A stretch of DNA of 64,000 bases, taken from positions 124,306-188,305 of the forward strand of contig NZ_JAJGWT010000004.1 in NCBI RefSeq assembly GCF_021390715.1. The letters are read 5' to 3'. The position numbers and the translations under genes were made by a program. Of the stretch, positions 1-64,000 are shown one piece after another. The notes below the pieces were generated by a model. It did no database searches. It saw nothing but the letters and a program-made list of their open reading frames with translations, and was not told where the DNA came from. The DNA comes from Tenacibaculum piscium. GTDB lineage: Bacteria; Bacteroidota; Bacteroidia; Flavobacteriales; Flavobacteriaceae. Each line of letters starts with the position of its first letter. The first letter of the stretch is position 1.

Positions 1-706
<706 letters not shown>

Positions 707-844
707 CTATTGAGAGTTTTAAAGTTTAAAAGTATTATGCATGCATAATACATTGCAAGATACGGTTTTTTATAAAATAAAAAATTTAATTATTATCAGA
801 TGAAACTATAAAAATTTATACGAATCTATAAAAGCGCGCTTATT

Positions 845-1729
845 TTAATATAAAAACCCCATTTTCCCCATTTTAAAATCACGCATTGCTTCCATAATTT
901 GAGTTTGCGTATTCATTACAAAAGGACCGTATTGCGTTATTTTTTCATGAATCGGCTCACCAGATATCACTAATAAAGTACTTTCTTTTTTAGCTTCGAT
1001 TTGAATAAAATCACCATTATTTTTGTTAAGATTATCACTAAAAGTTAGCATTTGTGATGCTCCTTTTTTTAATAATTCGGTATTATTTACTAAAACTTCG
1101 CCTTCTAATAAATACACTAACGATTGATGTGTCTCAGGAATTTCAATTACTATTTCACCAGTATCTTTTGTTTTTAGCGTAAAAACATTTACGCTGGTTT
1201 GAGTCGTTATTAATCCTTTTTTTGTTGCTTGTTCTCCTGCAACAATTTTTAATTCGATTGTTTTATCATCATTAAAAATAACGGGAATTTGTTCACTTTT
1301 TAAATGCTGATAATTCGCAGGCATCATTTTTTTAGATGCTGGTAAATTTAACCATAATTGAATTCCTTCTAACTCGCCTGTTTTTGCGATAAACTCTTTG
1401 GTGGGTGCTTCTGCGTGCATAATTCCCCTACCTGCGGTTGTCCATTGCACATCTCCTGCTTTAACAATCATTTCATTTCCTAAAGAATCTCGGTGTAATT
1501 GTTCGCCTTTAAATAATAAGGTTATTGGTTCAAATCCACGATGCGGATGTGCGCTTACATCAAACGGATTATTAAATTCACTAATTGCGTAAGGCCCGTA
1601 ATGATGTAGTAAAATAAATGGATCTACATGTTCAATTTCTGCTGTTGGTAAGGGCTGTCTTAATTTTATGGTTCCCATATTTACCAAAGGACTCGTTACT
1701 TTATGTTGTATTTTTTTTAAATTTTTCAT
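845..1729 (-). CDS. Pirin family protein (cupin)
   Basis: A 294-residue bicupin protein. The pirin N-terminal domain covers roughly residues 20-125, with the metal-binding set H61, H63 (in SAHPHRGFEPIT), H105 and E107 (in GIMHAEAP) all present; the pirin C-terminal domain fills residues 170-285. Bacterial pirins bind Fe or another metal; some (E. coli YhhW) have quercetinase activity and others regulate partner enzymes, so the substrate is not predictable here. It lies downstream of marR, an FMN reductase and osmC on the same strand, a redox-stress setting. The 158-bp upstream gap carries a copy of the CCATGG-AAAATATTTT motif (1808-1823), which suggests shared control with marR and osmC. Confidence 0.9.
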   Translation of the reverse strand: MKNLKKIQHKVTSPLVNMGTIKLRQPLPTAEIEHVDPFILLHHYGPYAISEFNNPFDVSAHPHRGFEPITLLFKGEQLHRDSLGNEMIVKAGDVQWTTAGRGIMHAEAPTKEFIAKTGELEGIQLWLNLPASKKMMPANYQHLKSEQIPVIFNDDKTIELKIVAGEQATKKGLITTQTSVNVFTLKTKDTGEIVIEIPETHQSLVYLLEGEVLVNNTELLKKGASQMLTFSDNLNKNNGDFIQIEAKKESTLLVISGEPIHEKITQYGPFVMNTQTQIMEAMRDFKMGKMGFLY

Positions 1730-1807
1730 TTTATTTTTGATTATTTCTGATTTTAATTCATTTTAATAATTTCTTTACTTACAATCTTGAGACAATAAAA
1801 ATACTAT

Positions 1808-1823
1808 CCATGGAAAATATTTT
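1808..1823 (-). promoter_or_regulatory. Operator-like motif upstream of the pirin gene
   Basis: CCATGGAAAATATTTT (plus-strand reading) is identical to the copy upstream of osmC (3471-3486) and resembles the one upstream of marR (2383-2398). On the minus strand its CCATGG sits 18 bp before a weak -7-like CAAGATTG (1782-1789), i.e. at the expected -33 position. Inferred binding site of the local MarR protein; not proven. Confidence 0.5.
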
Positions 1824-1887
1824 GATATAATTTTAGTCATTTTTCTTTTTTATAAAAGAATGATAACGTAAATAATACCCTAAATGA

Positions 1888-2328
1888 TTAGCGTATTTTA
1901 TCTAATAAATCACTTAATTGAAGCGCTTCTTTTTCGGTTAATTTTTCTAAAAAATCTAAGTTTGCTGATGCACTATCAATCGTTTTTAGCAAGGTTAATC
2001 CTTTGTTGGAAATATTGATATAAACAACACGTCTATCTTGCTGACTTCTAGTTCTTTCAATGAAATTTTTATCACATAATTTATCCATTAAACGAGTAGC
2101 ATTCGGCGCTCTTTCTATCATTCGTTCTTTAATTACCTGTACTTTTATGGCTTCTCCTGCTCCTCTTAAAATCCGTAAAATATTGTATTGTTGAGGCGAT
2201 ATTCCGTAAGGTTTAAAAAAATCATTTTCATTGCTACTTAACCAATTTGAGGTGTATTTAATATTGATAAGTGCTTTAATTTTATCATTTTTAAAGTTAG
2301 ATTTTATATCTTTAGAAATATCTCCCAT
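1888..2328 (-). CDS. MarR family transcriptional regulator
   Basis: A 146-residue winged helix-turn-helix protein: dimerisation helices at both ends, wHTH at about residues 43-110, recognition helix around APNATRLMDKL (74-84) and a wing with the typical D-R-R (98-100). The single cysteine, C85, lies in the DNA-binding domain and not at the N-terminal position used by OhrR-type peroxide sensors, so the inducing signal is unclear. It sits between an FMN reductase/osmC pair and pirin, all on one strand, and a TAATTTTG -7 box (2356-2363, minus) with an operator-like CCAAGG 19 bp further upstream precedes it. Autoregulation and control of its neighbours is a reasonable inference. Confidence 0.92.
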   Translation of the reverse strand: MGDISKDIKSNFKNDKIKALINIKYTSNWLSSNENDFFKPYGISPQQYNILRILRGAGEAIKVQVIKERMIERAPNATRLMDKLCDKNFIERTRSQQDRRVVYINISNKGLTLLKTIDSASANLDFLEKLTEKEALQLSDLLDKIR

Positions 2329-2355
2329 ATTAACTCATTTTTTTTTATATGATAG

Positions 2356-2398
2356 CAAAATTACAAAAAACACATTTATACTCCAAGGAAAATAAAAT
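2356..2398 (-). promoter_or_regulatory. marR promoter with operator-like motif
   Basis: On the minus strand TAATTTTG (2356-2363) fits the Bacteroidota -7 box TAnnTTTG. The motif CCAAGGAAAATAAAAT (2383-2398, plus reading) lies 19 bp upstream, replacing a TTG -33 element. The spacing is the same as at the osmC promoter. Confidence 0.5.
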
Positions 2399-2415
2399 CA
2401 ATAAAAATAGTGTCA

Positions 2416-2946
2416 TTACAACGATTTTTCAAACTTGATTGCTTGTTCTTTTAATGCTGTCTTTAACGCATCATCAATGATACTTCCTTCTTTAAAATTA
2501 TCAAAAAAACTTGGTAAAGAAAAATCGGCTATAATATTTCCTCCCATATAAGGAAATCCATTTTTAGCGATTGACAAAACAGCTGTTCCACCTTTATTTC
2601 CTGGTGATGTTGCCATTAATAACATCGGAATATTGTTCCATAATTTTTGATTAATACGAGACATCCAATCAAACATATTTTTAAATGCTACCGAAAAATT
2701 TCCGTTATGTTCAGCTAACGATACAATAATTCCATCAGCATTTTGAAGTATATCAAAGAATTTTTGAGCATTCTCTGGAATTCCATTTTTAGTTTCTTCA
2801 TCTATTCCGTACACAGGTATTGGAAAATCATTTAAATCTAAAATTGTTGCAACTGAATTATCGACCAAAGTTGTTGCGTATGTTACGAGTTCTTTATTGA
2901 TTGATTTTTTACTATTACTTCCTGCAAAAGCTATTATTTTTTTCAT
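2416..2946 (-). CDS. NADPH-dependent FMN reductase / NAD(P)H quinone oxidoreductase
   Basis: A 176-residue flavodoxin-fold protein of the NADPH-dependent FMN reductase family (PF03358). The phosphate-binding loop GSNSKKSIN is at residues 9-17 and the second flavin-contact region SPGNKGGTAVL near residue 113. Relatives reduce quinones, azo dyes or chromate with NAD(P)H; the physiological substrate cannot be read from sequence. It follows osmC by 27 bp and is probably cotranscribed with it. Together with OsmC, MarR and pirin it suggests a response to electrophiles, quinones or peroxides. Confidence 0.88.
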   Translation of the reverse strand: MKKIIAFAGSNSKKSINKELVTYATTLVDNSVATILDLNDFPIPVYGIDEETKNGIPENAQKFFDILQNADGIIVSLAEHNGNFSVAFKNMFDWMSRINQKLWNNIPMLLMATSPGNKGGTAVLSIAKNGFPYMGGNIIADFSLPSFFDNFKEGSIIDDALKTALKEQAIKFEKSL

Positions 2947-2973
2947 GTTATTTATTTTTGATATTTCTTAATT

Positions 2974-3381
2974 TTACTGAATATTAGTTACTATTTCGGT
3001 GTTTCCTTTTATCATTTCTACAACGGGACATGTTCCTGCAACTTCTAATAATGTTTCTTTTTGAGCTTTGGTAATTTCTTTTTCAAAAGATATTTCTTCG
3101 ACTAATGATTTTTTTATTCCTTGAGATGTTAATCTTACTTGCTGTGTAACATTGACTGTAATTTCACCAACATCCCATTTTTTATTTTCGGCATAGGTTC
3201 TTAAAGTAATCGATACACAACCACCAATTGCGGTTAATAAATATTCTACAGGCGTTGGTCCGTTATTATCGCCCCCTTTTTCAACGGGCTGATCTGTAAT
3301 TACAAAATGATTTCTCATTTTTGCTTCTGCCACATAATTACGATTACTTAATACTACTTTTGATGATGCTTTTGATGCCAT
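2974..3381 (-). CDS. OsmC/Ohr family peroxiredoxin-like protein
   Basis: A 135-residue OsmC-fold protein. The two redox cysteines are present: C55 in AIGGCVSITL and C118 in GTCPVVEMI, the arrangement used for thiol-dependent reduction of organic hydroperoxides. It resembles the YhfA/OsmC subgroup more than Ohr, so peroxide preference is uncertain. First gene of a minus-strand set followed at 27 bp by the FMN reductase. It has a clear -7 box TATATTTG (3444-3451) and an operator-like motif at the -33 position. Confidence 0.88.
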   Translation of the reverse strand: MASKASSKVVLSNRNYVAEAKMRNHFVITDQPVEKGGDNNGPTPVEYLLTAIGGCVSITLRTYAENKKWDVGEITVNVTQQVRLTSQGIKKSLVEEISFEKEITKAQKETLLEVAGTCPVVEMIKGNTEIVTNIQ

Positions 3382-3443
3382 TATTACTTTTTTGCTAAAT
3401 ATAAGAAACTACGTTTAAAGCAGTATCTTTTTAAAATTCGATA

Positions 3444-3486
3444 CAAATATACACTAAAAATAATTAAATCCCATGGAAAATATTTT
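3444..3486 (-). promoter_or_regulatory. osmC promoter with operator-like motif
   Basis: Minus-strand TATATTTG (3444-3451) is a good TAnnTTTG box. CCATGGAAAATATTTT (3471-3486, plus reading) begins exactly 19 bp upstream of it and is embedded in a larger imperfect palindrome running from AAATCC to GGATTT (3465-3495). The predicted leader is about 55 nt. Confidence 0.55.
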
Positions 3487-3543
3487 CATAGGATTTAATT
3501 GTCAGAAATTAAAAGAACAAATCGAATCAAACATATAACTATC

Positions 3544-3573
3544 TTGTATTTTAAAGGGTTTTTCTTACTTTAG
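3544..3573 (+). promoter_or_regulatory. Promoter of the acyl-CoA carboxylase gene
   Basis: TTG (3544-3546), a 19-bp spacer and TACTTTAG (3566-3573) fit the Bacteroidota TTG/TAnnTTTG promoter. Transcription would begin near 3580, so the start codon must be ATG 3598 and not an upstream in-frame TTG at 3577. Confidence 0.6.
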
Positions 3574-3597
3574 CACTTGCAAATAAAGAACCGATCT

Positions 3598-5226
3598 ATG
3601 GATATTAACTTCAATAAAAACGAAGATTACAACAAACTTTTAGTTTCTGATTTACGCAGGCGTTTTGCCAAAGTAAAATTAGGAGGCGGTAAAAAACGTC
3701 TTGAAAAACAACACGAAAAGGGGAAATTAAGCGCTCGTGAACGTATCGATTATCTTTTAGATGACCATACAAAATCCATAGAAATAGGTGCTTTTGCTGG
3801 TGAAGAAATGTATCAAGAACACGGCGGATGTCCTTCGGCAGGCGTTGTTGTAAAAATAGGATATGTCAGCGGAAAACAGTGTATTGTTGTTGCCAATGAT
3901 GCCACAGTAAAAGCTGGAGCTTGGTTTCCGATTACCGCAAAAAAGAATTTACGAGCCCAAGAAATATCCATAGAAAATAAAATACCGATTATTTATTTGG
4001 TCGATTCGGCAGGGGTTTATTTGCCTTTGCAAGATGAAATTTTTCCTGATAAAGAACATTTTGGGCGAATTTTCAGAAATAATGCCATGATGAGTAGCAT
4101 GGGAATTACGCAAATTTCGGCAATTATGGGAAGTTGCGTTGCAGGCGGTGCGTATTTGCCAATTATGAGCGATGAAGCGTTAATTGTTGATAAAACAGGA
4201 AGTATTTTTTTAGCGGGAAGTTATTTAGTAAAAGCCGCCATTGGTGAAACTATCGATAATGAAACTTTGGGTGGCGCAACTACGCATTGTGAAATTTCGG
4301 GCGTTACCGATTATAAATCGAAAGATGATAAAGATGCGTTAGATACCATTAAAAAATTAATGGATAAAATTGGTGATTACGACAAGGCTGGTTTCAATAG
4401 AAAAGAAGCGCTTGATCCAAAAGAAAACGAAGATGATATTTTCGGAATTTTGCCAAAAGAAAGAAATGCACAATATGATATGTTGGAAATTATCAAACGT
4501 TTAGTTGATAATTCTGAATTTGATCAATATAAAGAAGGTTACGGAAAAACCATTATTACAGGCTATGCTCGCATCGATGGTTGGGCGGTTGGAATTATGG
4601 CGAATCAACGAAAATTAGTAAAAACAGCCAAAGGCGAAATGCAATTTGGTGGCGTTATTTATAATGATTCCGCAGATAAAGCAACCCGTTTTATTGCCAA
4701 TTGTAATCAAAAGAAAATTCCATTGGTTTTTTTACAAGATGTTACTGGTTTTATGGTCGGTTCAAAATCGGAACACGGCGGAATTATAAAAGATGGTGCG
4801 AAAATGGTAAATGCCGTAAGTAATTCGGTTGTTCCAAAATTTACGATTATTATCGGAAATTCGTACGGTGCAGGAAATTATGCCATGTGTGGAAAAGCCT
4901 ACGATCCTCGATTAATTGTAGCGTGGCCAAGTGCCGAACTTGCCGTTATGAGTGGAAATTCTGCCGCAAAAGTTTTACTGCAAATCGAAAAAGCCTCTTT
5001 ACTAAAAAAAGGCGAAGAAATTACACCCGAAAAAGAAACCGAATTATTCGATAACATAAAAGCACGGTACGATAAACAAATTTCACCATATTATGCCGCC
5101 GCAAGAATTTGGACAGATGCTGTTATCAATCCGTTGGATACCCGAACTTGGATTTCTATGGGAATTGAAGCTGCAAATCATGCTCCAATCGAAAAGAAAT
5201 TTAATTTGGGAATTATTCAAGTTTAA
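3598..5226 (+). CDS. Acyl-CoA carboxylase beta subunit (carboxyltransferase; MCC/PCC type)
   Basis: A 542-residue biotin-dependent carboxyltransferase with two crotonase-fold halves. The second half reads LQDVTGFMVGSKSEHGGIIK, then DGAKMVNAV and GNSYGAGNYAMCGKAYDPR, which is closer to methylcrotonyl-CoA carboxylase beta than to PccB. It transfers the carboxyl group from carboxybiotin to an acyl-CoA, in leucine or propionate/odd-chain catabolism. No biotin carboxylase or biotin carrier gene lies next to it, so its alpha subunit is elsewhere. ATG 3598 is chosen because the earlier in-frame TTG (3577) lies upstream of the predicted transcription start. It is a single-gene unit ended by the hairpin at 5270-5291. 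Exact substrate undecided. Confidence 0.9.
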   Translation: MDINFNKNEDYNKLLVSDLRRRFAKVKLGGGKKRLEKQHEKGKLSARERIDYLLDDHTKSIEIGAFAGEEMYQEHGGCPSAGVVVKIGYVSGKQCIVVANDATVKAGAWFPITAKKNLRAQEISIENKIPIIYLVDSAGVYLPLQDEIFPDKEHFGRIFRNNAMMSSMGITQISAIMGSCVAGGAYLPIMSDEALIVDKTGSIFLAGSYLVKAAIGETIDNETLGGATTHCEISGVTDYKSKDDKDALDTIKKLMDKIGDYDKAGFNRKEALDPKENEDDIFGILPKERNAQYDMLEIIKRLVDNSEFDQYKEGYGKTIITGYARIDGWAVGIMANQRKLVKTAKGEMQFGGVIYNDSADKATRFIANCNQKKIPLVFLQDVTGFMVGSKSEHGGIIKDGAKMVNAVSNSVVPKFTIIIGNSYGAGNYAMCGKAYDPRLIVAWPSAELAVMSGNSAAKVLLQIEKASLLKKGEEITPEKETELFDNIKARYDKQISPYYAAARIWTDAVINPLDTRTWISMGIEAANHAPIEKKFNLGIIQV

Positions 5227-5269
5227 TTATTTGATTTTAAATAAAGATTTATAACATCAAAATAAGATG

Positions 5270-5291
5270 ACAAGGGGTTAAAACCCCTTGT
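5270..5291 (+). terminator. Hairpin terminator after the carboxylase gene
   Basis: A perfect 10-bp stem, ACAAGGGGTT paired with AACCCCTTGT across a two-base centre, is followed at once by a TTAAAAAAAA stretch. It works as a terminator candidate on both strands. Confidence 0.65.
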
Positions 5292-5351
5292 TAAAAAAAA
5301 ATACTTTCTTTAATTTTTAAACACGCTTATTCAATCTTACCCCAAAGCAAC

Positions 5352-5384
5352 AGACCTCACAGGTTTTTAAAACCTGTGAGGTCT
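5352..5384. repeat. 33-bp perfect inverted repeat (dispersed palindrome type)
   Basis: AGACCTCACAGGTTTT and its exact complement flank a single central T. The stem is far longer than a simple terminator needs and has no T-tail. I have the impression that this palindrome type recurs in Flavobacteriaceae intergenic DNA, but cannot check that here. It lies between the terminator at 5270 and the next gene. Confidence 0.7.
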
Positions 5385-5461
5385 AAGTTTAACTAAATAA
5401 TTTATGTATTTTTTTATTAAACAGGCTTTAAAAAAATTTAAAATTTAAACAGGTTCTAATT

Positions 5462-7462
5462 ATGAAAAAAAAGATTTTATGGACAGCGTTCATCGCTTTT
5501 TTGAGCTTTTTAGCTTATCAAATTTATGTTTTCACTTTTGATAATCAAAATAATATAAAACCCATTTACTTAATTCCAAAAGATGCTGTTTTTATTTTAG
5601 AGACTCAAAGACCTATCGATACTTGGGACGAAATTAGTACAAGCCCTATCTGGAAAGAACTCCAAAAAAATAGCTATTTTAAAGAAATCAGCAAAAGCAT
5701 AAATACGCTCGATAAAACTGTAAAACAACAAAAAAGTATCCTGAATTTTATCGGAGAACGTGATGTTTTAATCTCCGCTCATGTTTATAAACCCAAAAAA
5801 TATGATTTTTTATATGTCGTTAATCTTGGTAAATTATCAAAATTTAATTTTTTAAAAAATAGTGTTTCGAGTTTAACAGGCGATGATTTTAAAGTTACCA
5901 ACAGAATTTATCAAAATAAAGAAATAACAGAAATTTACGATACCTCCAAGAGAGAAACCCTACATATTGCCTTTATAAAAAACCAATTAATCGCTTCTTA
6001 TACGCATCTTTTAGTTGAAAATACTATCAATCAATATCAAAAACCTATTATCGGTAGAGATGTTAATTTTATTGAAATTACCAAAGAAACACCTGATGAC
6101 GGATTCTTTAAATTGTTTTTTCAATATAAATATTTACAAAACTATCTTTCTTGTTTTGCTGATAAAACCAATGAAAATCTTATCGAAAATATTCAAAATT
6201 CATTATACTATTCTGGTTTTGATGTTTCTTTAATTGAAGGAACTATTATTCAAGCAGATGGTTATACAAACGTAAAAGAAGATTCCGAAAGCTATTTAAA
6301 AGCCATTCAAAAATCGGGAAAAGGAAAAAGAAGTATCGCTACGATTGCTCCAAAAAATACCGCACTTTATGTAAGTTTTGCTTTTGATAATTTTGAAACT
6401 CTTAATGAAAATTTTGAAACTCTTAGAAAAGAAAAACCTCAAGAGTTTGAAATTTATTCGAAACAAATTATCGAAATTGAAAAAAAATTAGACATCGACA
6501 TCAAAGAAAATGTATATAGTTGGATTGGAAATGAAATCGGATTTATTCATTTTAATTCGGAACTTTCGAGAAACAAAAAAGATGTTGCTATCGTTTTTAA
6601 AACTTCGGATATTCAGGATGCTTCAAAAAATTTAGACTTTATTTTATCAAAAATAAAAGAAAAAACACCCTTACAATTTAAACAAATTTCCTATAAAAAT
6701 CACACAATTAACTTTTTAGATTTAAAAGGTTTCTTTAAAATAGTTGCAGGAAATATGTTTAAAAAAATGGAAAAACCATATTTTACCATTATTAATGATT
6801 TTGTTATTTTTAGTGCAAGTCCGAATACATTAAAAGAAATTATCAATAATAATCAAAATAATTATACCTTACATACTTCCAAAGAATTTGAAGAGTTTAA
6901 TTATTTATTTGATAAGAAATCGACTATTTTCACTTACATAAATACGCCTCATATTTTTGATGATATCGTAAGTTTAACCGATAGAAAAACACAGCTTCAA
7001 ATCAAAAAAAATAAAGCATATATTACTGCTTTTAATCAATTTGGTATGCAATTAACATCCGAAGGAAATGTTTTTAAAAGTACAATTACAAGTACATTTA
7101 TCAATCCAAAATTACTTCAAGAAAAAATAGCATCAGCACAAAAAATAAAAAAAGAAATCGCCGAAAAAAGAAAGGCTGAAAAAATAAATTCCAATAGTAA
7201 TAATAATCTTGAAAATATTTTTGATGTTAAAGAAATTTATCCTTCAGATTTAAGTGCAACTACTTACACGGAAAATTATCCTAATGGAAAATTAAAGATT
7301 GAAGCAAGCCTTAAAAATGGTTTACTAGACGGAAAATATAAAGTATATTATCAGAATGGAAAATTAAAATTAAAAGGAAGCTATAAAAACGGAAAAAAAT
7401 CAGGAACTTGGCGCGCTTATAATAAGCAAGAAAATAAACTGATTATCAAAAAAAGATTTTAA
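5462..7462 (+). CDS. Membrane-anchored protein with C-terminal MORN/YwqK-like repeats, function unknown
   Basis: A 666-residue protein I do not recognise as a named family. Residues 5-25 form one N-terminal membrane segment or uncleaved signal, so the bulk is periplasmic. The middle (about 40-570) is a long beta-rich region without motifs I can name. A Lys/Glu-rich linker near 560-590 precedes a C-terminal piece (about 600-660) with two units of the type NGKLKIEASLKNGLLDGKY and NGKLKLKGSYKNGKKSGTW, typical of the MORN-variant/YwqK repeat. It stands alone between the carboxylase and a YebC gene. Envelope role inferred from topology only. Confidence 0.7.
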   Translation: MKKKILWTAFIAFLSFLAYQIYVFTFDNQNNIKPIYLIPKDAVFILETQRPIDTWDEISTSPIWKELQKNSYFKEISKSINTLDKTVKQQKSILNFIGERDVLISAHVYKPKKYDFLYVVNLGKLSKFNFLKNSVSSLTGDDFKVTNRIYQNKEITEIYDTSKRETLHIAFIKNQLIASYTHLLVENTINQYQKPIIGRDVNFIEITKETPDDGFFKLFFQYKYLQNYLSCFADKTNENLIENIQNSLYYSGFDVSLIEGTIIQADGYTNVKEDSESYLKAIQKSGKGKRSIATIAPKNTALYVSFAFDNFETLNENFETLRKEKPQEFEIYSKQIIEIEKKLDIDIKENVYSWIGNEIGFIHFNSELSRNKKDVAIVFKTSDIQDASKNLDFILSKIKEKTPLQFKQISYKNHTINFLDLKGFFKIVAGNMFKKMEKPYFTIINDFVIFSASPNTLKEIINNNQNNYTLHTSKEFEEFNYLFDKKSTIFTYINTPHIFDDIVSLTDRKTQLQIKKNKAYITAFNQFGMQLTSEGNVFKSTITSTFINPKLLQEKIASAQKIKKEIAEKRKAEKINSNSNNNLENIFDVKEIYPSDLSATTYTENYPNGKLKIEASLKNGLLDGKYKVYYQNGKLKLKGSYKNGKKSGTWRAYNKQENKLIIKKRF

Positions 7463-7552
7463 AATACTTTAATTGTAATTGTAAATAATTAACGCAATAA
7501 CTACATTTGTGGTTGCGTAAAAATAATTTAAGCGTAAATATAATTTAATAAA

Positions 7553-8269
7553 ATGGGAAGAGCATTCGAACTAAGAAAAGGACGCAAGATGAAGCGTTGG
7601 TCTGCAATGGCTAAAACATTTACCAGAATCGGTAAAGATATTGTAATGGCAATTAAAGATGGTGGCCCAAACCCAGATACAAACTCACGTTTAAGGGCAG
7701 TAATGCAAAATGCAAAGGCTGCAAATATGCCTAAAGATAATGTAGAACGTGCCATAAAAAAAGCCGTAGATAAAGACACTAGTGATTATAAAGAGGCATT
7801 ATTTGAAGGCTATGCACCACACGGAATTGCGATCGTTGTAGAAACTGCAACCGATAATAATAATAGAACCGTTGCCAATGTTCGTGCTATTTTCAACAAA
7901 GGAAATGGAAATTTAGGAACTTCTGGTTCTGTCGTTTTTATGTTCGATAGAGTTTGTAATTTCACTGTAAAAAAAGAAGATATTACTGTTGATTTAGAAG
8001 AACTAGAATTAGAACTTATTGACTTTGAAGTTGAAGAGGTTTTTAATGATGATGAAGGAATTATTATTTATGCGCCCTTTGAACAATTTGGAGCTATTCA
8101 ATCTTATTTTGAGGATAATAATGTCGAAATTATATCATCAGGATTTGAAAGAATACCTGCTTCAACAACAAAACTTTCTGAAGAACAACAAGCAGATGTT
8201 GAAAAACTTTTAGAGAAATTAGAAGACGATGACGATGTTCAAAATGTATACCACAGCATGGTTATGTAA
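7553..8269 (+). CDS. YebC/PmpR family protein (TACO1-like)
   Basis: A 238-residue protein with the family hallmarks MGRAFELRKGRKMKRWSAM at the N-terminus, the RLRAVMQNAKAANMPKDNVE helix region and the acidic second and third domains. The usual length is about 240. YebC proteins were first described as DNA-binding regulators (PmpR); more recent work ties YebC family members to relief of ribosome stalling during translation. Which role applies here cannot be told. A strong terminator follows 29 bp after the stop, so it is a single-gene unit. Confidence 0.95.
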   Translation: MGRAFELRKGRKMKRWSAMAKTFTRIGKDIVMAIKDGGPNPDTNSRLRAVMQNAKAANMPKDNVERAIKKAVDKDTSDYKEALFEGYAPHGIAIVVETATDNNNRTVANVRAIFNKGNGNLGTSGSVVFMFDRVCNFTVKKEDITVDLEELELELIDFEVEEVFNDDEGIIIYAPFEQFGAIQSYFEDNNVEIISSGFERIPASTTKLSEEQQADVEKLLEKLEDDDDVQNVYHSMVM

Positions 8270-8298
8270 TAGCCTGAAAGCATTGTAAATACAAGACA

Positions 8299-8321
8299 AA
8301 CCTCCTATTTAATAGGAGGTT
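8299..8321 (+). terminator. Rho-independent terminator after yebC-type gene
   Basis: AACCTCCTATT and AATAGGAGGTT form an 11-bp stem around one base and run into TTTATTTT. Confidence 0.8.
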
Positions 8322-8584
8322 TTATTTTCCATATTTATTGGTTCTTATCTGTTTTTACTTAAATTCCGAACAAATAAATTTTAACCTAGAATAACATATA
8401 TCACAAAAAACACTTTTTTCACTTCTACTAATTTTTTCATTACATTTGACTTATCTGTGAAAGAAATATTACTATGAATTACTTATCTCCTACTTAGGTT
8501 TGTAAATAAGTTACATCGCTTTGCATAATTTATAAACTAATCTATATGCCTTAATTCAATTTTTTAATAAAATAGAGATAAAAA
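8322..8584. other. Non-coding gap before a small secreted-protein gene
   Basis: AT-rich gap. The only signal I see is TACATTTG (8451-8458), a TAnnTTTG-type -7 box on the plus strand without a matching TTG upstream. It would give the next gene a long leader of about 120 nt. No RNA gene recognised. Confidence 0.35.
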
Positions 8585-9037
8585 ATGAAAATAGTTATTG
8601 TTATAAGTTTTATGTTTTGGTCTCTTATACTTAAAGCCCAAGAAGATAAAAAACACCTTGAAAATAACACTTTTATATCAAAAGTTGGTTCTATGTGTGA
8701 AGAAACAAATAGACCTAGTCGTTGTGCTGGTAAAGAAATTTATTTAATACTTACCTTTTTTAAAGAAAAAGTAGTTGTTTCTGAAAGATATATTTCTGGA
8801 TGTAATGAAATAGAAATTTTTGAAATAGGGTATTTTAAATGGGTGTTATCAGAACAAAATGAAATCAAAATTGATTACAACCCTGATACTATATTTACTA
8901 AAGCTGAATTTAATCCTTCTATTTACATGAACGATTTTACATTTAAATTAATTGATACTAAACTAATAGGAGAAATGAAAATGTATAATAAAATGACCAA
9001 GTTTTTTTTCAAAAAAACTAGCGTAAAAACAATTTAA
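8585..9037 (+). CDS. Small secreted protein, function unknown
   Basis: 150 residues starting with a classical signal peptide (MKIVIVISFMFWSLILKAQ, cleavage expected after the final A of KAQ or close to it). The mature part carries three cysteines (in SMCEETN, SRCAGKE and SGCNEIE) and alternates short beta-strand-like stretches, like small lipocalin-type periplasmic proteins. I do not recognise a family. A degraded lipoprotein-like gene follows 3 bp after the stop, so the pair may once have been an operon. Confidence 0.6.
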   Translation: MKIVIVISFMFWSLILKAQEDKKHLENNTFISKVGSMCEETNRPSRCAGKEIYLILTFFKEKVVVSERYISGCNEIEIFEIGYFKWVLSEQNEIKIDYNPDTIFTKAEFNPSIYMNDFTFKLIDTKLIGEMKMYNKMTKFFFKKTSVKTI

Positions 9038-9040
9038 ATA

Positions 9041-9353
9041 ATGAATAAAAAATTCCTATTTATCAAACTTATTTTTTCACTACTTATTTCTACTTGTAGT
9101 AATAATAATTTTGTACCTAAAACAGCAGATTAAGAATTCACTGTGATGCTTTTAACAACTATATCTAATAAGCTATTAGAAGGAAAATGGGCGATTTTTC
9201 AATTTGAAGGAAAAGGTTTACAATATTAAAAGGTATCCTCATGCTATTTATAAAAATCACATAGGGCAATTAGTGTCAGTTTCTAAAGCATTAATTAACG
9301 AATTAAATTCTAATAATACAGAAAACGATATTTTTATTGAAGTTATTGAATAA
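9041..9353 (+). pseudogene. Remnant of a small lipoprotein-like gene
   Basis: ATG 9041 opens a 30-codon frame (MNKKFLFIKLIFSLLISTCS...) with a signal sequence and a near-lipobox cysteine, but TAA at 9131-9133 stops it. The same frame continues readably (EFTVMLLTTISNKLLEGKWA) to TAA near 9225. A one-base frame change at about 9215-9222 then joins YNIKRYPHAIYKNHIGQLVS and runs to TAA 9351-9353. One nonsense change plus one frameshift restores a protein of about 105 residues, so I read this as a recently disabled gene. The alternative is an unrelated 30-residue peptide gene. Confidence 0.55.
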
Positions 9354-9360
9354 TATCAGA

Positions 9361-9400
9361 AAACAAAAACCCTAATTTAATAAATTAGGATTTTTGTTTT
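9361..9400. terminator. Bidirectional terminator between pseudogene and menE
   Basis: AAACAAAAACCCTAATTTA pairs with AAATTAGGATTTTTGTTT with one mismatch. A-rich and T-rich flanks make it usable by the convergent genes on both sides. Confidence 0.7.
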
Positions 9401-9412
9401 TTAAATAAGAGG

Positions 9413-10495
9413 TTATACTAAAATTAAATTCCAAGTTTTTTTTCGTTGAATTTTATTTGTTTCTGTTTCTATAAAATTATCAATAAAATAAATTTCTTTC
9501 GGAACTTCGAATTTTGATAATGTTTTTAAGTTTTCAACGGCTTTTTTTAAGGTTTTTTCTTCTTCGGATGAAATTTTATTTTCAATAATTAAGATTAATT
9601 TTTCGCCTAAAATAGCATCAGAAATTCCGATAACAAAAAAACGAGATGTTATTATTTCTGATAATTTTTCTTCTATTTTTTCGGGATGTAATTTTACGCC
9701 TCCAGAATTAATAACATTATCAAAACGTCCTAACCACTCAAATTTAGTCGCAGAAATCAACTTTACAATATCATTAGTTATTATTTTTTCTTCGGATACT
9801 TTTGGTGCTTCAATAACTAAACAATTTCTAGTGTCAGTAGTTATTTTTACATTTGATAAAATAGTATAATTCGCATCTGAAACAAGTTGATGACTCTTAA
9901 AATTATTGAGTTTTTTAACTGCAATATGTGTAATTGTTTCAGTCATTCCATAAGTAGCAAATATATTGGTTGAAATATTCTGAACGGCTTTTATTAAATC
10001 TGATGAAACCACACCTCCACCGACAATTAATTTATCTATTTTATGTAATTCAGACAATGAATTTCGCAATTGCAAAGGAACCATTGCCGAAAAATCATAG
10101 TGTTTTTTAAATAATTTTTCGCTTTTCAACGGATTAGAATCTGGTTTTACAATATCCAATTTCCAACCTAAAGTTAAGGCACGAACAAGCATCATTTTAC
10201 CAGCAATATAATCAGCCGATAAACATAATAATGCTGTAGTATTTTCTGATAAATTAAAAAAAATTCCAGTAGCAAAAGCCGAATTTTTCATAAATTCTTT
10301 TTGTAACTTAATCGGTTTTGGTTTTCCTGTTGAACCTGAAGTTTGTACAATTACAAAATCTTTATCATTAAACCAATCACTTAAAAAAGTATGTATCGAT
10401 TTTGATATTTTATCAGAAAAAACAAGTACTTCTTCTTCGGATAAAAAAGAAGTATCATTGAGTTTAAAACTTTTATGAAAACGTTGTTTATTCAA
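9413..10495 (-). CDS. menE: o-Succinylbenzoate-CoA ligase (AMP-forming)
   Basis: A 360-residue ANL-superfamily enzyme, shorter than the roughly 450 of E. coli MenE but usual for flavobacteria. The AMP-binding loop QTSGSTGKPKPIKL is at residues 51-64, the A5 motif ATYGMTETITH near 180, and the hinge/C-terminal region follows GRFDNVINSGGVKLHPEKIE. MenE activates o-succinylbenzoate as its CoA thioester for MenB. The assignment is strengthened by menC and menA upstream on the same strand. The gene overlaps the CPBP protease gene by 8 bp, so the two are translationally linked. Confidence 0.9.
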   Translation of the reverse strand: MNKQRFHKSFKLNDTSFLSEEEVLVFSDKISKSIHTFLSDWFNDKDFVIVQTSGSTGKPKPIKLQKEFMKNSAFATGIFFNLSENTTALLCLSADYIAGKMMLVRALTLGWKLDIVKPDSNPLKSEKLFKKHYDFSAMVPLQLRNSLSELHKIDKLIVGGGVVSSDLIKAVQNISTNIFATYGMTETITHIAVKKLNNFKSHQLVSDANYTILSNVKITTDTRNCLVIEAPKVSEEKIITNDIVKLISATKFEWLGRFDNVINSGGVKLHPEKIEEKLSEIITSRFFVIGISDAILGEKLILIIENKISSEEEKTLKKAVENLKTLSKFEVPKEIYFIDNFIETETNKIQRKKTWNLILV

Positions 10496-11429
10496 TGTTT
10501 ATTGGTTTTTCTATCTGTCCAAATAATTTTTCTTGCCAATTTTTCCAGCCATATTTTTTAGAAAACAAGAATAATAGCAAAGGATACAATACCAAAACAG
10601 GTAAAAACATTTCGATTCCAATAGAAGGTTCTGAAATATCAACAAATAAGGCATCTGTTTGAAAAACCGTCCAATTGGTGGTTACTAAAAATGCGGCGAC
10701 AATATTATTTACCGCATGTAATCCTAACGCTAATTCCGTTCCTTCGTCCATTAAAGTGGTAATTCCGAAGAAAAATCCTGTACCAATATAAAACACCATC
10801 GAAATATAACCAATTTTTTCAACCTCAGGATTTGCACCGTGTAACAACCCAAAAGCCACCGAAGTTATGATTAAAGGCAACCATCTATTTTTAAACCAAA
10901 CGCCTAAACCTTGCATAAAATAACCTCTAAATAATAACTCTTCAAAACTCGTTTGTAAAGGTAAAAATAAAAAAGAAACGGCTACTAATGTAAAAAAAGG
11001 AACAGGTTTAAAATTCCATGTATAATTTTCTGGTGTTAAAAAAATGCCTAAAAAAGTGATGCTTACCGCTAAAATTCCCCAAGTCATAAAACCGAACCAA
11101 AACCTACTCCAATCAATGGTTTTTCGGCTTGTTATGATGGTTTTTATCGCTCTTTTATGAATGAATTTTACCGCCAAAAATAAAAATAGTAACCCGATAG
11201 CAAACATTAATATCATCAGAAATAAAAATAAATTTTTATTAATTCCTAAACTCATAAAACTTTCATTGGCTGCCTTAGAAAACGCATCAAAATCTTTAGA
11301 ATGTAAAGCTGCAACTAATGCCAAAGGCATAATTCCTATAAATTGCCAACCAAATATGACTAAAAAAATACTTGCTAAATAATAAAACCAATCATTTTTT
11401 CCTTTGTATGCTTGCTGTATAAAATTCAT
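10488..11429 (-). CDS. CPBP family intramembrane glutamic endopeptidase
   Basis: A 313-residue polytopic protein with about eight hydrophobic segments. The CAAX/Abi motif set is complete: E163-E164 and R168 in SFEELLFRGY, H197 in FGLLHGANP and H238 in GLHAVNNI. Family members cleave prenylated or other membrane substrates, and some are bacteriocin immunity proteins; no substrate can be assigned. It sits between menC (61 bp upstream) and menE (8-bp overlap), an arrangement that may simply be historical since no step of menaquinone synthesis needs a protease. Confidence 0.88.
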   Translation of the reverse strand: MNFIQQAYKGKNDWFYYLASIFLVIFGWQFIGIMPLALVAALHSKDFDAFSKAANESFMSLGINKNLFLFLMILMFAIGLLFLFLAVKFIHKRAIKTIITSRKTIDWSRFWFGFMTWGILAVSITFLGIFLTPENYTWNFKPVPFFTLVAVSFLFLPLQTSFEELLFRGYFMQGLGVWFKNRWLPLIITSVAFGLLHGANPEVEKIGYISMVFYIGTGFFFGITTLMDEGTELALGLHAVNNIVAAFLVTTNWTVFQTDALFVDISEPSIGIEMFLPVLVLYPLLLFLFSKKYGWKNWQEKLFGQIEKPINIE

Positions 11430-11490
11430 TTGCTCAATATTTGTTCATTTCTTTAAAATAAATATACGCTTAGAAAAGTTTAAAATAAGA

Positions 11491-12543
11491 TTACTCTAAA
11501 TTAAACGCCCATTTTTTCTTGATATTATAATGTAAATTTCCATTCATAACTTCTAACGGACTTTCAATATTATTGGTAAATAAACTTCCCGTTCCTAAGC
11601 CTTGAGGCAGTGGGTTTTCGAGTGTTTTTGTGAATTGTGCGATGGCATTTAAACCAATATTACTTTCTAATGCTGATGTTATCCAATTATCGGCATGGTA
11701 TTTTTTAGCGATTGAAATCCACTGTTTACTTCCTTGAAATCCGCCAATTAAACTTGGTTTTAAAATAATGTATTGTGGTTTTATTGTTTCGATACATTTT
11801 TCTTTTTCTTCGGATGTAAAAACGCCGATTAACTCTTCGTCTAAAGCGATTGGCAAAGGCGTTTTTTCACACAAATTCGCCATTTCTTGCCATTGTCCTT
11901 GCTGTATTGGTTGCTCGATAGAATGTATGTTTAATTCCGATAATCGTTGTAATTTTTGTAAAGCATCTTTAGGAGTAAAACCTCCATTTGCATCGACTCG
12001 TAGCGTTATTTCTTTGGATGAAAATTCCTTGCGAATTACTTTTAATAAATTGAGTTCGGTATCAAAATCAATCGCACCGATTTTCATTTTTATCGTGGTA
12101 AAACCTTGCTGTAATTTATCTTTAATTTGTTGTTGCATAAACGATTTATCGCCCATCCAAACTAAGCCATTTATGGGAATATCTTGTGTCCCATTTGTAA
12201 AATCCGAAGGAAATAATTCAAATTTATTTTCAGATTTCAGTTCAGATTTCAAAGATAAAAAAGCCTGTTCTAAACCAAATTGAATCGATGGAAAGTGAAT
12301 CGCTTTAGCTAATAAAACCTCTAAACCTAGATTGATATTTTCACAAAACCATTGTAGTTTTTCTTGATAATCTGGCGTATCATCAATACTTAATCCTCTA
12401 AATAAACCGCATTCTCCTACGCCTGTTTTTCCATCTTTCTTTAAGATGATAAACCACGTTTCTTTAGTGCGTAAAATACCTCGAGAAGTACCGCTTGCTT
12501 GTTTAAAATTCAATAAATACTGATGATAAGTTGCTTGTATCAT
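11491..12543 (-). CDS. menC: o-Succinylbenzoate synthase
   Basis: A 350-residue enolase-superfamily enzyme. The catalytic lysine motif KMK (K152/K154), metal ligands D184 (RVDANGGF), E210 (SIEQPIQ) and D235 (ALDEEL) and the opposite lysine K262 (LKPSL) are all visible. It dehydrates SHCHC to o-succinylbenzoate in menaquinone synthesis. Relatives include N-acylamino-acid racemases and dipeptide epimerases, but menE and menA nearby decide for MenC. The 139-bp gap upstream holds the repeat at 12600-12674. Confidence 0.92.
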   Translation of the reverse strand: MIQATYHQYLLNFKQASGTSRGILRTKETWFIILKKDGKTGVGECGLFRGLSIDDTPDYQEKLQWFCENINLGLEVLLAKAIHFPSIQFGLEQAFLSLKSELKSENKFELFPSDFTNGTQDIPINGLVWMGDKSFMQQQIKDKLQQGFTTIKMKIGAIDFDTELNLLKVIRKEFSSKEITLRVDANGGFTPKDALQKLQRLSELNIHSIEQPIQQGQWQEMANLCEKTPLPIALDEELIGVFTSEEKEKCIETIKPQYIILKPSLIGGFQGSKQWISIAKKYHADNWITSALESNIGLNAIAQFTKTLENPLPQGLGTGSLFTNNIESPLEVMNGNLHYNIKKKWAFNLE

Positions 12544-12599
12544 TTTGCTTATTTTAAGAAGATTTTAGTCACGTGCTTTTTAGAATGTAAGTTGGTTTT

Positions 12600-12674
12600 G
12601 CGTTAGGGATTGCAATGAAAATCCTTTTGTGAGGCACGAAACAAAAGATTGTAATGGAAAGCCCGCTCGAACGC
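12600..12674. repeat. Dispersed intergenic repeat with short inverted ends
   Basis: The segment begins GCGTT and ends AACGC (inverted), contains an inner hairpin CTTTTGT...ACAAAAG (12624-12647), and has two related motifs, GATTGCAATG and GATTGTAATGGAAAGC. Its layout resembles the reverse complement of 61241-61334. I think this is a dispersed flavobacterial intergenic repeat; it encodes nothing. Confidence 0.5.
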
Positions 12675-12682
12675 CCAAAAAA

Positions 12683-13195
12683 TTATTTTTCTGCAAGTTC
12701 TTTTAATTGTTGTAAATATCTCCTATTTAACGCTTTAAATGTTCCTTTAAAATAAGGATACAAACACGCTGTCATGTACGATTTACTATTGACACTACTA
12801 TTTTGGATAATCGTAGTTTTTGCTCCGTTAGCATTGAAATTATACGCCTCTTTTTTAAGCATTTCGTTTGAATGATACTCAAATGTTATTTTTTGATTCG
12901 GAACGTACTCCGTGATTTTTTGAATCATGGTCACTTCTTGCTCATTATTTTCGATAATCATTGTATAAGTACTTCCTACAACAGCTTTTTTCTGCATTAT
13001 TGGCTCAATTGATTTGATATCTGGCAACCATTTTTTCATCAAATCTGGATTGGTGAAATTTTCAAAAACCTCGGTTACAGGTTTATTAATTTCAATTTCA
13101 GTACTATATTTAACCTCTGTTACAACGATTCCTGTTATGAAAAAAACAAGGACAAAAGCCGTTACAATTCCTAAAATTATTTTTACTGATTTCAT
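12683..13195 (-). CDS. SRPBCC family protein (polyketide cyclase/START-like)
   Basis: 170 residues: an N-terminal membrane segment (about 5-25, VKIILGIVTAFVLVFFITGI) followed by a helix-grip SRPBCC domain beginning with EINKPVTEVFENFTNPDLMK and ending in a long C-terminal helix. The domain binds hydrophobic ligands in a central cavity, but no ligand can be named. The membrane anchor places the domain outside the cytoplasmic membrane or at its surface. It follows the metallo-beta-lactamase-fold gene by 16 bp and is probably cotranscribed with it and menA. Confidence 0.82.
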   Translation of the reverse strand: MKSVKIILGIVTAFVLVFFITGIVVTEVKYSTEIEINKPVTEVFENFTNPDLMKKWLPDIKSIEPIMQKKAVVGSTYTMIIENNEQEVTMIQKITEYVPNQKITFEYHSNEMLKKEAYNFNANGAKTTIIQNSSVNSKSYMTACLYPYFKGTFKALNRRYLQQLKELAEK

Positions 13196-13211
13196 ACTAA
13201 CTTCTTGTTTT

Positions 13212-13913
13212 TTAGTGCTTGTTTTTACTAATTTCAGCGATATTAATCGAAGCTCCTATTTCTAAAATAATCAATTCTTTCTTGGCTTCTGTAAATTTTT
13301 CTTTTGCTTGATGTGTATCAATTTCAATAGGCGGAAATGTGTTGAAATGACAACCAATTACCGTATCACATTCCACTAAATTACTAGCAATAATAGCATC
13401 TTCAATTCCCATGGTAAAGGTATCGCCTATCGGAAAAATGGATGCGGTTAATTTTGTAGTCATCGGAATTAATTTCATATCCATAGTAACGGCAGTATCT
13501 CCAGCAATATATAATACTTTTTCTTCGGATGAAATTACAAATCCGCCTGGTTGCCCTCCGTAAGTTCCATCGGCAAATGAAGAAGTGTGAATTGCATTTA
13601 CATATTTAGCCGAAAAAGTAGCAGTTTTAAAAGTTCCTCCATGATTTACTGCGGCGGTTTTTAAATTTTTAGCGCCATAATATTGTGCTATTTCAAAATT
13701 AGATATAATGGTTGCACCTGTTTGTTCTGCAAAAAGTTCAACATCTAAAACATGGTCTTGATGTGCGTGTGTTAGCAAAATATAATCGGCTTTAATATCG
13801 GCAATTACAATATTTGATGCCAGTGAATTTCCTGTGATAAATGGATCTACTAATAAATATATTCCGTTAATTTCGATGCCAAAACAAGCATGACCGTAAA
13901 ATGTAATGTTCAT
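13212..13913 (-). CDS. Metal-dependent hydrolase, metallo-beta-lactamase fold (UPF0173 type)
   Basis: 233 residues with the motif HAHQDH (H49-H54), an N-terminal histidine (H7 in FYGHACF), GDT for the bridging aspartate and H near the end (IGCHFNTFPP). This is the UPF0173/YtkL group of the metallo-beta-lactamase superfamily, with di-metal hydrolase chemistry but no known substrate. It lies 49 bp downstream of menA. Co-occurrence with menaquinone genes could hint at a thioesterase step, but the hotdog protein at 38530 is the better candidate. Confidence 0.88.
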   Translation of the reverse strand: MNITFYGHACFGIEINGIYLLVDPFITGNSLASNIVIADIKADYILLTHAHQDHVLDVELFAEQTGATIISNFEIAQYYGAKNLKTAAVNHGGTFKTATFSAKYVNAIHTSSFADGTYGGQPGGFVISSEEKVLYIAGDTAVTMDMKLIPMTTKLTASIFPIGDTFTMGIEDAIIASNLVECDTVIGCHFNTFPPIEIDTHQAKEKFTEAKKELIILEIGASINIAEISKNKH

Positions 13914-13962
13914 TATTTAAATACTATTTTGTATTAATTTTATATTTTATTTATTCCTTATT

Positions 13963-14868
13963 TTAAAAAAGATATCCTAGTGCAAATAATATTGAAAATA
14001 AAAAAGTACTTAACGCTACTTTTTTTAATTCACCATCTAATAACGGTTCTTCTTTGTTTTTATACACAAAAAATACGTGTTTTATAATTGGTAAATACGC
14101 CAATATAAATAAGAATTGTACTGGTTTTTGATAATTAATTAGTACATACATCATCGCCGTTATAAAAGAAATTATCAATAATGTATAATGATATTTTTTA
14201 GCGAATTTTACACCGTTTTTAACGACTAAGGTATTTTTACCTACTTTTTTATCATTTATGCTATCGCGCATATTGTTTAAATTTAGCACGGCAGTACTTA
14301 ATAATCCAATGCTAATGGCTGGTAAAAAGACACTAAAATTTACTTGCTTTGTGTATAGAAAATAGGTTCCCACGACTGCTAATAATCCGAAGAAAAGAAA
14401 TACAAAAACATCACCAAAACCACTGTAACCGTATGCCGATTTACCAACCGTATATTTAATCGCTGCCACAATTGACGCAATTCCCAACCCTAAAAATAGT
14501 GCTGAAAACAAAAAATTATCTTTCCCAAAAGAAGTAAAAATCAATAATAAAGCAAGTAATAATGTGATAATTGCGGTTATTATCATTGCCATTTTCATTT
14601 GCTTTGGCGTAATCATTCCTGATGAAACCATGCGAGCTTCTCCTTCTCTATTATCGTCGGTTCCTTTGATACCATCGCCATAATCATTTGCAAAATTTGA
14701 CAAAACTTGAAAACCAATAGTCGTTAAAATTGCCAACCAAAAAATAGTACTTTCCCAAAAATAAAATGTAGGTACACTATCTTTAATTCCAAGCGATGCT
14801 CCCACAATAATTCCTGATATCGATAATGGTAAGGTGCGTAAACGTGCAGCTTTTATATAATTTTTCAT
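13963..14868 (-). CDS. menA: 1,4-Dihydroxy-2-naphthoate polyprenyltransferase
   Basis: A 301-residue UbiA-family membrane enzyme with 8-9 hydrophobic segments. The first aspartate motif, NDYGDGIKGTDD (61-72), and the second, NNMRDSINDKKVGKNTL, bind Mg-diphosphate. It prenylates DHNA to demethylmenaquinone in the cytoplasmic membrane. The GTDDNREGEARM stretch is typical of MenA and argues against UbiA or heme O synthase. It heads a minus-strand group with MBL, SRPBCC, menC, CPBP and menE genes, separated from the genes before it by the terminator at 14902-14932. Confidence 0.93.
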   Translation of the reverse strand: MKNYIKAARLRTLPLSISGIIVGASLGIKDSVPTFYFWESTIFWLAILTTIGFQVLSNFANDYGDGIKGTDDNREGEARMVSSGMITPKQMKMAMIITAIITLLLALLLIFTSFGKDNFLFSALFLGLGIASIVAAIKYTVGKSAYGYSGFGDVFVFLFFGLLAVVGTYFLYTKQVNFSVFLPAISIGLLSTAVLNLNNMRDSINDKKVGKNTLVVKNGVKFAKKYHYTLLIISFITAMMYVLINYQKPVQFLFILAYLPIIKHVFFVYKNKEEPLLDGELKKVALSTFLFSILFALGYLF

Positions 14869-14901
14869 AGTTATTCTTTAATCCAAAATAATTTGAAACA
14901 T

Positions 14902-14932
14902 AAAAAAGGAAAGAGTACATCCTTCCTTTTTT
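14902..14932 (-). terminator. Terminator between the SPOR-like gene and menA
   Basis: AAAAAAGGAA and TTCCTTTTTT form a 10-bp stem; the minus-strand reading ends in T6. It follows the gene ending at 14971. Confidence 0.65.
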
Positions 14933-14970
14933 AAGCTATAAATTTCTTAATTATTCTTTTATGCTCTTAA

Positions 14971-15615
14971 TTATTCAATACTTAATTGATCTGAAGTATC
15001 CAAAGAATCTAAATTTGATAATTTTACAGCAGTACTAATCGGGATTTTTTTTCCGTTACGCAATGCTACTACAAATCCATCTTTTATACCTATTTTTTTT
15101 ACTTCATCTCTAAATATTCGGGCATTTTCATAAGTAGAAAAAGCACCTGCAATATATTTTTCTGTTTTTTCACCTAAATTATTAGGCATTTTTCGGATCC
15201 CTCCTTCTTGTCTTAGGTTTTCTTCGGACATTTTAAGGTTTTCAAAAACGCCAATTTGAACTGTAAAAACAATTTTATTTTTTGCTAAAAGAGCAACAGT
15301 TTTCTCTTTTTTTAACCTTGATGTTTCTTTTATTTTTGTGACATTATTAATGCTATCGATTAATTTTTCTAAGGATATTTTTTGCTGCTTAATGATTGTA
15401 AATTTATGATGTTTATTATACATCGTTACAATCAAAAATAAAACTAGGGCTATTAATGCAAAAATAAGTAAAACTCGATATTTTTTATGACTACTGATTT
15501 TGGTATTCTCTAACTTTAAATCGATATACCCTTTTTCCAGGTCTTTTTCTTTTTGCTTTAATCTTTCTAATTCATCACAAATTTTAATAAACTCATCGTC
15601 GTCTATTAATGGCAT
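14971..15615 (-). CDS. Single-pass membrane protein with SPOR-like C-terminal domain
   Basis: 214 residues: a charged, coiled-coil-prone cytoplasmic N-terminus (about 1-45), one membrane segment (YRVLLIFALIALVLFLIVTM, about 46-66), a second charged helix, and a C-terminal domain from about 115 (FTVQIGVFENLKMSEENL ... EKYIAGAFSTYENARIFRDE) that looks like a SPOR peptidoglycan-binding repeat. The domain resembles the end of the amidase encoded four genes upstream. Last gene of the amidase operon, 17 bp after the Fe-S gene. Cell-wall or division role is inferred. Confidence 0.7.
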   Translation of the reverse strand: MPLIDDDEFIKICDELERLKQKEKDLEKGYIDLKLENTKISSHKKYRVLLIFALIALVLFLIVTMYNKHHKFTIIKQQKISLEKLIDSINNVTKIKETSRLKKEKTVALLAKNKIVFTVQIGVFENLKMSEENLRQEGGIRKMPNNLGEKTEKYIAGAFSTYENARIFRDEVKKIGIKDGFVVALRNGKKIPISTAVKLSNLDSLDTSDQLSIE

Positions 15616-15632
15616 TTCTTTGGATTTAAAAT

Positions 15633-16412
15633 CTATAAATTATTGGCACTCGCAATTAGTTCTGCAATATCTTTCACCACGATTTGGTCTTCTTTAAGTT
15701 TAAATTTCACACCATCCGTCATCATAGTATTACAATATGGGCAACCTGTTGCTATAATTTGAGGATCGGTTTCTAACGCATCTTCGGTACGTAAGATATT
15801 AATTTCCTTATCACCTTTTTCAGCATCTTTAAACATTTGTGCTCCTCCTGCACCGCAACATAAAGCCGTTGATTTATGACGTTTCATTTCGGTCATTTTC
15901 ACGCCTAAATTACGTAATAATTCCCGTGGTGTTTCGTATATTTCGTTTGCACGTCCTAAATAACAAGGATCATGATACGTTAATCGTTTTCCTTTTAAAG
16001 TCGTATTATCAATCGATAAACGTCCTTCTTTTATTAATTTACTAATAAATTGAGTATGATGATACACTTCATATTTACCGCCTAATTCTGGATATTCATT
16101 TTTTAAAGTATTAAATGAATGTGGATCGCAGGTTACGATTGTTTTTACCTGATATCCGTTTAAGACTTCAATATTCATCATTGCTTGCATTTGAAACAAA
16201 AATTCATTTCCTGCACGTTTTGCGGCATCTCCAGTTGAACTTTCTTCCGTACCTAACACCGCAAAATTCACGTCTGCTTTATGTAATATTTTTACAAATG
16301 ATTTGGTTATTTTTTTAGCTCTATCATCATAACTTCCTGCTGCTCCTACCCAAAACAACACTTCTGGTTGTTTTCCCTGAGCCATCATTTCTGCCATTGT
16401 TGGTACGTTCAT
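15633..16412 (-). CDS. (Fe-S)-binding protein with CCG domains (HdrB/GlpC-type)
   Basis: 259 residues with the cysteine-rich CCG domain signatures: DPCYLGR, ALCCGAGGAQMF and ATGCPYCNTMM. This domain is found in HdrB, GlpC, LutA and succinate:quinone reductase SdhE and binds an unusual Fe-S cluster. It follows the membrane Fe-S oxidoreductase by 60 bp; together they look like a split HdrDE/GlpC-like electron-transfer module acting on the menaquinone pool. Donor and acceptor cannot be named. Confidence 0.85.
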   Translation of the reverse strand: MNVPTMAEMMAQGKQPEVLFWVGAAGSYDDRAKKITKSFVKILHKADVNFAVLGTEESSTGDAAKRAGNEFLFQMQAMMNIEVLNGYQVKTIVTCDPHSFNTLKNEYPELGGKYEVYHHTQFISKLIKEGRLSIDNTTLKGKRLTYHDPCYLGRANEIYETPRELLRNLGVKMTEMKRHKSTALCCGAGGAQMFKDAEKGDKEINILRTEDALETDPQIIATGCPYCNTMMTDGVKFKLKEDQIVVKDIAELIASANNL

Positions 16413-16472
16413 CGTTTTATGTTTTAAGCGTTGTTATTTCTAAATTTTTATTATTGAGAGCTTAAAAAAGCT

Positions 16473-17792
16473 TTATGCTTCATCTTTCCAGTTAAGTCTA
16501 TCTTGCTGACTATATTGCCAAGGTGCTCCATTATTTTCAATATTTGACATCATAGCATTTAATTCCTGAGGAGCTGCCGATTCTTCCATCACCAAATAAC
16601 GACGCATCTCCATAATAATAGACAACGGATCAATTCCTATTGGACATTCTTGCACACAGGCATTACAACTTGTACACGCCCATAATTCTTCTGGAGAAAT
16701 GTAATCATTTAACAGTTGTTTTCCATCATCTTTAAAAACACCGTTATTTTGGTCGATATTTTTCCCTACCTCTTCCAAACGATCTCTGGTATCCATCATA
16801 ATTTTACGAGGCGATAATTCTTTACCCGTTAAATTTGCAGGACACGACGAAGTACAACGTCCACATTCGGTACAGGTATAAGCATTCATTAGTTGCACCC
16901 AATTTAAATCGGTAACATCAGAAGCACCAAATTTTTCAGGCACTTCGTCTTCCGTTCCTTCTTCTGGCATTGCGTACGGGTCGGCATCAGGATCTAGCAT
17001 CATTTTAACTTCTTTGGTTACAGAAGCTAAATTTGTAAGTTGTCCTTTTGGTTTTAAGTTCGCAAAAAAGGTATTTGGAAATGCTAATAAAATATGTAAA
17101 TGTTTTGAATAATATAAATAATTCAAGAAAATTAGAATACCTATAATATGTACCCACCAAGTTGTTTTTTCTATAAGATGTAAACTTTCTGCTGAAAAAC
17201 CATTGAACCAAGGGGCAATAAATTGAGAAATTACATTTCCTGCTCCTGCTTCTTGAAAGGCAACATCAGTAGCGTTCATTATCAAAAATAACGACATTAA
17301 AACCATTTCAAAATATAGAATAATATTTCCATCATTTTTTGGCCAACCAGTCATTTCTTTACTCCAGAAACGCTTTACTTTTTCGATATTTCGTCTAAAC
17401 CAGAAAATAGTAACTGCAACAAAAACAAGCACGGCTAAAATTTCGAAATTACCGATTAAAAATCCATAGATAGCATCGCCTAAAATTGGCTGAAAAACAC
17501 GATGCGTTCCTAATAATCCATCAATAACAATTTCTAACATTTCGATATTTATCAAAATAAACCCTACATACACTACTACATGTAGAATTCCAGAAACAGG
17601 ACGACGCACCATTTTATATTGTCCTAAGGCTATTTTTGCCATATTTTTCCAACGCTCAGGTTTTCGGTCAGTTCTATCAATATCTTTTCCTAGCTTAATA
17701 TTTCGAACTAATTTTCGAACATTTAGTACAAAATATCCAATCCCTGCGATTAAAATAGTTGCGAAAATTATGTTTGGTAAATATTTCTCCAT
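16473..17792 (-). CDS. Membrane-bound 4Fe-4S oxidoreductase subunit
   Basis: A 439-residue protein: about five or six N-terminal membrane helices (residues 1-260, with several histidines that could hold heme b as in NarI/HdrE) and a C-terminal cytoplasmic ferredoxin region with two CxxCxxCxxxCP clusters, CTECGRCTSSCPA and CTSCNACVQECPI. This is the combined HdrE/GlpC layout. With the CCG protein downstream it should pass electrons between a cytoplasmic donor and menaquinone. The genes around it (amidase, MlaD-like) are envelope genes, a link whose meaning I cannot explain. Confidence 0.85.
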   Translation of the reverse strand: MEKYLPNIIFATILIAGIGYFVLNVRKLVRNIKLGKDIDRTDRKPERWKNMAKIALGQYKMVRRPVSGILHVVVYVGFILINIEMLEIVIDGLLGTHRVFQPILGDAIYGFLIGNFEILAVLVFVAVTIFWFRRNIEKVKRFWSKEMTGWPKNDGNIILYFEMVLMSLFLIMNATDVAFQEAGAGNVISQFIAPWFNGFSAESLHLIEKTTWWVHIIGILIFLNYLYYSKHLHILLAFPNTFFANLKPKGQLTNLASVTKEVKMMLDPDADPYAMPEEGTEDEVPEKFGASDVTDLNWVQLMNAYTCTECGRCTSSCPANLTGKELSPRKIMMDTRDRLEEVGKNIDQNNGVFKDDGKQLLNDYISPEELWACTSCNACVQECPIGIDPLSIIMEMRRYLVMEESAAPQELNAMMSNIENNGAPWQYSQQDRLNWKDEA

Positions 17793-17834
17793 CGTTCTTG
17801 CTGTTTTAATGTTAGTAATTTCTGGTAGATGCGT

Positions 17835-18800
17835 TTATTTCGCACTTATATTTTTGGTATTATTTTCTTCATTATATGCTTTTGCTTTTTTACCAAATAA
17901 TGAAAAATGAACAAATCGTTTTGGGTTTAATTTCATTTCCCGTAATAATTCTTCCATTTCTTTTGATGCATTTGTTAAGTTTGCATACATTTTTTCATCG
18001 GTCATTAACTTCCCTAGCGTTCCTTTTCCGTCTTTTACGTTGGCTAATAATCCATTTACATTCGCCAAGGTTGTTTCTAATTTTTTCACGGTAGCACCAA
18101 GATTTGTTTGGGCTAAATCTTCGGATATTTTCGAGAAATTATCCGTAATTTTTTTAGTATTTTTAAAGGTCGCATCAAGATTTTGTTTGTTGCTTGCTAA
18201 CAAGTTATTTACTGATTTCAGGGTTTTTTGAACACCGTTGATTGTTCCTTCTAAACCAAGAATACTATTATTTAAACTTTTTCTAGATTTTTCATCCAAT
18301 ACTTGATTCACGCCTACAAGTAATGAATCTGCACCGATTAGGACATTTTGAAGTTTTGATTGAATCGGATTTAATTTTTCACCTACGGATGAAAAAAGGT
18401 CAGATTCTACTTCTCCTTTTAAATAATCTCCAGAAACAGCTTTTTCGCCATCATATCGAGGAACAATTGCTAAATTTTGTCCGCCCATTAAACTAGCGGA
18501 ATATATTTTACCAACACTATTTTTAGAGAAAACGAAATCATTATTCAGTGAAATTTTCACAAGTAACATTCCTTTTTTATCAGGAGTATCTTTGAAGGAA
18601 ATATTTTCAATTTTACCAACTTTCAATCCATTTATGGTTACTTGACTCGCTTCGTTTAGTCCGTTTATATTTTTGTATTCAATATAAAAATACCGATTAC
18701 TACCACTAAACAAATTTTCTCCTTTTAAAAAATTATATCCCCAAACAAATAGGGCGATAACCACGATAGCAACAATACCAGTTTTTAGTTCTTTTGACAT
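17835..18800 (-). CDS. MlaD/MCE family lipid-transport protein
   Basis: 321 residues: one N-terminal membrane segment (about 7-25), an MCE/MlaD domain (about 35-115; YKNINGLNEASQVTINGLKV and SASLMGGQNLAIV are typical) and a long helical, coiled-coil-prone C-terminal region with a tail rich in N and K. MCE proteins form hexameric rings or tubes that shuttle phospholipids between inner and outer membranes. The MlaE permease and MlaF ATPase genes are not next to it. It is 61 bp downstream of the amidase gene in a probable operon. Confidence 0.9.
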   Translation of the reverse strand: MSKELKTGIVAIVVIALFVWGYNFLKGENLFSGSNRYFYIEYKNINGLNEASQVTINGLKVGKIENISFKDTPDKKGMLLVKISLNNDFVFSKNSVGKIYSASLMGGQNLAIVPRYDGEKAVSGDYLKGEVESDLFSSVGEKLNPIQSKLQNVLIGADSLLVGVNQVLDEKSRKSLNNSILGLEGTINGVQKTLKSVNNLLASNKQNLDATFKNTKKITDNFSKISEDLAQTNLGATVKKLETTLANVNGLLANVKDGKGTLGKLMTDEKMYANLTNASKEMEELLREMKLNPKRFVHFSLFGKKAKAYNEENNTKNISAK

Positions 18801-18861
18801 ACATAAAATTTATCCCACGAAAATACTAATATTTTGGGAGTATAAATATAGTTTTTCTAAA

Positions 18862-20016
18862 TTAATGATTTCTCAGTGCTTCTTTAACCGATATTTTTTT
18901 ATTTCCTTTAAAAGCGACAATCCAAGCATCTTTATAGCCTATTTTTTTCAGATGTGTTAATGTTTTTTTAACCTGTGAAAAGCTAGAAGAACTTCCATAA
19001 TAGTATTTATGATATCCACCAATAAACTTCGATTCTACATTTTTGAGTCCTCTAAAGTTAAAGTTTCGTTTGTTTAGTTGTTTTTTGGACGCTGCTATTT
19101 GTACTTTAAAGGCAATTTTAGACGTTGATTTTTTAGCAATTTTTCGAGTTGGTTTTCGAATTATTTTTTTTGGTATTTTTTTTGATATTTTTTTAGTTGA
19201 TACGATTGTTTTATCTTGAATCGTATTTAATTTTAATCGTTGTACGTATTTTTTGATGGCAGTTGCGAGTGATTTTGCCATTTTTAGCTGTCCGTATTTT
19301 GAATTAAGGAAATTCCCTTCGGATTTATTCGATAAAAAACCAAGTTCAATAAGTACGCTTGGCATTACAGTTTCTCGCAAGACTAAAAAATTAGCTTGTT
19401 TTACCTTTCTGTCATATCTTTTTATTTTTTTAAAATTAGTTTGCACCAAACTTGCTAACGACAAACTTGCGTCTAAATTTTCTTCTTGTAATACCGATAA
19501 TCCTATTAAAGATTGTGGAGAATTAGGATCGTAATCATAATTTTTTTGATAATTATCTTCCAAGAAAATCACGGCATTTTCTTTTTTTACGATTTCTAAA
19601 TTCTCTTGATTTCCCTTTAAACCTAGCACATAGGTTTCAGAACCGTGTGGTTTTGAGGAATTATTTGCATTGCAGTGAATCGACACAAAAAGGTCGGCAT
19701 TTTTTTTATTAGCGATACTTGCTCGTTTATGAAGTTCGACAAAAACATCTTTCGTTCGAGTATAACTGACGTTAATTGTTTTATCTTTCTTTAATATTTC
19801 ACCTACTTTTAAGGCAAGTTTCAAGGCGATTTTTTTCTCGATATAGGAACCTCTCGAAGCTCCATGATCTTTTCCTCCATGTCCTGCATCAAGTACAATA
19901 TTGTATTTTTTTTGAGCTATCACCTGTGTTGAAGCGCCCAATAAAAAGAATATTGAGATCAAAAATAAAAAATAATTTTTTAGGTGATTATATTTACGTA
20001 ATTTTAAGAATTGCAT
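18862..20016 (-). CDS. N-acetylmuramoyl-L-alanine amidase (AmiC type) with SPOR-like C-terminus
   Basis: 384 residues from ATG 20014-20016; a TTG one codon upstream is a less likely start. A signal peptide (to about residue 35, ending VIAQ) precedes an Amidase_3 domain with zinc-site motifs VLDAGHGGKDHGA, the downstream glutamate and FVSIHCNAN. A basic linker of Lys/Thr/Ile repeats (about 270-305) leads to a C-terminal domain (FKVQIAASKKQL ... KFIGGYHKYYYG) with SPOR character. It cleaves the amide between muramic acid and the stem peptide in the periplasm during cell separation. It heads the minus-strand operon and is divergent from lptD. Confidence 0.9.
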   Translation of the reverse strand: MQFLKLRKYNHLKNYFLFLISIFFLLGASTQVIAQKKYNIVLDAGHGGKDHGASRGSYIEKKIALKLALKVGEILKKDKTINVSYTRTKDVFVELHKRASIANKKNADLFVSIHCNANNSSKPHGSETYVLGLKGNQENLEIVKKENAVIFLEDNYQKNYDYDPNSPQSLIGLSVLQEENLDASLSLASLVQTNFKKIKRYDRKVKQANFLVLRETVMPSVLIELGFLSNKSEGNFLNSKYGQLKMAKSLATAIKKYVQRLKLNTIQDKTIVSTKKISKKIPKKIIRKPTRKIAKKSTSKIAFKVQIAASKKQLNKRNFNFRGLKNVESKFIGGYHKYYYGSSSSFSQVKKTLTHLKKIGYKDAWIVAFKGNKKISVKEALRNH

Positions 20017-20038
20017 CAATAAAATTTAACTATTTTTG
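20011..20038 (+). promoter_or_regulatory. lptD promoter
   Basis: TTG (20011-20013), a 17-bp spacer and TATTTTTG (20031-20038) match the Bacteroidota consensus exactly. The element overlaps the first codons of the divergent amidase gene. It rules out the in-frame TTG at 20036 as the lptD start, since that codon is the end of the -7 box. Confidence 0.7.
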
Positions 20039-20110
20039 GGTTTTGTATTTAGGCGTGCAAATAATACGCCAGATATTTTTAAATATAACACAAAAATAGC
20101 ATTTATAACA

Positions 20111-22810
20111 TTGCGAACAACTCTAACTTACATACTTTTAGCTTTCTGCCTTTTTTATTATCAAATAAGTGTAGCTCAAGATTTAGGTACAACAAGCATC
20201 GAGGCTAAAAAGCCTAAAAAAAAGACAGTTTTAAATATCTCGAAAGATTCCTTAAAAGAACCTTCTAAGGATTATCTAAAAGATTCGTTGATTTCTTTAA
20301 ATAAACAAGACAAAGAGAAAAAAGAAGTTATTCAAGGCATCATTACGCATAATGCGGAAGATTATACGCTTCAGAATGCAAAAAATAAAACAGTAACGTT
20401 ATATAATAAAGCCCAAATTACGTACACAAATATTGATTTGAAAGCAGGAATAATTGTGCTTGATTATAAAAACAATACCGTGTACGCCAAGGGAATAAAA
20501 GATAGTTTAGGATATCATCAACGCCCTGTTTTTAAACAAGATGGACAAGAATCGGAACAAGATTCTATTTTATTTAACTTCAAAACTAAAAAAGCGTTGG
20601 TTTATGGTGTAAAAACGGTTCAAAGTGGGATTATAACTTATGCCGAAAAAACAAAACGTGTCAATGATTCGACCATTTATATGCGTAAATTACGTTTTAC
20701 CACCTCAAAAAAGAAACGCCCCGATTATTATATTCAAACTAACAAAGCCAAATTAGTTCCTGGTAAAAAAATAATTGTAGGTAGCAGTAATTTAGTTTTA
20801 GCGGATGTTCCGACCCCTTTATTTTTACCATTTTCCTACTTTCCTTTAACAGATAAAAGAACCTCTGGTTTTATAATTCCATCTTGGGGAGATAGTAATA
20901 GTCAGGGATTTTTTCTACAAAATGGAGGATATTATTTGGCATTAAGTGATTATTTTGATTTAACTGTTTTAGGAGATTTATACACCAATGGAAGTTGGGG
21001 TTTCCGAACGGAATCTAACTATTATAAACGCTACAATTTCAGTGGGAATTTTAGTCTTCAATTTCAGAATAATATTCAAGGAATTAAAGGTTTATCAAAC
21101 TATAATAAAAGTTCTAGTTTCAATATTCGTTGGAGTCATAATCGAGATACTAAATCGAGCCCAAACTCTAGTTTTTCTGCCTCTGTTGATTTAGGAAGTA
21201 GTACTTTTTTCTTAGAATCGTTGAATCAAGCAAATAATTCAAGAGCTATTGACAATAGTTTAAATTCATCGATTTCGTATTCAAAAAACTTCGTTGGAAC
21301 GCCTTTTAACATGAATATTACGTTAAAACATGGTCAAAACACCAACACCGAAGAAATAACCATGACCCTACCAGCTTTGCAATTAAATATGCGTCCTGTC
21401 TATCCGTTTGCAGGCAAAGGAGGTGCTAAAAATAATGCGATTCAAAAAATGGGTTTGAATTATAGTATGCAAGGACAATACCTTATAAATACTACGGATG
21501 ATGAGTTTTTTACGGCAAAAATGTTCAATACTGCCAAAAAAGGGATTCAACATAATCTTAGCACCAGTACGAATTTAAAAGCGTTTAAACATTTTACAGT
21601 ATCGCCTAGTGCAAGTTATCGAGATGTTTGGTATTTTGATAAAATTCATAAAAGATACGACCCTACAAAAGTCAATGCTGATAAAAATTTAGGTGCGGTT
21701 GTAAACGATACTATTGGCGGATTCAATCGGTTTCATACTTATAATTTTGGAGTTTCTTTATCTACAAATATTTACGGAACTTTTAACTTTAAAAAAGGAC
21801 GTTTAAAAGCCATTCGTCATACGATTAGACCTTCGATTTCTTACGGATATACGCCTAATTTTGCTAAAAATCACGATTTACAAGTACAACAAAGCTCTGA
21901 TCCAACCGATTTACGAACGTATTCTCCTTTTAAAGGAGGAATATATGGTACCCCAGGAAGTGGCGTTTCCAATGCTATTGGTATTGCCGTTAACAATGTT
22001 TTGGAAGCTAAAGTAGCCCCAAAAGACCCTAATAGTGATGAAGAAGATCAGAAAATAACACTTTTAAATAATTTGAATTTTAGTACTTCCTACGATATTA
22101 CCAAAGATAGTATTCGTTGGAGCGATGTTACTGTAAGTGCGGGAACTCGTTTATTCAAAGATAAATTAGCGTTAAATGCGAATATGCTTTTAGACCCGTA
22201 TCAGCTTGATAAAAAGGGAGAAAAAATCGATAAATTTAATGATAAATTATTCCGAATAAAAACAGTGGGCATAACGGCAAATTACTCTTTGTCTAGTGAA
22301 GATTTTAAAAAAGATAAAGAAAGTCTAAAAAACAATAAAAATAAGCGTAAAAATAACGGAAACGGTGCGCAAGACACCCCTGATTTATTTGGTCGAAACA
22401 ATAAAAATGCCAACGATTTTTCCAATACACCAGAGAATGAAACGGAAGTAAAAGAAACGCTTTTATATCGTCATAAAATTCCTTGGACGTTAAATTTAAC
22501 CTATACCTTAAATTATTCTAATGACGGATTTACCAGCGATATTACTCGAAATATTTTAATGTTTAGTGGAAATGTCGAATTATCGCCTAAATGGGGCGTT
22601 GGTTTTAATTCTGGATATGACATTAAAAATACTGGATTCTCCTATACAAATTTAAATTTTTCTAGAGATTTAGATAGTTGGCGTTTAAATTTCGGTTGGA
22701 CACCTTTCGGACAAAGAACTTCGTATAATTTCTTTATCGGAGTAAAATCATCAGTATTAAGCGATTTGAAATGGGATAAAAATAAACCGCCAGATAGAGT
22801 GTTATTTTAA
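20111..22810 (+). CDS. lptD: LPS-assembly outer-membrane protein LptD-like
   Basis: About 899 residues from the TTG at 20111, which gives a proper signal peptide (RTTLTYILLAFCLFYYQISV then AQ); no ATG is available and the upstream TTG lies in the promoter. An OstA/LptA-like N-terminal segment (VIQGIITHNAEDYTLQNAKN) precedes a long beta-barrel region with the typical LptD stretch FLPFSYFPLTDKRTSGFIIP. It would insert LPS into the outer leaflet of the outer membrane together with LptE. A low-complexity Asn/Lys insert (about residues 755-800) is probably a surface loop. ridA follows 38 bp after the stop. Confidence 0.85.
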   Translation: MRTTLTYILLAFCLFYYQISVAQDLGTTSIEAKKPKKKTVLNISKDSLKEPSKDYLKDSLISLNKQDKEKKEVIQGIITHNAEDYTLQNAKNKTVTLYNKAQITYTNIDLKAGIIVLDYKNNTVYAKGIKDSLGYHQRPVFKQDGQESEQDSILFNFKTKKALVYGVKTVQSGIITYAEKTKRVNDSTIYMRKLRFTTSKKKRPDYYIQTNKAKLVPGKKIIVGSSNLVLADVPTPLFLPFSYFPLTDKRTSGFIIPSWGDSNSQGFFLQNGGYYLALSDYFDLTVLGDLYTNGSWGFRTESNYYKRYNFSGNFSLQFQNNIQGIKGLSNYNKSSSFNIRWSHNRDTKSSPNSSFSASVDLGSSTFFLESLNQANNSRAIDNSLNSSISYSKNFVGTPFNMNITLKHGQNTNTEEITMTLPALQLNMRPVYPFAGKGGAKNNAIQKMGLNYSMQGQYLINTTDDEFFTAKMFNTAKKGIQHNLSTSTNLKAFKHFTVSPSASYRDVWYFDKIHKRYDPTKVNADKNLGAVVNDTIGGFNRFHTYNFGVSLSTNIYGTFNFKKGRLKAIRHTIRPSISYGYTPNFAKNHDLQVQQSSDPTDLRTYSPFKGGIYGTPGSGVSNAIGIAVNNVLEAKVAPKDPNSDEEDQKITLLNNLNFSTSYDITKDSIRWSDVTVSAGTRLFKDKLALNANMLLDPYQLDKKGEKIDKFNDKLFRIKTVGITANYSLSSEDFKKDKESLKNNKNKRKNNGNGAQDTPDLFGRNNKNANDFSNTPENETEVKETLLYRHKIPWTLNLTYTLNYSNDGFTSDITRNILMFSGNVELSPKWGVGFNSGYDIKNTGFSYTNLNFSRDLDSWRLNFGWTPFGQRTSYNFFIGVKSSVLSDLKWDKNKPPDRVLF

Positions 22811-22848
22811 GAATCTCTAAAAATATCAAAACATAAAATCAAAATATA

Positions 22849-23229
22849 ATGAAAAAAATTATCACTACCGATAAAGCTCCTGCTCCTATTGGACCTTACA
22901 ATCAAGCTGTTTTAAGCGGAAATACGTTATATACTTCGGGTCAAATTGCTTTCAATCCTGAAAATGGTGAACTCGTATTAGATACCATCGAAATTGAAAC
23001 AAAACAAGTTATGGAAAACATGAAAGAAGTTTTAGCTGCCGCTGAAATGACTTTTGAAAATGTCGTAAAAACATCTATTTTCATTTCTGATATGAATAAT
23101 TTTTCAAAAATAAATAGCGTTTACGCCCAATATTTTAACGAAGCAACAGCTCCCGCAAGAGAAACTGTAGAAGTAGCGAATTTGCCTAAATTTGTGAATG
23201 TAGAAATTAGTATGATTGCTGTTAAATAA
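22849..23229 (+). CDS. ridA: RidA family reactive intermediate/imine deaminase
   Basis: 126 residues, the normal length. Diagnostic features are the start MKKIITTDKAPAPIGPYNQA, GNTLYTSGQIAFNPENGE and PARETVEVANLP with the substrate-binding arginine. RidA hydrolyses 2-aminoacrylate and other imines released by PLP enzymes. It lies 38 bp after lptD and is ended by a strong terminator, so it is probably cotranscribed with lptD. Confidence 0.95.
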   Translation: MKKIITTDKAPAPIGPYNQAVLSGNTLYTSGQIAFNPENGELVLDTIEIETKQVMENMKEVLAAAEMTFENVVKTSIFISDMNNFSKINSVYAQYFNEATAPARETVEVANLPKFVNVEISMIAVK

Positions 23230-23230
23230 T

Positions 23231-23285
23231 AAAAAAACTCGAGTTTTTTATGTTTTATATTCACATAAAAGACTCGAATTTTTTT
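23231..23285. terminator. Bidirectional terminator between ridA and DUF349 gene
   Basis: Arms 23231-23252 and 23264-23285 pair over 22 bp with two mismatches, with A- and T-runs at the ends. It serves two convergent genes. Confidence 0.75.
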
Positions 23286-23346
23286 TATTATTAAATTTAA
23301 AATTTAATTTATTTTTGATTTATTTGATTGAAAATTATTACTAAAT

Positions 23347-25191
23347 CTAATAATCAAGTTTTTTAATGTATGCTAATTTTGATTTCCAAACAGCTAATTG
23401 GTCTTTAAATTCTTGAATCCCTTTACGAACATTCAATACTAAAGGATTATCCGATTTTGCATTAGAAAAGAAACCTAAATTATTTTCTAATTGTTGCATT
23501 TCACGAACTGTTTCATCTATTTTCTTACGGATAAAATATTGTTCGTTATCTAATTTTTTTAAATCTTTTTGTGATAAATACATATCAATCGAATTTTTAA
23601 ACTTCATCAATTCGATATCACTTTTACTCATGTTTAGTTTTCCTAAATGCGCGTCAATTGCTTTGTTGAATTTCTCATCTAAATGACGAGCATTTCTAGG
23701 CAATGCTCCTAAAGCTCTCCATGCAACAATATTTTCTTGAATCGCTTCTAGGCTTAAGTCTTCGGATGTTTTTATTTTTTCTATAAATGCTTTTTTATCG
23801 GTAACAAGCGCTAATTGCTCTTTATTTTGCTCATTTTTTTGGGCATGTAATCTATCAAAATAGAAATTACAAGCATCTTTAAAACGTTTCCAAATATCAT
23901 CAGAAAACTTTCTTGGCACATGACCAATTTTTTTCCAATCAGACTGAATACGTTTCATAGTATTGGTTGCTTCTTCCCAATCATCGCTATCTTTAATGCT
24001 TTCAGCAAGTTCGATAAGTGCAATTTTACTTTTTAAGTTATCGTTTTGGGTATTTTTTTCAGCTTTATAAAAAACATTTTTTGAACTGTTGAATTTTTTG
24101 GTCGCATTTTTAAATTCTTGCCAAACAGCTTCACTTTTATTGTAGGGTAATTTCCCGATATCAAAGTATTTTTTACGTAGTTTTTCAAGTTCTACAATAC
24201 TTTTTTGCCAATCGTTGTGCGATTCATTTCTCGAAGTATCGAACGCATTAATTTCGGCAACAACTTTCAATTTTGCGTCAATCATTTCTTGATATTTCGA
24301 TTTTAATTCTCTAAAATATTGATGACGTTTATCGTGTATTTTTTTGGTTGCTTCACTAAATTTCCCCCATATATCTTCTCGATGTTCTTTACCTACAGGC
24401 CCTATTTCTTCTTTCCAGATGCGGTGTAAATCTTGTAAATCTTTAAAAGCTACATTTACATCAGCTACTTCATTTAAAGTTTCTGCGTGCGAAATAAGTT
24501 TTAATTTTTCTTCTAAATTATGTTTAAAATCAAGTTCTCTAAAGTCTTTATTTAAGTCTAATAAATCATAAAAACGTTCTACATGATGATGGTATATTTT
24601 CCAAGTATCATTGTATTTTGTTTTAGGAACAGCGCCTATTGTTTTCCATTTTTTTTGAATTTCCTGGAAATCATTATACATTGTTTTGGCGTCTGCTTTT
24701 TCGATTAGTGTTTTTAACTCTTCGATTAAGGCATTTCTTTTGTCTAAATTTTCTTTTAATTGATTTTCCAATTGTGCGTAATGCGCATCACGTTTGGCTT
24801 TATATTCGCCTACTAATTTATTATATTCGGCTTTAATAGGGCTTGAAAACTGAAAGTCAATTACATTTCCACCTTCGGCTAAAAAGGCTTCTTTTTTTTG
24901 AGTTAGTAAGTCATTAAATTTGGTATTAAAAGCATTTTTAATGGCATCAATATTCGACTTTAACTGTTGTACTTGATGGTTGTCTAATAACTTTTTTAAT
25001 TCCGACACCAATATATCCAACTCCATCGTTGCATATTCCAGCATTGGTATTTCGTGCTTTTCATCTACTTTTTCAGCTTCATTAGCAACTTGTGTTTCTA
25101 CTTCGTTCACTGCTTTTTCGGTTGCTACTTTCACAACAGTATTTTCCGCTGTAAGTGGTTCTTGTACTTCTTTTTCGTTATTTTCTAACAT
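23347..25191 (-). CDS. DUF349 repeat protein (helical, Lys/Glu-rich)
   Basis: 614 residues. After an acidic low-complexity start it carries about five DUF349 units, each with a W..IG.VP core and a downstream W/F..F helix (WKTIGAVPKTKYNDTW, IGPVGKEHREDIWGKF, YFDIGKLPYNKSEAVW, WKKIGHVPRKFSDDIW, WRALGALPRNARHLDE). The protein is almost entirely alpha-helical and coiled-coil-prone and has no signal peptide, so it is cytoplasmic. The family has no established molecular function. Gene product is monocistronic-looking, with a 164-bp AT-rich gap upstream before aroE. Confidence 0.85.
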   Translation of the reverse strand: MLENNEKEVQEPLTAENTVVKVATEKAVNEVETQVANEAEKVDEKHEIPMLEYATMELDILVSELKKLLDNHQVQQLKSNIDAIKNAFNTKFNDLLTQKKEAFLAEGGNVIDFQFSSPIKAEYNKLVGEYKAKRDAHYAQLENQLKENLDKRNALIEELKTLIEKADAKTMYNDFQEIQKKWKTIGAVPKTKYNDTWKIYHHHVERFYDLLDLNKDFRELDFKHNLEEKLKLISHAETLNEVADVNVAFKDLQDLHRIWKEEIGPVGKEHREDIWGKFSEATKKIHDKRHQYFRELKSKYQEMIDAKLKVVAEINAFDTSRNESHNDWQKSIVELEKLRKKYFDIGKLPYNKSEAVWQEFKNATKKFNSSKNVFYKAEKNTQNDNLKSKIALIELAESIKDSDDWEEATNTMKRIQSDWKKIGHVPRKFSDDIWKRFKDACNFYFDRLHAQKNEQNKEQLALVTDKKAFIEKIKTSEDLSLEAIQENIVAWRALGALPRNARHLDEKFNKAIDAHLGKLNMSKSDIELMKFKNSIDMYLSQKDLKKLDNEQYFIRKKIDETVREMQQLENNLGFFSNAKSDNPLVLNVRKGIQEFKDQLAVWKSKLAYIKKLDY

Positions 25192-25355
25192 ATCTACAAT
25201 GTTTAAGTTCCTTATTAATTTAATTTTAAACTTTTAATTCTTAAAAGTTTTATTAATTTATTTTTTAAATTATTAATTTTATAAATATACGGATTCTTCT
25301 ATAATATTATAGAATACGCTATTTTATTTTAATTTACTTTTAAATAATTTTAAAA

Positions 25356-26126
25356 TTATTTTTCATTCCATATTTTCCAAGCTTTTTCGGCTTGTTGTTC
25401 TAGCATTTCGAGTCCATTTTTTATTACAGCATTATTTTCTTTTCCTTTTCTTAAAAAAGTAGTTTCTTCAGGATTATAAATTAGGTCAAACAAGAGGTGT
25501 TTTTCAGATAAAAATTGATACGGAATATCAGGACAATCCTCTATATTTGGATGCGTTCCTAAAGGTGTACAATTAATTATTAGATGATGTGTTTCTATAA
25601 TTTCTTTGGATACATCTTGATATGAAATTTCTTTTTTTCCTTGCGGATTTCTAGAAACGAATTGATAGTTGATATTTAATTTTTTAAGCACATAGGCAAC
25701 TGCTTTTGAGGCGCCTCCTGTTCCTAGAATCAGGGCTTTTTGATGATGATTTTCCAGCAATGGTTGTAAGGATTTTTTAAATCCATAAACATCGGTATTA
25801 AATCCTTTTAATTTTCCTTTTTTAGATATTTTGATAGTATTTACCGCACCTATTTTGTGTGCTTTTTTATCTATTTTATCTAAGAAGTTGAATACTTCTA
25901 ATTTATAAGGAATCGTAACATTCATTCCTTTTAAATGCTGTTTATTTTCTTTTATTTTTAGGGGAAGTTCCTCTATTGATTGGATATCAAAATTGACATA
26001 TTCACTTGAATCGAGTCCTAATTTTTCAAATTTATCGGTAAAATATCCTTTTGAAAAAGAGTATGAAATATTTTTTCCAACTAAGGCGTATGTGTTCTTA
26101 GTTTTTTGTTGTTTTTTTTCTTGCAT
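25356..26126 (-). CDS. aroE: Shikimate dehydrogenase
   Basis: 256 residues. The shikimate site motif SYSFSKGYF, GMNVTIPYK with the catalytic lysine, IGAVNTI and NTDVYGF, then the NADP-binding loop LGTGGASKAVAYVL, are all present. It reduces 3-dehydroshikimate to shikimate on the way to chorismate, which in turn feeds the menF reaction in this window. Its start overlaps the end of the DUF368 gene upstream by 29 bp. The first dozen residues (MQEKKQQKTKN) are an unusual polar extension created by that overlap. Confidence 0.92.
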   Translation of the reverse strand: MQEKKQQKTKNTYALVGKNISYSFSKGYFTDKFEKLGLDSSEYVNFDIQSIEELPLKIKENKQHLKGMNVTIPYKLEVFNFLDKIDKKAHKIGAVNTIKISKKGKLKGFNTDVYGFKKSLQPLLENHHQKALILGTGGASKAVAYVLKKLNINYQFVSRNPQGKKEISYQDVSKEIIETHHLIINCTPLGTHPNIEDCPDIPYQFLSEKHLLFDLIYNPEETTFLRKGKENNAVIKNGLEMLEQQAEKAWKIWNEK

Positions 26127-27120
26127 AAAAGTCTATCATTAAAATTAAGGCGATTCCAAAGATGATAAAACCTATTGAAATCCATGTTTCTTGTGTTGAA
26201 AAATCGGGTATAAATCGCTGATAATTTTCCACGATTTTATGTCCTTTTTTATCGAATAAAAAACCGTTTTCATTGCTTTTGAATATTGTTTTTTTCCAAG
26301 GCCATACAATTCCTAAAGAACCTGTTATAAAACCGATAATTACGGCAGTTACCAGTTGATGCCATCGTTTTAAAACGTATCCTAAAATATGCGAAATAGA
26401 CACTAACCCGAAGACAGAACCCAGCGTAAAAACGCTTATGATTTTTAAATATCTTATTTTTACAGGATTTTTCAACACCTCAAAATCGCCTGATACCAAA
26501 CTCGTTACAACACTTGCAAAAACATTGACGCTATCGACCAATAATAACACATAATTTCCTAATAAAATCAGAATAAAAGACCCTGATAATCCAGGAAGTG
26601 TCATCCCTGAAACGCCGATAATCCCACAAATAAAAACAAACCAAAGATTATCATTTTCTTTGGCGGGCGTTAAAAAACTGATAAAAATACCGATAGCAAC
26701 ACCAATGATTAGAGCGATTGTATTTTTTAATTTCCAGTCGTTAAAATCTTTTGAGATATAATAAATTGAACCGATAATCATTCCAAAAAACCACGACCAA
26801 ACATATAATTCATTGTTTTTTAAAAAATAATCTAACACCAATGAAATTGTAAAGTAACTAAACATACTTCCTAACATTATCAATGTTAAAAATTGTAAGT
26901 TGGTGTATCGGGCAAAACTTTTGAAGCGTCCATTGAAAAGCAATTTAAATGCTTTTGCGTTTATCCGCTGAAAAGAAAAAATAAGTTCTTCATAAAATCC
27001 CATTACAAAAGCCACCATTCCTCCAGAAACTCCAGGAACTTTATTGGCACCTCCCATGGTTATTCCTTTTAAAAAAAGCACTATTTTTTGTGATAATGTG
27101 CGTTGCTGTTGTTGATACAT
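26098..27120 (-). CDS. DUF368 membrane protein (PopT-type undecaprenyl-phosphate translocase), copy 1
   Basis: 340 residues, about nine or ten membrane helices. It carries the DUF368 signature LKGITMGGANKVPGVSGG at the N-terminus and a second related motif, GMTLPGLSGSFILILLGNY, in the middle, reflecting an internal repeat, and a WPWKKT motif near residue 275. DUF368 proteins (PopT) have been shown to return undecaprenyl phosphate across the cytoplasmic membrane; that role is family knowledge carried over here. It is second of two adjacent paralogs, between aroE (overlap 29 bp) and the other copy (44 bp). Confidence 0.88.
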   Translation of the reverse strand: MYQQQQRTLSQKIVLFLKGITMGGANKVPGVSGGMVAFVMGFYEELIFSFQRINAKAFKLLFNGRFKSFARYTNLQFLTLIMLGSMFSYFTISLVLDYFLKNNELYVWSWFFGMIIGSIYYISKDFNDWKLKNTIALIIGVAIGIFISFLTPAKENDNLWFVFICGIIGVSGMTLPGLSGSFILILLGNYVLLLVDSVNVFASVVTSLVSGDFEVLKNPVKIRYLKIISVFTLGSVFGLVSISHILGYVLKRWHQLVTAVIIGFITGSLGIVWPWKKTIFKSNENGFLFDKKGHKIVENYQRFIPDFSTQETWISIGFIIFGIALILMIDFYARKKTTKN

Positions 27121-27164
27121 TTTTTAAAATATAAGGAACTAAAATACTTATTTTTTAGGAATTT

Positions 27165-28097
27165 TTAATCCTTTTGATGACTTTTTACGGCTAATTTTTC
27201 AAGAATTAGAATTAACGAAAATCCGAAGATTGCTAATAAGCACGCATACATTATTTGCGGATTTCCATCAAATGAAAATGGCGAAACTGATAATTCGTTA
27301 AACGGTACTTTTTCACCGTGAGAATTAGTTCTAAATGTGAGCACTTTTTTCCAAGGCCAAATTTTATTTAACGACCCAATTATAAATCCTGTTAAAACTG
27401 CTAACGTATAATTTTTATAATGTGCAAATAAGTATTTTAAAAGTCTTGAAAAAGATAATAATCCTACAATTGCTCCGAATCCAATTGCCATTATGGTGGT
27501 GTAATCTCTAGTGTTTATAGCAGATAACACAGGTTTATACGCTCCTAAAAGCACTAAAATAAACGAACCAGAAATACCAGGTAAAATCATGGCACAAATG
27601 GCAATTGCTCCAGCTAAAAACATAAATATTGTCGATGAATTTTCAGCAATCAGAGGATTTAATGTCGTAATATAATACGCTAAAATACCGCCAATTATCA
27701 GTAATATAATGGCGATAAAATTCCAATTTGTAATTTGTTTTGCGATGTAAATAATACTTGCTAAAACTAATCCGAAGAAAAAAGACCACAATAAAATTGG
27801 ATGACTTACAAGTAACCACGAAATTACTTTCGCTAAAGAAAGTATACTGATAAACATTCCTATAAAAAGCGATGCTAAAAAGTTTCCATTAAGTTGTTTC
27901 CAAGCGGTTTTAAATCCTTGATTTTTTAAGGTTTTAAATAAACTTAGAGTAATGCCACTTATGGAGTTTAATAATTCTTCATAAATGCCTGAAATAAAAG
28001 CAATAGTTCCTCCTGAAACTCCAGGAACAACGTCTGCGGCTCCCATAGCGAGTCCTTTTAGCATGATTACTAAATAATCTTTTTTGGTTCTGTTCAT
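27165..28097 (-). CDS. DUF368 membrane protein (PopT-type), copy 2
   Basis: 310 residues with the same layout as the next gene downstream: LKGLAMGAADVVPGVSGG at the N-terminus, AMILPGISGSFILVLLGAY in the middle and IWPWKKVLTF towards the end. The two copies are clearly homologous but well diverged, so the duplication is old. It begins 6 bp after tamB on the same strand and is surely cotranscribed with it. Placement next to TamB and AroE supports a lipid-carrier or envelope role. Confidence 0.88.
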   Translation of the reverse strand: MNRTKKDYLVIMLKGLAMGAADVVPGVSGGTIAFISGIYEELLNSISGITLSLFKTLKNQGFKTAWKQLNGNFLASLFIGMFISILSLAKVISWLLVSHPILLWSFFFGLVLASIIYIAKQITNWNFIAIILLIIGGILAYYITTLNPLIAENSSTIFMFLAGAIAICAMILPGISGSFILVLLGAYKPVLSAINTRDYTTIMAIGFGAIVGLLSFSRLLKYLFAHYKNYTLAVLTGFIIGSLNKIWPWKKVLTFRTNSHGEKVPFNELSVSPFSFDGNPQIMYACLLAIFGFSLILILEKLAVKSHQKD

Positions 28098-28103
28098 GTA
28101 ATT

Positions 28104-31100
28104 TTAATTATTCTTTTGCACTGATTTTTCTACTGATTTATTTTCTATTTTTTTAAAGCTGACAAATTTATTTTTCTTGATTTTTTTCTTGACTTCCTTA
28201 ATTTTAAGTGTGTCTTTCAGGTTATTTTTAAGATTATTTTTCTGACTATTTTTTTGCTGATTTTTTTTAAGTCCTAATTTTTTTGCAAGTCCTGCTAAAT
28301 TATTAAAATTAACTTGATAAGAAAAACCAACACCTTGCGTATACCCTTCTTCTTCGGATGAATATTGCACTTCATTTTGTCGATTAAAAACCGTTCCTCT
28401 TAAAGTTCCTTCTTTATTTAAAAGCACTTCAATTTTCACTTCTCCAACTATATTTGTTTGGGTATTTGCTCCCACAGGAACGCCTACTTTTCCGTTTATC
28501 AACACTCTATCGCTTACTTGTGTACTTACCGAAACATCAACTTGATCGTCTGATTTTAAACTATTTACATCCTCCGAATTTCCGTTATCGCCTTGCGTAT
28601 ATCCGAGTCCTAATCGAAATTTACTATCATCACTATTTAATACTTCCGTTAAAATGCTCGATGCAATTTCAGAGGCAGTTCCTCGTAATCCGTTAGCGGC
28701 ACTACTCCCGATATTTTCCTGATTATAAAAAGTTCCAAAAGCTAACAAAAATGAAAAATGTTGCATTTTAGTATTCAAATCATTTCCGTTTAAAATAAAT
28801 TCCAATTCGGAAGCTACCGTTGAATTTGCATTTGGAATTTTAATATCAAATTCTTGTTTAGAACTGAATAATCCTCCTGTTATTTTGGTATATAAATCGA
28901 TGGGTATTTTACGGCTTGAGTTAATATTATCGAGTAATTGAGCGGGATTTGCTTTGGTTTTATAGATGGCAATTAAATCCAATTCGGCATTATACGGATT
29001 TCCATTCCAAGCAATTCGTCCTCCTTTTTGCACCATAAATGGCTTTGAAATTCCTGCATATTTAAAATTATACAATCCTTTATGAATTTCGAAATCGCCA
29101 TACATTTTAAATTTCCCAAGCGTATTAATATCGATTCTTAAATTTCCTTTTCCGCTTCCTTTTAGTTCACTTCCAGAAACTTTATCAATAACAACTTGAG
29201 CGACGGCATCTTTTGTTACTTCAAGATTTATTTTCAAATCAAGTCCTTTTATATCTTTGATTGTTTCTTGATTATTTTGAGCATCTATTTCTGCTGATTT
29301 AAAGCGGATTAATTTATAATTATCAATAGTTTTTACATCATTTAAAGGAATTACAAACAATGTTCCTTTATTTGTTTTTCCATCAATCACGATATCTAAA
29401 TTACTAGTAAGTCCTCTAATTTCGGCATTTCCGTTTAAAAAACCGGTTCCATAATAGGAAGATTCTTCGGTTTCTTGGGTATCTAAAACCAGTAAATTTT
29501 TGGTATTAATATCTAGTTTCAAATACCAATCTTTAAAATTTTGATGCGCTATATACCCTGATAAATCTCCTGTTGTTTTATGTTTTGTATCTTCTAGCAG
29601 AACATTTTTAAGTTTAAATTGTTGCTTATCTAAAACGATATTCGTATTTCCTTTTAGGTCAAAATCTACATTTAGATACGGAAATGTTAATCCACCATTT
29701 TCTACATTTAAAGTTCCTTTAAAATCAGGATTACTTAACAAACCTTTGGCTCTAAAGTTCCCTGTAATTTTCCCTCTTAATTTATTTAGTACTTTTTTTC
29801 CCAGCGGGCTAAACGCTAAAATATCGTATTCTTCTAAATAGATTTGTGCATCTATGCTTGGTTTTTTCGCTGAAAAATCAAGACTTCCGATTGCTGAAAT
29901 ATGCTTTATTTTTTCGTTAATCAACGAAAGATTTGCCTTATATTTTTCATAGGAATTATCCCCTGTTATTTTCAAAGATAACGTTCCTTGAGGTTGTTTA
30001 TTAATATAAAAGTCTTCTATTGATAGCGTTGTTTTTGGTGCTATTTTCCCTTCTTTTTGTTGTAAATCGATATTCCCCGTTAGATTTCCTTCTAGGCTTA
30101 AATTATCGATTATAGGGAAAAAACTACCTAATTTAACGTTGGTAAAACTGGCTTGTAAATCTTTATAAGTAGTATCTTTTACAACGCCTTTAAAGGCAAT
30201 TTTTTGGGCTTCCGACTCTACTAAAAACGGACTAATGATATAATTATCTTCTTTTAGATTGAAGGCTATTTTATGTTTTTTATCTTCATTTTTATTGATA
30301 ATCCAATTAAATCCTTTGTAATTGAAGTTTGATTTTTGAATACCAACCACTGATTTTTTAAATTCATCAATAGTATAATAGAAATCTAGGTTAAAAGTTT
30401 CTGACTGATTTTCACTTCCTTTAAATACCGATTTAAAATAGAGTGTATCATTTTTGGTTCTATTTAGCAGGTTTAATTTTTCGATATTATAGTATTTATT
30501 GCTGATTTTATGAGCTGTTAAATGCGTATTATACAGCGGATTTTTAGTATCCATACGCAACACAATATTTTCGATACTATTTTTATAGGCTTGAATTTCG
30601 GGTGATGTGAACGTTAATTTCAGGGCATTTTTATCGGAATTAATACGTCCTTTTATGCGTGTATTTTTGGCGATTGTAATATTTGGAAAAAACACGTCGA
30701 TAATTTGATTATAAATGGTAAAATCAAATTCTAAAAACTGATTTGGAGCAACTTTATTAGGTTGATAATTGGCATATACGCTTCCCAGTGCATTTTGGGT
30801 AATGGGAATTAATTCTTCAAAAGAGAATTTTCCTTTTAACGCACCTGTAACAATTTCTTTTGAATTTACTTCAATCGTTTTTATGCTATCTTTTACGGAA
30901 GAATTTATTTCAAATTTTTCAAATAAATAGTCTTTTTTTTGATTTTTATACACTAGATTTTCAAAGGTTGCTTTTCCAATAATATCATCAAAATTATTTC
31001 CTGAAATATTTAAATTGATATTTCCATGTAGCGTTGCGATACTATCTCGGGTAAAGAAGTTTGTTTTTTTAAGATCTATTTTATCAATATTTGCTACGAA

Positions 31101-32609
31101 ATCGAATTTATTTACTACGGATGAAAAGTCGGCTAACCCTTCAAAATTGAGGTTAAAATTTTCATCTTTTGATTTTAATAAACCGTCGAATTTTTTGTTT
31201 TGAAACTGACCATTTACATATAAATCTTTGTAGGTATATTTATTAAATTCAAGGCTACTAATCTTTCCGATAATGGTTGTATTTACGTTATCCATATTAA
31301 AACCGCTACCATTTACGTCGGCTTTTAAGGATATTTCACCAAGTATTGGATCGTTTGCAAAAATACCTAAATCAAAATTTTTAAAAGCAACTTCACCGGT
31401 ATAAACTGCCTGATTAATATCATCAATATTGGTTAATTGAAGGTCTGAAATAATCGTTCCTATGGCAGATTTCACCGATATTGTCGCTTCCATTTGTGCT
31501 GGTGTAACTCGAATAAGTCCTTTAAGTGTAAAGTTTCCAAATCGTTGAAATTCATTCGGTAACGATTTCCCTAAGACGTTAGGAAGCACATTTTTTAATT
31601 GAAAATAATTAGCCGTAACATTATCTAAATCAGCATCAAAAACAAATCCTCGTTCTTTTTTGATAGCGTTTACAAAACCCATATCTCCAATAATTTTCAT
31701 TCCTTTTTCGGAATATAATTGGATATTATTCAGGCTAAAATTATTTAAAACGCCGTTCATATTTGTGGTGAAATGCAAAATATCATTTCCCTTTAATTCT
31801 TTATAAAATTTATTTAAATCTTTAATAGCGAGGGCACTTTTTAATAAAGTGGCTTTAAATTTCACTTTATCATTAAAATTCGCAAAATCTTCTCTGTTGT
31901 ATGTTAATTTAAAATTTCCTTTTATTTTTGATTTATTCGCTGTTTCTAAAACAGTATTCTCAAAATTCATATATTTTCTGGTATACCGAAAATCGGTCGC
32001 CATATCTGTTATCTGAATTCCTCTATTTTCGATAAAACAGACTTCTCTCATTTTTAGAGAAATCTCTGGACCTTTGATAGAAAAGTCAATAAAATCGCCA
32101 TGTACATTGTGTGCTGAAAACTCTAATGCTTCTTTTTTATTCTGATCTGTTTTGATAAACGTAAAATTATCCAACGAAATCTTGGCACTATTTAAGACAA
32201 AAGGTGTAACGCTATCTTTCTGATTATCATCATCAAAAGAGGCCATAAAAATCGCAAGATTGTCGTCTTTTTCGTCTTTATATTTTTTCATATTAAGATA
32301 CGCACCACTTAAAGAAGCTTCCCCTAAATCGACTTTATTATCAACAATACGTTTTACATTTAATAGTGAAGTACTTAAATTCTGAATAAAAATAAGAGTA
32401 TCTTTATGATGATCTCTAATTTCAATTTCTTTTAATTGAACATTTCCTAACCATGATAAATCTACTTTTTTAACAACAATATTTGTATTGTATTTTTGAT
32501 TTAAAACAGTTGTTACTTTTGTTGCTATTTGAGTTTGTACAACGGGTAGCGATAGCAAAATAATGAGCAAGATTAAAAAAAGTAGCACGTACTTTGAACA
32601 CTTCCACAC
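28104..32609 (-). CDS. tamB: TamB-like translocation/assembly module protein
   Basis: 1501 residues: an N-terminal membrane anchor (KYVLLFLILLIILLSLPVVQ), a very long beta-strand-rich AsmA/TamB body, and a C-terminal TamB domain (DUF490; FLLAFGTFYNQENIG ... GKVGVPVGANTQTNI). A basic low-complexity tail rich in K and N closes it. TamB bridges the inner and outer membranes and is implicated in phospholipid transport and outer-membrane protein assembly. The only ordinary start codon is GTG 32607-32609, but the frame stays open upstream with a plausible IKKLGKI extension, so a rarer start is possible. The tamA partner is not in the window. Confidence 0.88.
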   Translation of the reverse strand: MWKCSKYVLLFLILLIILLSLPVVQTQIATKVTTVLNQKYNTNIVVKKVDLSWLGNVQLKEIEIRDHHKDTLIFIQNLSTSLLNVKRIVDNKVDLGEASLSGAYLNMKKYKDEKDDNLAIFMASFDDDNQKDSVTPFVLNSAKISLDNFTFIKTDQNKKEALEFSAHNVHGDFIDFSIKGPEISLKMREVCFIENRGIQITDMATDFRYTRKYMNFENTVLETANKSKIKGNFKLTYNREDFANFNDKVKFKATLLKSALAIKDLNKFYKELKGNDILHFTTNMNGVLNNFSLNNIQLYSEKGMKIIGDMGFVNAIKKERGFVFDADLDNVTANYFQLKNVLPNVLGKSLPNEFQRFGNFTLKGLIRVTPAQMEATISVKSAIGTIISDLQLTNIDDINQAVYTGEVAFKNFDLGIFANDPILGEISLKADVNGSGFNMDNVNTTIIGKISSLEFNKYTYKDLYVNGQFQNKKFDGLLKSKDENFNLNFEGLADFSSVVNKFDFVANIDKIDLKKTNFFTRDSIATLHGNINLNISGNNFDDIIGKATFENLVYKNQKKDYLFEKFEINSSVKDSIKTIEVNSKEIVTGALKGKFSFEELIPITQNALGSVYANYQPNKVAPNQFLEFDFTIYNQIIDVFFPNITIAKNTRIKGRINSDKNALKLTFTSPEIQAYKNSIENIVLRMDTKNPLYNTHLTAHKISNKYYNIEKLNLLNRTKNDTLYFKSVFKGSENQSETFNLDFYYTIDEFKKSVVGIQKSNFNYKGFNWIINKNEDKKHKIAFNLKEDNYIISPFLVESEAQKIAFKGVVKDTTYKDLQASFTNVKLGSFFPIIDNLSLEGNLTGNIDLQQKEGKIAPKTTLSIEDFYINKQPQGTLSLKITGDNSYEKYKANLSLINEKIKHISAIGSLDFSAKKPSIDAQIYLEEYDILAFSPLGKKVLNKLRGKITGNFRAKGLLSNPDFKGTLNVENGGLTFPYLNVDFDLKGNTNIVLDKQQFKLKNVLLEDTKHKTTGDLSGYIAHQNFKDWYLKLDINTKNLLVLDTQETEESSYYGTGFLNGNAEIRGLTSNLDIVIDGKTNKGTLFVIPLNDVKTIDNYKLIRFKSAEIDAQNNQETIKDIKGLDLKINLEVTKDAVAQVVIDKVSGSELKGSGKGNLRIDINTLGKFKMYGDFEIHKGLYNFKYAGISKPFMVQKGGRIAWNGNPYNAELDLIAIYKTKANPAQLLDNINSSRKIPIDLYTKITGGLFSSKQEFDIKIPNANSTVASELEFILNGNDLNTKMQHFSFLLAFGTFYNQENIGSSAANGLRGTASEIASSILTEVLNSDDSKFRLGLGYTQGDNGNSEDVNSLKSDDQVDVSVSTQVSDRVLINGKVGVPVGANTQTNIVGEVKIEVLLNKEGTLRGTVFNRQNEVQYSSEEEGYTQGVGFSYQVNFNNLAGLAKKLGLKKNQQKNSQKNNLKNNLKDTLKIKEVKKKIKKNKFVSFKKIENKSVEKSVQKNN

Positions 32610-32678
32610 TATTTTCCCTAGCTTTTTAATGATGATTTTATTTTTATAAAATGACTAACAAATGTAACCCGCTAACAG

Positions 32679-32711
32679 CAAAAATATTGCCTAATTTTAA
32701 AGAAATATCAA
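32679..32711 (-). promoter_or_regulatory. tamB promoter
   Basis: On the minus strand TTG (32709-32711), a 22-bp spacer and TATTTTTG (32679-32686). A predicted leader of about 60 nt leads to the GTG start. A plus-strand TATTTTTG (32740-32747) for tsaD lies back to back with it. Confidence 0.6.
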
Positions 32712-32767
32712 TTTTAACGAAAATCTAACGTAATAACGATATTTTTGCATTTTAATACACGATTAAA

Positions 32768-33817
32768 TTGAATAATTCAAATACTATTTTGACGACAAAA
32801 AACAGCTATATTTTGGGTATTGAAAGTTCTTGTGATGACACAAGTGCTTCGGTAATTTACAACGGAAAGGTAATAAGTAACGTGGTTGCAAACCAAGAAA
32901 TACACGCTAAATACGGCGGTGTTGTTCCTGAATTGGCATCAAGAGCGCATCAACAAAATATCGTTCCTGTGGTGCAACAAGCTATTGAACAGGCGAATAT
33001 CTCCAAAAATGATTTAAGTGCCATTGCTTTTACACGAGGTCCTGGTTTGATGGGTTCTTTATTAGTTGGAACATCTTTTGCAAAATCTTTTGCCTTAGGA
33101 TTAAACATTCCGTTGATTGCTGTAAACCATATGCAAGCACATATTTTAGCGCATTTTATTGAAGATGAAAATGCTAAAATTCCGCCATTTCCGTTTGTTT
33201 GTTTAACTATTAGCGGCGGACATACGCAAATTGTTAAAGTTAGCAATCATTTTGAAATGGAAATTTTAGGGGAAACTATTGATGATGCCGTTGGAGAAGC
33301 GTTTGACAAATCGGCAAAAATACTAGGATTACCATATCCTGGAGGTCCTTTAATTGATAAATATGCACAATTAGGAAATCCAAAGGCGTATCAGTTTACC
33401 AAGCCAAAAGTCGGCGATTTAGAGTTTAGTTTCAGCGGATTAAAAACAGGAATTTTGCGTTTTATCCAAAAAAATGTAAAAGAAAACCCTGATTTTATCC
33501 AAGAAAATTTACATGATATTTGTGCGTCTATTCAACATACAATTGTTGAAATTCTGATGGATAAATTAAAAAACACCGTGAAACAAACCGATATTAAACA
33601 CATTGCAATTGCTGGTGGCGTTTCTGCAAATTCAGAAATTAGAAAACGTTTACTTTTTGCTGAAAAACATTGGGGTTGGACAACCTATATTCCAAAATTT
33701 GAATACACCACCGATAATGCCGCCATGATTGCCATCGCTGGATATTTAAAACATTTAAATAATGATTATACCGATATTTCAGTTACCGCAAAAGCGCGTT
33801 TAAAAGTTACCGAATAA
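32768..33817 (+). CDS. tsaD: tRNA N6-adenosine threonylcarbamoyltransferase
   Basis: Up to 349 residues. The Kae1/TsaD family marks are IYLGIESSCDDT-like YILGIESSCDDTSASVIY, the metal histidines H121 and H125 in NHMQAHILAHF, and IAGGVSANSEIRKR for nucleotide binding. It transfers the threonylcarbamoyl group to A37 of ANN-decoding tRNAs, using the adenylate made by the TsaC/Sua5 protein encoded at 37262. There is no ATG: candidate starts are TTG 32768 and TTG 32789, the second giving MTTKNSYILGIES and a leader of about 35 nt from the TATTTTTG box at 32740-32747. Homologs usually begin close to the second. Stop is certain. Confidence 0.93.
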   Translation: MNNSNTILTTKNSYILGIESSCDDTSASVIYNGKVISNVVANQEIHAKYGGVVPELASRAHQQNIVPVVQQAIEQANISKNDLSAIAFTRGPGLMGSLLVGTSFAKSFALGLNIPLIAVNHMQAHILAHFIEDENAKIPPFPFVCLTISGGHTQIVKVSNHFEMEILGETIDDAVGEAFDKSAKILGLPYPGGPLIDKYAQLGNPKAYQFTKPKVGDLEFSFSGLKTGILRFIQKNVKENPDFIQENLHDICASIQHTIVEILMDKLKNTVKQTDIKHIAIAGGVSANSEIRKRLLFAEKHWGWTTYIPKFEYTTDNAAMIAIAGYLKHLNNDYTDISVTAKARLKVTE

Positions 33818-33826
33818 ATGTAATTC

Positions 33827-34038
33827 GTAGGGGCTGACCTATGTGTCCGCCCACGCCTATATATCCGCCCACGCTTATCTGTACGCTCACGCCTATCTGT
33901 ACGCCACCTAATCCGTAAAAATTGACAAACATAAATTGTTGGGCGAACAGGAATTGTTAAGCAAACAGGAATTGTTGGATAAACAAGAATCGCTAGGCGA
34001 ACAGGAATCGTTGGGCGAACACATAGGTTCGCCCCTAC
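33827..34038. repeat. REP-like palindromic element, intergenic copy (212 bp)
   Basis: The ends are imperfect 26-bp inverted repeats starting GTAGGGGC and containing ACCTATGTGT. The left arm holds tandem 18-bp units of the type ACGCCTATCTGTACGCTC; the right arm holds five contiguous 18-bp units (33936-34025) of the type TTGTTGGGCGAACAGGAA. A second copy lies inside the transposase gene at 34359-34551. This copy starts 9 bp after tsaD. It has one extra unit and one extra T relative to the other copy, and its reading frame would be closed by TGA near 33924. Confidence 0.9.
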
Positions 34039-34079
34039 ATTTATGATTTAATCACAATATTTAACCAAAATAAAACAAT

Positions 34080-34772
34080 ATGAAATACAACCCAAAAATT
34101 CATCACCGAAGATCTATTCGATTAAAAGATTATGATTATTCGCAAGCAGGTTTGTATTTTTTAACGATTTGTTGTCAGAAAAAAACGCATTTTTATGGTG
34201 AAATAAATAACGATAAAATGATATTAAATGATGCTGGGAAAATGATTGAAAAATGGTATTTTGAATTGGAAAATAAATTCAAAGACATAAAATGCCATGA
34301 AATGATTATTATGCCAAATCATTTTCATTGTATTGTTGAAAATATGGGGAAATTAACCGTAGGGGCTGACCTATGTGTCCGCCCACACATATCTGTACGC
34401 TCACACCTATCTGCCCGCCACCAATCCGTAAAAATTGACAAACATAAATTGTTGGGCGAACAGGAATTTTTAAGCAAACAGGAATTGTTAGATAAACATA
34501 AATCGCTAGACAAACAGGAATCGTTGGGCGAACACATAGGTTCGCCCCTACATTCGTTGGTGCAATGGTTTAAAACCATGACCACAAATGATTATATTCG
34601 TAATGTAAAATCAAATGATTGGCAACGTTTTGATGAAAAATTATGGCAACGAAATTATTGGGAACACATTATCAGAAATGAAAAATCACATTTAAAAATT
34701 TCAGATTATATTAAAAATAATCCTCAAAATTGGAAAAAAGACAGCTTGAATAAAATTAATGCAAAATTTTAA
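34080..34772 (+). CDS. REP-associated tyrosine transposase (RAYT, Y1/HUH) containing a repeat-encoded insert
   Basis: 230 residues of the Transposase_17 (Y1_Tnp) family: MKYNPKIHHRRSIRLKDYDY start, HUH motif PNHFH (H81, H83) and a C-terminal KLWQRNYWEHIIRN ... YIKNNP region whose tyrosine Y210 (or Y193) should be the nucleophile. Such enzymes nick single-stranded palindromic REP sequences. Residues 94-158 are encoded by a copy of the element that also flanks the gene, yielding five hexapeptide repeats (LLGEQE, FLSKQE, LLDKHK, SLDKQE, SLGEHI; 124-153). The frame remains open through it. The 3' end overlaps holA by 17 bp, tail to tail. Whether the enzyme is active is unknown. Confidence 0.9.
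   Translation: MKYNPKIHHRRSIRLKDYDYSQAGLYFLTICCQKKTHFYGEINNDKMILNDAGKMIEKWYFELENKFKDIKCHEMIIMPNHFHCIVENMGKLTVGADLCVRPHISVRSHLSARHQSVKIDKHKLLGEQEFLSKQELLDKHKSLDKQESLGEHIGSPLHSLVQWFKTMTTNDYIRNVKSNDWQRFDEKLWQRNYWEHIIRNEKSHLKISDYIKNNPQNWKKDSLNKINAKF
34359..34551. repeat. REP-like palindromic element, intragenic copy (193 bp)
   Basis: It has the same ends and arms as the copy at 33827-34038, lacking one 18-bp unit of the left arm and one T at the arm junction. It lies wholly inside the transposase reading frame; five 18-bp units at 34449-34538 are read in frame as six-residue repeats. Confidence 0.9.
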
Positions 34773-35757
34773 ACAATAATTCTTTTAGAATATCTCCCTG
34801 TGATTGATTTGCTCCAACTCCTTTACTTTTGATATCTGCTTCTCTTAAAAAACCGATTACTTGCGATACTTTTCGCATTGGATATTTCTTTACTGAAACC
34901 GTATAATCATCTACAAAATAAGGATTTATACCTAAATTTTTAGCCACAGAACCTTTGGATTTATCTCTCAAACCATGATACATTAACAATTGTGTAAAAA
35001 AACTATTTAATAATGAAATCGTCATTACTAACGGATTATTTTTAGGGTTTTGCGTAAAATAATTGATGATTCTGTTTGCTTTTACAATATCTTTTTGACC
35101 GATTGCTTTTCGTAATTCAAAATTGTTAAAATCTTTTGAAATACCAATATTTTGTTCAATATGTTTATCGGTTATAATTGTTTTTTGAGGTAAAACAGCA
35201 GTTAATTTATCCAATTCATTGGCGATTTTACTTAAATCTGTTCCTAAAAACTCCACCAACATTTGAGATGCTTTTGGCTCAATCGTATATTTTTTCCCGC
35301 TTAAAACTCTACGAATCCAATCAGCAACCTGATTGTCATATAATTTTTTACTTTCATAAATTAAACCATTTTTAGCAATCGCTTTGTACGATTTTTTACG
35401 TTTATCGAGCTTTTTATATTTATAATTAAAAACCAATACGGTACTTACTTGTGGATTTTGAGCATAGGTTTCAATTTGATCAATCGTACGGCTTAAATCC
35501 TGTGCTTCTTTTACGATAATCACCTGTTTATCAGCCATCATCGGGTAGCGTTTTGCCGATGCTATAATTTCATCAATCGTAACATCTCTGCCATACATAA
35601 CCACTTGATTAAACCCTTTTTCAGAGTCATCAAGCACATTTTCCTCGATATAATCCGAAATTTTATCAATATAATACGGTTCTTCGCCCATTAAAAAATA
35701 AATAGGCTTTAAATTTCCTGCTTTTATATCGGAGATGATAGCTTTAATATCGTTCAT
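34756..35757 (-). CDS. holA: DNA polymerase III subunit delta
   Basis: 333 residues, with the HolA start (IISDIKAGNLKPIYFLMGEE PYYID-type opening), an AAA+-like N-terminal fold without a functional Walker A, and the typical GVGANQSQGDILKELLFKIL end. Delta opens the beta sliding clamp within the clamp loader. Its 3' end overlaps the RAYT gene by 17 bp on the opposite strand, so the mobile gene ends exactly at holA. A divergent nuclease-domain gene starts 17 bp from its start codon, a pairing common in Bacteroidota. Confidence 0.92.
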   Translation of the reverse strand: MNDIKAIISDIKAGNLKPIYFLMGEEPYYIDKISDYIEENVLDDSEKGFNQVVMYGRDVTIDEIIASAKRYPMMADKQVIIVKEAQDLSRTIDQIETYAQNPQVSTVLVFNYKYKKLDKRKKSYKAIAKNGLIYESKKLYDNQVADWIRRVLSGKKYTIEPKASQMLVEFLGTDLSKIANELDKLTAVLPQKTIITDKHIEQNIGISKDFNNFELRKAIGQKDIVKANRIINYFTQNPKNNPLVMTISLLNSFFTQLLMYHGLRDKSKGSVAKNLGINPYFVDDYTVSVKKYPMRKVSQVIGFLREADIKSKGVGANQSQGDILKELLFKILH

Positions 35758-35762
35758 TTTAT

Positions 35763-35770
35763 TATTTTTG
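35763..35770 (+). promoter_or_regulatory. -7 box of the HsdR-N-like gene
   Basis: TATTTTTG ends only 4 bp before ATG 35775, so transcription probably starts at or next to the start codon (leaderless mRNA). No clear TTG at -33. Confidence 0.45.
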
Positions 35771-35774
35771 AAGC

Positions 35775-36218
35775 ATGCAAAAATTGAATCTTCCTACCTA
35801 CAAATTTAGGCTCAAAAGTAACGATAATAAGACATTTATTTTTGATAATTTAAGAAAAAAATACTTGGTATTAACTCCTGAAGAATGGGTTCGTCAGCAT
35901 TTTGTTCGATTTTTAATAGAAGAAAAAAAATATCCTGCGAGTTTAATTGCGATTGAAAAACAATTAGTTTTGAATACTCTTCAAAAACGCACCGATATTG
36001 TTATTTTTTCTTCGGATGGCACACCAAATATTATCGTGGAATGTAAAGCTCCAAAAATCAAAATTGCACAAGATACTTTCGACCAAATTGCCCGTTATAA
36101 TTTAAAATTAAAGGCTAATTTTTTGGTGGTTACCAACGGATTATCGCATTATTTTTGCAAACTTGATACAAAAAATGAAACCTATATTTTTTTAAAAGAT
36201 ATTCCTGATTATAAATAA
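35775..36218 (+). CDS. Orphan type I restriction enzyme R-subunit N-terminal-like nuclease domain
   Basis: 147 residues. The PD-(D/E)xK nuclease core is visible: D74 in KRTDIVIF, E89-C-K91 in IIVECKAP and a downstream Q104 (HSDR_N_2 family). There is no helicase part and no hsdM or hsdS nearby, so it is not a restriction system by itself. It is divergently paired with holA, which suggests a housekeeping DNA-processing role; that link is inference. The GT2 gene follows 24 bp later. Confidence 0.85.
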   Translation: MQKLNLPTYKFRLKSNDNKTFIFDNLRKKYLVLTPEEWVRQHFVRFLIEEKKYPASLIAIEKQLVLNTLQKRTDIVIFSSDGTPNIIVECKAPKIKIAQDTFDQIARYNLKLKANFLVVTNGLSHYFCKLDTKNETYIFLKDIPDYK

Positions 36219-36242
36219 CAAATAATTGATAAATTCGCCAAT

Positions 36243-37253
36243 ATGAAAACAGCCATCGTTATATTAAATTGGAATGGAAAACAATTATTAGAACAATTTT
36301 TACCTAGTATTGTAAATTTTAGTGTAAATCAGGCTGAAATTTATGTGGCTGATAATGCTTCTTCGGATACATCTGTTGAATTTATCAAACAAAATTTCCC
36401 TACTGTTAAAATTGTTGAAAATACTATTAACGGCGGTTATGCCAAAGGATATAATGATGCGTTACAACATATTAAAGCCGATATTTATTGCTTAGTTAAT
36501 TCTGATATCGAGGTTACAAAAAACTGGCTAACGCCTATTTTAGACACCTTTAAAAAAGAAGAAAAAACGGCAATTATTCAGCCAAAAATTTTAGATTTTA
36601 AATCTAAAAAGAAAGACAAAGCAAAATTTGAATACGCAGGAGCAGGTGGCGGATTTATAGATTTATACGGATATCCATATTGTCGTGGACGAATTTTCAA
36701 TCATTTAGAAACCGATAACGGACAATTTAATGATACCACCGAAATTTTTTGGGCATCGGGAGCGTGTTTTTTTATCCGCTCAAAAGTGTATCATCAACTA
36801 AATGGTTTTGATGAAGATTATTTTGCACATCAAGAAGAAATTGATTTATGTTGGCGAGCAAAAAACAATAATTTCACGATTAAATATGTAGGAAAATCAA
36901 CCGTATATCATGTTGGCGGTGCTACTTTGGAAGCAATAAATCCGCAGAAAACCTACTTAAACTTTAGAAATAGTTTGTTTAATATCCTTAAAAATGTTCC
37001 GAACAATTTAGTGTTTTTTGTAATTTTTTCTCGCTTGATTTTAGACGGAATCGCAGGAATTAAATTTTTAATTGAATTAAAACCAACACATACTATCGCT
37101 ATTTTAAAAGCACATTTTAGCTTTTATGCAAACTTTTTTAAATTCCTCAAAAAAAGGAAAAAACTACAACAGAAATCAAATTATAACAATCATATTTCTG
37201 TTGTTTGGCAATGTTATGCTTTGGAAAGAACGAAATTTGAAAATTTAAAATAG
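36243..37253 (+). CDS. Family 2 glycosyltransferase
   Basis: 336 residues, GT-A fold: ILNWNGKQLLEQFLPS opening, nucleotide-binding VADNASSD (35-42), metal/nucleotide site LVNSDIEV (84-91) and the acceptor/catalytic region DEDYFAHQEEIDLCWRA. A hydrophobic segment near residues 255-280 (NLVFFVIFSRLILDGIAGI) may hold it at the membrane. It resembles rhamnosyl-type GT2 enzymes of surface polysaccharide synthesis, but donor and acceptor are unknown. It ends 8 bp before the convergent sua5/tsaC gene. Confidence 0.88.
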   Translation: MKTAIVILNWNGKQLLEQFLPSIVNFSVNQAEIYVADNASSDTSVEFIKQNFPTVKIVENTINGGYAKGYNDALQHIKADIYCLVNSDIEVTKNWLTPILDTFKKEEKTAIIQPKILDFKSKKKDKAKFEYAGAGGGFIDLYGYPYCRGRIFNHLETDNGQFNDTTEIFWASGACFFIRSKVYHQLNGFDEDYFAHQEEIDLCWRAKNNNFTIKYVGKSTVYHVGGATLEAINPQKTYLNFRNSLFNILKNVPNNLVFFVIFSRLILDGIAGIKFLIELKPTHTIAILKAHFSFYANFFKFLKKRKKLQQKSNYNNHISVVWQCYALERTKFENLK

Positions 37254-37261
37254 CAAAAAAT

Positions 37262-37882
37262 TTACAAAATATCTAAACTTCCTTTTCCTTCCCGAATTAT
37301 TTCTGGCATCGCAGTGGTTAAATCAATAACTGTTGATGCTTGATTATCGCCATAGCCACCGTCAATTACAATATCGACACGGTTTTGCCATTTCTCAAAA
37401 ATCAATTCTGGGTCGGTGGTATATTCTATCATTTCATCTTCATCATGAATCGATGTAGAAACAATCGGATTTCCCAAAGCCTCCACAATCGCCTGAGCAA
37501 TAGCATTATCTGGCACACGAATCCCGACCGTTTTTCGCTTTTTAAATGCCTTTGGCAATGAAGTACTCCCTGGTAAAATAAAGGTATAAGGTCCTGGCAA
37601 CGCTCTATTTAATATCTTAAAAGTTGGCGTATCTATCTGTTTTACATAATCGGATAAATGACTTAAATCATTACAAATAAATGAAAAATTTGCTTTCTCT
37701 AGCTTCACTTCTTTTATTCTAGCGATTTTTTCGAGTGCTTTTGTATTGGTAATATCACATCCTAAGCCATAAATAGTATCTGTTGGATAAATAATTAAAC
37801 CGCCATTTTGTAAAACTTTCACAATTTTTGCAATTTCTTTCGGATTCGGATTATCGTTGTATAATTTTATGAATTGTGCCAT
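37262..37882 (-). CDS. L-threonylcarbamoyladenylate synthase (Sua5/YciO/YrdC)
   Basis: 206 residues of the YrdC fold: GGLIIYPTDTIYGLGCDITN, FSFICNDLSHLSDYVKQ, RALPGPYTFIL and TVGIRVPDN are characteristic. It makes threonylcarbamoyl-AMP from threonine, bicarbonate and ATP for the TsaD step. The sequence leans to the YciO-like form (ITNTKALEKIARIKEVK, IDGGYGDNQASTVIDLT), so TsaC activity is likely but not proven. It lacks the extra Sua5 C-terminal domain. It follows the pRiA4b-like gene on the same strand by 66 bp. Confidence 0.88.
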   Translation of the reverse strand: MAQFIKLYNDNPNPKEIAKIVKVLQNGGLIIYPTDTIYGLGCDITNTKALEKIARIKEVKLEKANFSFICNDLSHLSDYVKQIDTPTFKILNRALPGPYTFILPGSTSLPKAFKKRKTVGIRVPDNAIAQAIVEALGNPIVSTSIHDEDEMIEYTTDPELIFEKWQNRVDIVIDGGYGDNQASTVIDLTTAMPEIIREGKGSLDIL

Positions 37883-37948
37883 CTCTCTTTGCTATTTATT
37901 GCTATTTATTACTGTTTATTTTGCTGTTTTTATGCGCTATAAAAATAT

Positions 37949-38473
37949 TTAAAAATTATCAAAATCGAAATCATCAATATTTTCGAAACTTGGAAACTCA
38001 TCATTAAATTCTCCTCCAAATTCATCATCAAAATCATCTTGTAAATTATTGGAAGATTTTGACGCTTTAAATTCTTTTTTGGGAGCTTCATCAGGAATTT
38101 CACCTACACTTAAAATTATTTTTGACTCCTCAATAACCTCATCAGAATATTCAACAAGTTCAACATAAAATGTCCACATTTGTAAAAAATCGTACACATA
38201 AATTAACTTATCATTCATTGTTGGTAACGTTTCTTTGATGCCACAAATTGCCATTGATAAAGCCTCTTGTTCTTCAGACATATCAAACAACGGAATTTCC
38301 TCGCCTTGATTCCAATCGTTATCTGTTCGGTAAAAAGAAGCCATTTCTTGCCCATTAAAACCAAATGATTTTGCAATATCGGCATGCAAATTTTCTAATG
38401 ATTTTACTTCATTGACTACTAGAGTTCTTATTACATCTTTTTGGGTATCTAAAATTACGCGTACTTTATACAT
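37949..38473 (-). CDS. pRiA4b ORF-3-like protein
   Basis: 174 residues with a PRiA4_ORF3-type domain over the first 125 residues (RTLVVNEVKSLENLHADIAK, FYRTDNDWNQGEEIPLFD, LIYVYDFLQMWTFYVELVE) and a very acidic tail rich in D, E and F (about 145-174). The family is widespread but of unknown function; in some annotations it is called IS1096 passenger TnpR-like. No transposase accompanies it. A good minus-strand -7 box TATTTTTG lies at 38494-38501. Confidence 0.82.
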   Translation of the reverse strand: MYKVRVILDTQKDVIRTLVVNEVKSLENLHADIAKSFGFNGQEMASFYRTDNDWNQGEEIPLFDMSEEQEALSMAICGIKETLPTMNDKLIYVYDFLQMWTFYVELVEYSDEVIEESKIILSVGEIPDEAPKKEFKASKSSNNLQDDFDDEFGGEFNDEFPSFENIDDFDFDNF

Positions 38474-38493
38474 GGTATCATTTTTTGTCGCTA

Positions 38494-38511
38494 CAAAAAT
38501 ACGTATTTTTG
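38494..38511. promoter_or_regulatory. Back-to-back divergent -7 boxes (perfect palindrome)
   Basis: CAAAAATACGTATTTTTG is a perfect 18-bp palindrome made of two TATTTTTG boxes facing away from each other, 38494-38501 for the minus-strand pRiA4b-like gene and 38504-38511 for the plus-strand thioesterase gene. A TTG at 38485-38487 lies 16 bp upstream of the plus box. Confidence 0.6.
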
Positions 38512-38529
38512 AATGAAAATTTTAGTAAA

Positions 38530-38946
38530 ATGGATATACAACAATCTCTTGATATTTTAAATAGTTATAATAAAAATACGTTAATGGAAACGCTTCAAAT
38601 TGAGTTTATTGACGTTGGTGCTGATTATATTACTGCCAAAATGCCTGTAAATTCGAGAGTGCATCAACCGCAAGGTATTTTGCACGGAGGAGCAACGGCG
38701 GCCTTAGCCGAAACAGTTGGAAGTTGTGCTTCCGCATTTTTTTTAAATGATACAACTAAAATTGTAAAAGGAATTGAATTAAGTATCAATCATGTAAAAA
38801 GTAAAAAAGAAGGCAACGTTTTTGCCACAGCCAAAGCAGTTCATCAAGGAAGAACGACGCATTTATGGGAAGTTAAAATTGTTGATGAACAACAAAATTT
38901 AATTTCTTTGTGTAAAATAACGAACATTGTTTTAGATAAAAAATAA
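38530..38946 (+). CDS. PaaI/YbgC hotdog thioesterase (DHNA-CoA thioesterase candidate)
   Basis: 138 residues from ATG 38530; an upstream TTG frame is rejected because it overlaps the promoter. The hotdog active-site region QPQGILHGGATAALAETVGS includes the glutamate of the PaaI type. It hydrolyses an acyl-CoA thioester. It is 31 bp upstream of menF, and hotdog proteins of this type (MenI) release DHNA from DHNA-CoA, so a menaquinone role is a fair inference from the neighbourhood. Confidence 0.88.
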   Translation: MDIQQSLDILNSYNKNTLMETLQIEFIDVGADYITAKMPVNSRVHQPQGILHGGATAALAETVGSCASAFFLNDTTKIVKGIELSINHVKSKKEGNVFATAKAVHQGRTTHLWEVKIVDEQQNLISLCKITNIVLDKK

Positions 38947-38977
38947 GCTTCTTAGCATCATATAAAATAAATTTAGA

Positions 38978-40078
38978 TTGAATATTTTTTTAAAAATAAA
39001 GAATTGGCTTGATATAAAACATCCTTTTGTAGTGTATCGAAAACCGAATACCAATATTTTAAACGGTTGGTTTCAACAAGATGATTTTTTATATACATCC
39101 GACAAATACACAGAAAAAGGTTTTATTTTTGCTCCTTTTGATGCCGAAAATACAGCCGTTTTAATTCCTGAAAATAACGCTGATTTTCTACAAGAAAACA
39201 CACCGTCTTTTAATTTTTCTGATAAAATCTCTGAAAAGAATTTTATCTCACAAAAAAAAGCAACAGAAACAGCAGAAAAAAAACATCTTAATTTAGTTGA
39301 AAAAGGCATTCAAGCTATTGTAGAAAATCAGTTTAAAAAAGTTGTTTTATCAAGAAAAGAAGCTATTTCTCTTACCGATTTTAATGCGATAACGGCATTT
39401 CAAAAATTGCTTACCAATTATAAAAATGCGTTTACCTATATTTGGTTTCATCCAAAAGTTGGATTATGGCTTGGTGCTACGCCTGAAACATTAGTTAAAA
39501 TAAATGCCCAAAATTTTGAAACAATGGCATTGGCAGGAACACAGATTTTTAAAGGAACGACTGATGTATTTTGGCAATCAAAAGAAATTGAAGAACAACA
39601 ATTTGTAACCGATTATATTACCAGCAAACTTGAAACTATTTGCACTAAAGTTCAAAAAAATGACGTAGAAACCATCAAAGCTGGAAATTTACTCCATTTA
39701 AAAACATTAATTTCAGGGGAAATTACCGCTACAATTACTTCTGCAAACACTTCTGAAAGCACCACAGAAAATTCAACATTGCTAAAAAAATTACACCCTA
39801 CTCCTGCGGTTTGTGGTTTGCCTTTGGAAGCTTCAAAAGCCTTTATCTTGAAAAATGAAAACTATAATAGAAGTTATTATGCTGGTTTTTTAGGAGAATT
39901 AAACTTAACAAAAACAGGCAAAAATACATCAGAGCTTTTTGTGAATTTAAGATGTATGGAAATTAAAAATAATACAGCTTTTATATATGTTGGCGGTGGA
40001 ATCACTAAAGATAGCAATCCTAAAAGTGAGTGGTTAGAAACAGTCGCAAAAACAGCGACTATGAAAAAAGTTTTATAA
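38978..40078 (+). CDS. menF: Isochorismate synthase
   Basis: 366 residues of the chorismate-binding family. The C-terminal catalytic part shows VVLSRKEAISL, FHPKVGLWLGATPETLVK, METMALAGTQ-like FETMALAGTQIFKG, HPTPAVCGLPLEASKAFI and RSYYAGFLGEL. It converts chorismate to isochorismate, the first committed step to menaquinone. No ATG exists at the 5' end; TTG 38978 fits the normal family N-terminus (NIFLKIKNWLDIKHPFVVYR). The same fold also serves in siderophore pathways, but no siderophore genes are near. A terminator follows at once. Confidence 0.9.
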   Translation: MNIFLKIKNWLDIKHPFVVYRKPNTNILNGWFQQDDFLYTSDKYTEKGFIFAPFDAENTAVLIPENNADFLQENTPSFNFSDKISEKNFISQKKATETAEKKHLNLVEKGIQAIVENQFKKVVLSRKEAISLTDFNAITAFQKLLTNYKNAFTYIWFHPKVGLWLGATPETLVKINAQNFETMALAGTQIFKGTTDVFWQSKEIEEQQFVTDYITSKLETICTKVQKNDVETIKAGNLLHLKTLISGEITATITSANTSESTTENSTLLKKLHPTPAVCGLPLEASKAFILKNENYNRSYYAGFLGELNLTKTGKNTSELFVNLRCMEIKNNTAFIYVGGGITKDSNPKSEWLETVAKTATMKKVL

Positions 40079-40080
40079 AT

Positions 40081-40116
40081 AAAAAAGCATTAACGATTAA
40101 AGTTAATGCTTTTTTT
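40081..40116. terminator. Terminator after menF
   Basis: AAAAAAGCATTAAC pairs with GTTAATGCTTTTTT around a 7-base loop. Symmetric A/T tails let it serve the convergent DUF3276 gene too. Confidence 0.8.
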
Positions 40117-40151
40117 GTGTAAAATGTAAATTGAATTTGAATTGATTTTTT

Positions 40152-40532
40152 TTAAATATCATCGAAAGAAACATTGGTAAATACTTCTGTAGGAACTGCT
40201 TGCACTTCTAATACTGTTTCAGTTTCTTCTTCTTTTTTATAATCTTTTTGATGACGTTCACTAATTACTTCCGAGCCTTTTTCGTTTACAATAAAATCAG
40301 TAGCCTGATTTAACATTTCTTTAAAATCCGAAAAATCTTCTTTATATAAGTAAATTTTATGTTTTTGATAATGGAAAGAACCATCATCGTGGGTGAATTT
40401 TTTACTTTCTGTTACCGTTAAATAGTAATCAGATGCTTTGGTTGCTCTTACATCAAAAAAATAAGTGCGTCTTCCTGCTCTTAAAACTTGTGAAAAAATT
40501 TCTTCTTGCTCTACTCTCTCTCTCTCACTCAT
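40152..40532 (-). CDS. DUF3276 / Pur-alpha-like nucleic-acid-binding protein
   Basis: 126 residues. The PUR-type repeat is seen in IFSQVLRAGRRTYFFDVRAT, DYYLTVTESKK and HYQKHKIYLYKEDFSDFKEM; a variable acidic tail follows. Bacteroidota and spirochaete members are dimeric PUR proteins that bind single-stranded DNA and RNA. It lies 100 bp downstream of the ABC exporter on the same strand and may be expressed alone. Confidence 0.85.
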   Translation of the reverse strand: MSERERVEQEEIFSQVLRAGRRTYFFDVRATKASDYYLTVTESKKFTHDDGSFHYQKHKIYLYKEDFSDFKEMLNQATDFIVNEKGSEVISERHQKDYKKEEETETVLEVQAVPTEVFTNVSFDDI

Positions 40533-40632
40533 AGTTCATTTCTTAGATAATAATAATTTTTTATTTCTTTAAATTTCTTTTTTAAGTTGCTCAACAAATC
40601 TAATAAAATAATTGATTTGGCAATACGAAACA

Positions 40633-42387
40633 TTACAATTCTTTTTCTAAAAGTTGTTGTTCATATAACGTTTTATAATATCCTGACACTTTTATTAACT
40701 GATTATGAACACCTTGCTGTACAATTTCTCCTGCATCTAATACAATAATTTTATCGGCATTTTTGGCTGATGACACTCTATGACTTATGATAATGGTTGT
40801 TTTATCGCTCGATACGTTCTCTAAATTTGTTAAAATTTGTGATTCGGTTTGAGTATCAACTGCCGATAAACAATCATCAAAAATTAATACTTTAGGATTT
40901 TTAATAATCGCTCTCGCAATGGCTGTTCGTTGTTTTTGTCCTCCCGATAAAGTAACGCCTCTTTCCCCTAAAATCGTTTGATAACCATTTTTAAATCCTA
41001 TAATATTATCATGAATTACGGCATTTTTGGAGGCTTCTATAATTTCTTGTTCTGTAGCATTTTCTTTTCCGAATTTAATATTATTTTCAAGCGTATCGGA
41101 AAATAAAAATGGGTCTTGAGGCACAAAACCAAGTTGATTTCGGACATCATATAAATTACATTCTTTTATATTTTTTCCATCGATTAAAACTTCACCTTCA
41201 GTGGCATCATATAAGCGAGCAATTAAATTGATAATCGTTGATTTTCCACTACCTGTTTTCCCTAAAATAGCCAATGTTTCGCCTTTTTCAATAATTAAAT
41301 TTACGTTTTTTAATGCCGTAATATTCGTATCATCATAGGTTAAAGAAACATTTTTAAATTCGATTTTACCTTTTATGTCGGTGTGTCTATTTGTCGTATT
41401 GCTAATTTCAGGAACTTGTTCTAAAAATTCATTAATTCGTTGTTGTGATGCTTCAGCTTGTTGCACCATCGAGGTTACCCAACCCACTACGGCTACTGGC
41501 CAAGTTAAGATATTTACATACATTATAAATGCTCCAATTGCACCTAATTGAATTTCGCCAGCAATATATTGTTTTCCACCAATGTATAGCACAATAATAT
41601 TACTAATCCCGATTAATAAAATCATCAACGGAAAAAATAAGGCTTGAATTTTATATAAATCGATGTTTTTCTCTTTACTTTGATTTGCTATTTCATCAAA
41701 AGAAGCGATTACTTGTGGTTCTATCGCATACGATTTAACGACATTAATCCCCGAAAAAAACTCTTGATTAAACGTTGTTAATTTTGATAAATATTGTTGA
41801 ACAATCGTACTTCGTTTGTTGATTTGTTTGCTTAACACGAAAATCGAAACCGATAAAATAGGAAACGGAAGCATCGTATAAAAAGTAAGCGTAGGAGAAA
41901 TTGCATACATTTGACTAAATCCAATAACTAAGGAAATCAGCATATTTAACGAATACATAATCGCAGGACCAAAATACATACGCACTTTCGAAACATCTTC
42001 GCTAATACGATTCATTAAATCGCCCGTTCTGTTGTTTTTATAAAAATTAGTCGATAAACGCTGATATTGCTGATAAATTTCATTCTTTAAATCAAATTCA
42101 ATCATTCGAGACATTACAATAATGGTTTGTCGCATCAGAAAAGTAAAAAAACCACCCAATAAAGTAACGCCGATTATCAACATAATATTATCGAATAAAA
42201 CACTTTTTACTTCGGATAAATCGGTTACTTTTCCCAAGCGATAATCTTCCACAACATTTAGAGAATTTCCAACAAAATCAGGTATTTTTAAGGTCAGGAC
42301 TTTTGCTAAAATGGTAATTAACACGCCCAATAATAACCGCCATTTATATTTTATAAAGTATTTATTAAGATATTTTAATGATTTCAA
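40633..42387 (-). CDS. ABC exporter, fused membrane and ATPase domains (MsbA/MDR type)
   Basis: 584 residues: six membrane helices in the first 310 residues and an ATPase domain with Walker A GKTGSGKST (376-384), signature LSGGQKQR, Walker B VLIFDD with a D-C in place of the usual catalytic E (FDDCLSAVD) and the H-loop ISHRVSS. Family members export lipids, peptides or drugs as dimers. The residue after Walker B is D instead of E, which in a homodimer would weaken ATP hydrolysis and is typical of one half of heterodimeric exporters; no partner gene is adjacent. Confidence 0.92.
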   Translation of the reverse strand: MKSLKYLNKYFIKYKWRLLLGVLITILAKVLTLKIPDFVGNSLNVVEDYRLGKVTDLSEVKSVLFDNIMLIIGVTLLGGFFTFLMRQTIIVMSRMIEFDLKNEIYQQYQRLSTNFYKNNRTGDLMNRISEDVSKVRMYFGPAIMYSLNMLISLVIGFSQMYAISPTLTFYTMLPFPILSVSIFVLSKQINKRSTIVQQYLSKLTTFNQEFFSGINVVKSYAIEPQVIASFDEIANQSKEKNIDLYKIQALFFPLMILLIGISNIIVLYIGGKQYIAGEIQLGAIGAFIMYVNILTWPVAVVGWVTSMVQQAEASQQRINEFLEQVPEISNTTNRHTDIKGKIEFKNVSLTYDDTNITALKNVNLIIEKGETLAILGKTGSGKSTIINLIARLYDATEGEVLIDGKNIKECNLYDVRNQLGFVPQDPFLFSDTLENNIKFGKENATEQEIIEASKNAVIHDNIIGFKNGYQTILGERGVTLSGGQKQRTAIARAIIKNPKVLIFDDCLSAVDTQTESQILTNLENVSSDKTTIIISHRVSSAKNADKIIVLDAGEIVQQGVHNQLIKVSGYYKTLYEQQLLEKEL

Positions 42388-42467
42388 AATGAAAATATTT
42401 TTTTAGTTAAAAATTATAAAAATAAAAAGTATCAAAACTAAAGATATTATAATTAAGGCTTCTTTTA

Positions 42468-42498
42468 TTGCTTATGTTTTATCGATTTCTTATTTTTG
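42468..42498 (+). promoter_or_regulatory. Promoter of the leucine dehydrogenase gene
   Basis: TTG (42468-42470), a 20-bp spacer and TATTTTTG (42491-42498). The predicted leader is about 45 nt. Confidence 0.6.
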
Positions 42499-42550
42499 TG
42501 ATGAAATTTTTGAGATATTAAAAATAATCTCAACTTAAAACCCCAAACAA

Positions 42551-43651
42551 ATGACATCAGAAATCATTGATACTAAAGACCTTAAGAATGACCCAGTATT
42601 TGGTCAGTTATCTTTTGACAATCACGAACAAATCGTTTTTTGCAATGACGAAGATACAGGTTTAAAGGCAATAATCGGTATTCATAATACAACTTTAGGA
42701 CCTGCTTTAGGAGGTACTCGAATGTGGCAATACAAAAGTGAATGGGAAGCGTTAAATGATGTGTTACGTTTATCACGTGGAATGACGTATAAAGCAGCTA
42801 TTACAGGCTTAAATCTTGGTGGTGGTAAAGCCGTAATTATCGGTGATGCTAAAACTCAAAAAAACGACGTATTAATGCGTAAGTTTGGAGAATATGTAAA
42901 TTCATTAAGCGGAAAATATATTACTGCCGAAGATGTTGGTATGGAAACGCATGACATGGATATTATTCGCGAAGTAACGCCACACGTTGCTGGTATTTCT
43001 GAAGCTATTGGTGGTTCAGGAAATCCATCACCTGTAACTGCTTATGGTGTTTATATGGGAATGAAAGCAGCAGCAAAATATCGTTTTGGTTCCGAAAACT
43101 TAAACGGAAAAAAAGTATTAGTTCAAGGAGTTGGTCATGTTGGTGAAACTTTAGTAAAACATATTACCGATGAAGGTGCGCAAGTTATTTTAAACGATAT
43201 TAACGAAGCCCGTTTAGAAGAATTAAGTAAAAAATACGGTGCTAGCGTAATCTTAGGAAACGATATTTACGGTTTAGATGTCGATATTTATGCACCATGT
43301 GCCTTAGGAGCAACCATAAATGACCAAAGTATTGCACAATTAAAAGCAAAAGTTATTGCTGGTGCAGCTAACAATCAATTAGCAGATGAATTAAAACACG
43401 GTAAATTATTGAGAGAAAAAGGAATTGCATACGCTCCTGACTTTTTAATTAACGCGGGTGGAATTATAAATGTGTACGCCGAAGTTGCTGGATATGATAA
43501 GGCAGAAAGCTTAAAAAGAACCGAAAATATCTTCAATACAACCTTAGATATTTTCAACTTAGCAGACAAAAAAAGCATTACAACACACCAAGCAGCCTTC
43601 AATATTGCACAAGCAAGAATCGATGCACGTAAAAAAGAAAAAAATAACTAG
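42551..43651 (+). CDS. Leucine/Glu/Phe/Val dehydrogenase family enzyme
   Basis: 366 residues. The substrate domain has GPALGGTRMW, TYKAAITGLNLGGGKAVIIG with the catalytic lysine, and the NAD domain has VQGVGHVGETLVKHI. It most resembles leucine dehydrogenases, which deaminate branched-chain amino acids to 2-oxo acids in the cytoplasm. A role in branched-chain amino-acid catabolism would suit the MCC-like carboxylase at 3598. Single gene with its own promoter and terminator. Confidence 0.9.
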   Translation: MTSEIIDTKDLKNDPVFGQLSFDNHEQIVFCNDEDTGLKAIIGIHNTTLGPALGGTRMWQYKSEWEALNDVLRLSRGMTYKAAITGLNLGGGKAVIIGDAKTQKNDVLMRKFGEYVNSLSGKYITAEDVGMETHDMDIIREVTPHVAGISEAIGGSGNPSPVTAYGVYMGMKAAAKYRFGSENLNGKKVLVQGVGHVGETLVKHITDEGAQVILNDINEARLEELSKKYGASVILGNDIYGLDVDIYAPCALGATINDQSIAQLKAKVIAGAANNQLADELKHGKLLREKGIAYAPDFLINAGGIINVYAEVAGYDKAESLKRTENIFNTTLDIFNLADKKSITTHQAAFNIAQARIDARKKEKNN

Positions 43652-43680
43652 GTAAAAAATAAAAAAGTTTTACTTTTGCA

Positions 43681-43713
43681 GAGCGTTAGAAATAGTTTCT
43701 ACCGCTCTTTTTT
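43681..43713 (+). terminator. Terminator after leucine dehydrogenase
   Basis: GAGCG and TAGAAA pair with TTTCTA and CGCTC with one internal mismatch, followed by eight or more T. It directly abuts TACTTTTG (43671-43678), a -7-like box on the same strand. Confidence 0.8.
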
Positions 43714-43740
43714 TTAAAAAGTTTTTAAAAGTTCTTTCAA

Positions 43741-44679
43741 ATGATTAACAGAAGACATATTCGAGTTAAAGTAATGCAATCGGTGTACGCAATACAGCAA
43801 TCACACAGTGATGATATCCTAAAAGAAGAAAAGTTCTTGAAAAACAGCATTGATAAAATGTATGATTTATATGCACTTAATCTTCAATTATTAGTTGAAG
43901 TGCAAAAATTAGCTCAAAAGAGAATCGTACTTTCTAAAAAGAAAATACTTGCCACTAAAGAAGAATTAAACCCAAATACCAAATTTATTGACAATAAACT
44001 TATCAATAAATTAATGCAAAGTAGCAGTTTAGAAGCATACGTAAGCTTACACGAACTTAACTATTGGGAGCTAGACAATGAATATGTACGAATCATTTTA
44101 GACGAATTACTAAACAGTGATTTGTATCAAGAATATATGAAAAATCCAAAAGATTCTTTTCATGTAGATAAAACTTTTATCGTATCATTTTTTAAAGAAA
44201 TTATCGCTCCTAATGAAAAATTAGCCGATTATTTTGAAGATAAAATGATTTCTTGGGTAGATGATATTCCTTTTGTAAATACTTGGATTTCAAAATCATT
44301 AAATAAACAAAAAGAACAAAATCCTTTTATACTCGGAAGCCTTTATAAAGATAGTGAAGACAAACAATTTGTGTCAAAACTATTTCAAAAAACAGTGTTG
44401 AATCAACACAATTATCAAGACGATATTATCGAAAAAACACCCAACTGGGAAGCTGATAGAATTGCTGATATCGATATGATTATCATTAAAATGTCGATTA
44501 CTGAATTTTTACACTTTCCCTCAATTCCTAGTAGAGTGAGCATCAACGAATATATTGAACTTGCTAAAGATTATTCGACCAATAAAAGTGGCTACTTTAT
44601 CAACGGTGTATTAGATAAATTATCGAAAGATTACTTAGCTTCTGAAAAAATGGTGAAAACTGGTAGAGGTTTGTTATAA
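43741..44679 (+). CDS. nusB: Transcription antitermination factor NusB (long Bacteroidota form)
   Basis: 312 residues, twice the 139 of E. coli NusB. The opening INRRHIRVKVMQSVYAIQQS and the C-terminal NusB fold (NWEADRIADIDMIIIKMSIT, INEYIELAKDYSTNKSGYFI, GVLDKL) match the family; the middle 30-180 is a helical insertion usual in this phylum. NusB binds boxA RNA with NusE (S10) for rRNA antitermination. It starts a run of same-strand genes (DUF1573, yajC, ybbR-like, coaE) found together in many flavobacteria. Confidence 0.9.
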   Translation: MINRRHIRVKVMQSVYAIQQSHSDDILKEEKFLKNSIDKMYDLYALNLQLLVEVQKLAQKRIVLSKKKILATKEELNPNTKFIDNKLINKLMQSSSLEAYVSLHELNYWELDNEYVRIILDELLNSDLYQEYMKNPKDSFHVDKTFIVSFFKEIIAPNEKLADYFEDKMISWVDDIPFVNTWISKSLNKQKEQNPFILGSLYKDSEDKQFVSKLFQKTVLNQHNYQDDIIEKTPNWEADRIADIDMIIIKMSITEFLHFPSIPSRVSINEYIELAKDYSTNKSGYFINGVLDKLSKDYLASEKMVKTGRGLL

Positions 44680-44719
44680 AAATTTATTATTTTTACCAAA
44701 ACAAATTAATTATTTTAAC

Positions 44720-45187
44720 ATGAAGAAAATAGCACTAGCAATTGCATTTGTTCTTTCAACAGGAGTTTTTATTTCTTGTGGAAAAAGCGATGCCTCGTCT
44801 AAAGTAAAAAAAGAAAACGTAGAAAATGCTGAAAAAAGAGATGTTTCTATCAATAAAGGAACAGCTTCTATTTCTTTTGATAAAGAAGAGCATAATTTCG
44901 GAACTGTAAACGAAGGAGAGGTTGTTAAAACATCTTTTATTGTTACAAATACTGGAAAATCTGATTTAGTAATTACAAACGCACAAGCAAGTTGTGGTTG
45001 TACTGTGCCATCATGGCCTAAAGAAGCAATTGCTCCAGGTGAAACAGGTGAAATTCAAGTAAGTTTTAATACAAGCGGAAAACCAAACAAACAATCAAAA
45101 TCAATTACCTTAACAACCAATACTCAAAAAGGTAGAGAAGTTATCAAAATTACAGGTATGGTAACTCCTAAAAATAAAAAAGCATAA
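44720..45187 (+). CDS. DUF1573 lipoprotein
   Basis: 155 residues with a lipoprotein signal peptide ending at C20 (FISC). The rest is one DUF1573 domain, an Ig-like beta-sandwich (FDKEEHNFGTVNEGEVVKTS, NAQASCGCTVPSWPKEAIAP). Function unknown; commonly found in Bacteroidota periplasm. Its stop codon overlaps the yajC start by one base (TAATG), so translation is coupled. Confidence 0.9.
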   Translation: MKKIALAIAFVLSTGVFISCGKSDASSKVKKENVENAEKRDVSINKGTASISFDKEEHNFGTVNEGEVVKTSFIVTNTGKSDLVITNAQASCGCTVPSWPKEAIAPGETGEIQVSFNTSGKPNKQSKSITLTTNTQKGREVIKITGMVTPKNKKA

Positions 45188-45504
45188 TGTTTATAACGAT
45201 TCTTTTACAAGCAAGTACCCAAGAAAGCATTATGAGTATGCTTCCTTTTGTTGCAATGATTGGTGTTTTTTATTTCTTGATTATTCGTCCGCAGATGAAA
45301 CGTCAAAAAAATGAAAAAAAATTCCAAACCACTGTTGTTAAAGGAATTAAAGTAGTTACTTCTAGTGGTATTCATGGTAAAATCGTAGAAATTAACGACA
45401 CCGATAATACCGTTACTATTGAAACTGGTGCTGGTAAAATTAAATTTGAACGCTCTGCAATTTCTATGGAATTAAGTAAAAAATATCAAACAGACGTTAA
45501 ATAA
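45187..45504 (+). CDS. yajC: Sec translocon accessory subunit YajC
   Basis: 105 residues: one N-terminal membrane helix with the typical MLPFVAMIGVFYFLIIRPQM and a cytoplasmic basic region RQKNEKKFQ, then GIKVVTSSGIHGKIVEI. It associates with SecDF in the cytoplasmic membrane. The ATG overlaps the DUF1573 stop by one base. A terminator follows 30 bp after its stop. Confidence 0.95.
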   Translation: MFITILLQASTQESIMSMLPFVAMIGVFYFLIIRPQMKRQKNEKKFQTTVVKGIKVVTSSGIHGKIVEINDTDNTVTIETGAGKIKFERSAISMELSKKYQTDVK

Positions 45505-45534
45505 TACTATTTTTTATTATACCGATTTATATCT

Positions 45535-45566
45535 AAAAAAGAGTGCTATACAGCACTCTTTTTTTG
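45535..45566 (+). terminator. Terminator after yajC
   Basis: AGAGTGCT and AGCACTCT form an 8-bp stem with loop ATAC, between A6 and T7 runs. It excludes the upstream GTG at 45566 as the start of the next gene. Confidence 0.8.
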
Positions 45567-45631
45567 TGCCTGTTTGTTGTATTTTTATTGTATTTTTATC
45601 TTCTATTCTGAATTTTAAAATTTTAAGAATT

Positions 45632-46579
45632 TTGAAAAAAAAAAGTAACATACCAAAAACTTTTTTCGGTTTTTTAACAGCATCCATACTTTTTTGGTTG
45701 CTGATAAACTTATCAAAACAATACACTACCGAAATACTATTTCAAGTAGCCTATACCAATTTGCCTATCAAAAAAATAATTATTGATACGCCCGTTGAAA
45801 AAATTCCACTACTCGTAAAAGGAAGCGGTTTTAAACTTATCAGTACTAATTTTAAAAATAATATTCTAGCACTGAACCTATCAAAAGTAAAAAATAAAAA
45901 TACAAATACAAATAAGAACGATTATTATTTCTTAACCAAAGAACTAGAACCAAAACTTAAAAATCAGTTACCATCAGGAATTAAATTAATACGCATTCAA
46001 AAAGATACGATTCCGCTTAAAATAGGAACACTACACACCAAAATAGTTCCTTTAAAACCAAATTTAGACCTCAATTTTCAACTCGGTTACGACCTGGCAA
46101 CACCTCTGAAAATAACTCCTAAAAATGTACTCATTTCTGGAGAAAAATTAATCATAGAAAAAATTAAGGAACTAAATTTAATCGAGAAAAAACTCGTAAA
46201 TATTTCCGAAAATACTAAAATTACCTCCAAAATTCAAATTCCTGAACACGTAAAAACAACGCTAAAATCAGCAGAAATAAGTATTTTTGTCGATAAATTT
46301 ACACAAGGAGAAATTGAAATTCCTGTTTTAGTGAAAAATCCTCCAAAAGGTATCAATATTTTTCCTAAAAAAGTGAACGTAATCTATAAAGTAGGATTGA
46401 AAAATTTTAACAAAATTAATCCAAATCTTTTTAAAATTGCCTGCGATTACAAACAAATAAAAATTGATGAAACCTCTTATCTTACTCCCAAATTAATAAA
46501 AAAACCCGATTCAATTACAATAATTAGAATCGTTCCTAAGAAAATAGATTTTTTAATTCATAAAAAAACAGCAAAATAA
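45632..46579 (+). CDS. YbbR-like domain protein
   Basis: About 315 residues from TTG 45632 (KKKSNIPKTFFGFLTASILF); no ATG exists and an earlier in-frame GTG lies in the terminator. One N-terminal membrane helix (about 10-28) anchors two or three YbbR/CdaR-like beta-grasp repeats (FQVAYTNLPIKKIIID, VLISGEKLIIEKIKELN, EIPVLVKNPPKGINIFPKKV). In Firmicutes YbbR (CdaR) regulates the diadenylate cyclase CdaA; no cyclase is near here and the role is unknown. coaE follows 13 bp later. Confidence 0.78.
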   Translation: MKKKSNIPKTFFGFLTASILFWLLINLSKQYTTEILFQVAYTNLPIKKIIIDTPVEKIPLLVKGSGFKLISTNFKNNILALNLSKVKNKNTNTNKNDYYFLTKELEPKLKNQLPSGIKLIRIQKDTIPLKIGTLHTKIVPLKPNLDLNFQLGYDLATPLKITPKNVLISGEKLIIEKIKELNLIEKKLVNISENTKITSKIQIPEHVKTTLKSAEISIFVDKFTQGEIEIPVLVKNPPKGINIFPKKVNVIYKVGLKNFNKINPNLFKIACDYKQIKIDETSYLTPKLIKKPDSITIIRIVPKKIDFLIHKKTAK

Positions 46580-46592
46580 AAATATAACTAAA

Positions 46593-47183
46593 ATGATTAT
46601 AGGCGTAACAGGTGGCATTGGTAGCGGAAAATCTACCGTAATAAAAATGTTTGCAAAATTTGAAAATATCGCTATTTATATTGCGGATTCTCAAGCTAAA
46701 AAATTAATAAACTCCTCTGAGGAAATTAAAACAAAATTAATCGCCGAATTTGGCGAAAATACCTACAAAAACAACGAATTAAATACAGCATTTTTAGCAA
46801 ATATCGTTTTTAAAAATAAAGAAAAATTAGCCGTTTTAAACGCTATCGTACATCCTGTGGTTCATAAACATTTTCAAAATTTCATCCTTGAAAATGCCCA
46901 AAAAAACTATATTATCTACGAAAATGCCATCCTTTTTGAAAATAATAGCAATAACTTTTGTGATAAAATAATTACCGTAACAGCACCTGAAAATATCAGA
47001 ATTGAACGCGTTTTAAAAAGAGATAATACCACTATTACAGCCGTAAAAAATAGAATCAAAAATCAGTGGAGCGAAACCAAAAAAATACTGCAATCTAATT
47101 ATGTAATTCAAAATATCATCCGTGAAAATACACAACATGAAGTTACAAGAATTCACAATATTTTAACAAATACAAATCGCTAA
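46593..47183 (+). CDS. coaE: Dephospho-CoA kinase
   Basis: 196 residues. P-loop GGIGSGKS (7-14) directly after MIIGVT, the substrate motif IYIADSQAKKLI, IVHPVVHKHF and the LID arginines (RIERVLKRDNTT) are typical. It phosphorylates dephospho-CoA at the 3' hydroxyl, the last step of CoA synthesis. It probably shares transcription with the YbbR-like gene 13 bp upstream. Confidence 0.93.
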   Translation: MIIGVTGGIGSGKSTVIKMFAKFENIAIYIADSQAKKLINSSEEIKTKLIAEFGENTYKNNELNTAFLANIVFKNKEKLAVLNAIVHPVVHKHFQNFILENAQKNYIIYENAILFENNSNNFCDKIITVTAPENIRIERVLKRDNTTITAVKNRIKNQWSETKKILQSNYVIQNIIRENTQHEVTRIHNILTNTNR

Positions 47184-47280
47184 TTTGTGTTTTATCAAAA
47201 AAAACTCTTAAAAATAACTTAACTTTATAATATTTCTGTTAAAAAAAGTTAAAAATAACCAAACCTTCATTTTATTAATT

Positions 47281-47288
47281 TATTTTTG
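47281..47288 (+). promoter_or_regulatory. -7 box of the histidine kinase gene
   Basis: TATTTTTG ends 6 bp before ATG 47295. The mRNA leader would be nearly absent. The TTG inside this box (47286) is in frame but should not be used as a start. Confidence 0.45.
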
Positions 47289-47294
47289 GATACT

Positions 47295-48860
47295 ATGGGG
47301 AAAAAAATTTTTATTCTGATTGTTGTTTTAATGAGTATTTCTTTGGTAGGAATTATCTCGGTTCAAATGTATTGGATTAAAGATGCTATCAAAAATAAAC
47401 AACAACAATTTGATAGCAATATTAAAATCGCCCTAGCAAGAACTTCCGAAAGAATTAAAGATAGAGAATACGCCGAATTTATTCAAAATAATCAAGAATT
47501 TCTAAAAGATAAAAAGTTCGTTTCCGATGCCGAAATAACAACCTATCTTTTTCAACAAATAGATACCACAAGTAAACGAAAATTTACATTCGGAACTACT
47601 ATTTTAGGCGAAAGTATCAAAATGCCTGGCGATTTTATAAACAATGATTCCATTATTTTAAAACGATATTCAAGTAAACAAGACTTTTATTCATCGCAAG
47701 TAATTAAATCAGAAAATAAAGACTTTAAACCATTTGTAGAAGAAACAAGCTTCTCTACATTTAAAACATATCCGAAATTTAATAAAAAATTAATTGAAGA
47801 TATGTTTCTTCAAAAGAAAAGATTATACCCTATTAATCAAAGAATTAGCAACAAAGAACTCAACATTACCATCAAAGAAGAATTGGCTAAAATGAACATA
47901 ACGCAGGATTTTAAATACGGCGTATATGAAGACGGATTAGCAACACAATTAAAATCAGGATACTTTAACATACAACCAAATGATGCAAATTATCCACTAT
48001 TAGCCGACGATAACGGCATCAGTAAATATAAATTATACATCAAATTTCCTGATGAAAGAAAAAATTTACTCTCAGGAATGTTTAAAATTTTAGCACTATC
48101 CTTATTATTTATCGGAATTATTATTTTCGCTTTCTCAACATCACTCTATTTATTGATTCGTCAGAAAAAAATATCTGAAATAAAAACAGATTTTATTAAT
48201 AACATGACGCACGAATTTAAAACACCAATCGCGACCATCAATTTAGCTTTAGATGCTATTAAAAATCCTAAAATTATAGCCGATCAAGAAAAAGTAAAAC
48301 GATACGTGAAAATGATTCGTGAAGAAAATAAACGAATGCACACGCAAGTTGAAAACGTATTAAGAATATCTCGATTAGAAAAAAAACAACTAGAAATTAG
48401 TAAGGAAGCAACCGATATGCACGACGTTATTGAAGAAGCTATTGAACATATTCAGCTTTTAGTTGATGACAAAAAAGGAAGCGTAACACCACATTATGAA
48501 GCCATAATTACCGAAATTTCTGGAAATCAATTTCACTTAATAAACATCATCGTGAATATGCTCGAAAATGCATTGAAGTATTCTGAAGGAGCTCCTAAAA
48601 TTGATGTTTATACACAAAGTACCAACAAATATTTTATCATCAAAATAAAAGATGAAGGTATCGGAATGAGTAAAAACGCACAAAAATACGTTTTTGATAA
48701 ATTTTATAGAGAACATAAAGGAAATATACACAACGTAAAAGGACACGGTTTAGGACTCGCATACGTTAAAGAAATTGTAGAAGGACATCAAGGTACTGTT
48801 AGCGTTGAAAGTGAAAAAGGAAAAGGAAGCGTATTTACAGTAAAATTACCACTAATCTAA
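47295..48860 (+). CDS. Sensor histidine kinase (RprX-like)
   Basis: 521 residues from ATG 47295. TM1 at about 4-26 (IFILIVVLMSISLVGIISVQ), a periplasmic sensor region to about 255, TM2 at about 257-283, then HisKA with H306 in NNMTHEFKTPIATI and HATPase with N-box NMLENALKYS, G1 DEGIGM and G2 GHGLGLAYVKEI. It autophosphorylates and passes phosphate to the regulator encoded 13 bp downstream. The layout and sequence resemble Bacteroides RprX; the stimulus is unknown. Confidence 0.92.
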   Translation: MGKKIFILIVVLMSISLVGIISVQMYWIKDAIKNKQQQFDSNIKIALARTSERIKDREYAEFIQNNQEFLKDKKFVSDAEITTYLFQQIDTTSKRKFTFGTTILGESIKMPGDFINNDSIILKRYSSKQDFYSSQVIKSENKDFKPFVEETSFSTFKTYPKFNKKLIEDMFLQKKRLYPINQRISNKELNITIKEELAKMNITQDFKYGVYEDGLATQLKSGYFNIQPNDANYPLLADDNGISKYKLYIKFPDERKNLLSGMFKILALSLLFIGIIIFAFSTSLYLLIRQKKISEIKTDFINNMTHEFKTPIATINLALDAIKNPKIIADQEKVKRYVKMIREENKRMHTQVENVLRISRLEKKQLEISKEATDMHDVIEEAIEHIQLLVDDKKGSVTPHYEAIITEISGNQFHLINIIVNMLENALKYSEGAPKIDVYTQSTNKYFIIKIKDEGIGMSKNAQKYVFDKFYREHKGNIHNVKGHGLGLAYVKEIVEGHQGTVSVESEKGKGSVFTVKLPLI

Positions 48861-48873
48861 AAAAAACAAACAA

Positions 48874-49572
48874 ATGGGGAGCAAAAAAATATTATTAGTA
48901 GAAGACGATCCAAATTTTGGAACTGTTCTTAAAGATTATTTAGCATTAAATGATTACAATGTTACACTTGCTAAAGACGGAATCGATGGATTAATTATGT
49001 TCAAAAATAGCGAATATGATTTGTGTATTTTAGATGTAATGATGCCTCGTAAAGATGGATTTTCATTAGCGCAAGACATTCGTACCACCAACAAAGAAAT
49101 TCCAATTATATTTTTAACCGCCAAAACATTAAAAGAAGATGTTTTAAGAGGCTATCAAGTTGGAGCAGATGATTATTTAAACAAACCTTTTGATTCAGAA
49201 GTTTTATTGCATAAAATAAAAGCAATTTTACAACGTAAAGAAAACGAAAAAACAAACGATACCGATGAATTTTTATTTAAAATTGGAGGTTTCGATTTCA
49301 ATTCTAAACTACGTCATTTATCGTTAAATGGAGCTGAACCTCAAAAACTTTCGCCTAAAGAAAGCAAATTATTACGATTATTAGCCGTTCATAAAAATGA
49401 CCTAATGCCTCGTGAACTTGCCTTAACTAAAATATGGAGAGATGATAACTACTTCACTTCTAGAAGTATGGATGTTTATATTGCCAAACTTCGAAAATAT
49501 TTAAAAGGTGATGAGAATGTTGAAATTATCAATATTCACGGAGAAGGATTTCGTTTATTAGAAAAAGTATAA
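48874..49572 (+). CDS. OmpR-family response regulator (RprY-like)
   Basis: 232 residues: receiver domain (1-120) with acidic pocket E10-D12, phosphoacceptor D54 (ILDVMMPRKDG), T82 and K104, and a C-terminal OmpR/PhoB winged helix (about 130-230; SPKESKLLRLLAVHKNDLMP, SRSMDVYIAKLRKYL, IHGEGFRLL). It is cotranscribed with the kinase and closed by a strong terminator. Target genes are not known. Confidence 0.95.
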   Translation: MGSKKILLVEDDPNFGTVLKDYLALNDYNVTLAKDGIDGLIMFKNSEYDLCILDVMMPRKDGFSLAQDIRTTNKEIPIIFLTAKTLKEDVLRGYQVGADDYLNKPFDSEVLLHKIKAILQRKENEKTNDTDEFLFKIGGFDFNSKLRHLSLNGAEPQKLSPKESKLLRLLAVHKNDLMPRELALTKIWRDDNYFTSRSMDVYIAKLRKYLKGDENVEIINIHGEGFRLLEKV

Positions 49573-49607
49573 ATAAATATACTAAAAAAGTTCTAAATAA
49601 AAATTTT

Positions 49608-49640
49608 AAAAAGACTTCTTATTAAAAAAGAAGTCTTTTT
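49608..49640 (+). terminator. Terminator after the two-component pair
   Basis: AAAAAGACTTCTT and AAGAAGTCTTTTT form a 13-bp stem with a 7-base loop and further T. Confidence 0.85.
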
Positions 49641-49661
49641 TTTATGCTGATAAACTATGCG

Positions 49662-49669
49662 TATTTTTG
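49662..49669 (+). promoter_or_regulatory. -7 box of uvrB
   Basis: TATTTTTG ends 4 bp before ATG 49674. A leaderless or near-leaderless mRNA is expected. No TTG at the usual -33 distance and no LexA-type palindrome recognised. Confidence 0.45.
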
Positions 49670-49673
49670 CAAT

Positions 49674-51662
49674 ATGAACTTTGAATTACACTCCGATTTT
49701 AAGCCAACAGGCGATCAACCAACCGCCATCAAACAATTAGTCAACGGATTAAATACTGACGAAAAATACCAAACACTTTTAGGTGTTACAGGTTCTGGTA
49801 AAACTTTTACCGTAGCAAATGTAGTTGCCCAAGTGAATCGTCCTACCTTGGTTTTGGCACATAATAAAACATTAGCGGCACAATTATATGCCGAATTCAA
49901 GCAGTTTTTCCCGAACAATGCCGTTGAATATTTTGTTTCTTATTATGATTATTATCAGCCAGAAGCCTATATTCCTGTTACGGGAACTTTTATTGAAAAA
50001 GATTTATCTATCAATGATGAAATAGAACGCCTTCGAATTAGCACTTCCTCTTCATTACTTTCTGGTCGTAGCGATATTATCGTTATTGCTTCTGTTTCTT
50101 GTTTATACGGTATTGGAAATCCGAAGGAGTTTAAAAAAAATGTGATTCCAATCGCTGTAAATCAACAAATTTCACGCACCAAATTTTTACACAAACTGGT
50201 GACCAGTTTATATTCTCGAACCGAAACCGACATAAAAAGTGGAACTTTTAAAGTAAAAGGCGATGTCGTTACTATTTATCCATCGTATGGCGATAGCGGT
50301 TATAAAATTCATTTTTTCGGAGATGAAATTGAAGAAATTGAAACTTTTAATATTGAAAATAATCAGCGAATTGAAAAATTAGATGAACTCACTATTTATC
50401 CTGCAAATTTATTTGTAACCTCTCCTGATGTGTTGCAAAATGCTATTCATCAAATACAAGATGATATGGTAAAACAGGTGGATTATTTCAAAGAAATTGG
50501 CAAACATTTAGAGGCAAAACGTTTGTTAGAACGCACCGAGTTCGATTTAGAAATGATTCGAGAATTGGGCTATTGTTCAGGAATTGAAAATTATTCTCGA
50601 TATTTAGACGGACGAGCTCCAGGTACTCGCCCGTTTTGTTTATTAGATTATTTTCCTGATGATTTTTTAATGATTATTGATGAAAGTCACGTTACCATTC
50701 CGCAAACGCATGCCATGTATGGTGGCGATAGAAGTCGAAAAGAAAATCTAGTAGAATATGGTTTTCGTTTGCCTGCGGCGATGGATAATCGTCCTTTAAA
50801 ATTTGAGGAATTTGAAGCATTACAAAACCAAGTAATTTATGTATCTGCAACACCTGCAGATTATGAATTGCAAAAAACTGAAGGCGTATTTGTGGAACAA
50901 GTAATTCGCCCGACAGGTTTATTAGATCCAATAATTGAAGTTCGTCCGAGCGAAAATCAAATTGATGATTTAATTGAAGAAATACAAATCCGAGTAGAAA
51001 AAGACGAGCGAACTTTGGTAACCACTTTAACCAAACGAATGGCGGAAGAATTAGCAAAATATTTAACCAGAATTCAAATTCGTTGTCGTTATATTCATTC
51101 GGATGTAGATACTCTAGAACGTGTGCAAATCATGCAAGATTTACGAAGAGGTTTGTTTGATGTTTTAATTGGTGTCAATTTATTGCGAGAAGGTTTGGAT
51201 TTACCCGAAGTATCGTTAGTTGCTATTTTAGATGCTGATAAAGAAGGATTTTTACGCAGTCATCGTTCGATAACACAAACTGTTGGTCGGGCGGCGAGAA
51301 ATGTAAACGGACGTGCTATTTTATATGCCGATAAAATCACCAAAAGTATGCAACGAACCATGGATGAAACCGATTACAGACGAAAAAAACAGCAAAATTA
51401 CAATACTAAAAATGGCATTACACCAACGCAAATCAATAAAAAATTAGACAATACACTTTCTCAAGATACCATTACTTCTTTTCATTATGATAATGCTATT
51501 GAAAAAGTTTCAAAACAAGATTTACAATTTTTACCCAAGGAAGAAATAGAAAAACGTATCCGAGGAAAACGTAAAGAAATGGAAACTGCTGCTAAAAATT
51601 TAGATTTTATGGTCGCTGCACAATTACGTGATGAAATTGCTATTTTAAGAAAGAATCTATAA
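49674..51662 (+). CDS. uvrB: Excinuclease ABC subunit B
   Basis: 662 residues from ATG 49674 (NFELHSDFKPTGDQPTAI, which matches the UvrB start; an upstream in-frame ATG adds ten residues that overlap the promoter). Walker A GVTGSGKT (37-44), the beta-hairpin YYDYYQPEAYIP, helicase motifs DESHVTIPQ and QTVGRAARN, and a C-terminal UVR coiled coil are present. UvrB verifies damage in nucleotide excision repair with UvrA and UvrC. Single gene with its own terminator. Confidence 0.97.
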   Translation: MNFELHSDFKPTGDQPTAIKQLVNGLNTDEKYQTLLGVTGSGKTFTVANVVAQVNRPTLVLAHNKTLAAQLYAEFKQFFPNNAVEYFVSYYDYYQPEAYIPVTGTFIEKDLSINDEIERLRISTSSSLLSGRSDIIVIASVSCLYGIGNPKEFKKNVIPIAVNQQISRTKFLHKLVTSLYSRTETDIKSGTFKVKGDVVTIYPSYGDSGYKIHFFGDEIEEIETFNIENNQRIEKLDELTIYPANLFVTSPDVLQNAIHQIQDDMVKQVDYFKEIGKHLEAKRLLERTEFDLEMIRELGYCSGIENYSRYLDGRAPGTRPFCLLDYFPDDFLMIIDESHVTIPQTHAMYGGDRSRKENLVEYGFRLPAAMDNRPLKFEEFEALQNQVIYVSATPADYELQKTEGVFVEQVIRPTGLLDPIIEVRPSENQIDDLIEEIQIRVEKDERTLVTTLTKRMAEELAKYLTRIQIRCRYIHSDVDTLERVQIMQDLRRGLFDVLIGVNLLREGLDLPEVSLVAILDADKEGFLRSHRSITQTVGRAARNVNGRAILYADKITKSMQRTMDETDYRRKKQQNYNTKNGITPTQINKKLDNTLSQDTITSFHYDNAIEKVSKQDLQFLPKEEIEKRIRGKRKEMETAAKNLDFMVAAQLRDEIAILRKNL

Positions 51663-51685
51663 AACTTAGAGCCTGTTTAAATTAA

Positions 51686-51720
51686 AAAACGACTTTTATG
51701 AATATCATAAAAGTCGTTTT
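51686..51720. terminator. Bidirectional terminator after uvrB
   Basis: AAAACGACTTTTATGA and TCATAAAAGTCGTTTT are perfect complements around ATA. It lies between convergent genes. Confidence 0.8.
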
Positions 51721-51764
51721 CAAAAAAATGAAAAAAGTAATTAAAAATAAAAAGTTACTTTTAA

Positions 51765-52109
51765 TTATTTAGATGCTACTAAAGTTACAGGTAAATTATA
51801 TACTTCTGTATTCACTTTACCTTGAATTTTCTTGTAATTTAAGCTTCTTTTAATATAATTTTCTATTTTTTCCGTATTATTTTTTGAATCTACCGATAAC
51901 ACAATAAGTTCATTTTTACTATTTATTGTTAATTTTACAATTACAGAAACGTCTGTTTTTAATTCAAATTTTGGGTTTTTTAATAATTTTTGAACTTGTT
52001 TATTTATTAATACCAATGCTCCTTCTGAAGGATTTGTAGTTCCAGCAGTTACCATTAAAGTATTTGCTGTTAAAAAAAGCGCTACTAATAAAAATTTAAT
52101 TGTTTTCAT
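51765..52109 (-). CDS. Small secreted protein, function unknown
   Basis: 114 residues with a clear signal peptide (MKTIKFLLVALFLTANTLMV, cleavage after TAG/VTAG region). The mature part (LKTDVSVIVKLTINSKNELI, VLSVDSKNNTEKIENYIKRS) has the beta-alpha-beta rhythm of a TonB C-terminal-like domain, seen in many small Bacteroidota periplasmic proteins; this is only a resemblance. It is alone on the minus strand with a TAAATTTG -7 box and a palindrome at the predicted transcription start. Confidence 0.65.
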   Translation of the reverse strand: MKTIKFLLVALFLTANTLMVTAGTTNPSEGALVLINKQVQKLLKNPKFELKTDVSVIVKLTINSKNELIVLSVDSKNNTEKIENYIKRSLNYKKIQGKVNTEVYNLPVTLVASK

Positions 52110-52167
52110 AATGTTGTTTATTATTCTTAATAATTACAATTTTCTAATTAAATATAAAATGTTCTTG

Positions 52168-52191
52168 GGTTTGCAAACCACTACAAATTTA
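52168..52191 (-). promoter_or_regulatory. -7 box with palindrome at predicted transcription start
   Basis: Minus-strand TAAATTTG (52184-52191) is followed by the perfect 12-bp palindrome GGTTTGCAAACC (52168-52179), placed where transcription should begin. It is an operator candidate for the secreted-protein gene ending at 51765. Confidence 0.4.
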
Positions 52192-52537
52192 CGGCAGAAT
52201 ACTAATGGTAATGTTAGTTTACTTTTAACAAAAACTCAAAGAATAGTTACTTAAAAACAGGTTAAAAAGATAAATTCACGACTATTTTCAAGATATACTT
52301 AAAAACCTCAACAATAAGAACTTAATTAAACAATGATTTCAATAATAATTTAATACAAAAAGATAATTATCAGTATCTATTTTTTAAATAAAAACTCAAA
52401 TATTTAAAATATCTGTAATATAAAAAATATATTTTAGCATCAAAAAAGACGTAACAATTAATTTACATTATAAATAAGAACAACTATTTCACTCTTTTTT
52501 TTGCAGATAGAAAACTAAAAACAAGCAATTTTCATAT
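52192..52537. other. Long AT-rich non-coding stretch, no feature recognised
   Basis: Very AT-rich with stops in every frame. No tRNA, no hairpin with a T-tail, no good promoter and no open frame longer than a few codons. Confidence 0.5.
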
Positions 52538-52957
52538 TTACTTTCTTAATAAATCTTTTTGAATAACTGATTTTCCTTTTAAGGTTTGGAGTTTCTCTTT
52601 CACTAGAATATTTAATTTTAAAGTTTCGATACTTTCCTTTGAAAAAAGAGCATCTTCTACCTTTATATCAATATAATACTTCCCCGGAAACAATGTTTCT
52701 TTTTGATTTTTAATTTTACCATTCGGAATTTCAATAATAGTGATATTCTTAAATTTTTTATCAGCAATTTCTACGGACAGAATTTTAAAGCTATCTATAG
52801 GTGATTCAATTATCGCAGAATACTTCATTTTTGAAGTATCAAACTTAGAACCTGCTCTTACATATTGTTTTTTAATCTCGCTTATAGAAACTGATTTGCA
52901 AGCGAAAAACAGTGGCATTATTAGCATGAAAATAATTTTAGAATTGTTTTTTAACAT
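52538..52957 (-). CDS. Small lipoprotein, function unknown
   Basis: 139 residues with a lipoprotein signal (MLKNNSKIIFMLIMPLFFAC, lipid Cys20). The mature domain (AIIESPIDSFKILSVEIADK, ETLFPGKYYIDIKVEDALFS) looks beta-rich. I recognise no family. It stands alone, downstream of the terminator that closes the large T9SS gene. Confidence 0.65.
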   Translation of the reverse strand: MLKNNSKIIFMLIMPLFFACKSVSISEIKKQYVRAGSKFDTSKMKYSAIIESPIDSFKILSVEIADKKFKNITIIEIPNGKIKNQKETLFPGKYYIDIKVEDALFSKESIETLKLNILVKEKLQTLKGKSVIQKDLLRK

Positions 52958-52979
52958 CTTTTCTATTTTTTTCTAAATT

Positions 52980-53018
52980 AAAAAAACACGATACTACCAA
53001 TGTAGTATCGTGTTTTTT
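52980..53018 (-). terminator. Terminator after the T9SS-exported protein gene
   Basis: AAAAACACGATACTAC and GTAGTATCGTGTTTTT form a 16-bp stem with loop CAAT; both tails are A/T-rich. Confidence 0.85.
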
Positions 53019-53056
53019 TGATGATACTTTTTTATTTAGTTTAAATTATTTCAGGA

Positions 53057-56000
53057 TTATTCTACGATTATTTTCTTTGTTGTTATTTCACTATCTGCAA
53101 CAACTTTAACAATATAAACTCCTTTAGATAAACTACTTAAATTAATCCCTTTAAATTCATTTGATTTTTGTTTTTTACGCAATACTTTTTTACCTGTCAT
53201 ATCAAATAAATCAATCGTTAACAAGTTCGATTTAGAGGTTTCTATTTGTAAAAAATTATTAAAAGTATATATTTTTAAACCTGTTGATGCTGTTTTTAAT
53301 ACTTTTAAATCTTTTAAACTTGCTTTAGAGAAATGAAGATAAAATCGTCCAAATTCGTTGCTATTTTCATCTAAAGTTACCGAATAATTTTTAGTTTTAT
53401 TTATTTCATGAAACTTTTCAGTTTTTTTATCTTCGATAAGAACTTTAATATCTTCTGGTAAATTATATCTTTCTGATGAAAAGATTATTTTTTCTTTTGA
53501 TGTTGCTCTAAGTTTTAAAGGAACAATTTGATTTTCAAAAGTATCTGAAGCAACCGATTGAATTGAATATTCATTCTCTATTTCTTTGTCAGTTGCTTTG
53601 TCAGTTTCTTTATTTGTTGGGTTGTTTACTAATTTTGATGTTAAATCAAATGTAGCATTTCCAAAATTTATGATATCCTGTCCTACATCAAACCCTTGAG
53701 TCGCATTTTTAGAAAAGATAATATCGGTATTTACCTTTATTTTTTCTTTTTTATTTTTTTCATCTTTTTCATCTTTTTCGATAAATACTTTTACAAAAGA
53801 AGTTGTACTTCTATTGAAGGTATGATTTCCTTGTAAGGTTGTTTTTGTACCAATATTAGCTTTCTTAAAAACGACATTTTCATCAGTTGATGAAGATTTT
53901 GTTTTGATAAAAAATCCTTGTCCTGGCGCTAATACTTTTTGAGTTGATGATGCTAAATTTGTATAGGCTACATATTTATTTTGATTATTTTCCCAAAGAT
54001 ATATTGCTTGTGCGTTGTCGGCTAATTTGGTGGTATTATTTTTGATAAAATCTTCTGAAGTACTTTTATTTGCTGGATAATATGCGGTAAAAGGATTCCC
54101 AATCGCATTCCATTTATCAGAAGATACGGTAACATTTAATGTTGCATTTTGCATCGTTCCTGAAAAGGTAACAGCTCCTGTTGTACCTCTAGAAATTGCA
54201 TATCCGATTCCATTTTCAAACTTCACATTTTCATCAATATTTTGATCAAAATACGACCACTTCGTACCTGCTGAATTTGCATCATTATACCTTGAAATAG
54301 CATATTTAGAACTCGCATTTTTTCTAATATCATTTGATGATTTTGTTGCAAATCCCTTAATTTTTTCACCAATTACAGGCGGTGAAATTAAAGACCATTT
54401 ATTAGCTAATAAACCACCTCTTTGATACTTTAAATTTCCTGTTGCATTTCCGTTGACCATAAAAACACCACTAGCTGTTCCATCTGACAAAATTGATACA
54501 AAAGTATCATCGTTTATTGTTGAGACAAAATCATTAACAACTGTTAAACTATTCGTATTTTTTATCTCTAATTTAGCATTGTTGATTTCTAATGATTTTA
54601 CGGTAGCTCCAGCTACATTTACCGATACCACATCTTGTTCTTGTTTAATTACAACAGCATCAGCTGAAGTTGGTAATGTTTTACCTTCCCAATTTGTAGT
54701 TTCAGACCAGTTATTATTGGTTACACTTTTAAAATGTTTTTGATCATTATACACCCACATTCCTCTACCGAAAGTACCTATATAAATATTTCCGTTGTTT
54801 TTACTTACTTTAATATCACTAACAATAACGTTTGGCAAACCAGCTCCTAATTTTTTCCAATTAGTAGTTGTATTATTGGTATAATAAAGTCCTAATTCTG
54901 TTCCTAGATAAATGGTTTCATTATTTTTATTAGGATCTACTATTATTTTTTTCGTGATTATATTTGGAAAATCAGCACTAATATTCGTCCATGAATCACC
55001 GTTATCAATACTTTTATAGACCTTTTCACCAGCAGTATATCCTGCCAATGTTATGTATATCGTTGCTGTATTCGGATTTGCAAATACGCTACTAATTGTT
55101 AAATTTGAATTAGGATTCGAAATTGTAGTCCAAGTTGTGCCATCATCATTACTTCTTCTAAGTATTTTATCCATTCCAGAAAAACCAATTGCAAAGATCC
55201 TTGTAGCTCCATTATATAAAGAGACATCTAGAAATGATGTTTCTAATAAACCAGTATTAAGCGCTGTCCAAGTAGCACCTCTATCTGTCGATTTTTTCAC
55301 ATCACCATGCCCTGCATAAATAGTAGTGGCAATTGTTGGGTGTAAGGCTAAAGGAGAAACGAATGCAGCATCGTATTGATTCGCAGAAAGAAGTATTTTT
55401 GCTGAATACGCACTACTTGAATACCCATCATCTGCTCTATCTAAAGAACCGAAAGTACCTCCTAAATATCTAATATTTGGATTTGAAATATCAATTCCAG
55501 TAGCTGTTCCATCACCAGCTAAACAAGCCACCCATTTTTGAGTTCCATCTTTTAATACTTTCGAAAAACCATCATTATCTTGGTTTGCCATCATATAATC
55601 ATCACCATTAATGCCTTGTGTAATGGCAATATTATAAGGCTGAGAAATAACTAAACCATTTGAAATATCCGTCCAACCACCTGTTGCGCTTGTAGCGGTA
55701 AAAGCACCTTTATGAACTCCACCATCATGACTGTTTATTACGGTAACACCATCCGCTAAAAAAGATAAATAATGATGATCTGGATGCACATAAAAACCTA
55801 CTCCTGCAGGGTCATCATATGCATTTAAATACATAGAAAATGAAGCACCATTATCAGTAGATTTATAAACATTTACTCCTCCTACCAGAATGTCATCTTT
55901 ATTTGTAGGCGATACAGCAATACATTGATTATAACCTCCTTGTGAATTATATCCTGAAATAGTCATTTCACTAATTTTATCGGCAGTTGTACCATCATTA

Positions 56001-57082
56001 TCAAAACGAAAAACTGTAAAGACTCCATCTTGGGTGATTGCATAAAAGTTTTCGGTATCATTTTCCGAAACTGTAATTTTTAAATTACTTTTTGAACTTC
56101 CATCTCCTTTTAAAACGGGGTGTTCTGAAAAATTATCACCTGTATCAGAAGAATACCATAAGCTTCCCCATGCATCAGAAACCACTACTTTCGTTGCATT
56201 ATTAGGATCAAAGATTATATTTTGAAAATTATCACCAGTATAATTTGGAGTAGTACTCATATTCGACCAAGTAGCACCGCTATCTGTCGATTTTTTTATT
56301 TCACTATTTGTAAGTGCAAAAATTGTAGTAGATGATCCTGGAGCAAAAACGATATCTCTAATATATTCGTTTTCCGTTAATGAAAACATTAAACCAGTTA
56401 CAGCCCAATTTTCTCCTGCATCTGTAGATTTAAATAATCCTATTGAACTAATATGTTGAGCATCTTCATCTCCAGTTGCCATATATAATATATCGGAATT
56501 ATTTGGATCAATAATGATAGCCGTAACACCTAAACCTGCTAAATGATCTGTTTTAGGCGACCAATTATTACCGCCATCTGTTGTTTTCCAAAGACCTCCT
56601 GCAGCAGATCCAGCATACATTACTTGTGTGTTATTAGCATCTGTTGCGACCACATTAACCCTTCCTAAACCTGGGTAAGTAGTATATCCATTTTCCAATA
56701 CATTTTTTTTAGGACCTATTTGCTCCCATGATGTAACGGTATTTGATCTTTGATATTTAGTATTTGAATTATCTAATAATAAGTTGATATATGCTTCTTT
56801 ATTCACACTATTTTTTATAAAAGAACCATCTGAATTAACTCTGTCTTTCCAAATCCAAACCCAACGTTCAAATTGCTTGATTGCTTTCTTTTGTTTTTTA
56901 GACATAACTCTTCTAGAAGATCGCCTTTTCGTTGAAAATTCTTTTCTAGTTTTATTAACAATCTCAAAGAAATTCGCATTTTCTTTTAAAGATTCTTCTT
57001 TGTAATTTGTAATTTGAGCATTTACTTGAAAAGTAAATGCGATGAAAAAAAGCAATTTAAAGTTCATTATTATTTTAGTCAT
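53057..57082 (-). CDS. T9SS type A sorting-domain protein with BNR/sortilin-like beta-propeller repeats
   Basis: 1341 residues. A signal peptide (NFKLLFFIAFTFQVNAQ; start at ATG 57080 or 57065) is followed by two stretches of Asp-box/BNR repeats (TTDGGNNW, STDAGENW, SSDTGDNF, STDNGASF, STDRGATW, SIDNGDSW; about residues 110-800), which build seven- or ten-bladed propellers as in sortilin/VPS10 and WD40/YVTN-like exoproteins. Residues about 815-1240 form beta-sandwich modules with a Lys/Glu/Asp low-complexity stretch (KDEKDEKNKKEKIK) near 1130. The last 75 residues are a type A sorting domain (GLKIYTFNNFLQIET, DLFDMTGKKVL, GVYIVKVV). It should be exported across the outer membrane by the gliding-linked type IX system and anchored or released. 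Confidence 0.9.
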   Translation of the reverse strand: MTKIIMNFKLLFFIAFTFQVNAQITNYKEESLKENANFFEIVNKTRKEFSTKRRSSRRVMSKKQKKAIKQFERWVWIWKDRVNSDGSFIKNSVNKEAYINLLLDNSNTKYQRSNTVTSWEQIGPKKNVLENGYTTYPGLGRVNVVATDANNTQVMYAGSAAGGLWKTTDGGNNWSPKTDHLAGLGVTAIIIDPNNSDILYMATGDEDAQHISSIGLFKSTDAGENWAVTGLMFSLTENEYIRDIVFAPGSSTTIFALTNSEIKKSTDSGATWSNMSTTPNYTGDNFQNIIFDPNNATKVVVSDAWGSLWYSSDTGDNFSEHPVLKGDGSSKSNLKITVSENDTENFYAITQDGVFTVFRFDNDGTTADKISEMTISGYNSQGGYNQCIAVSPTNKDDILVGGVNVYKSTDNGASFSMYLNAYDDPAGVGFYVHPDHHYLSFLADGVTVINSHDGGVHKGAFTATSATGGWTDISNGLVISQPYNIAITQGINGDDYMMANQDNDGFSKVLKDGTQKWVACLAGDGTATGIDISNPNIRYLGGTFGSLDRADDGYSSSAYSAKILLSANQYDAAFVSPLALHPTIATTIYAGHGDVKKSTDRGATWTALNTGLLETSFLDVSLYNGATRIFAIGFSGMDKILRRSNDDGTTWTTISNPNSNLTISSVFANPNTATIYITLAGYTAGEKVYKSIDNGDSWTNISADFPNIITKKIIVDPNKNNETIYLGTELGLYYTNNTTTNWKKLGAGLPNVIVSDIKVSKNNGNIYIGTFGRGMWVYNDQKHFKSVTNNNWSETTNWEGKTLPTSADAVVIKQEQDVVSVNVAGATVKSLEINNAKLEIKNTNSLTVVNDFVSTINDDTFVSILSDGTASGVFMVNGNATGNLKYQRGGLLANKWSLISPPVIGEKIKGFATKSSNDIRKNASSKYAISRYNDANSAGTKWSYFDQNIDENVKFENGIGYAISRGTTGAVTFSGTMQNATLNVTVSSDKWNAIGNPFTAYYPANKSTSEDFIKNNTTKLADNAQAIYLWENNQNKYVAYTNLASSTQKVLAPGQGFFIKTKSSSTDENVVFKKANIGTKTTLQGNHTFNRSTTSFVKVFIEKDEKDEKNKKEKIKVNTDIIFSKNATQGFDVGQDIINFGNATFDLTSKLVNNPTNKETDKATDKEIENEYSIQSVASDTFENQIVPLKLRATSKEKIIFSSERYNLPEDIKVLIEDKKTEKFHEINKTKNYSVTLDENSNEFGRFYLHFSKASLKDLKVLKTASTGLKIYTFNNFLQIETSKSNLLTIDLFDMTGKKVLRKKQKSNEFKGINLSSLSKGVYIVKVVADSEITTKKIIVE

Positions 57083-57272
57083 TCTATAAAACTTTGATTA
57101 TTAAAAAAATCAAAAGTAATACGAAAATGATGTAATTACGTTAAAATATAACAAATACCTTTCAAATTATAATCAATAAAATTTTTGAAGAAAATTTTTG
57201 AAGTTAAAAAAAGGTTATTTATTTTTCTATTTATTAAGGTAATTATTATAGTAGATTGAATATCAACTATAA

Positions 57273-57309
57273 AAAAATCGCCTCACAAATAAATTGTGAA
57301 GCGATTTTT
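57273..57309 (-). terminator. Terminator after sucC
   Basis: AAAAATCGC-TCACAA pairs with TTGTGA-GCGATTTTT with one mismatch and a 5-base loop. The minus-strand reading ends in T5 or more. Confidence 0.8.
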
Positions 57310-57331
57310 AATATCGTAATTAAAATATAAT

Positions 57332-58528
57332 TTAAGCTTTTAAAACTTCAGCAACTTTATCAGCAGCTTCTTGAAATTCAGTAGCAGAAATAATTTCCAT
57401 TCCACTGTTATCAATTAATTCTTTAGCTTCTTTAGCATTTGTTCCTTGTAAACGACAAATAATAGGCACATTAATTTTGTCTCCCATACTTTTGTAAGCA
57501 TCTACAACTCCTTGAGCAACACGATCACAACGAACGATTCCTCCAAAGATATTTACTAAAATAGCTTTTACGTTACTATCTTTTAAGATAATTCCGAATG
57601 CTTTTTCAACACGTTCAGCATCAGCAGTACCTCCAACGTCTAAAAAGTTAGCTGGCTCACCACCTGCTTGTTTAATTAAATCCATAGTTCCCATTGCAAG
57701 TCCTGCTCCGTTTACCATACATCCAACATTTCCGTCTAAATCTACATAGTTTAAACCTGCAGCTCTAGCTTCTACTTCAATTGGGTTTTCTTCACGTAAA
57801 TCACGCATTGCAGCATAATCTTTATGACGATATAAAGCGTTTTCATCTAAAGTAACTTTAGCATCTACCGCCATTATTTTATCATCAGATGTTTTTAACA
57901 CAGGGTTAATTTCAAACATTGCTGAATCAGATTTGATATAAGCTGTATATAAAGCTGTAGCAAATTTCACCATTTCTTTTAAAGCAACACCACTTAAACC
58001 TAAGTTAAAAGCAATTTTACGCGCTTGAAAAGGCATTAATCCTAAAGCTGGATCAATTTCTTCTGTAAAAATTAAATGAGGAGTTTCATCTGCAACAGTT
58101 TCGATATCCATACCACCTTCTGTAGAATACATAATCATATTTCTACCAGTTGCACGGTTTAATAAAACTGACATATAATATTCATCTGGTTCACTAGCTC
58201 CAGGATAATATACATCTTCGCATATTAATACTTGGTTTACTAATTTACCTTCTGCTGAAGTTTGAGGAGTAATTAACATCATTCCTAAAATATCATTAGA
58301 AATACTTTTTACCTCGTCTAAGTTTTTAGCCAACTTAACTCCGCCTCCTTTTCCACGACCACCTGCGTGTACTTGAGCTTTAATTACGTGCCAACCTGTA
58401 CCGGTTTCTTCAGTTAATTTCTTTGCTGCCTCAACAGCTTCTTCTGGTGTGTTTGCAACAACTCCACGTTGAATACGAACTCCAAAACTGTTTAATATTT
58501 CTTTACCTTGATATTCGTGTAAGTTCAT
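57332..58528 (-). CDS. sucC: Succinyl-CoA ligase (ADP-forming) beta subunit
   Basis: 398 residues from ATG 58526-58528 ([20 protein letters not shown], the family start; an upstream TTG frame overlaps the promoter). ATP-grasp domain with [17 protein letters not shown] and FEINPV, then the CoA-ligase domain with [13 protein letters not shown] and [11 protein letters not shown]. It forms succinate and ATP from succinyl-CoA in the TCA cycle. The alpha subunit sucD is not in the window. Confidence 0.97.
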
Positions 58529-58552
58529 TAGATATGAATTTTTAAAGTCGAA

Positions 58553-58560
58553 CAAAAATA
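58553..58560 (-). promoter_or_regulatory. -7 box of sucC
   Basis: Minus-strand TATTTTTG. Transcription would begin near 58546, giving an 18-nt leader to the start at 58528. A TTG -33 element is not seen. Confidence 0.45.
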
Positions 58561-58774
58561 CAAATTCAAATTATAAAACATTACTATTTATCGTAATTAT
58601 TACTTTTTATTTTAAAATTTCAACTATTTTTAAGCACCTTTTTAAGAATCAAAAAAAATATACCTATAATTATACATTTAAAGAACACAAAAAATGTCTT
58701 TTTTCATGTTTTAAAGCCTATCCTGATTTCTTTTTTATACATTCGTTCTCTTGATAAAAAAACTATAATTATCT

Positions 58775-59437
58775 ATGATTATTGCAAAAAACATCCATAA
58801 ACGCTACGGTGATGTTGAAATTTTAAAAGGTGTAAATCTTCATATTAAAAAAGGAGAAATTGTTGCCATTGTTGGTCCTTCTGGTGCTGGAAAAACAACC
58901 TTATTACAAATTTTAGGAACACTTGATACTCCTGAAACTAGCGAAAATTACGAGTTATTTCTTGATAAAACAGCTATAAAAGGATTGAATGATGCACAAG
59001 TTTCTGCTTTTAGAAATAAGCATATCGGATTTATTTTTCAATTTCATCAATTATTGCCTGAATTTACGGCACTAGAAAATGTGTGTATTCCTGCTTTTAT
59101 CGGTGGAAAATCAAAAAATGAAACCGAAAAAAGCGCCAAAGAATTATTATCTTTCTTAGGATTATCGCACAGAGAAAACCATAAACCAAACGAACTTTCT
59201 GGGGGAGAACAACAACGTGTAGCCGTCGCAAGAGCTTTAATTAACGAGCCTTCGGTTATTTTTGCTGATGAACCTTCTGGGAATTTAGACTCTACATCCG
59301 CAGAAAATTTACATAAATTATTTTTTGAATTGCGTGATAAATTCGGACAAACATTCGTTTTGGTAACACATAATAAAGATTTAGCCAAAATGGCAGACCG
59401 AACACTCACCATGAAAGATGGCGTTATTATTGAATAA
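58775..59437 (+). CDS. lolD: ABC transporter ATPase, LolD-like
   Basis: 220 residues. Walker [10 protein letters not shown] (34-42), Q-loop [18 protein letters not shown] (a strong LolD/MacB-subfamily mark), signature LSGGEQQR, Walker [13 protein letters not shown] and H-loop LVTHNKDL. LolD powers lipoprotein release from the inner membrane through LolCE; MacB or FtsE relatives are the alternatives. No permease gene is next to it. The TIGR02757 gene begins 5 bp after its stop. Confidence 0.88.
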
Positions 59438-59442
59438 TTTTT

Positions 59443-60207
59443 ATGATGAATACAACTGAACTAAAAGAATTTTTAGACGAAAAAGTAGTACAATATAATA
59501 CACAGAATTTTATAAAAAGCGACCCGATTCAAATTCCACATCAATTTAGCAAAAAAGAAGATATTGAAATTATTGGTTTTTTAGTGGCGACAATTGCTTG
59601 GGGAAAACGGGAAATGATTATCAGAAATGCTCATAAAATGGTGGATTTATTAGGCAATTCTCCGTATGATTTTGTAATGAATCACACAGCAAATGATTTG
59701 GATACTTTTAACGGATTTGTACATCGAACTTTTAATGCTGATGATTTTCGATTTTTTATAACATCACTTAAAAATATATACGAAAATCACAACGGATTAG
59801 AAGCTGTTTTAAACACAAATAACACGGATAATTATCAAGTTGCGATTCATCATTTTAAGCAAATTTTCTTTGAAATTCCGCATCAAAAAAGAACTCAAAA
59901 ACACGTTTCCGATCCGCTAAAAGGTTCTGCCTCAAAACGTATCAATATGTTTTTGCGTTGGATGGTTCGAAATGACACCACAGGCGTCGATTTAGGAATT
60001 TGGAAAACGCATAATCCTGCTCATTTACATTGTCCGCTAGATGTTCATGCAGGAAATGTCGCTCGTAAATTGGGGATTTTAACCCGAAAACAAAACGATT
60101 GGAAAGCATTAACAGAATTAGATATCACCTTACGAGCATTTGACAAAAACGATCCTGTAAAATATGATTTTGCATTATTCGGATTGGGGATTTTTGAAAA
60201 GTTTTAA
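59443..60207 (+). CDS. TIGR02757 (DUF2400) family protein
   Basis: 254 residues, all-helical, cytoplasmic. Family marks are IIGFLVATIAWGKREMII, KRINMFLRWMVRNDTTGVDL, LHCPLDVHAGNVARKLGIL and the C-terminal YDFALFGLGI. The pattern RWMVR...D.G.W and DVHAGNVAR is reminiscent of helix-hairpin-helix DNA glycosylase folds, but no activity is established. It follows lolD by 5 bp and is surely cotranscribed. Start is ATG 59443 or the ATG three bases later. Confidence 0.88.
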   Translation: MMNTTELKEFLDEKVVQYNTQNFIKSDPIQIPHQFSKKEDIEIIGFLVATIAWGKREMIIRNAHKMVDLLGNSPYDFVMNHTANDLDTFNGFVHRTFNADDFRFFITSLKNIYENHNGLEAVLNTNNTDNYQVAIHHFKQIFFEIPHQKRTQKHVSDPLKGSASKRINMFLRWMVRNDTTGVDLGIWKTHNPAHLHCPLDVHAGNVARKLGILTRKQNDWKALTELDITLRAFDKNDPVKYDFALFGLGIFEKF

Positions 60208-60284
60208 TGATTCTTCATTGTTTTTATAGGATTTAGAAGTATTTTGGTTTCATTTTTAATTTTAACAGATGTAGTTCCTTTTTT

Positions 60285-60839
60285 ATGAAAAATAATGTAT
60301 CAAACATGAAATGTTTAGACCTCTTTTTATCCTCATTAAATGAAGGTCGCAATTCTAATTCCGAATTAATAATAAAACCTGTATCACATCAGAAAAAAAT
60401 GCTTTTAAGTTGGGGAATTCAAGATTTATTTGAAGGAAATACACTTACCAAAGATCTGTATAAAATACAAGAGCTTATCAAAAAATACGATTGGGAAAGT
60501 GACATCGCTCCTATTTTACATAAAAATTATTACCAAACATTAGTGGTTACTAATACGGATAAAAAAATAGTTTGGGTAAACGATGGTTTTAAAAAAATGA
60601 CAGGCTATGACCGTGAATTTGCCATTGATAAAACACCTAGTTTTTTACAAGGACGAAAAACATCAGAAGTTGTAAAAAAGAAAATTCGTGAAAATATTTT
60701 AGCAAACAAACCCTTTAAAGGAACAGTTATCAATTATCGAAAAGATAAAATGACCTATAAATGTGAACTAAAAATTTTCCCACTATTTTCAAAAACAAAA
60801 GCTACACATTTCTTAGCCTTAGAGCGAGAAGTCGTTTAA
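60285..60839 (+). CDS. PAS-domain protein, LOV-like but without the photoactive cysteine
   Basis: 184 residues: a helical N-terminus (1-80) and one PAS domain (about 83-182). The fold follows LOV closely: IVWVNDGFKKMTGYDR, then FLQG (120-123) as in the LOV core N-C-R-F-L-Q-G, then VINYRKDKMTY. The adduct cysteine position is P118, the neighbouring flavin-binding Asn is T117, and the second flavin Asn is C160; only N150 remains. It thus should not form a flavin adduct. No output domain; a protein-interaction or other sensing role is likely. DUF6122 follows 1 bp later. Confidence 0.8.
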   Translation: MKNNVSNMKCLDLFLSSLNEGRNSNSELIIKPVSHQKKMLLSWGIQDLFEGNTLTKDLYKIQELIKKYDWESDIAPILHKNYYQTLVVTNTDKKIVWVNDGFKKMTGYDREFAIDKTPSFLQGRKTSEVVKKKIRENILANKPFKGTVINYRKDKMTYKCELKIFPLFSKTKATHFLALEREVV

Positions 60840-60840
60840 A

Positions 60841-61221
60841 ATGCAGGCTTTTACACATTATTTTTTACACTTCGGATTTCCTTTTTTTATCGGATATATA
60901 TTTTTCAGAAAAGAATGGAAGAAAGTCGCTTTAATTTTAATCGCCACGATGCTTGTCGATTTAGATCATCTTTTAGCTATGCCAATATTTCAAGAAAATC
61001 GGTGTAGTTTTGGTTTTCATATCTTGCACACTTATTATGCAATGTGTATTTATTTTCTGTTATTATTTTTTAAAAAGCCGTATAATATCATCGGATTAGG
61101 GCTTTTATTTCATATGCTAACCGATTTAATTGATTGTTTATTTATGTATAATAACTGTAAACAATGCTATATTAACACACCTGCCGAAGCTATTTTAAAA
61201 CAAATAACAAGCTTTTTTTAG
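60841..61221 (+). CDS. DUF6122 membrane protein
   Basis: 126 residues with about four membrane segments. Conserved polar residues lie in LVDLDHLLAMP, FGFHILHTYY and FHMLTDLIDC, a pattern reminiscent of YdjM-type predicted membrane metal-dependent hydrolases. Function unknown. It starts one base after the PAS gene stop and is translated with it. Confidence 0.78.
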   Translation: MQAFTHYFLHFGFPFFIGYIFFRKEWKKVALILIATMLVDLDHLLAMPIFQENRCSFGFHILHTYYAMCIYFLLLFFKKPYNIIGLGLLFHMLTDLIDCLFMYNNCKQCYINTPAEAILKQITSFF

Positions 61222-61240
61222 CGTATTATAAAAATTATTT

Positions 61241-61334
61241 GAAGCTAATCCCGCTTTCCGCACTCGCTTTTTTTATTTTTTAAAAAGAAAAATAAAAAAG
61301 AGCTCAAACAATTGCTTCAATCGGGGCTAAAAAC
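61241..61334. repeat. Dispersed intergenic repeat with long A/T hairpin
   Basis: It starts GAAGCTAATCCCGCTTTCCG and ends with TCAATCGGGGCTAA. The middle is a hairpin of CTTTTTTTATTTTT against AAAAATAAAAAAGAG. Its reverse complement shares layout with 12600-12674. It also supplies a terminator-like structure between the convergent DUF6122 and PP-loop genes. Confidence 0.5.
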
Positions 61335-61359
61335 CGATGATACATCTTTTAAAAAACCG

Positions 61360-62097
61360 CTATTCTTTTAAAATTAAATCACAATACCAAAAACTGGTAT
61401 CATAATTTTTAACCTTTTCTTTAGTATTTGTATGACAATTTTGAGAATCATCTTTATGTAATGTGTATGATTTTAAAATTTTCTCTCCTATTTCAAATTC
61501 AATAGGATTTTTAAAAATAGGTCCATCATAACAAAAAGTATGAAACTCTCCATTTTCACCACAAACATCAATATTATCAGGTAATTCGTTTATAAAATCT
61601 TCATCAATTACTCTACCTACAAACTCTTCTCCTAATAATTTTGCATTTACACAAACTGTTATAGTTTTAAATCCAAGGGCTAAAAACTCTCTAAGTAACG
61701 TTTTAGTATCTTGTTTCCAAAGCGGATATACACCTGTAATTCCTACTTCTTGTAATTTCGAATCTCTATATTTTTTTAAATCTTCTAAAAATATATCACC
61801 AAAAATGGCATAATTAAGCCCTAATGATTTTAATTCATCAGTTTTGGCTTTCATTTTTTCGTTATATAAATCCATGGTAACATCTGCAGGAAAATATATT
61901 TTTTCTAAAGGAATATTAATACTTTTAGCTTGTGCTTCTAACAAGTTTTCATGAAGTCCGTGCATAGAAACACGCTGATAATCTTCATTTACATTGGTTA
62001 TTAATTTTTCTATTTGATATTCTTTTTGCTGTAATATTTTATACAATGCAAATGCCGAATCTTTTCCTGAACTCCAATTAAAATATGCTTTTTTCAT
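61360..62097 (-). CDS. Diphthine-ammonia-ligase-like PP-loop ATPase
   Basis: 245 residues. Adenine-nucleotide alpha-hydrolase fold with PP-loop SSGKDS (9-14), and family motifs VSMHGLHENLLEAQA, FGDIFLEDLKKYRD, GVYPLWKQDTKTLLREF and DVCGENGEFHTFCYDGP, the latter typical of Dph6/MJ0570-type proteins. In eukaryotes and archaea this family amidates diphthine on EF2; bacteria lack diphthamide, so the bacterial substrate is unknown. Single gene between two repeats/terminators. Confidence 0.88.
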   Translation of the reverse strand: MKKAYFNWSSGKDSAFALYKILQQKEYQIEKLITNVNEDYQRVSMHGLHENLLEAQAKSINIPLEKIYFPADVTMDLYNEKMKAKTDELKSLGLNYAIFGDIFLEDLKKYRDSKLQEVGITGVYPLWKQDTKTLLREFLALGFKTITVCVNAKLLGEEFVGRVIDEDFINELPDNIDVCGENGEFHTFCYDGPIFKNPIEFEIGEKILKSYTLHKDDSQNCHTNTKEKVKNYDTSFWYCDLILKE

Positions 62098-62125
62098 AAG
62101 GCTAAATTATAGTATTTAAAACATA

Positions 62126-62152
62126 AAAAATCCCACTAAAAGCAGGATTTTT
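62126..62152 (-). terminator. Weak terminator after rimO
   Basis: AAAAATCC and GGATTTTT pair over 8 bp with an 11-base loop; minus-strand tail is T-rich. Confidence 0.5.
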
Positions 62153-62184
62153 ATATTTTATATTCTTGAAAAAAAATAATTTTA

Positions 62185-63546
62185 TTAATGATTTATTTTC
62201 TTTCGTTGATTTAAGCTCGTTGGTTTTTCTTGTTTTACTAGTGGAGTTCCGTATAAATCAAAATCTCCCGCTTCATCAATTTTAATATCGATAAATTCTC
62301 CCAATTTAATATAGTGTTTTGTAGCGTCTACAATTACGTCATTATCAACATCTGGCGAATCGAATTCAGTACGACCGTAAAAATACTCGCCATCTTTTCT
62401 ATCGAATAAACAACGGAACGTTTTACCAATTTTAGCTTGATTTAATTCCCAAGAAATTTGACCTTGAACTTCCATAATTTCATTTACTCTTCGGAATTTC
62501 ACATCCGCAGGAACATCATCTTCTAAAACAAAAGCACCTGTATTTTCTTCATGAGAATATTCAAAAGCTCCCATTCTTTCGAAACGCATTTCTTCAACCC
62601 ATGCTTTTAATTCTTCAAATTGTGCTTCTGTTTCACCAGGATATCCAACAATTAAGGTCGTACGAATTGCCATATTTGGCACAGTTTCTCTAAATTTATG
62701 AATTAATGAAGTTGTTTTTTCGTGAGTAGTACCACGCTTCATCGATTTTAAAATTTCTGTATTAATGTGCTGTAACGGAATGTCTAAATAATTACAAACT
62801 TTAGGTTCATTTTTCATTACATCTAACACATCCATAGGAAAACCTGAAGGAAAAGCATAATGTAAACGAATCCACTCGATTCCATCAACTTTAACTAATT
62901 CTTTTAATAAATCGGCTAAAGCACGTTTTTTATAAATATCTAATCCGTAATAGGTTAAATCTTGTGCGATTAACATCAATTCTTTAATTCCTTTTTCGGC
63001 TAATTTAGTCGCTTCAATAATAATATCTTCAATCGGTGTCGATTTATGTTTTCCTCGCATTAAAGGAATTGCACAAAATGAACACGGACGATCGCAACCT
63101 TCGGCAATTTTTAAATACGCGTAATGTTTTGGCGTCGTTGTTAAACGCTCTCCGATTAATTCATGCTTATAATCTGCCTCTAAAACTTTCAATAATTCTG
63201 GCAATTCGTGTGTACCAAAATACTGATCTACATTTTTAATTTCGTTTTCTAAATCGGGTTTATAGCGTTCGCTCAAACATCCAGAAACAAAAACTTTGTC
63301 TATTTCACCTGCTTCTTTACGTTGTGCGTAATGCAAAATGGTATCAATACTTTCTTCTTTGGCTTTTCCGATAAAACCGCAAGTATTGATAACAACAATA
63401 TTACCATCATCTTCAGGATCTTCATGAACCACGTTTTTACCATTGGCTTTTAATTGTCCCATTAAAATTTCACTATCGTAAATGTTTTTAGAACATCCTA
63501 AGGTTACTACGTTGATTTTATTCTGCTTTGGTGATTTTGTGCGCAT
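62185..63546 (-). CDS. rimO: Ribosomal protein S12 methylthiotransferase
   Basis: 453 residues from ATG 63544-63546 (RTKSPKQNKINVVTLGCSKN); a longer upstream frame would overlap the -7-like TATCTTTG at 63569-63576. The N-terminal cluster cysteines are C18, C56 and C90, the radical-SAM CxxxCxxC is C151, C155, C158, and a TRAM domain ends the protein. The LGCSKN and CDRPCSFCAIPLMRGKHKS motifs point to RimO and not MiaB. It adds a methylthio group to an aspartate of ribosomal protein S12. Confidence 0.95.
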   Translation of the reverse strand: MRTKSPKQNKINVVTLGCSKNIYDSEILMGQLKANGKNVVHEDPEDDGNIVVINTCGFIGKAKEESIDTILHYAQRKEAGEIDKVFVSGCLSERYKPDLENEIKNVDQYFGTHELPELLKVLEADYKHELIGERLTTTPKHYAYLKIAEGCDRPCSFCAIPLMRGKHKSTPIEDIIIEATKLAEKGIKELMLIAQDLTYYGLDIYKKRALADLLKELVKVDGIEWIRLHYAFPSGFPMDVLDVMKNEPKVCNYLDIPLQHINTEILKSMKRGTTHEKTTSLIHKFRETVPNMAIRTTLIVGYPGETEAQFEELKAWVEEMRFERMGAFEYSHEENTGAFVLEDDVPADVKFRRVNEIMEVQGQISWELNQAKIGKTFRCLFDRKDGEYFYGRTEFDSPDVDNDVIVDATKHYIKLGEFIDIKIDEAGDFDLYGTPLVKQEKPTSLNQRKKINH

Positions 63547-63719
63547 TGTACTATAAAAATTTAGGTTGCAAAGATACTGTTTAAACAACAAGTTTGTAAA
63601 AATTAAAAGCTTAAAAATTTGAGGTTCATTTTAATTAAATAACTGTTAATTTCATTTTTGATAAATTTGTATTTTTGCTGATACTTTAAAATCAGTTAAA
63701 TCTGTAACGATTAATCAGC

Positions 63720-64000
63720 ATGAATAAAATATTACTTATTATCATCATTATTTCATCTTCGAATGTACATGGGCAAACGTTCAAAGATTCTATCAATATT
63801 ATTTATAAAAATTATTTTGATGTATTAAATACCAAAGAAAAATTAGATACAATTGTATTAAAAGTTCAAAATTTTGAAGAACTAATGGAATCTAATAATC
63901 TGAAAATAAAGAACTTAACTGATGCCGAGCTTTTTAGTTTAAAAAAACAATTACAGCAACGAAAAAATAAAATAGTCAATACCACTGATTTTGTTTTTGC
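63720..64000 (+). CDS. Secreted protein, 5' part only (runs off the window)
   Basis: ATG 63720 opens a frame that is still open at the window end, giving 93 residues. A signal peptide (MNKILLIIIIISSSNVHGQ) is followed by a helical stretch rich in N, K, L and E (YFDVLNTKEKLDTIVLKVQN). No family recognised. A plus-strand TATTTTTG (63670-63677) lies 42 bp upstream and is a good -7 box. Confidence 0.65.
   Translation, partial: MNKILLIIIIISSSNVHGQTFKDSINIIYKNYFDVLNTKEKLDTIVLKVQNFEELMESNNLKIKNLTDAELFSLKKQLQQRKNKIVNTTDFVF

Follow-up and report, generated by a model that had tools for sequence, protein, structure and literature searches.

Within the window, the 64,000-nucleotide stretch of Tenacibaculum piscium DNA analysed here, a gene for a REP-associated tyrosine transposase (RAYT, TnpA_REP) carries in its own reading frame a pair of REP palindromes, the predicted substrate of its enzyme. 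Relatives of this gene keep the hairpins as DNA and not as protein, and it therefore likely travels with its own target. The explanation that we favour on balance is that the RAYT frame holds a REP pair kept as DNA, enzyme and substrate forming a portable unit that likely seeds the surrounding REPs.

Structure of the locus and of the predicted protein

The gene occupies positions 34080–34772 on the forward strand and encodes 230 aa. Its 3′ end overlaps the convergent gene for the DNA polymerase III delta subunit by 17 bp (34756–34772). The original prediction described a 212-bp element upstream of the gene and a 193-bp copy inside it with near-identical ends, and the coordinates of both proved correct to the base. 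The outer module (33827–34038, forward strand) lies between a tsaD-like gene and the RAYT gene, and the inner one (34359–34551, forward strand) makes up residues 94–158 in frame. Both consist, in the same order, of a left REP, a spacer and an inverted right REP. The left REP, GTAGGGGCTGACCTATGTGTCCGCCC, starts at 33827 in the outer module (33827–33852, forward strand) and at 34359 in the inner one (34359–34384, forward strand), where its GTAG foot is 5′ and the encoded peptide is VGADLCVRP. The right REP is on the reverse strand and ends with a terminal CCCCTAC at 34038 in the outer module (34013–34038) and at 34551 in the inner one (34526–34551), where the GTAG foot of the reverse strand appears as CTAC on the forward strand and the peptide is GEHIGSPLH.

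The end hairpins of the two modules are identical, the aligned core shows 92.5% identity over 186 columns, and the shared stretch reaches from one base before GTAG to three bases past CTAC. The spacer of the outer module contains 18-bp repeats. Alignment bore out the earlier description of the inner module as lacking one such 18-bp unit, near the left end, and a single T. It is this absent T that keeps the inner frame open, again as predicted; read in the frame of the inner copy, the outer copy starts with VGADLCVRP and then meets a TGA stop at 33923–33925 (forward strand).

The identification of the gene as a RAYT is supported by subclass motifs in the ORF (PNHFH, LWQRNY and YIKNNP) and by a predicted HUH-Tyr fold. 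The ORF scored 24.1 bits with PF01797 (cut-off 23) and 55.3 bits, in two stretches, with NF047646 REP_Tyr_transpos (cut-off 80). A six-frame search of the genome with PF01797 did not detect the RAYT gene, as expected since the insert splits the domain. The AlphaFold2 model (80 aligned rows, mean pLDDT 70.7) has a confident core; residues 93–150, between the HUH strand 81–88 and the helix 158–178, have a pLDDT below 50. Fold matches were obtained with solved structures of TnpA_REP and IS200-type transposases, 2xma, 4er8 and 2f4f (E 1.1e-5 to 2.7e-5; TM to target 0.51–0.63; rmsd above 12 with the disordered loop included). The HUH motif is H81-F-H83, and the sequence alignment with 4er8 spans residues 187–217 including the Tyr motif. 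From this alignment and from the enzymology of the family, we take Y193 in LWQRNYWEH to be the catalytic tyrosine. The model places the insert where the original prediction had put it, between the half with the HUH motif and the half with the Tyr motif, and predicts disorder for the loop that it forms.

Conservation of the inner REPs as DNA

A protein search scored 7964 of 7998 candidates as homologs at E 0.001. DNA comparisons were made with 82 genes, namely the best 80 of at least 575 confirmed loci, the window gene and a second RAYT gene of the same genome; the 80 are best-ranked loci retrieved by two peptide patterns and are therefore close relatives. In this set the stretch from HUH to WFKT ranges from 22 to 180 aa (median 56), and spacers grow by tandem repeats. 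The insert is not missing from all homologs, as most of the close ones studied carry it. The inserts of these 82 genes hold GTAGGG in 64 cases and CCCTAC in 67, both feet in 57, either in 74 and neither in 8, one of these eight being the second RAYT gene (L026), which has another REP type. The two motifs occur 70 times each in 15.5 kb of insert versus 5 and 3 times, respectively, in the 35.6 kb of gene remainder, and a loose hairpin scan returned 166 hairpins in inserts and 21 elsewhere.

Codon choice in the feet is strongly biased relative to backgrounds taken from the same genes (column table, n = 78). Within the set built on the best 80 of at least 575 loci, Val of the left foot is encoded by GTA in 63/69 cases (background 19%) and Gly by GGG in 64/69 (25%), and the codons of the right foot are CCC for Pro in 45/47 cases (27%) and CTA for Leu in 43/47 (5%). 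The codon entropy of the foot Gly is 0.33 bit versus 1.85–1.98 bits for three conserved Gly positions beyond the insert. Changes on both sides of a stem numbered 45 (left) and 48 (right); shuffling gave on average 12.4 and 14.6 such changes, and at most 26 and 23. In an 80-row protein alignment, residues H152, G154, S155 and L157, which belong to the translated right REP, do not vary. The right foot is read in phase 0 in 45 genes (GSPL) and in phase 1 in 22 genes (APT). On a core-protein tree, which covers near relatives only and has an unsettled bootstrap with 50 of 79 inner branches open, this phase changes 9 times, at least 4 changes being forced by starred branches; the states are clustered, 18.6–18.8 changes being expected if shuffled. 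This tree count takes kinship into account, while the codon and stem tests ignore it.

The loop of the left inner REP and that of the right one agree better within genes than between them (5.71/7 versus 4.69 shuffled; 0/2000) among 49 non-overlapping pairs, L068, L070 and L111 being left out as single hairpins in which the REPs overlap. In a loop test that included these three inserts, the exact loop triplet is shared within the gene in 14 of 31 cases versus 5.6. The constraint on feet, codons, stems and loops of the inner REPs acts on the DNA and extends over many phyla. We reject a purely neutral passenger in view of the codon constraint and the stem covariation. For annotation, peptides such as VGADLRVCP and GEHIGSPLH should be taken as translated DNA elements, not as protein motifs.

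Conservation of foot, stem and loop on the DNA is also what would be expected of a cis-regulatory site. The main rival to our explanation is, accordingly, that the inner REPs serve self-regulation: as hairpins that work like operators, either in the gene or in the mRNA, they would be bound or nicked to limit the enzyme, the seeding of outer REPs being incidental. The maintenance of inner REPs in genomes where the pattern has no further sites (see below) would suit such a role. Taken alone, however, it leaves the whole-module copies in flanks and the dispersed REPs of the own genome unexplained, and we regard it as unlikely.

Coupling of insert, flanks and dispersed REPs

The coupling of enzyme and repeat, originally noted for a single gene, reaches far beyond the window locus, as seen from feet, codons and stems in relatives and from matches between inserts and flanks. 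Comparisons of inserts with flanks comprised 66 loci, 16 of the 80 having been left out where anchors failed. The insert matches its own 800-bp flanks with at least 60 bits at 12/66 loci versus 2/4290 mismatched pairs, and with at least 35 bits at 28/66 versus 14.0% of mismatched pairs. For the window insert the match to its own flank reaches 267 bits versus at most 46.8 bits with the flanks of the other 65 loci; for this reason and in view of the feet in relatives, we reject a chance duplication unique to the window gene. The own flank was the best of all flanks at 17/66 loci (median rank 25), a weak test, since one REP type is common to many of the genomes. At L060, L065 and L073 the flank match extends beyond the foot into gene-like sequence, and the feet thus do not mark the module boundary at every locus.

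Derivation of flanking REPs from decayed RAYT copies finds no support as a general rule. Five of 81 genes (L045, L047, L051, L059 and L101 (weak)) have coding remnants of at least 30 bits in their own flank, and none of this strength was found in the window flanks. The RAYT at L047 (153–773) has a third match to the REP pattern in its N-terminal region (CVRPHLFG) and thus has REPs at two sites. L166 (31–1270) contains tandem RAYT copies with inserts expanded as NNGQPQ versus DGPCACP, the second copy being split over two frames.

A search of the own genome with the element found the whole module of about 200 bp in two copies and its hairpin ends at 25 sites (up to 3 mismatches) versus 0 for a reversed-pattern control; the hairpin ends are thus not confined to the locus. 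Several of the 25 sites form close inverted pairs. Four REP ends stand in tandem at 121117–121325 of contig C1 (L027), with partial loop and 3′-arm repeats between them. The second RAYT of the genome, on the same contig (241658–242268; L026:658–1269), has a double-foot REP of the GTAGAGACGC type. It carries a REP different from that of the window gene, GTAGAGACGCAATGCATTGCGTCTCTAC, both upstream and in frame after the HUH motif; these two copies are identical, and three genomic places match with up to 3 mismatches. Counting both types, 3 of 28 REP sites lie in an ORF of more than 85 aa, all of them inside the two RAYT genes.

Genomes of 50 of the 80 relatives (the best 80 of at least 575 loci), many of them MAGs, were searched with one general REP pattern, which does not detect other REP types. 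All pattern sites lay in the RAYT frame in 15/50 genomes, at least two sites being present in 6 and one in 9; in these 9, partner REP types went uncounted, as the single in-gene REP fits the one pattern used. No in-gene match was found in 3/50 genomes, and at least 20 extra sites were found in 11/50. Among the sites listed, the loops in G412 are nearly all of the CCC type and those in G422 mostly of the CCT type, as in their respective genes, and G415, G416 and G443 contain several stem and loop types. Given these mixed genomes and the 11 with at least 20 extra sites, dispersed REPs are not always matched to one gene.

Among 397 genomes of the same family, a RAYT homolog at E 1e-20 is present in 12, own genome included, and the REP pattern in three: the own genome (22 sites), G296 (2 sites) and G058 (an off-type pair). 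Both sites of G296, which is 99% complete, lie inside its RAYT. In the two genomes of the same genus, neither the REP pattern nor a RAYT at E 1e-20 was found. The nearest family homolog (L121:1476–2195, on C1 of G296) has no flanking REP and lies directly between genes that resemble type I restriction specificity and restriction genes. Another palindrome, GGGCGAATTGCAATTCGCCC, stands in frame in L126 and L134, in a different protein loop nearer to the Tyr motif, where it encodes GELQFAPT; related palindromes occur upstream in L134. It has one genomic place each in G002 and G297 (99% complete). In G002, this sole palindrome of its type is inside the RAYT frame; in G297, it lies 193 bp past the N-terminal match of an open frame of 220 aa and, from this position, is likely within the RAYT gene. 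This less biased sample of same-family loci gives a mixed picture, with no footed REP in the gene at L123 and palindromes without GTAG feet at L127 and L128 (L125 and L129 not readable).

Several of these observations would also follow if REPs, mobile by themselves, repeatedly landed in or near the RAYT gene, owing to an enzyme that acts near its site of synthesis or to a tolerant loop, a reading close to that of Quentin et al. 2018 (PMC6006769), as far as the accessible part of that paper goes; we doubt it. Improbable to us as well is its corollary that insertion or gene conversion renews the inner copies, which would have no role in the gene. The predicted disorder of the loop, the repeated phase changes of the right REP, the likeness of outer and inner modules at 12/66 loci and the tandem-repeat expansion of spacers are consistent with recurrent landing. 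Against it are the intact inner REPs in the 15/50 genomes where no other pattern site was found and the lack of any REP site in ORFs above 85 aa other than the RAYTs in the own genome (3/28 sites, all RAYT). A neutral one-off duplication, by which an intergenic palindrome was copied by chance, would fit the 92.5% identity of the two window copies but is highly improbable in view of either foot in 74/82 related genes, fixed codons and covarying stems.

Proposed mechanism and relation to known systems

According to the favoured explanation, in which gene and REP pair form one portable unit, the enzyme would recognise the inner GTAG-footed hairpins on single-stranded DNA in the same way as the outer ones. 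Modules could then be swapped between gene and flank, either by cutting with strand transfer or by recombination of one REP with another, and such an exchange may have produced the 212-bp upstream copy. As part of the gene, the substrate would move along even when the gene is transferred by itself, and dispersed REPs in a new genome would descend from the gene. The original suggestion that the gene may serve as the template of outer REPs has indirect support in the genomes whose pattern-matching sites are all gene-borne and in the RAYT coding remnants next to 5/81 genes, the window gene not being among these five. The encoded peptide is presumably tolerated by virtue of a flexible loop after the HUH strand. 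A stronger version, which we put forward tentatively as a possibility, is that of an obligate replicator: selection on DNA would keep the REP pair within codons, the gene would be the progenitor of REP/REPIN families after horizontal transfer, and separate RAYT lineages would each have placed their own REP in a loop encoded by their own gene. The origin of REP families and the match of RAYT and REP after a move between species are two questions that a substrate inside the codons of its enzyme would, if true, answer.

The arrangement, rated in the original prediction as the most unusual structure of the window, has a precedent. In-frame REPs between HuH and Tyr motifs were reported as a feature of TnpA_REP subclass 2.4 by Quentin et al. 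2018 (PMC6006769), and the basic observation was thus already known, the window protein carrying the motifs of this subclass. The accessible part of that paper places all 100 sequences of RAYT group 4 from Bertels et al. in subclass 2.4 and lists the motifs NH[IFV]H, WQ and YIxNNP (Table 1), to which NHFH, LWQ and YIKNNP of the window protein correspond. Further likenesses to its description are an insertion between beta3 and alphaC whose length varies, also present in the window protein, long GTAG-footed REPs that flank the gene and occur in frame, generally between HuH and Y, and Bacteroidetes among the hosts. No defining difference between the window gene and subclass 2.4, as described there, was found. 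In that portion of the paper (PMC6006769) we found no mention of constrained codons, of reading in two phases, of agreement between left and right loops, of a genome with two RAYTs and two REPs, or of genomes with pattern sites in the gene only. Among the openly accessible papers searched, none was found to report codon constraint or two-phase reading.

E. coli TnpA_REP (4er8) and its REPtron share with the window system the HUH-Tyr fold, GTAG-footed REPs and the sequence match at the Tyr motif. According to the accessible parts of the sources, the E. coli enzyme differs in its class, group 2 / subclass 2.2, and in the bulged stems of its REPs (PMC8266576, PMC6006769), in-frame REPs being described as unique to subclass 2.4 (PMC8266576, PMC6006769); it is reported to cut single-stranded REP at CT 5′ or 3′ of the hairpin and to need GTAG (PMC8266576). 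REPINs and BIMEs likewise consist of two inverted REPs around a spacer, and dispersed pairs in the own genome combine the two stem types of the module, CAGACC and CGAACC; the module here differs in its length of about 200 bp, in its 18-bp repeating spacer units and in having one coding copy out of two. Rickettsia palindromic elements, as far as described in the part of PMC3733652 available, are also palindromes in frame within protein genes, but are found in various genes, whereas the host gene here is that of the repeat's own predicted enzyme. The window gene is a further example of the type of RAYT with in-frame REPs already described.
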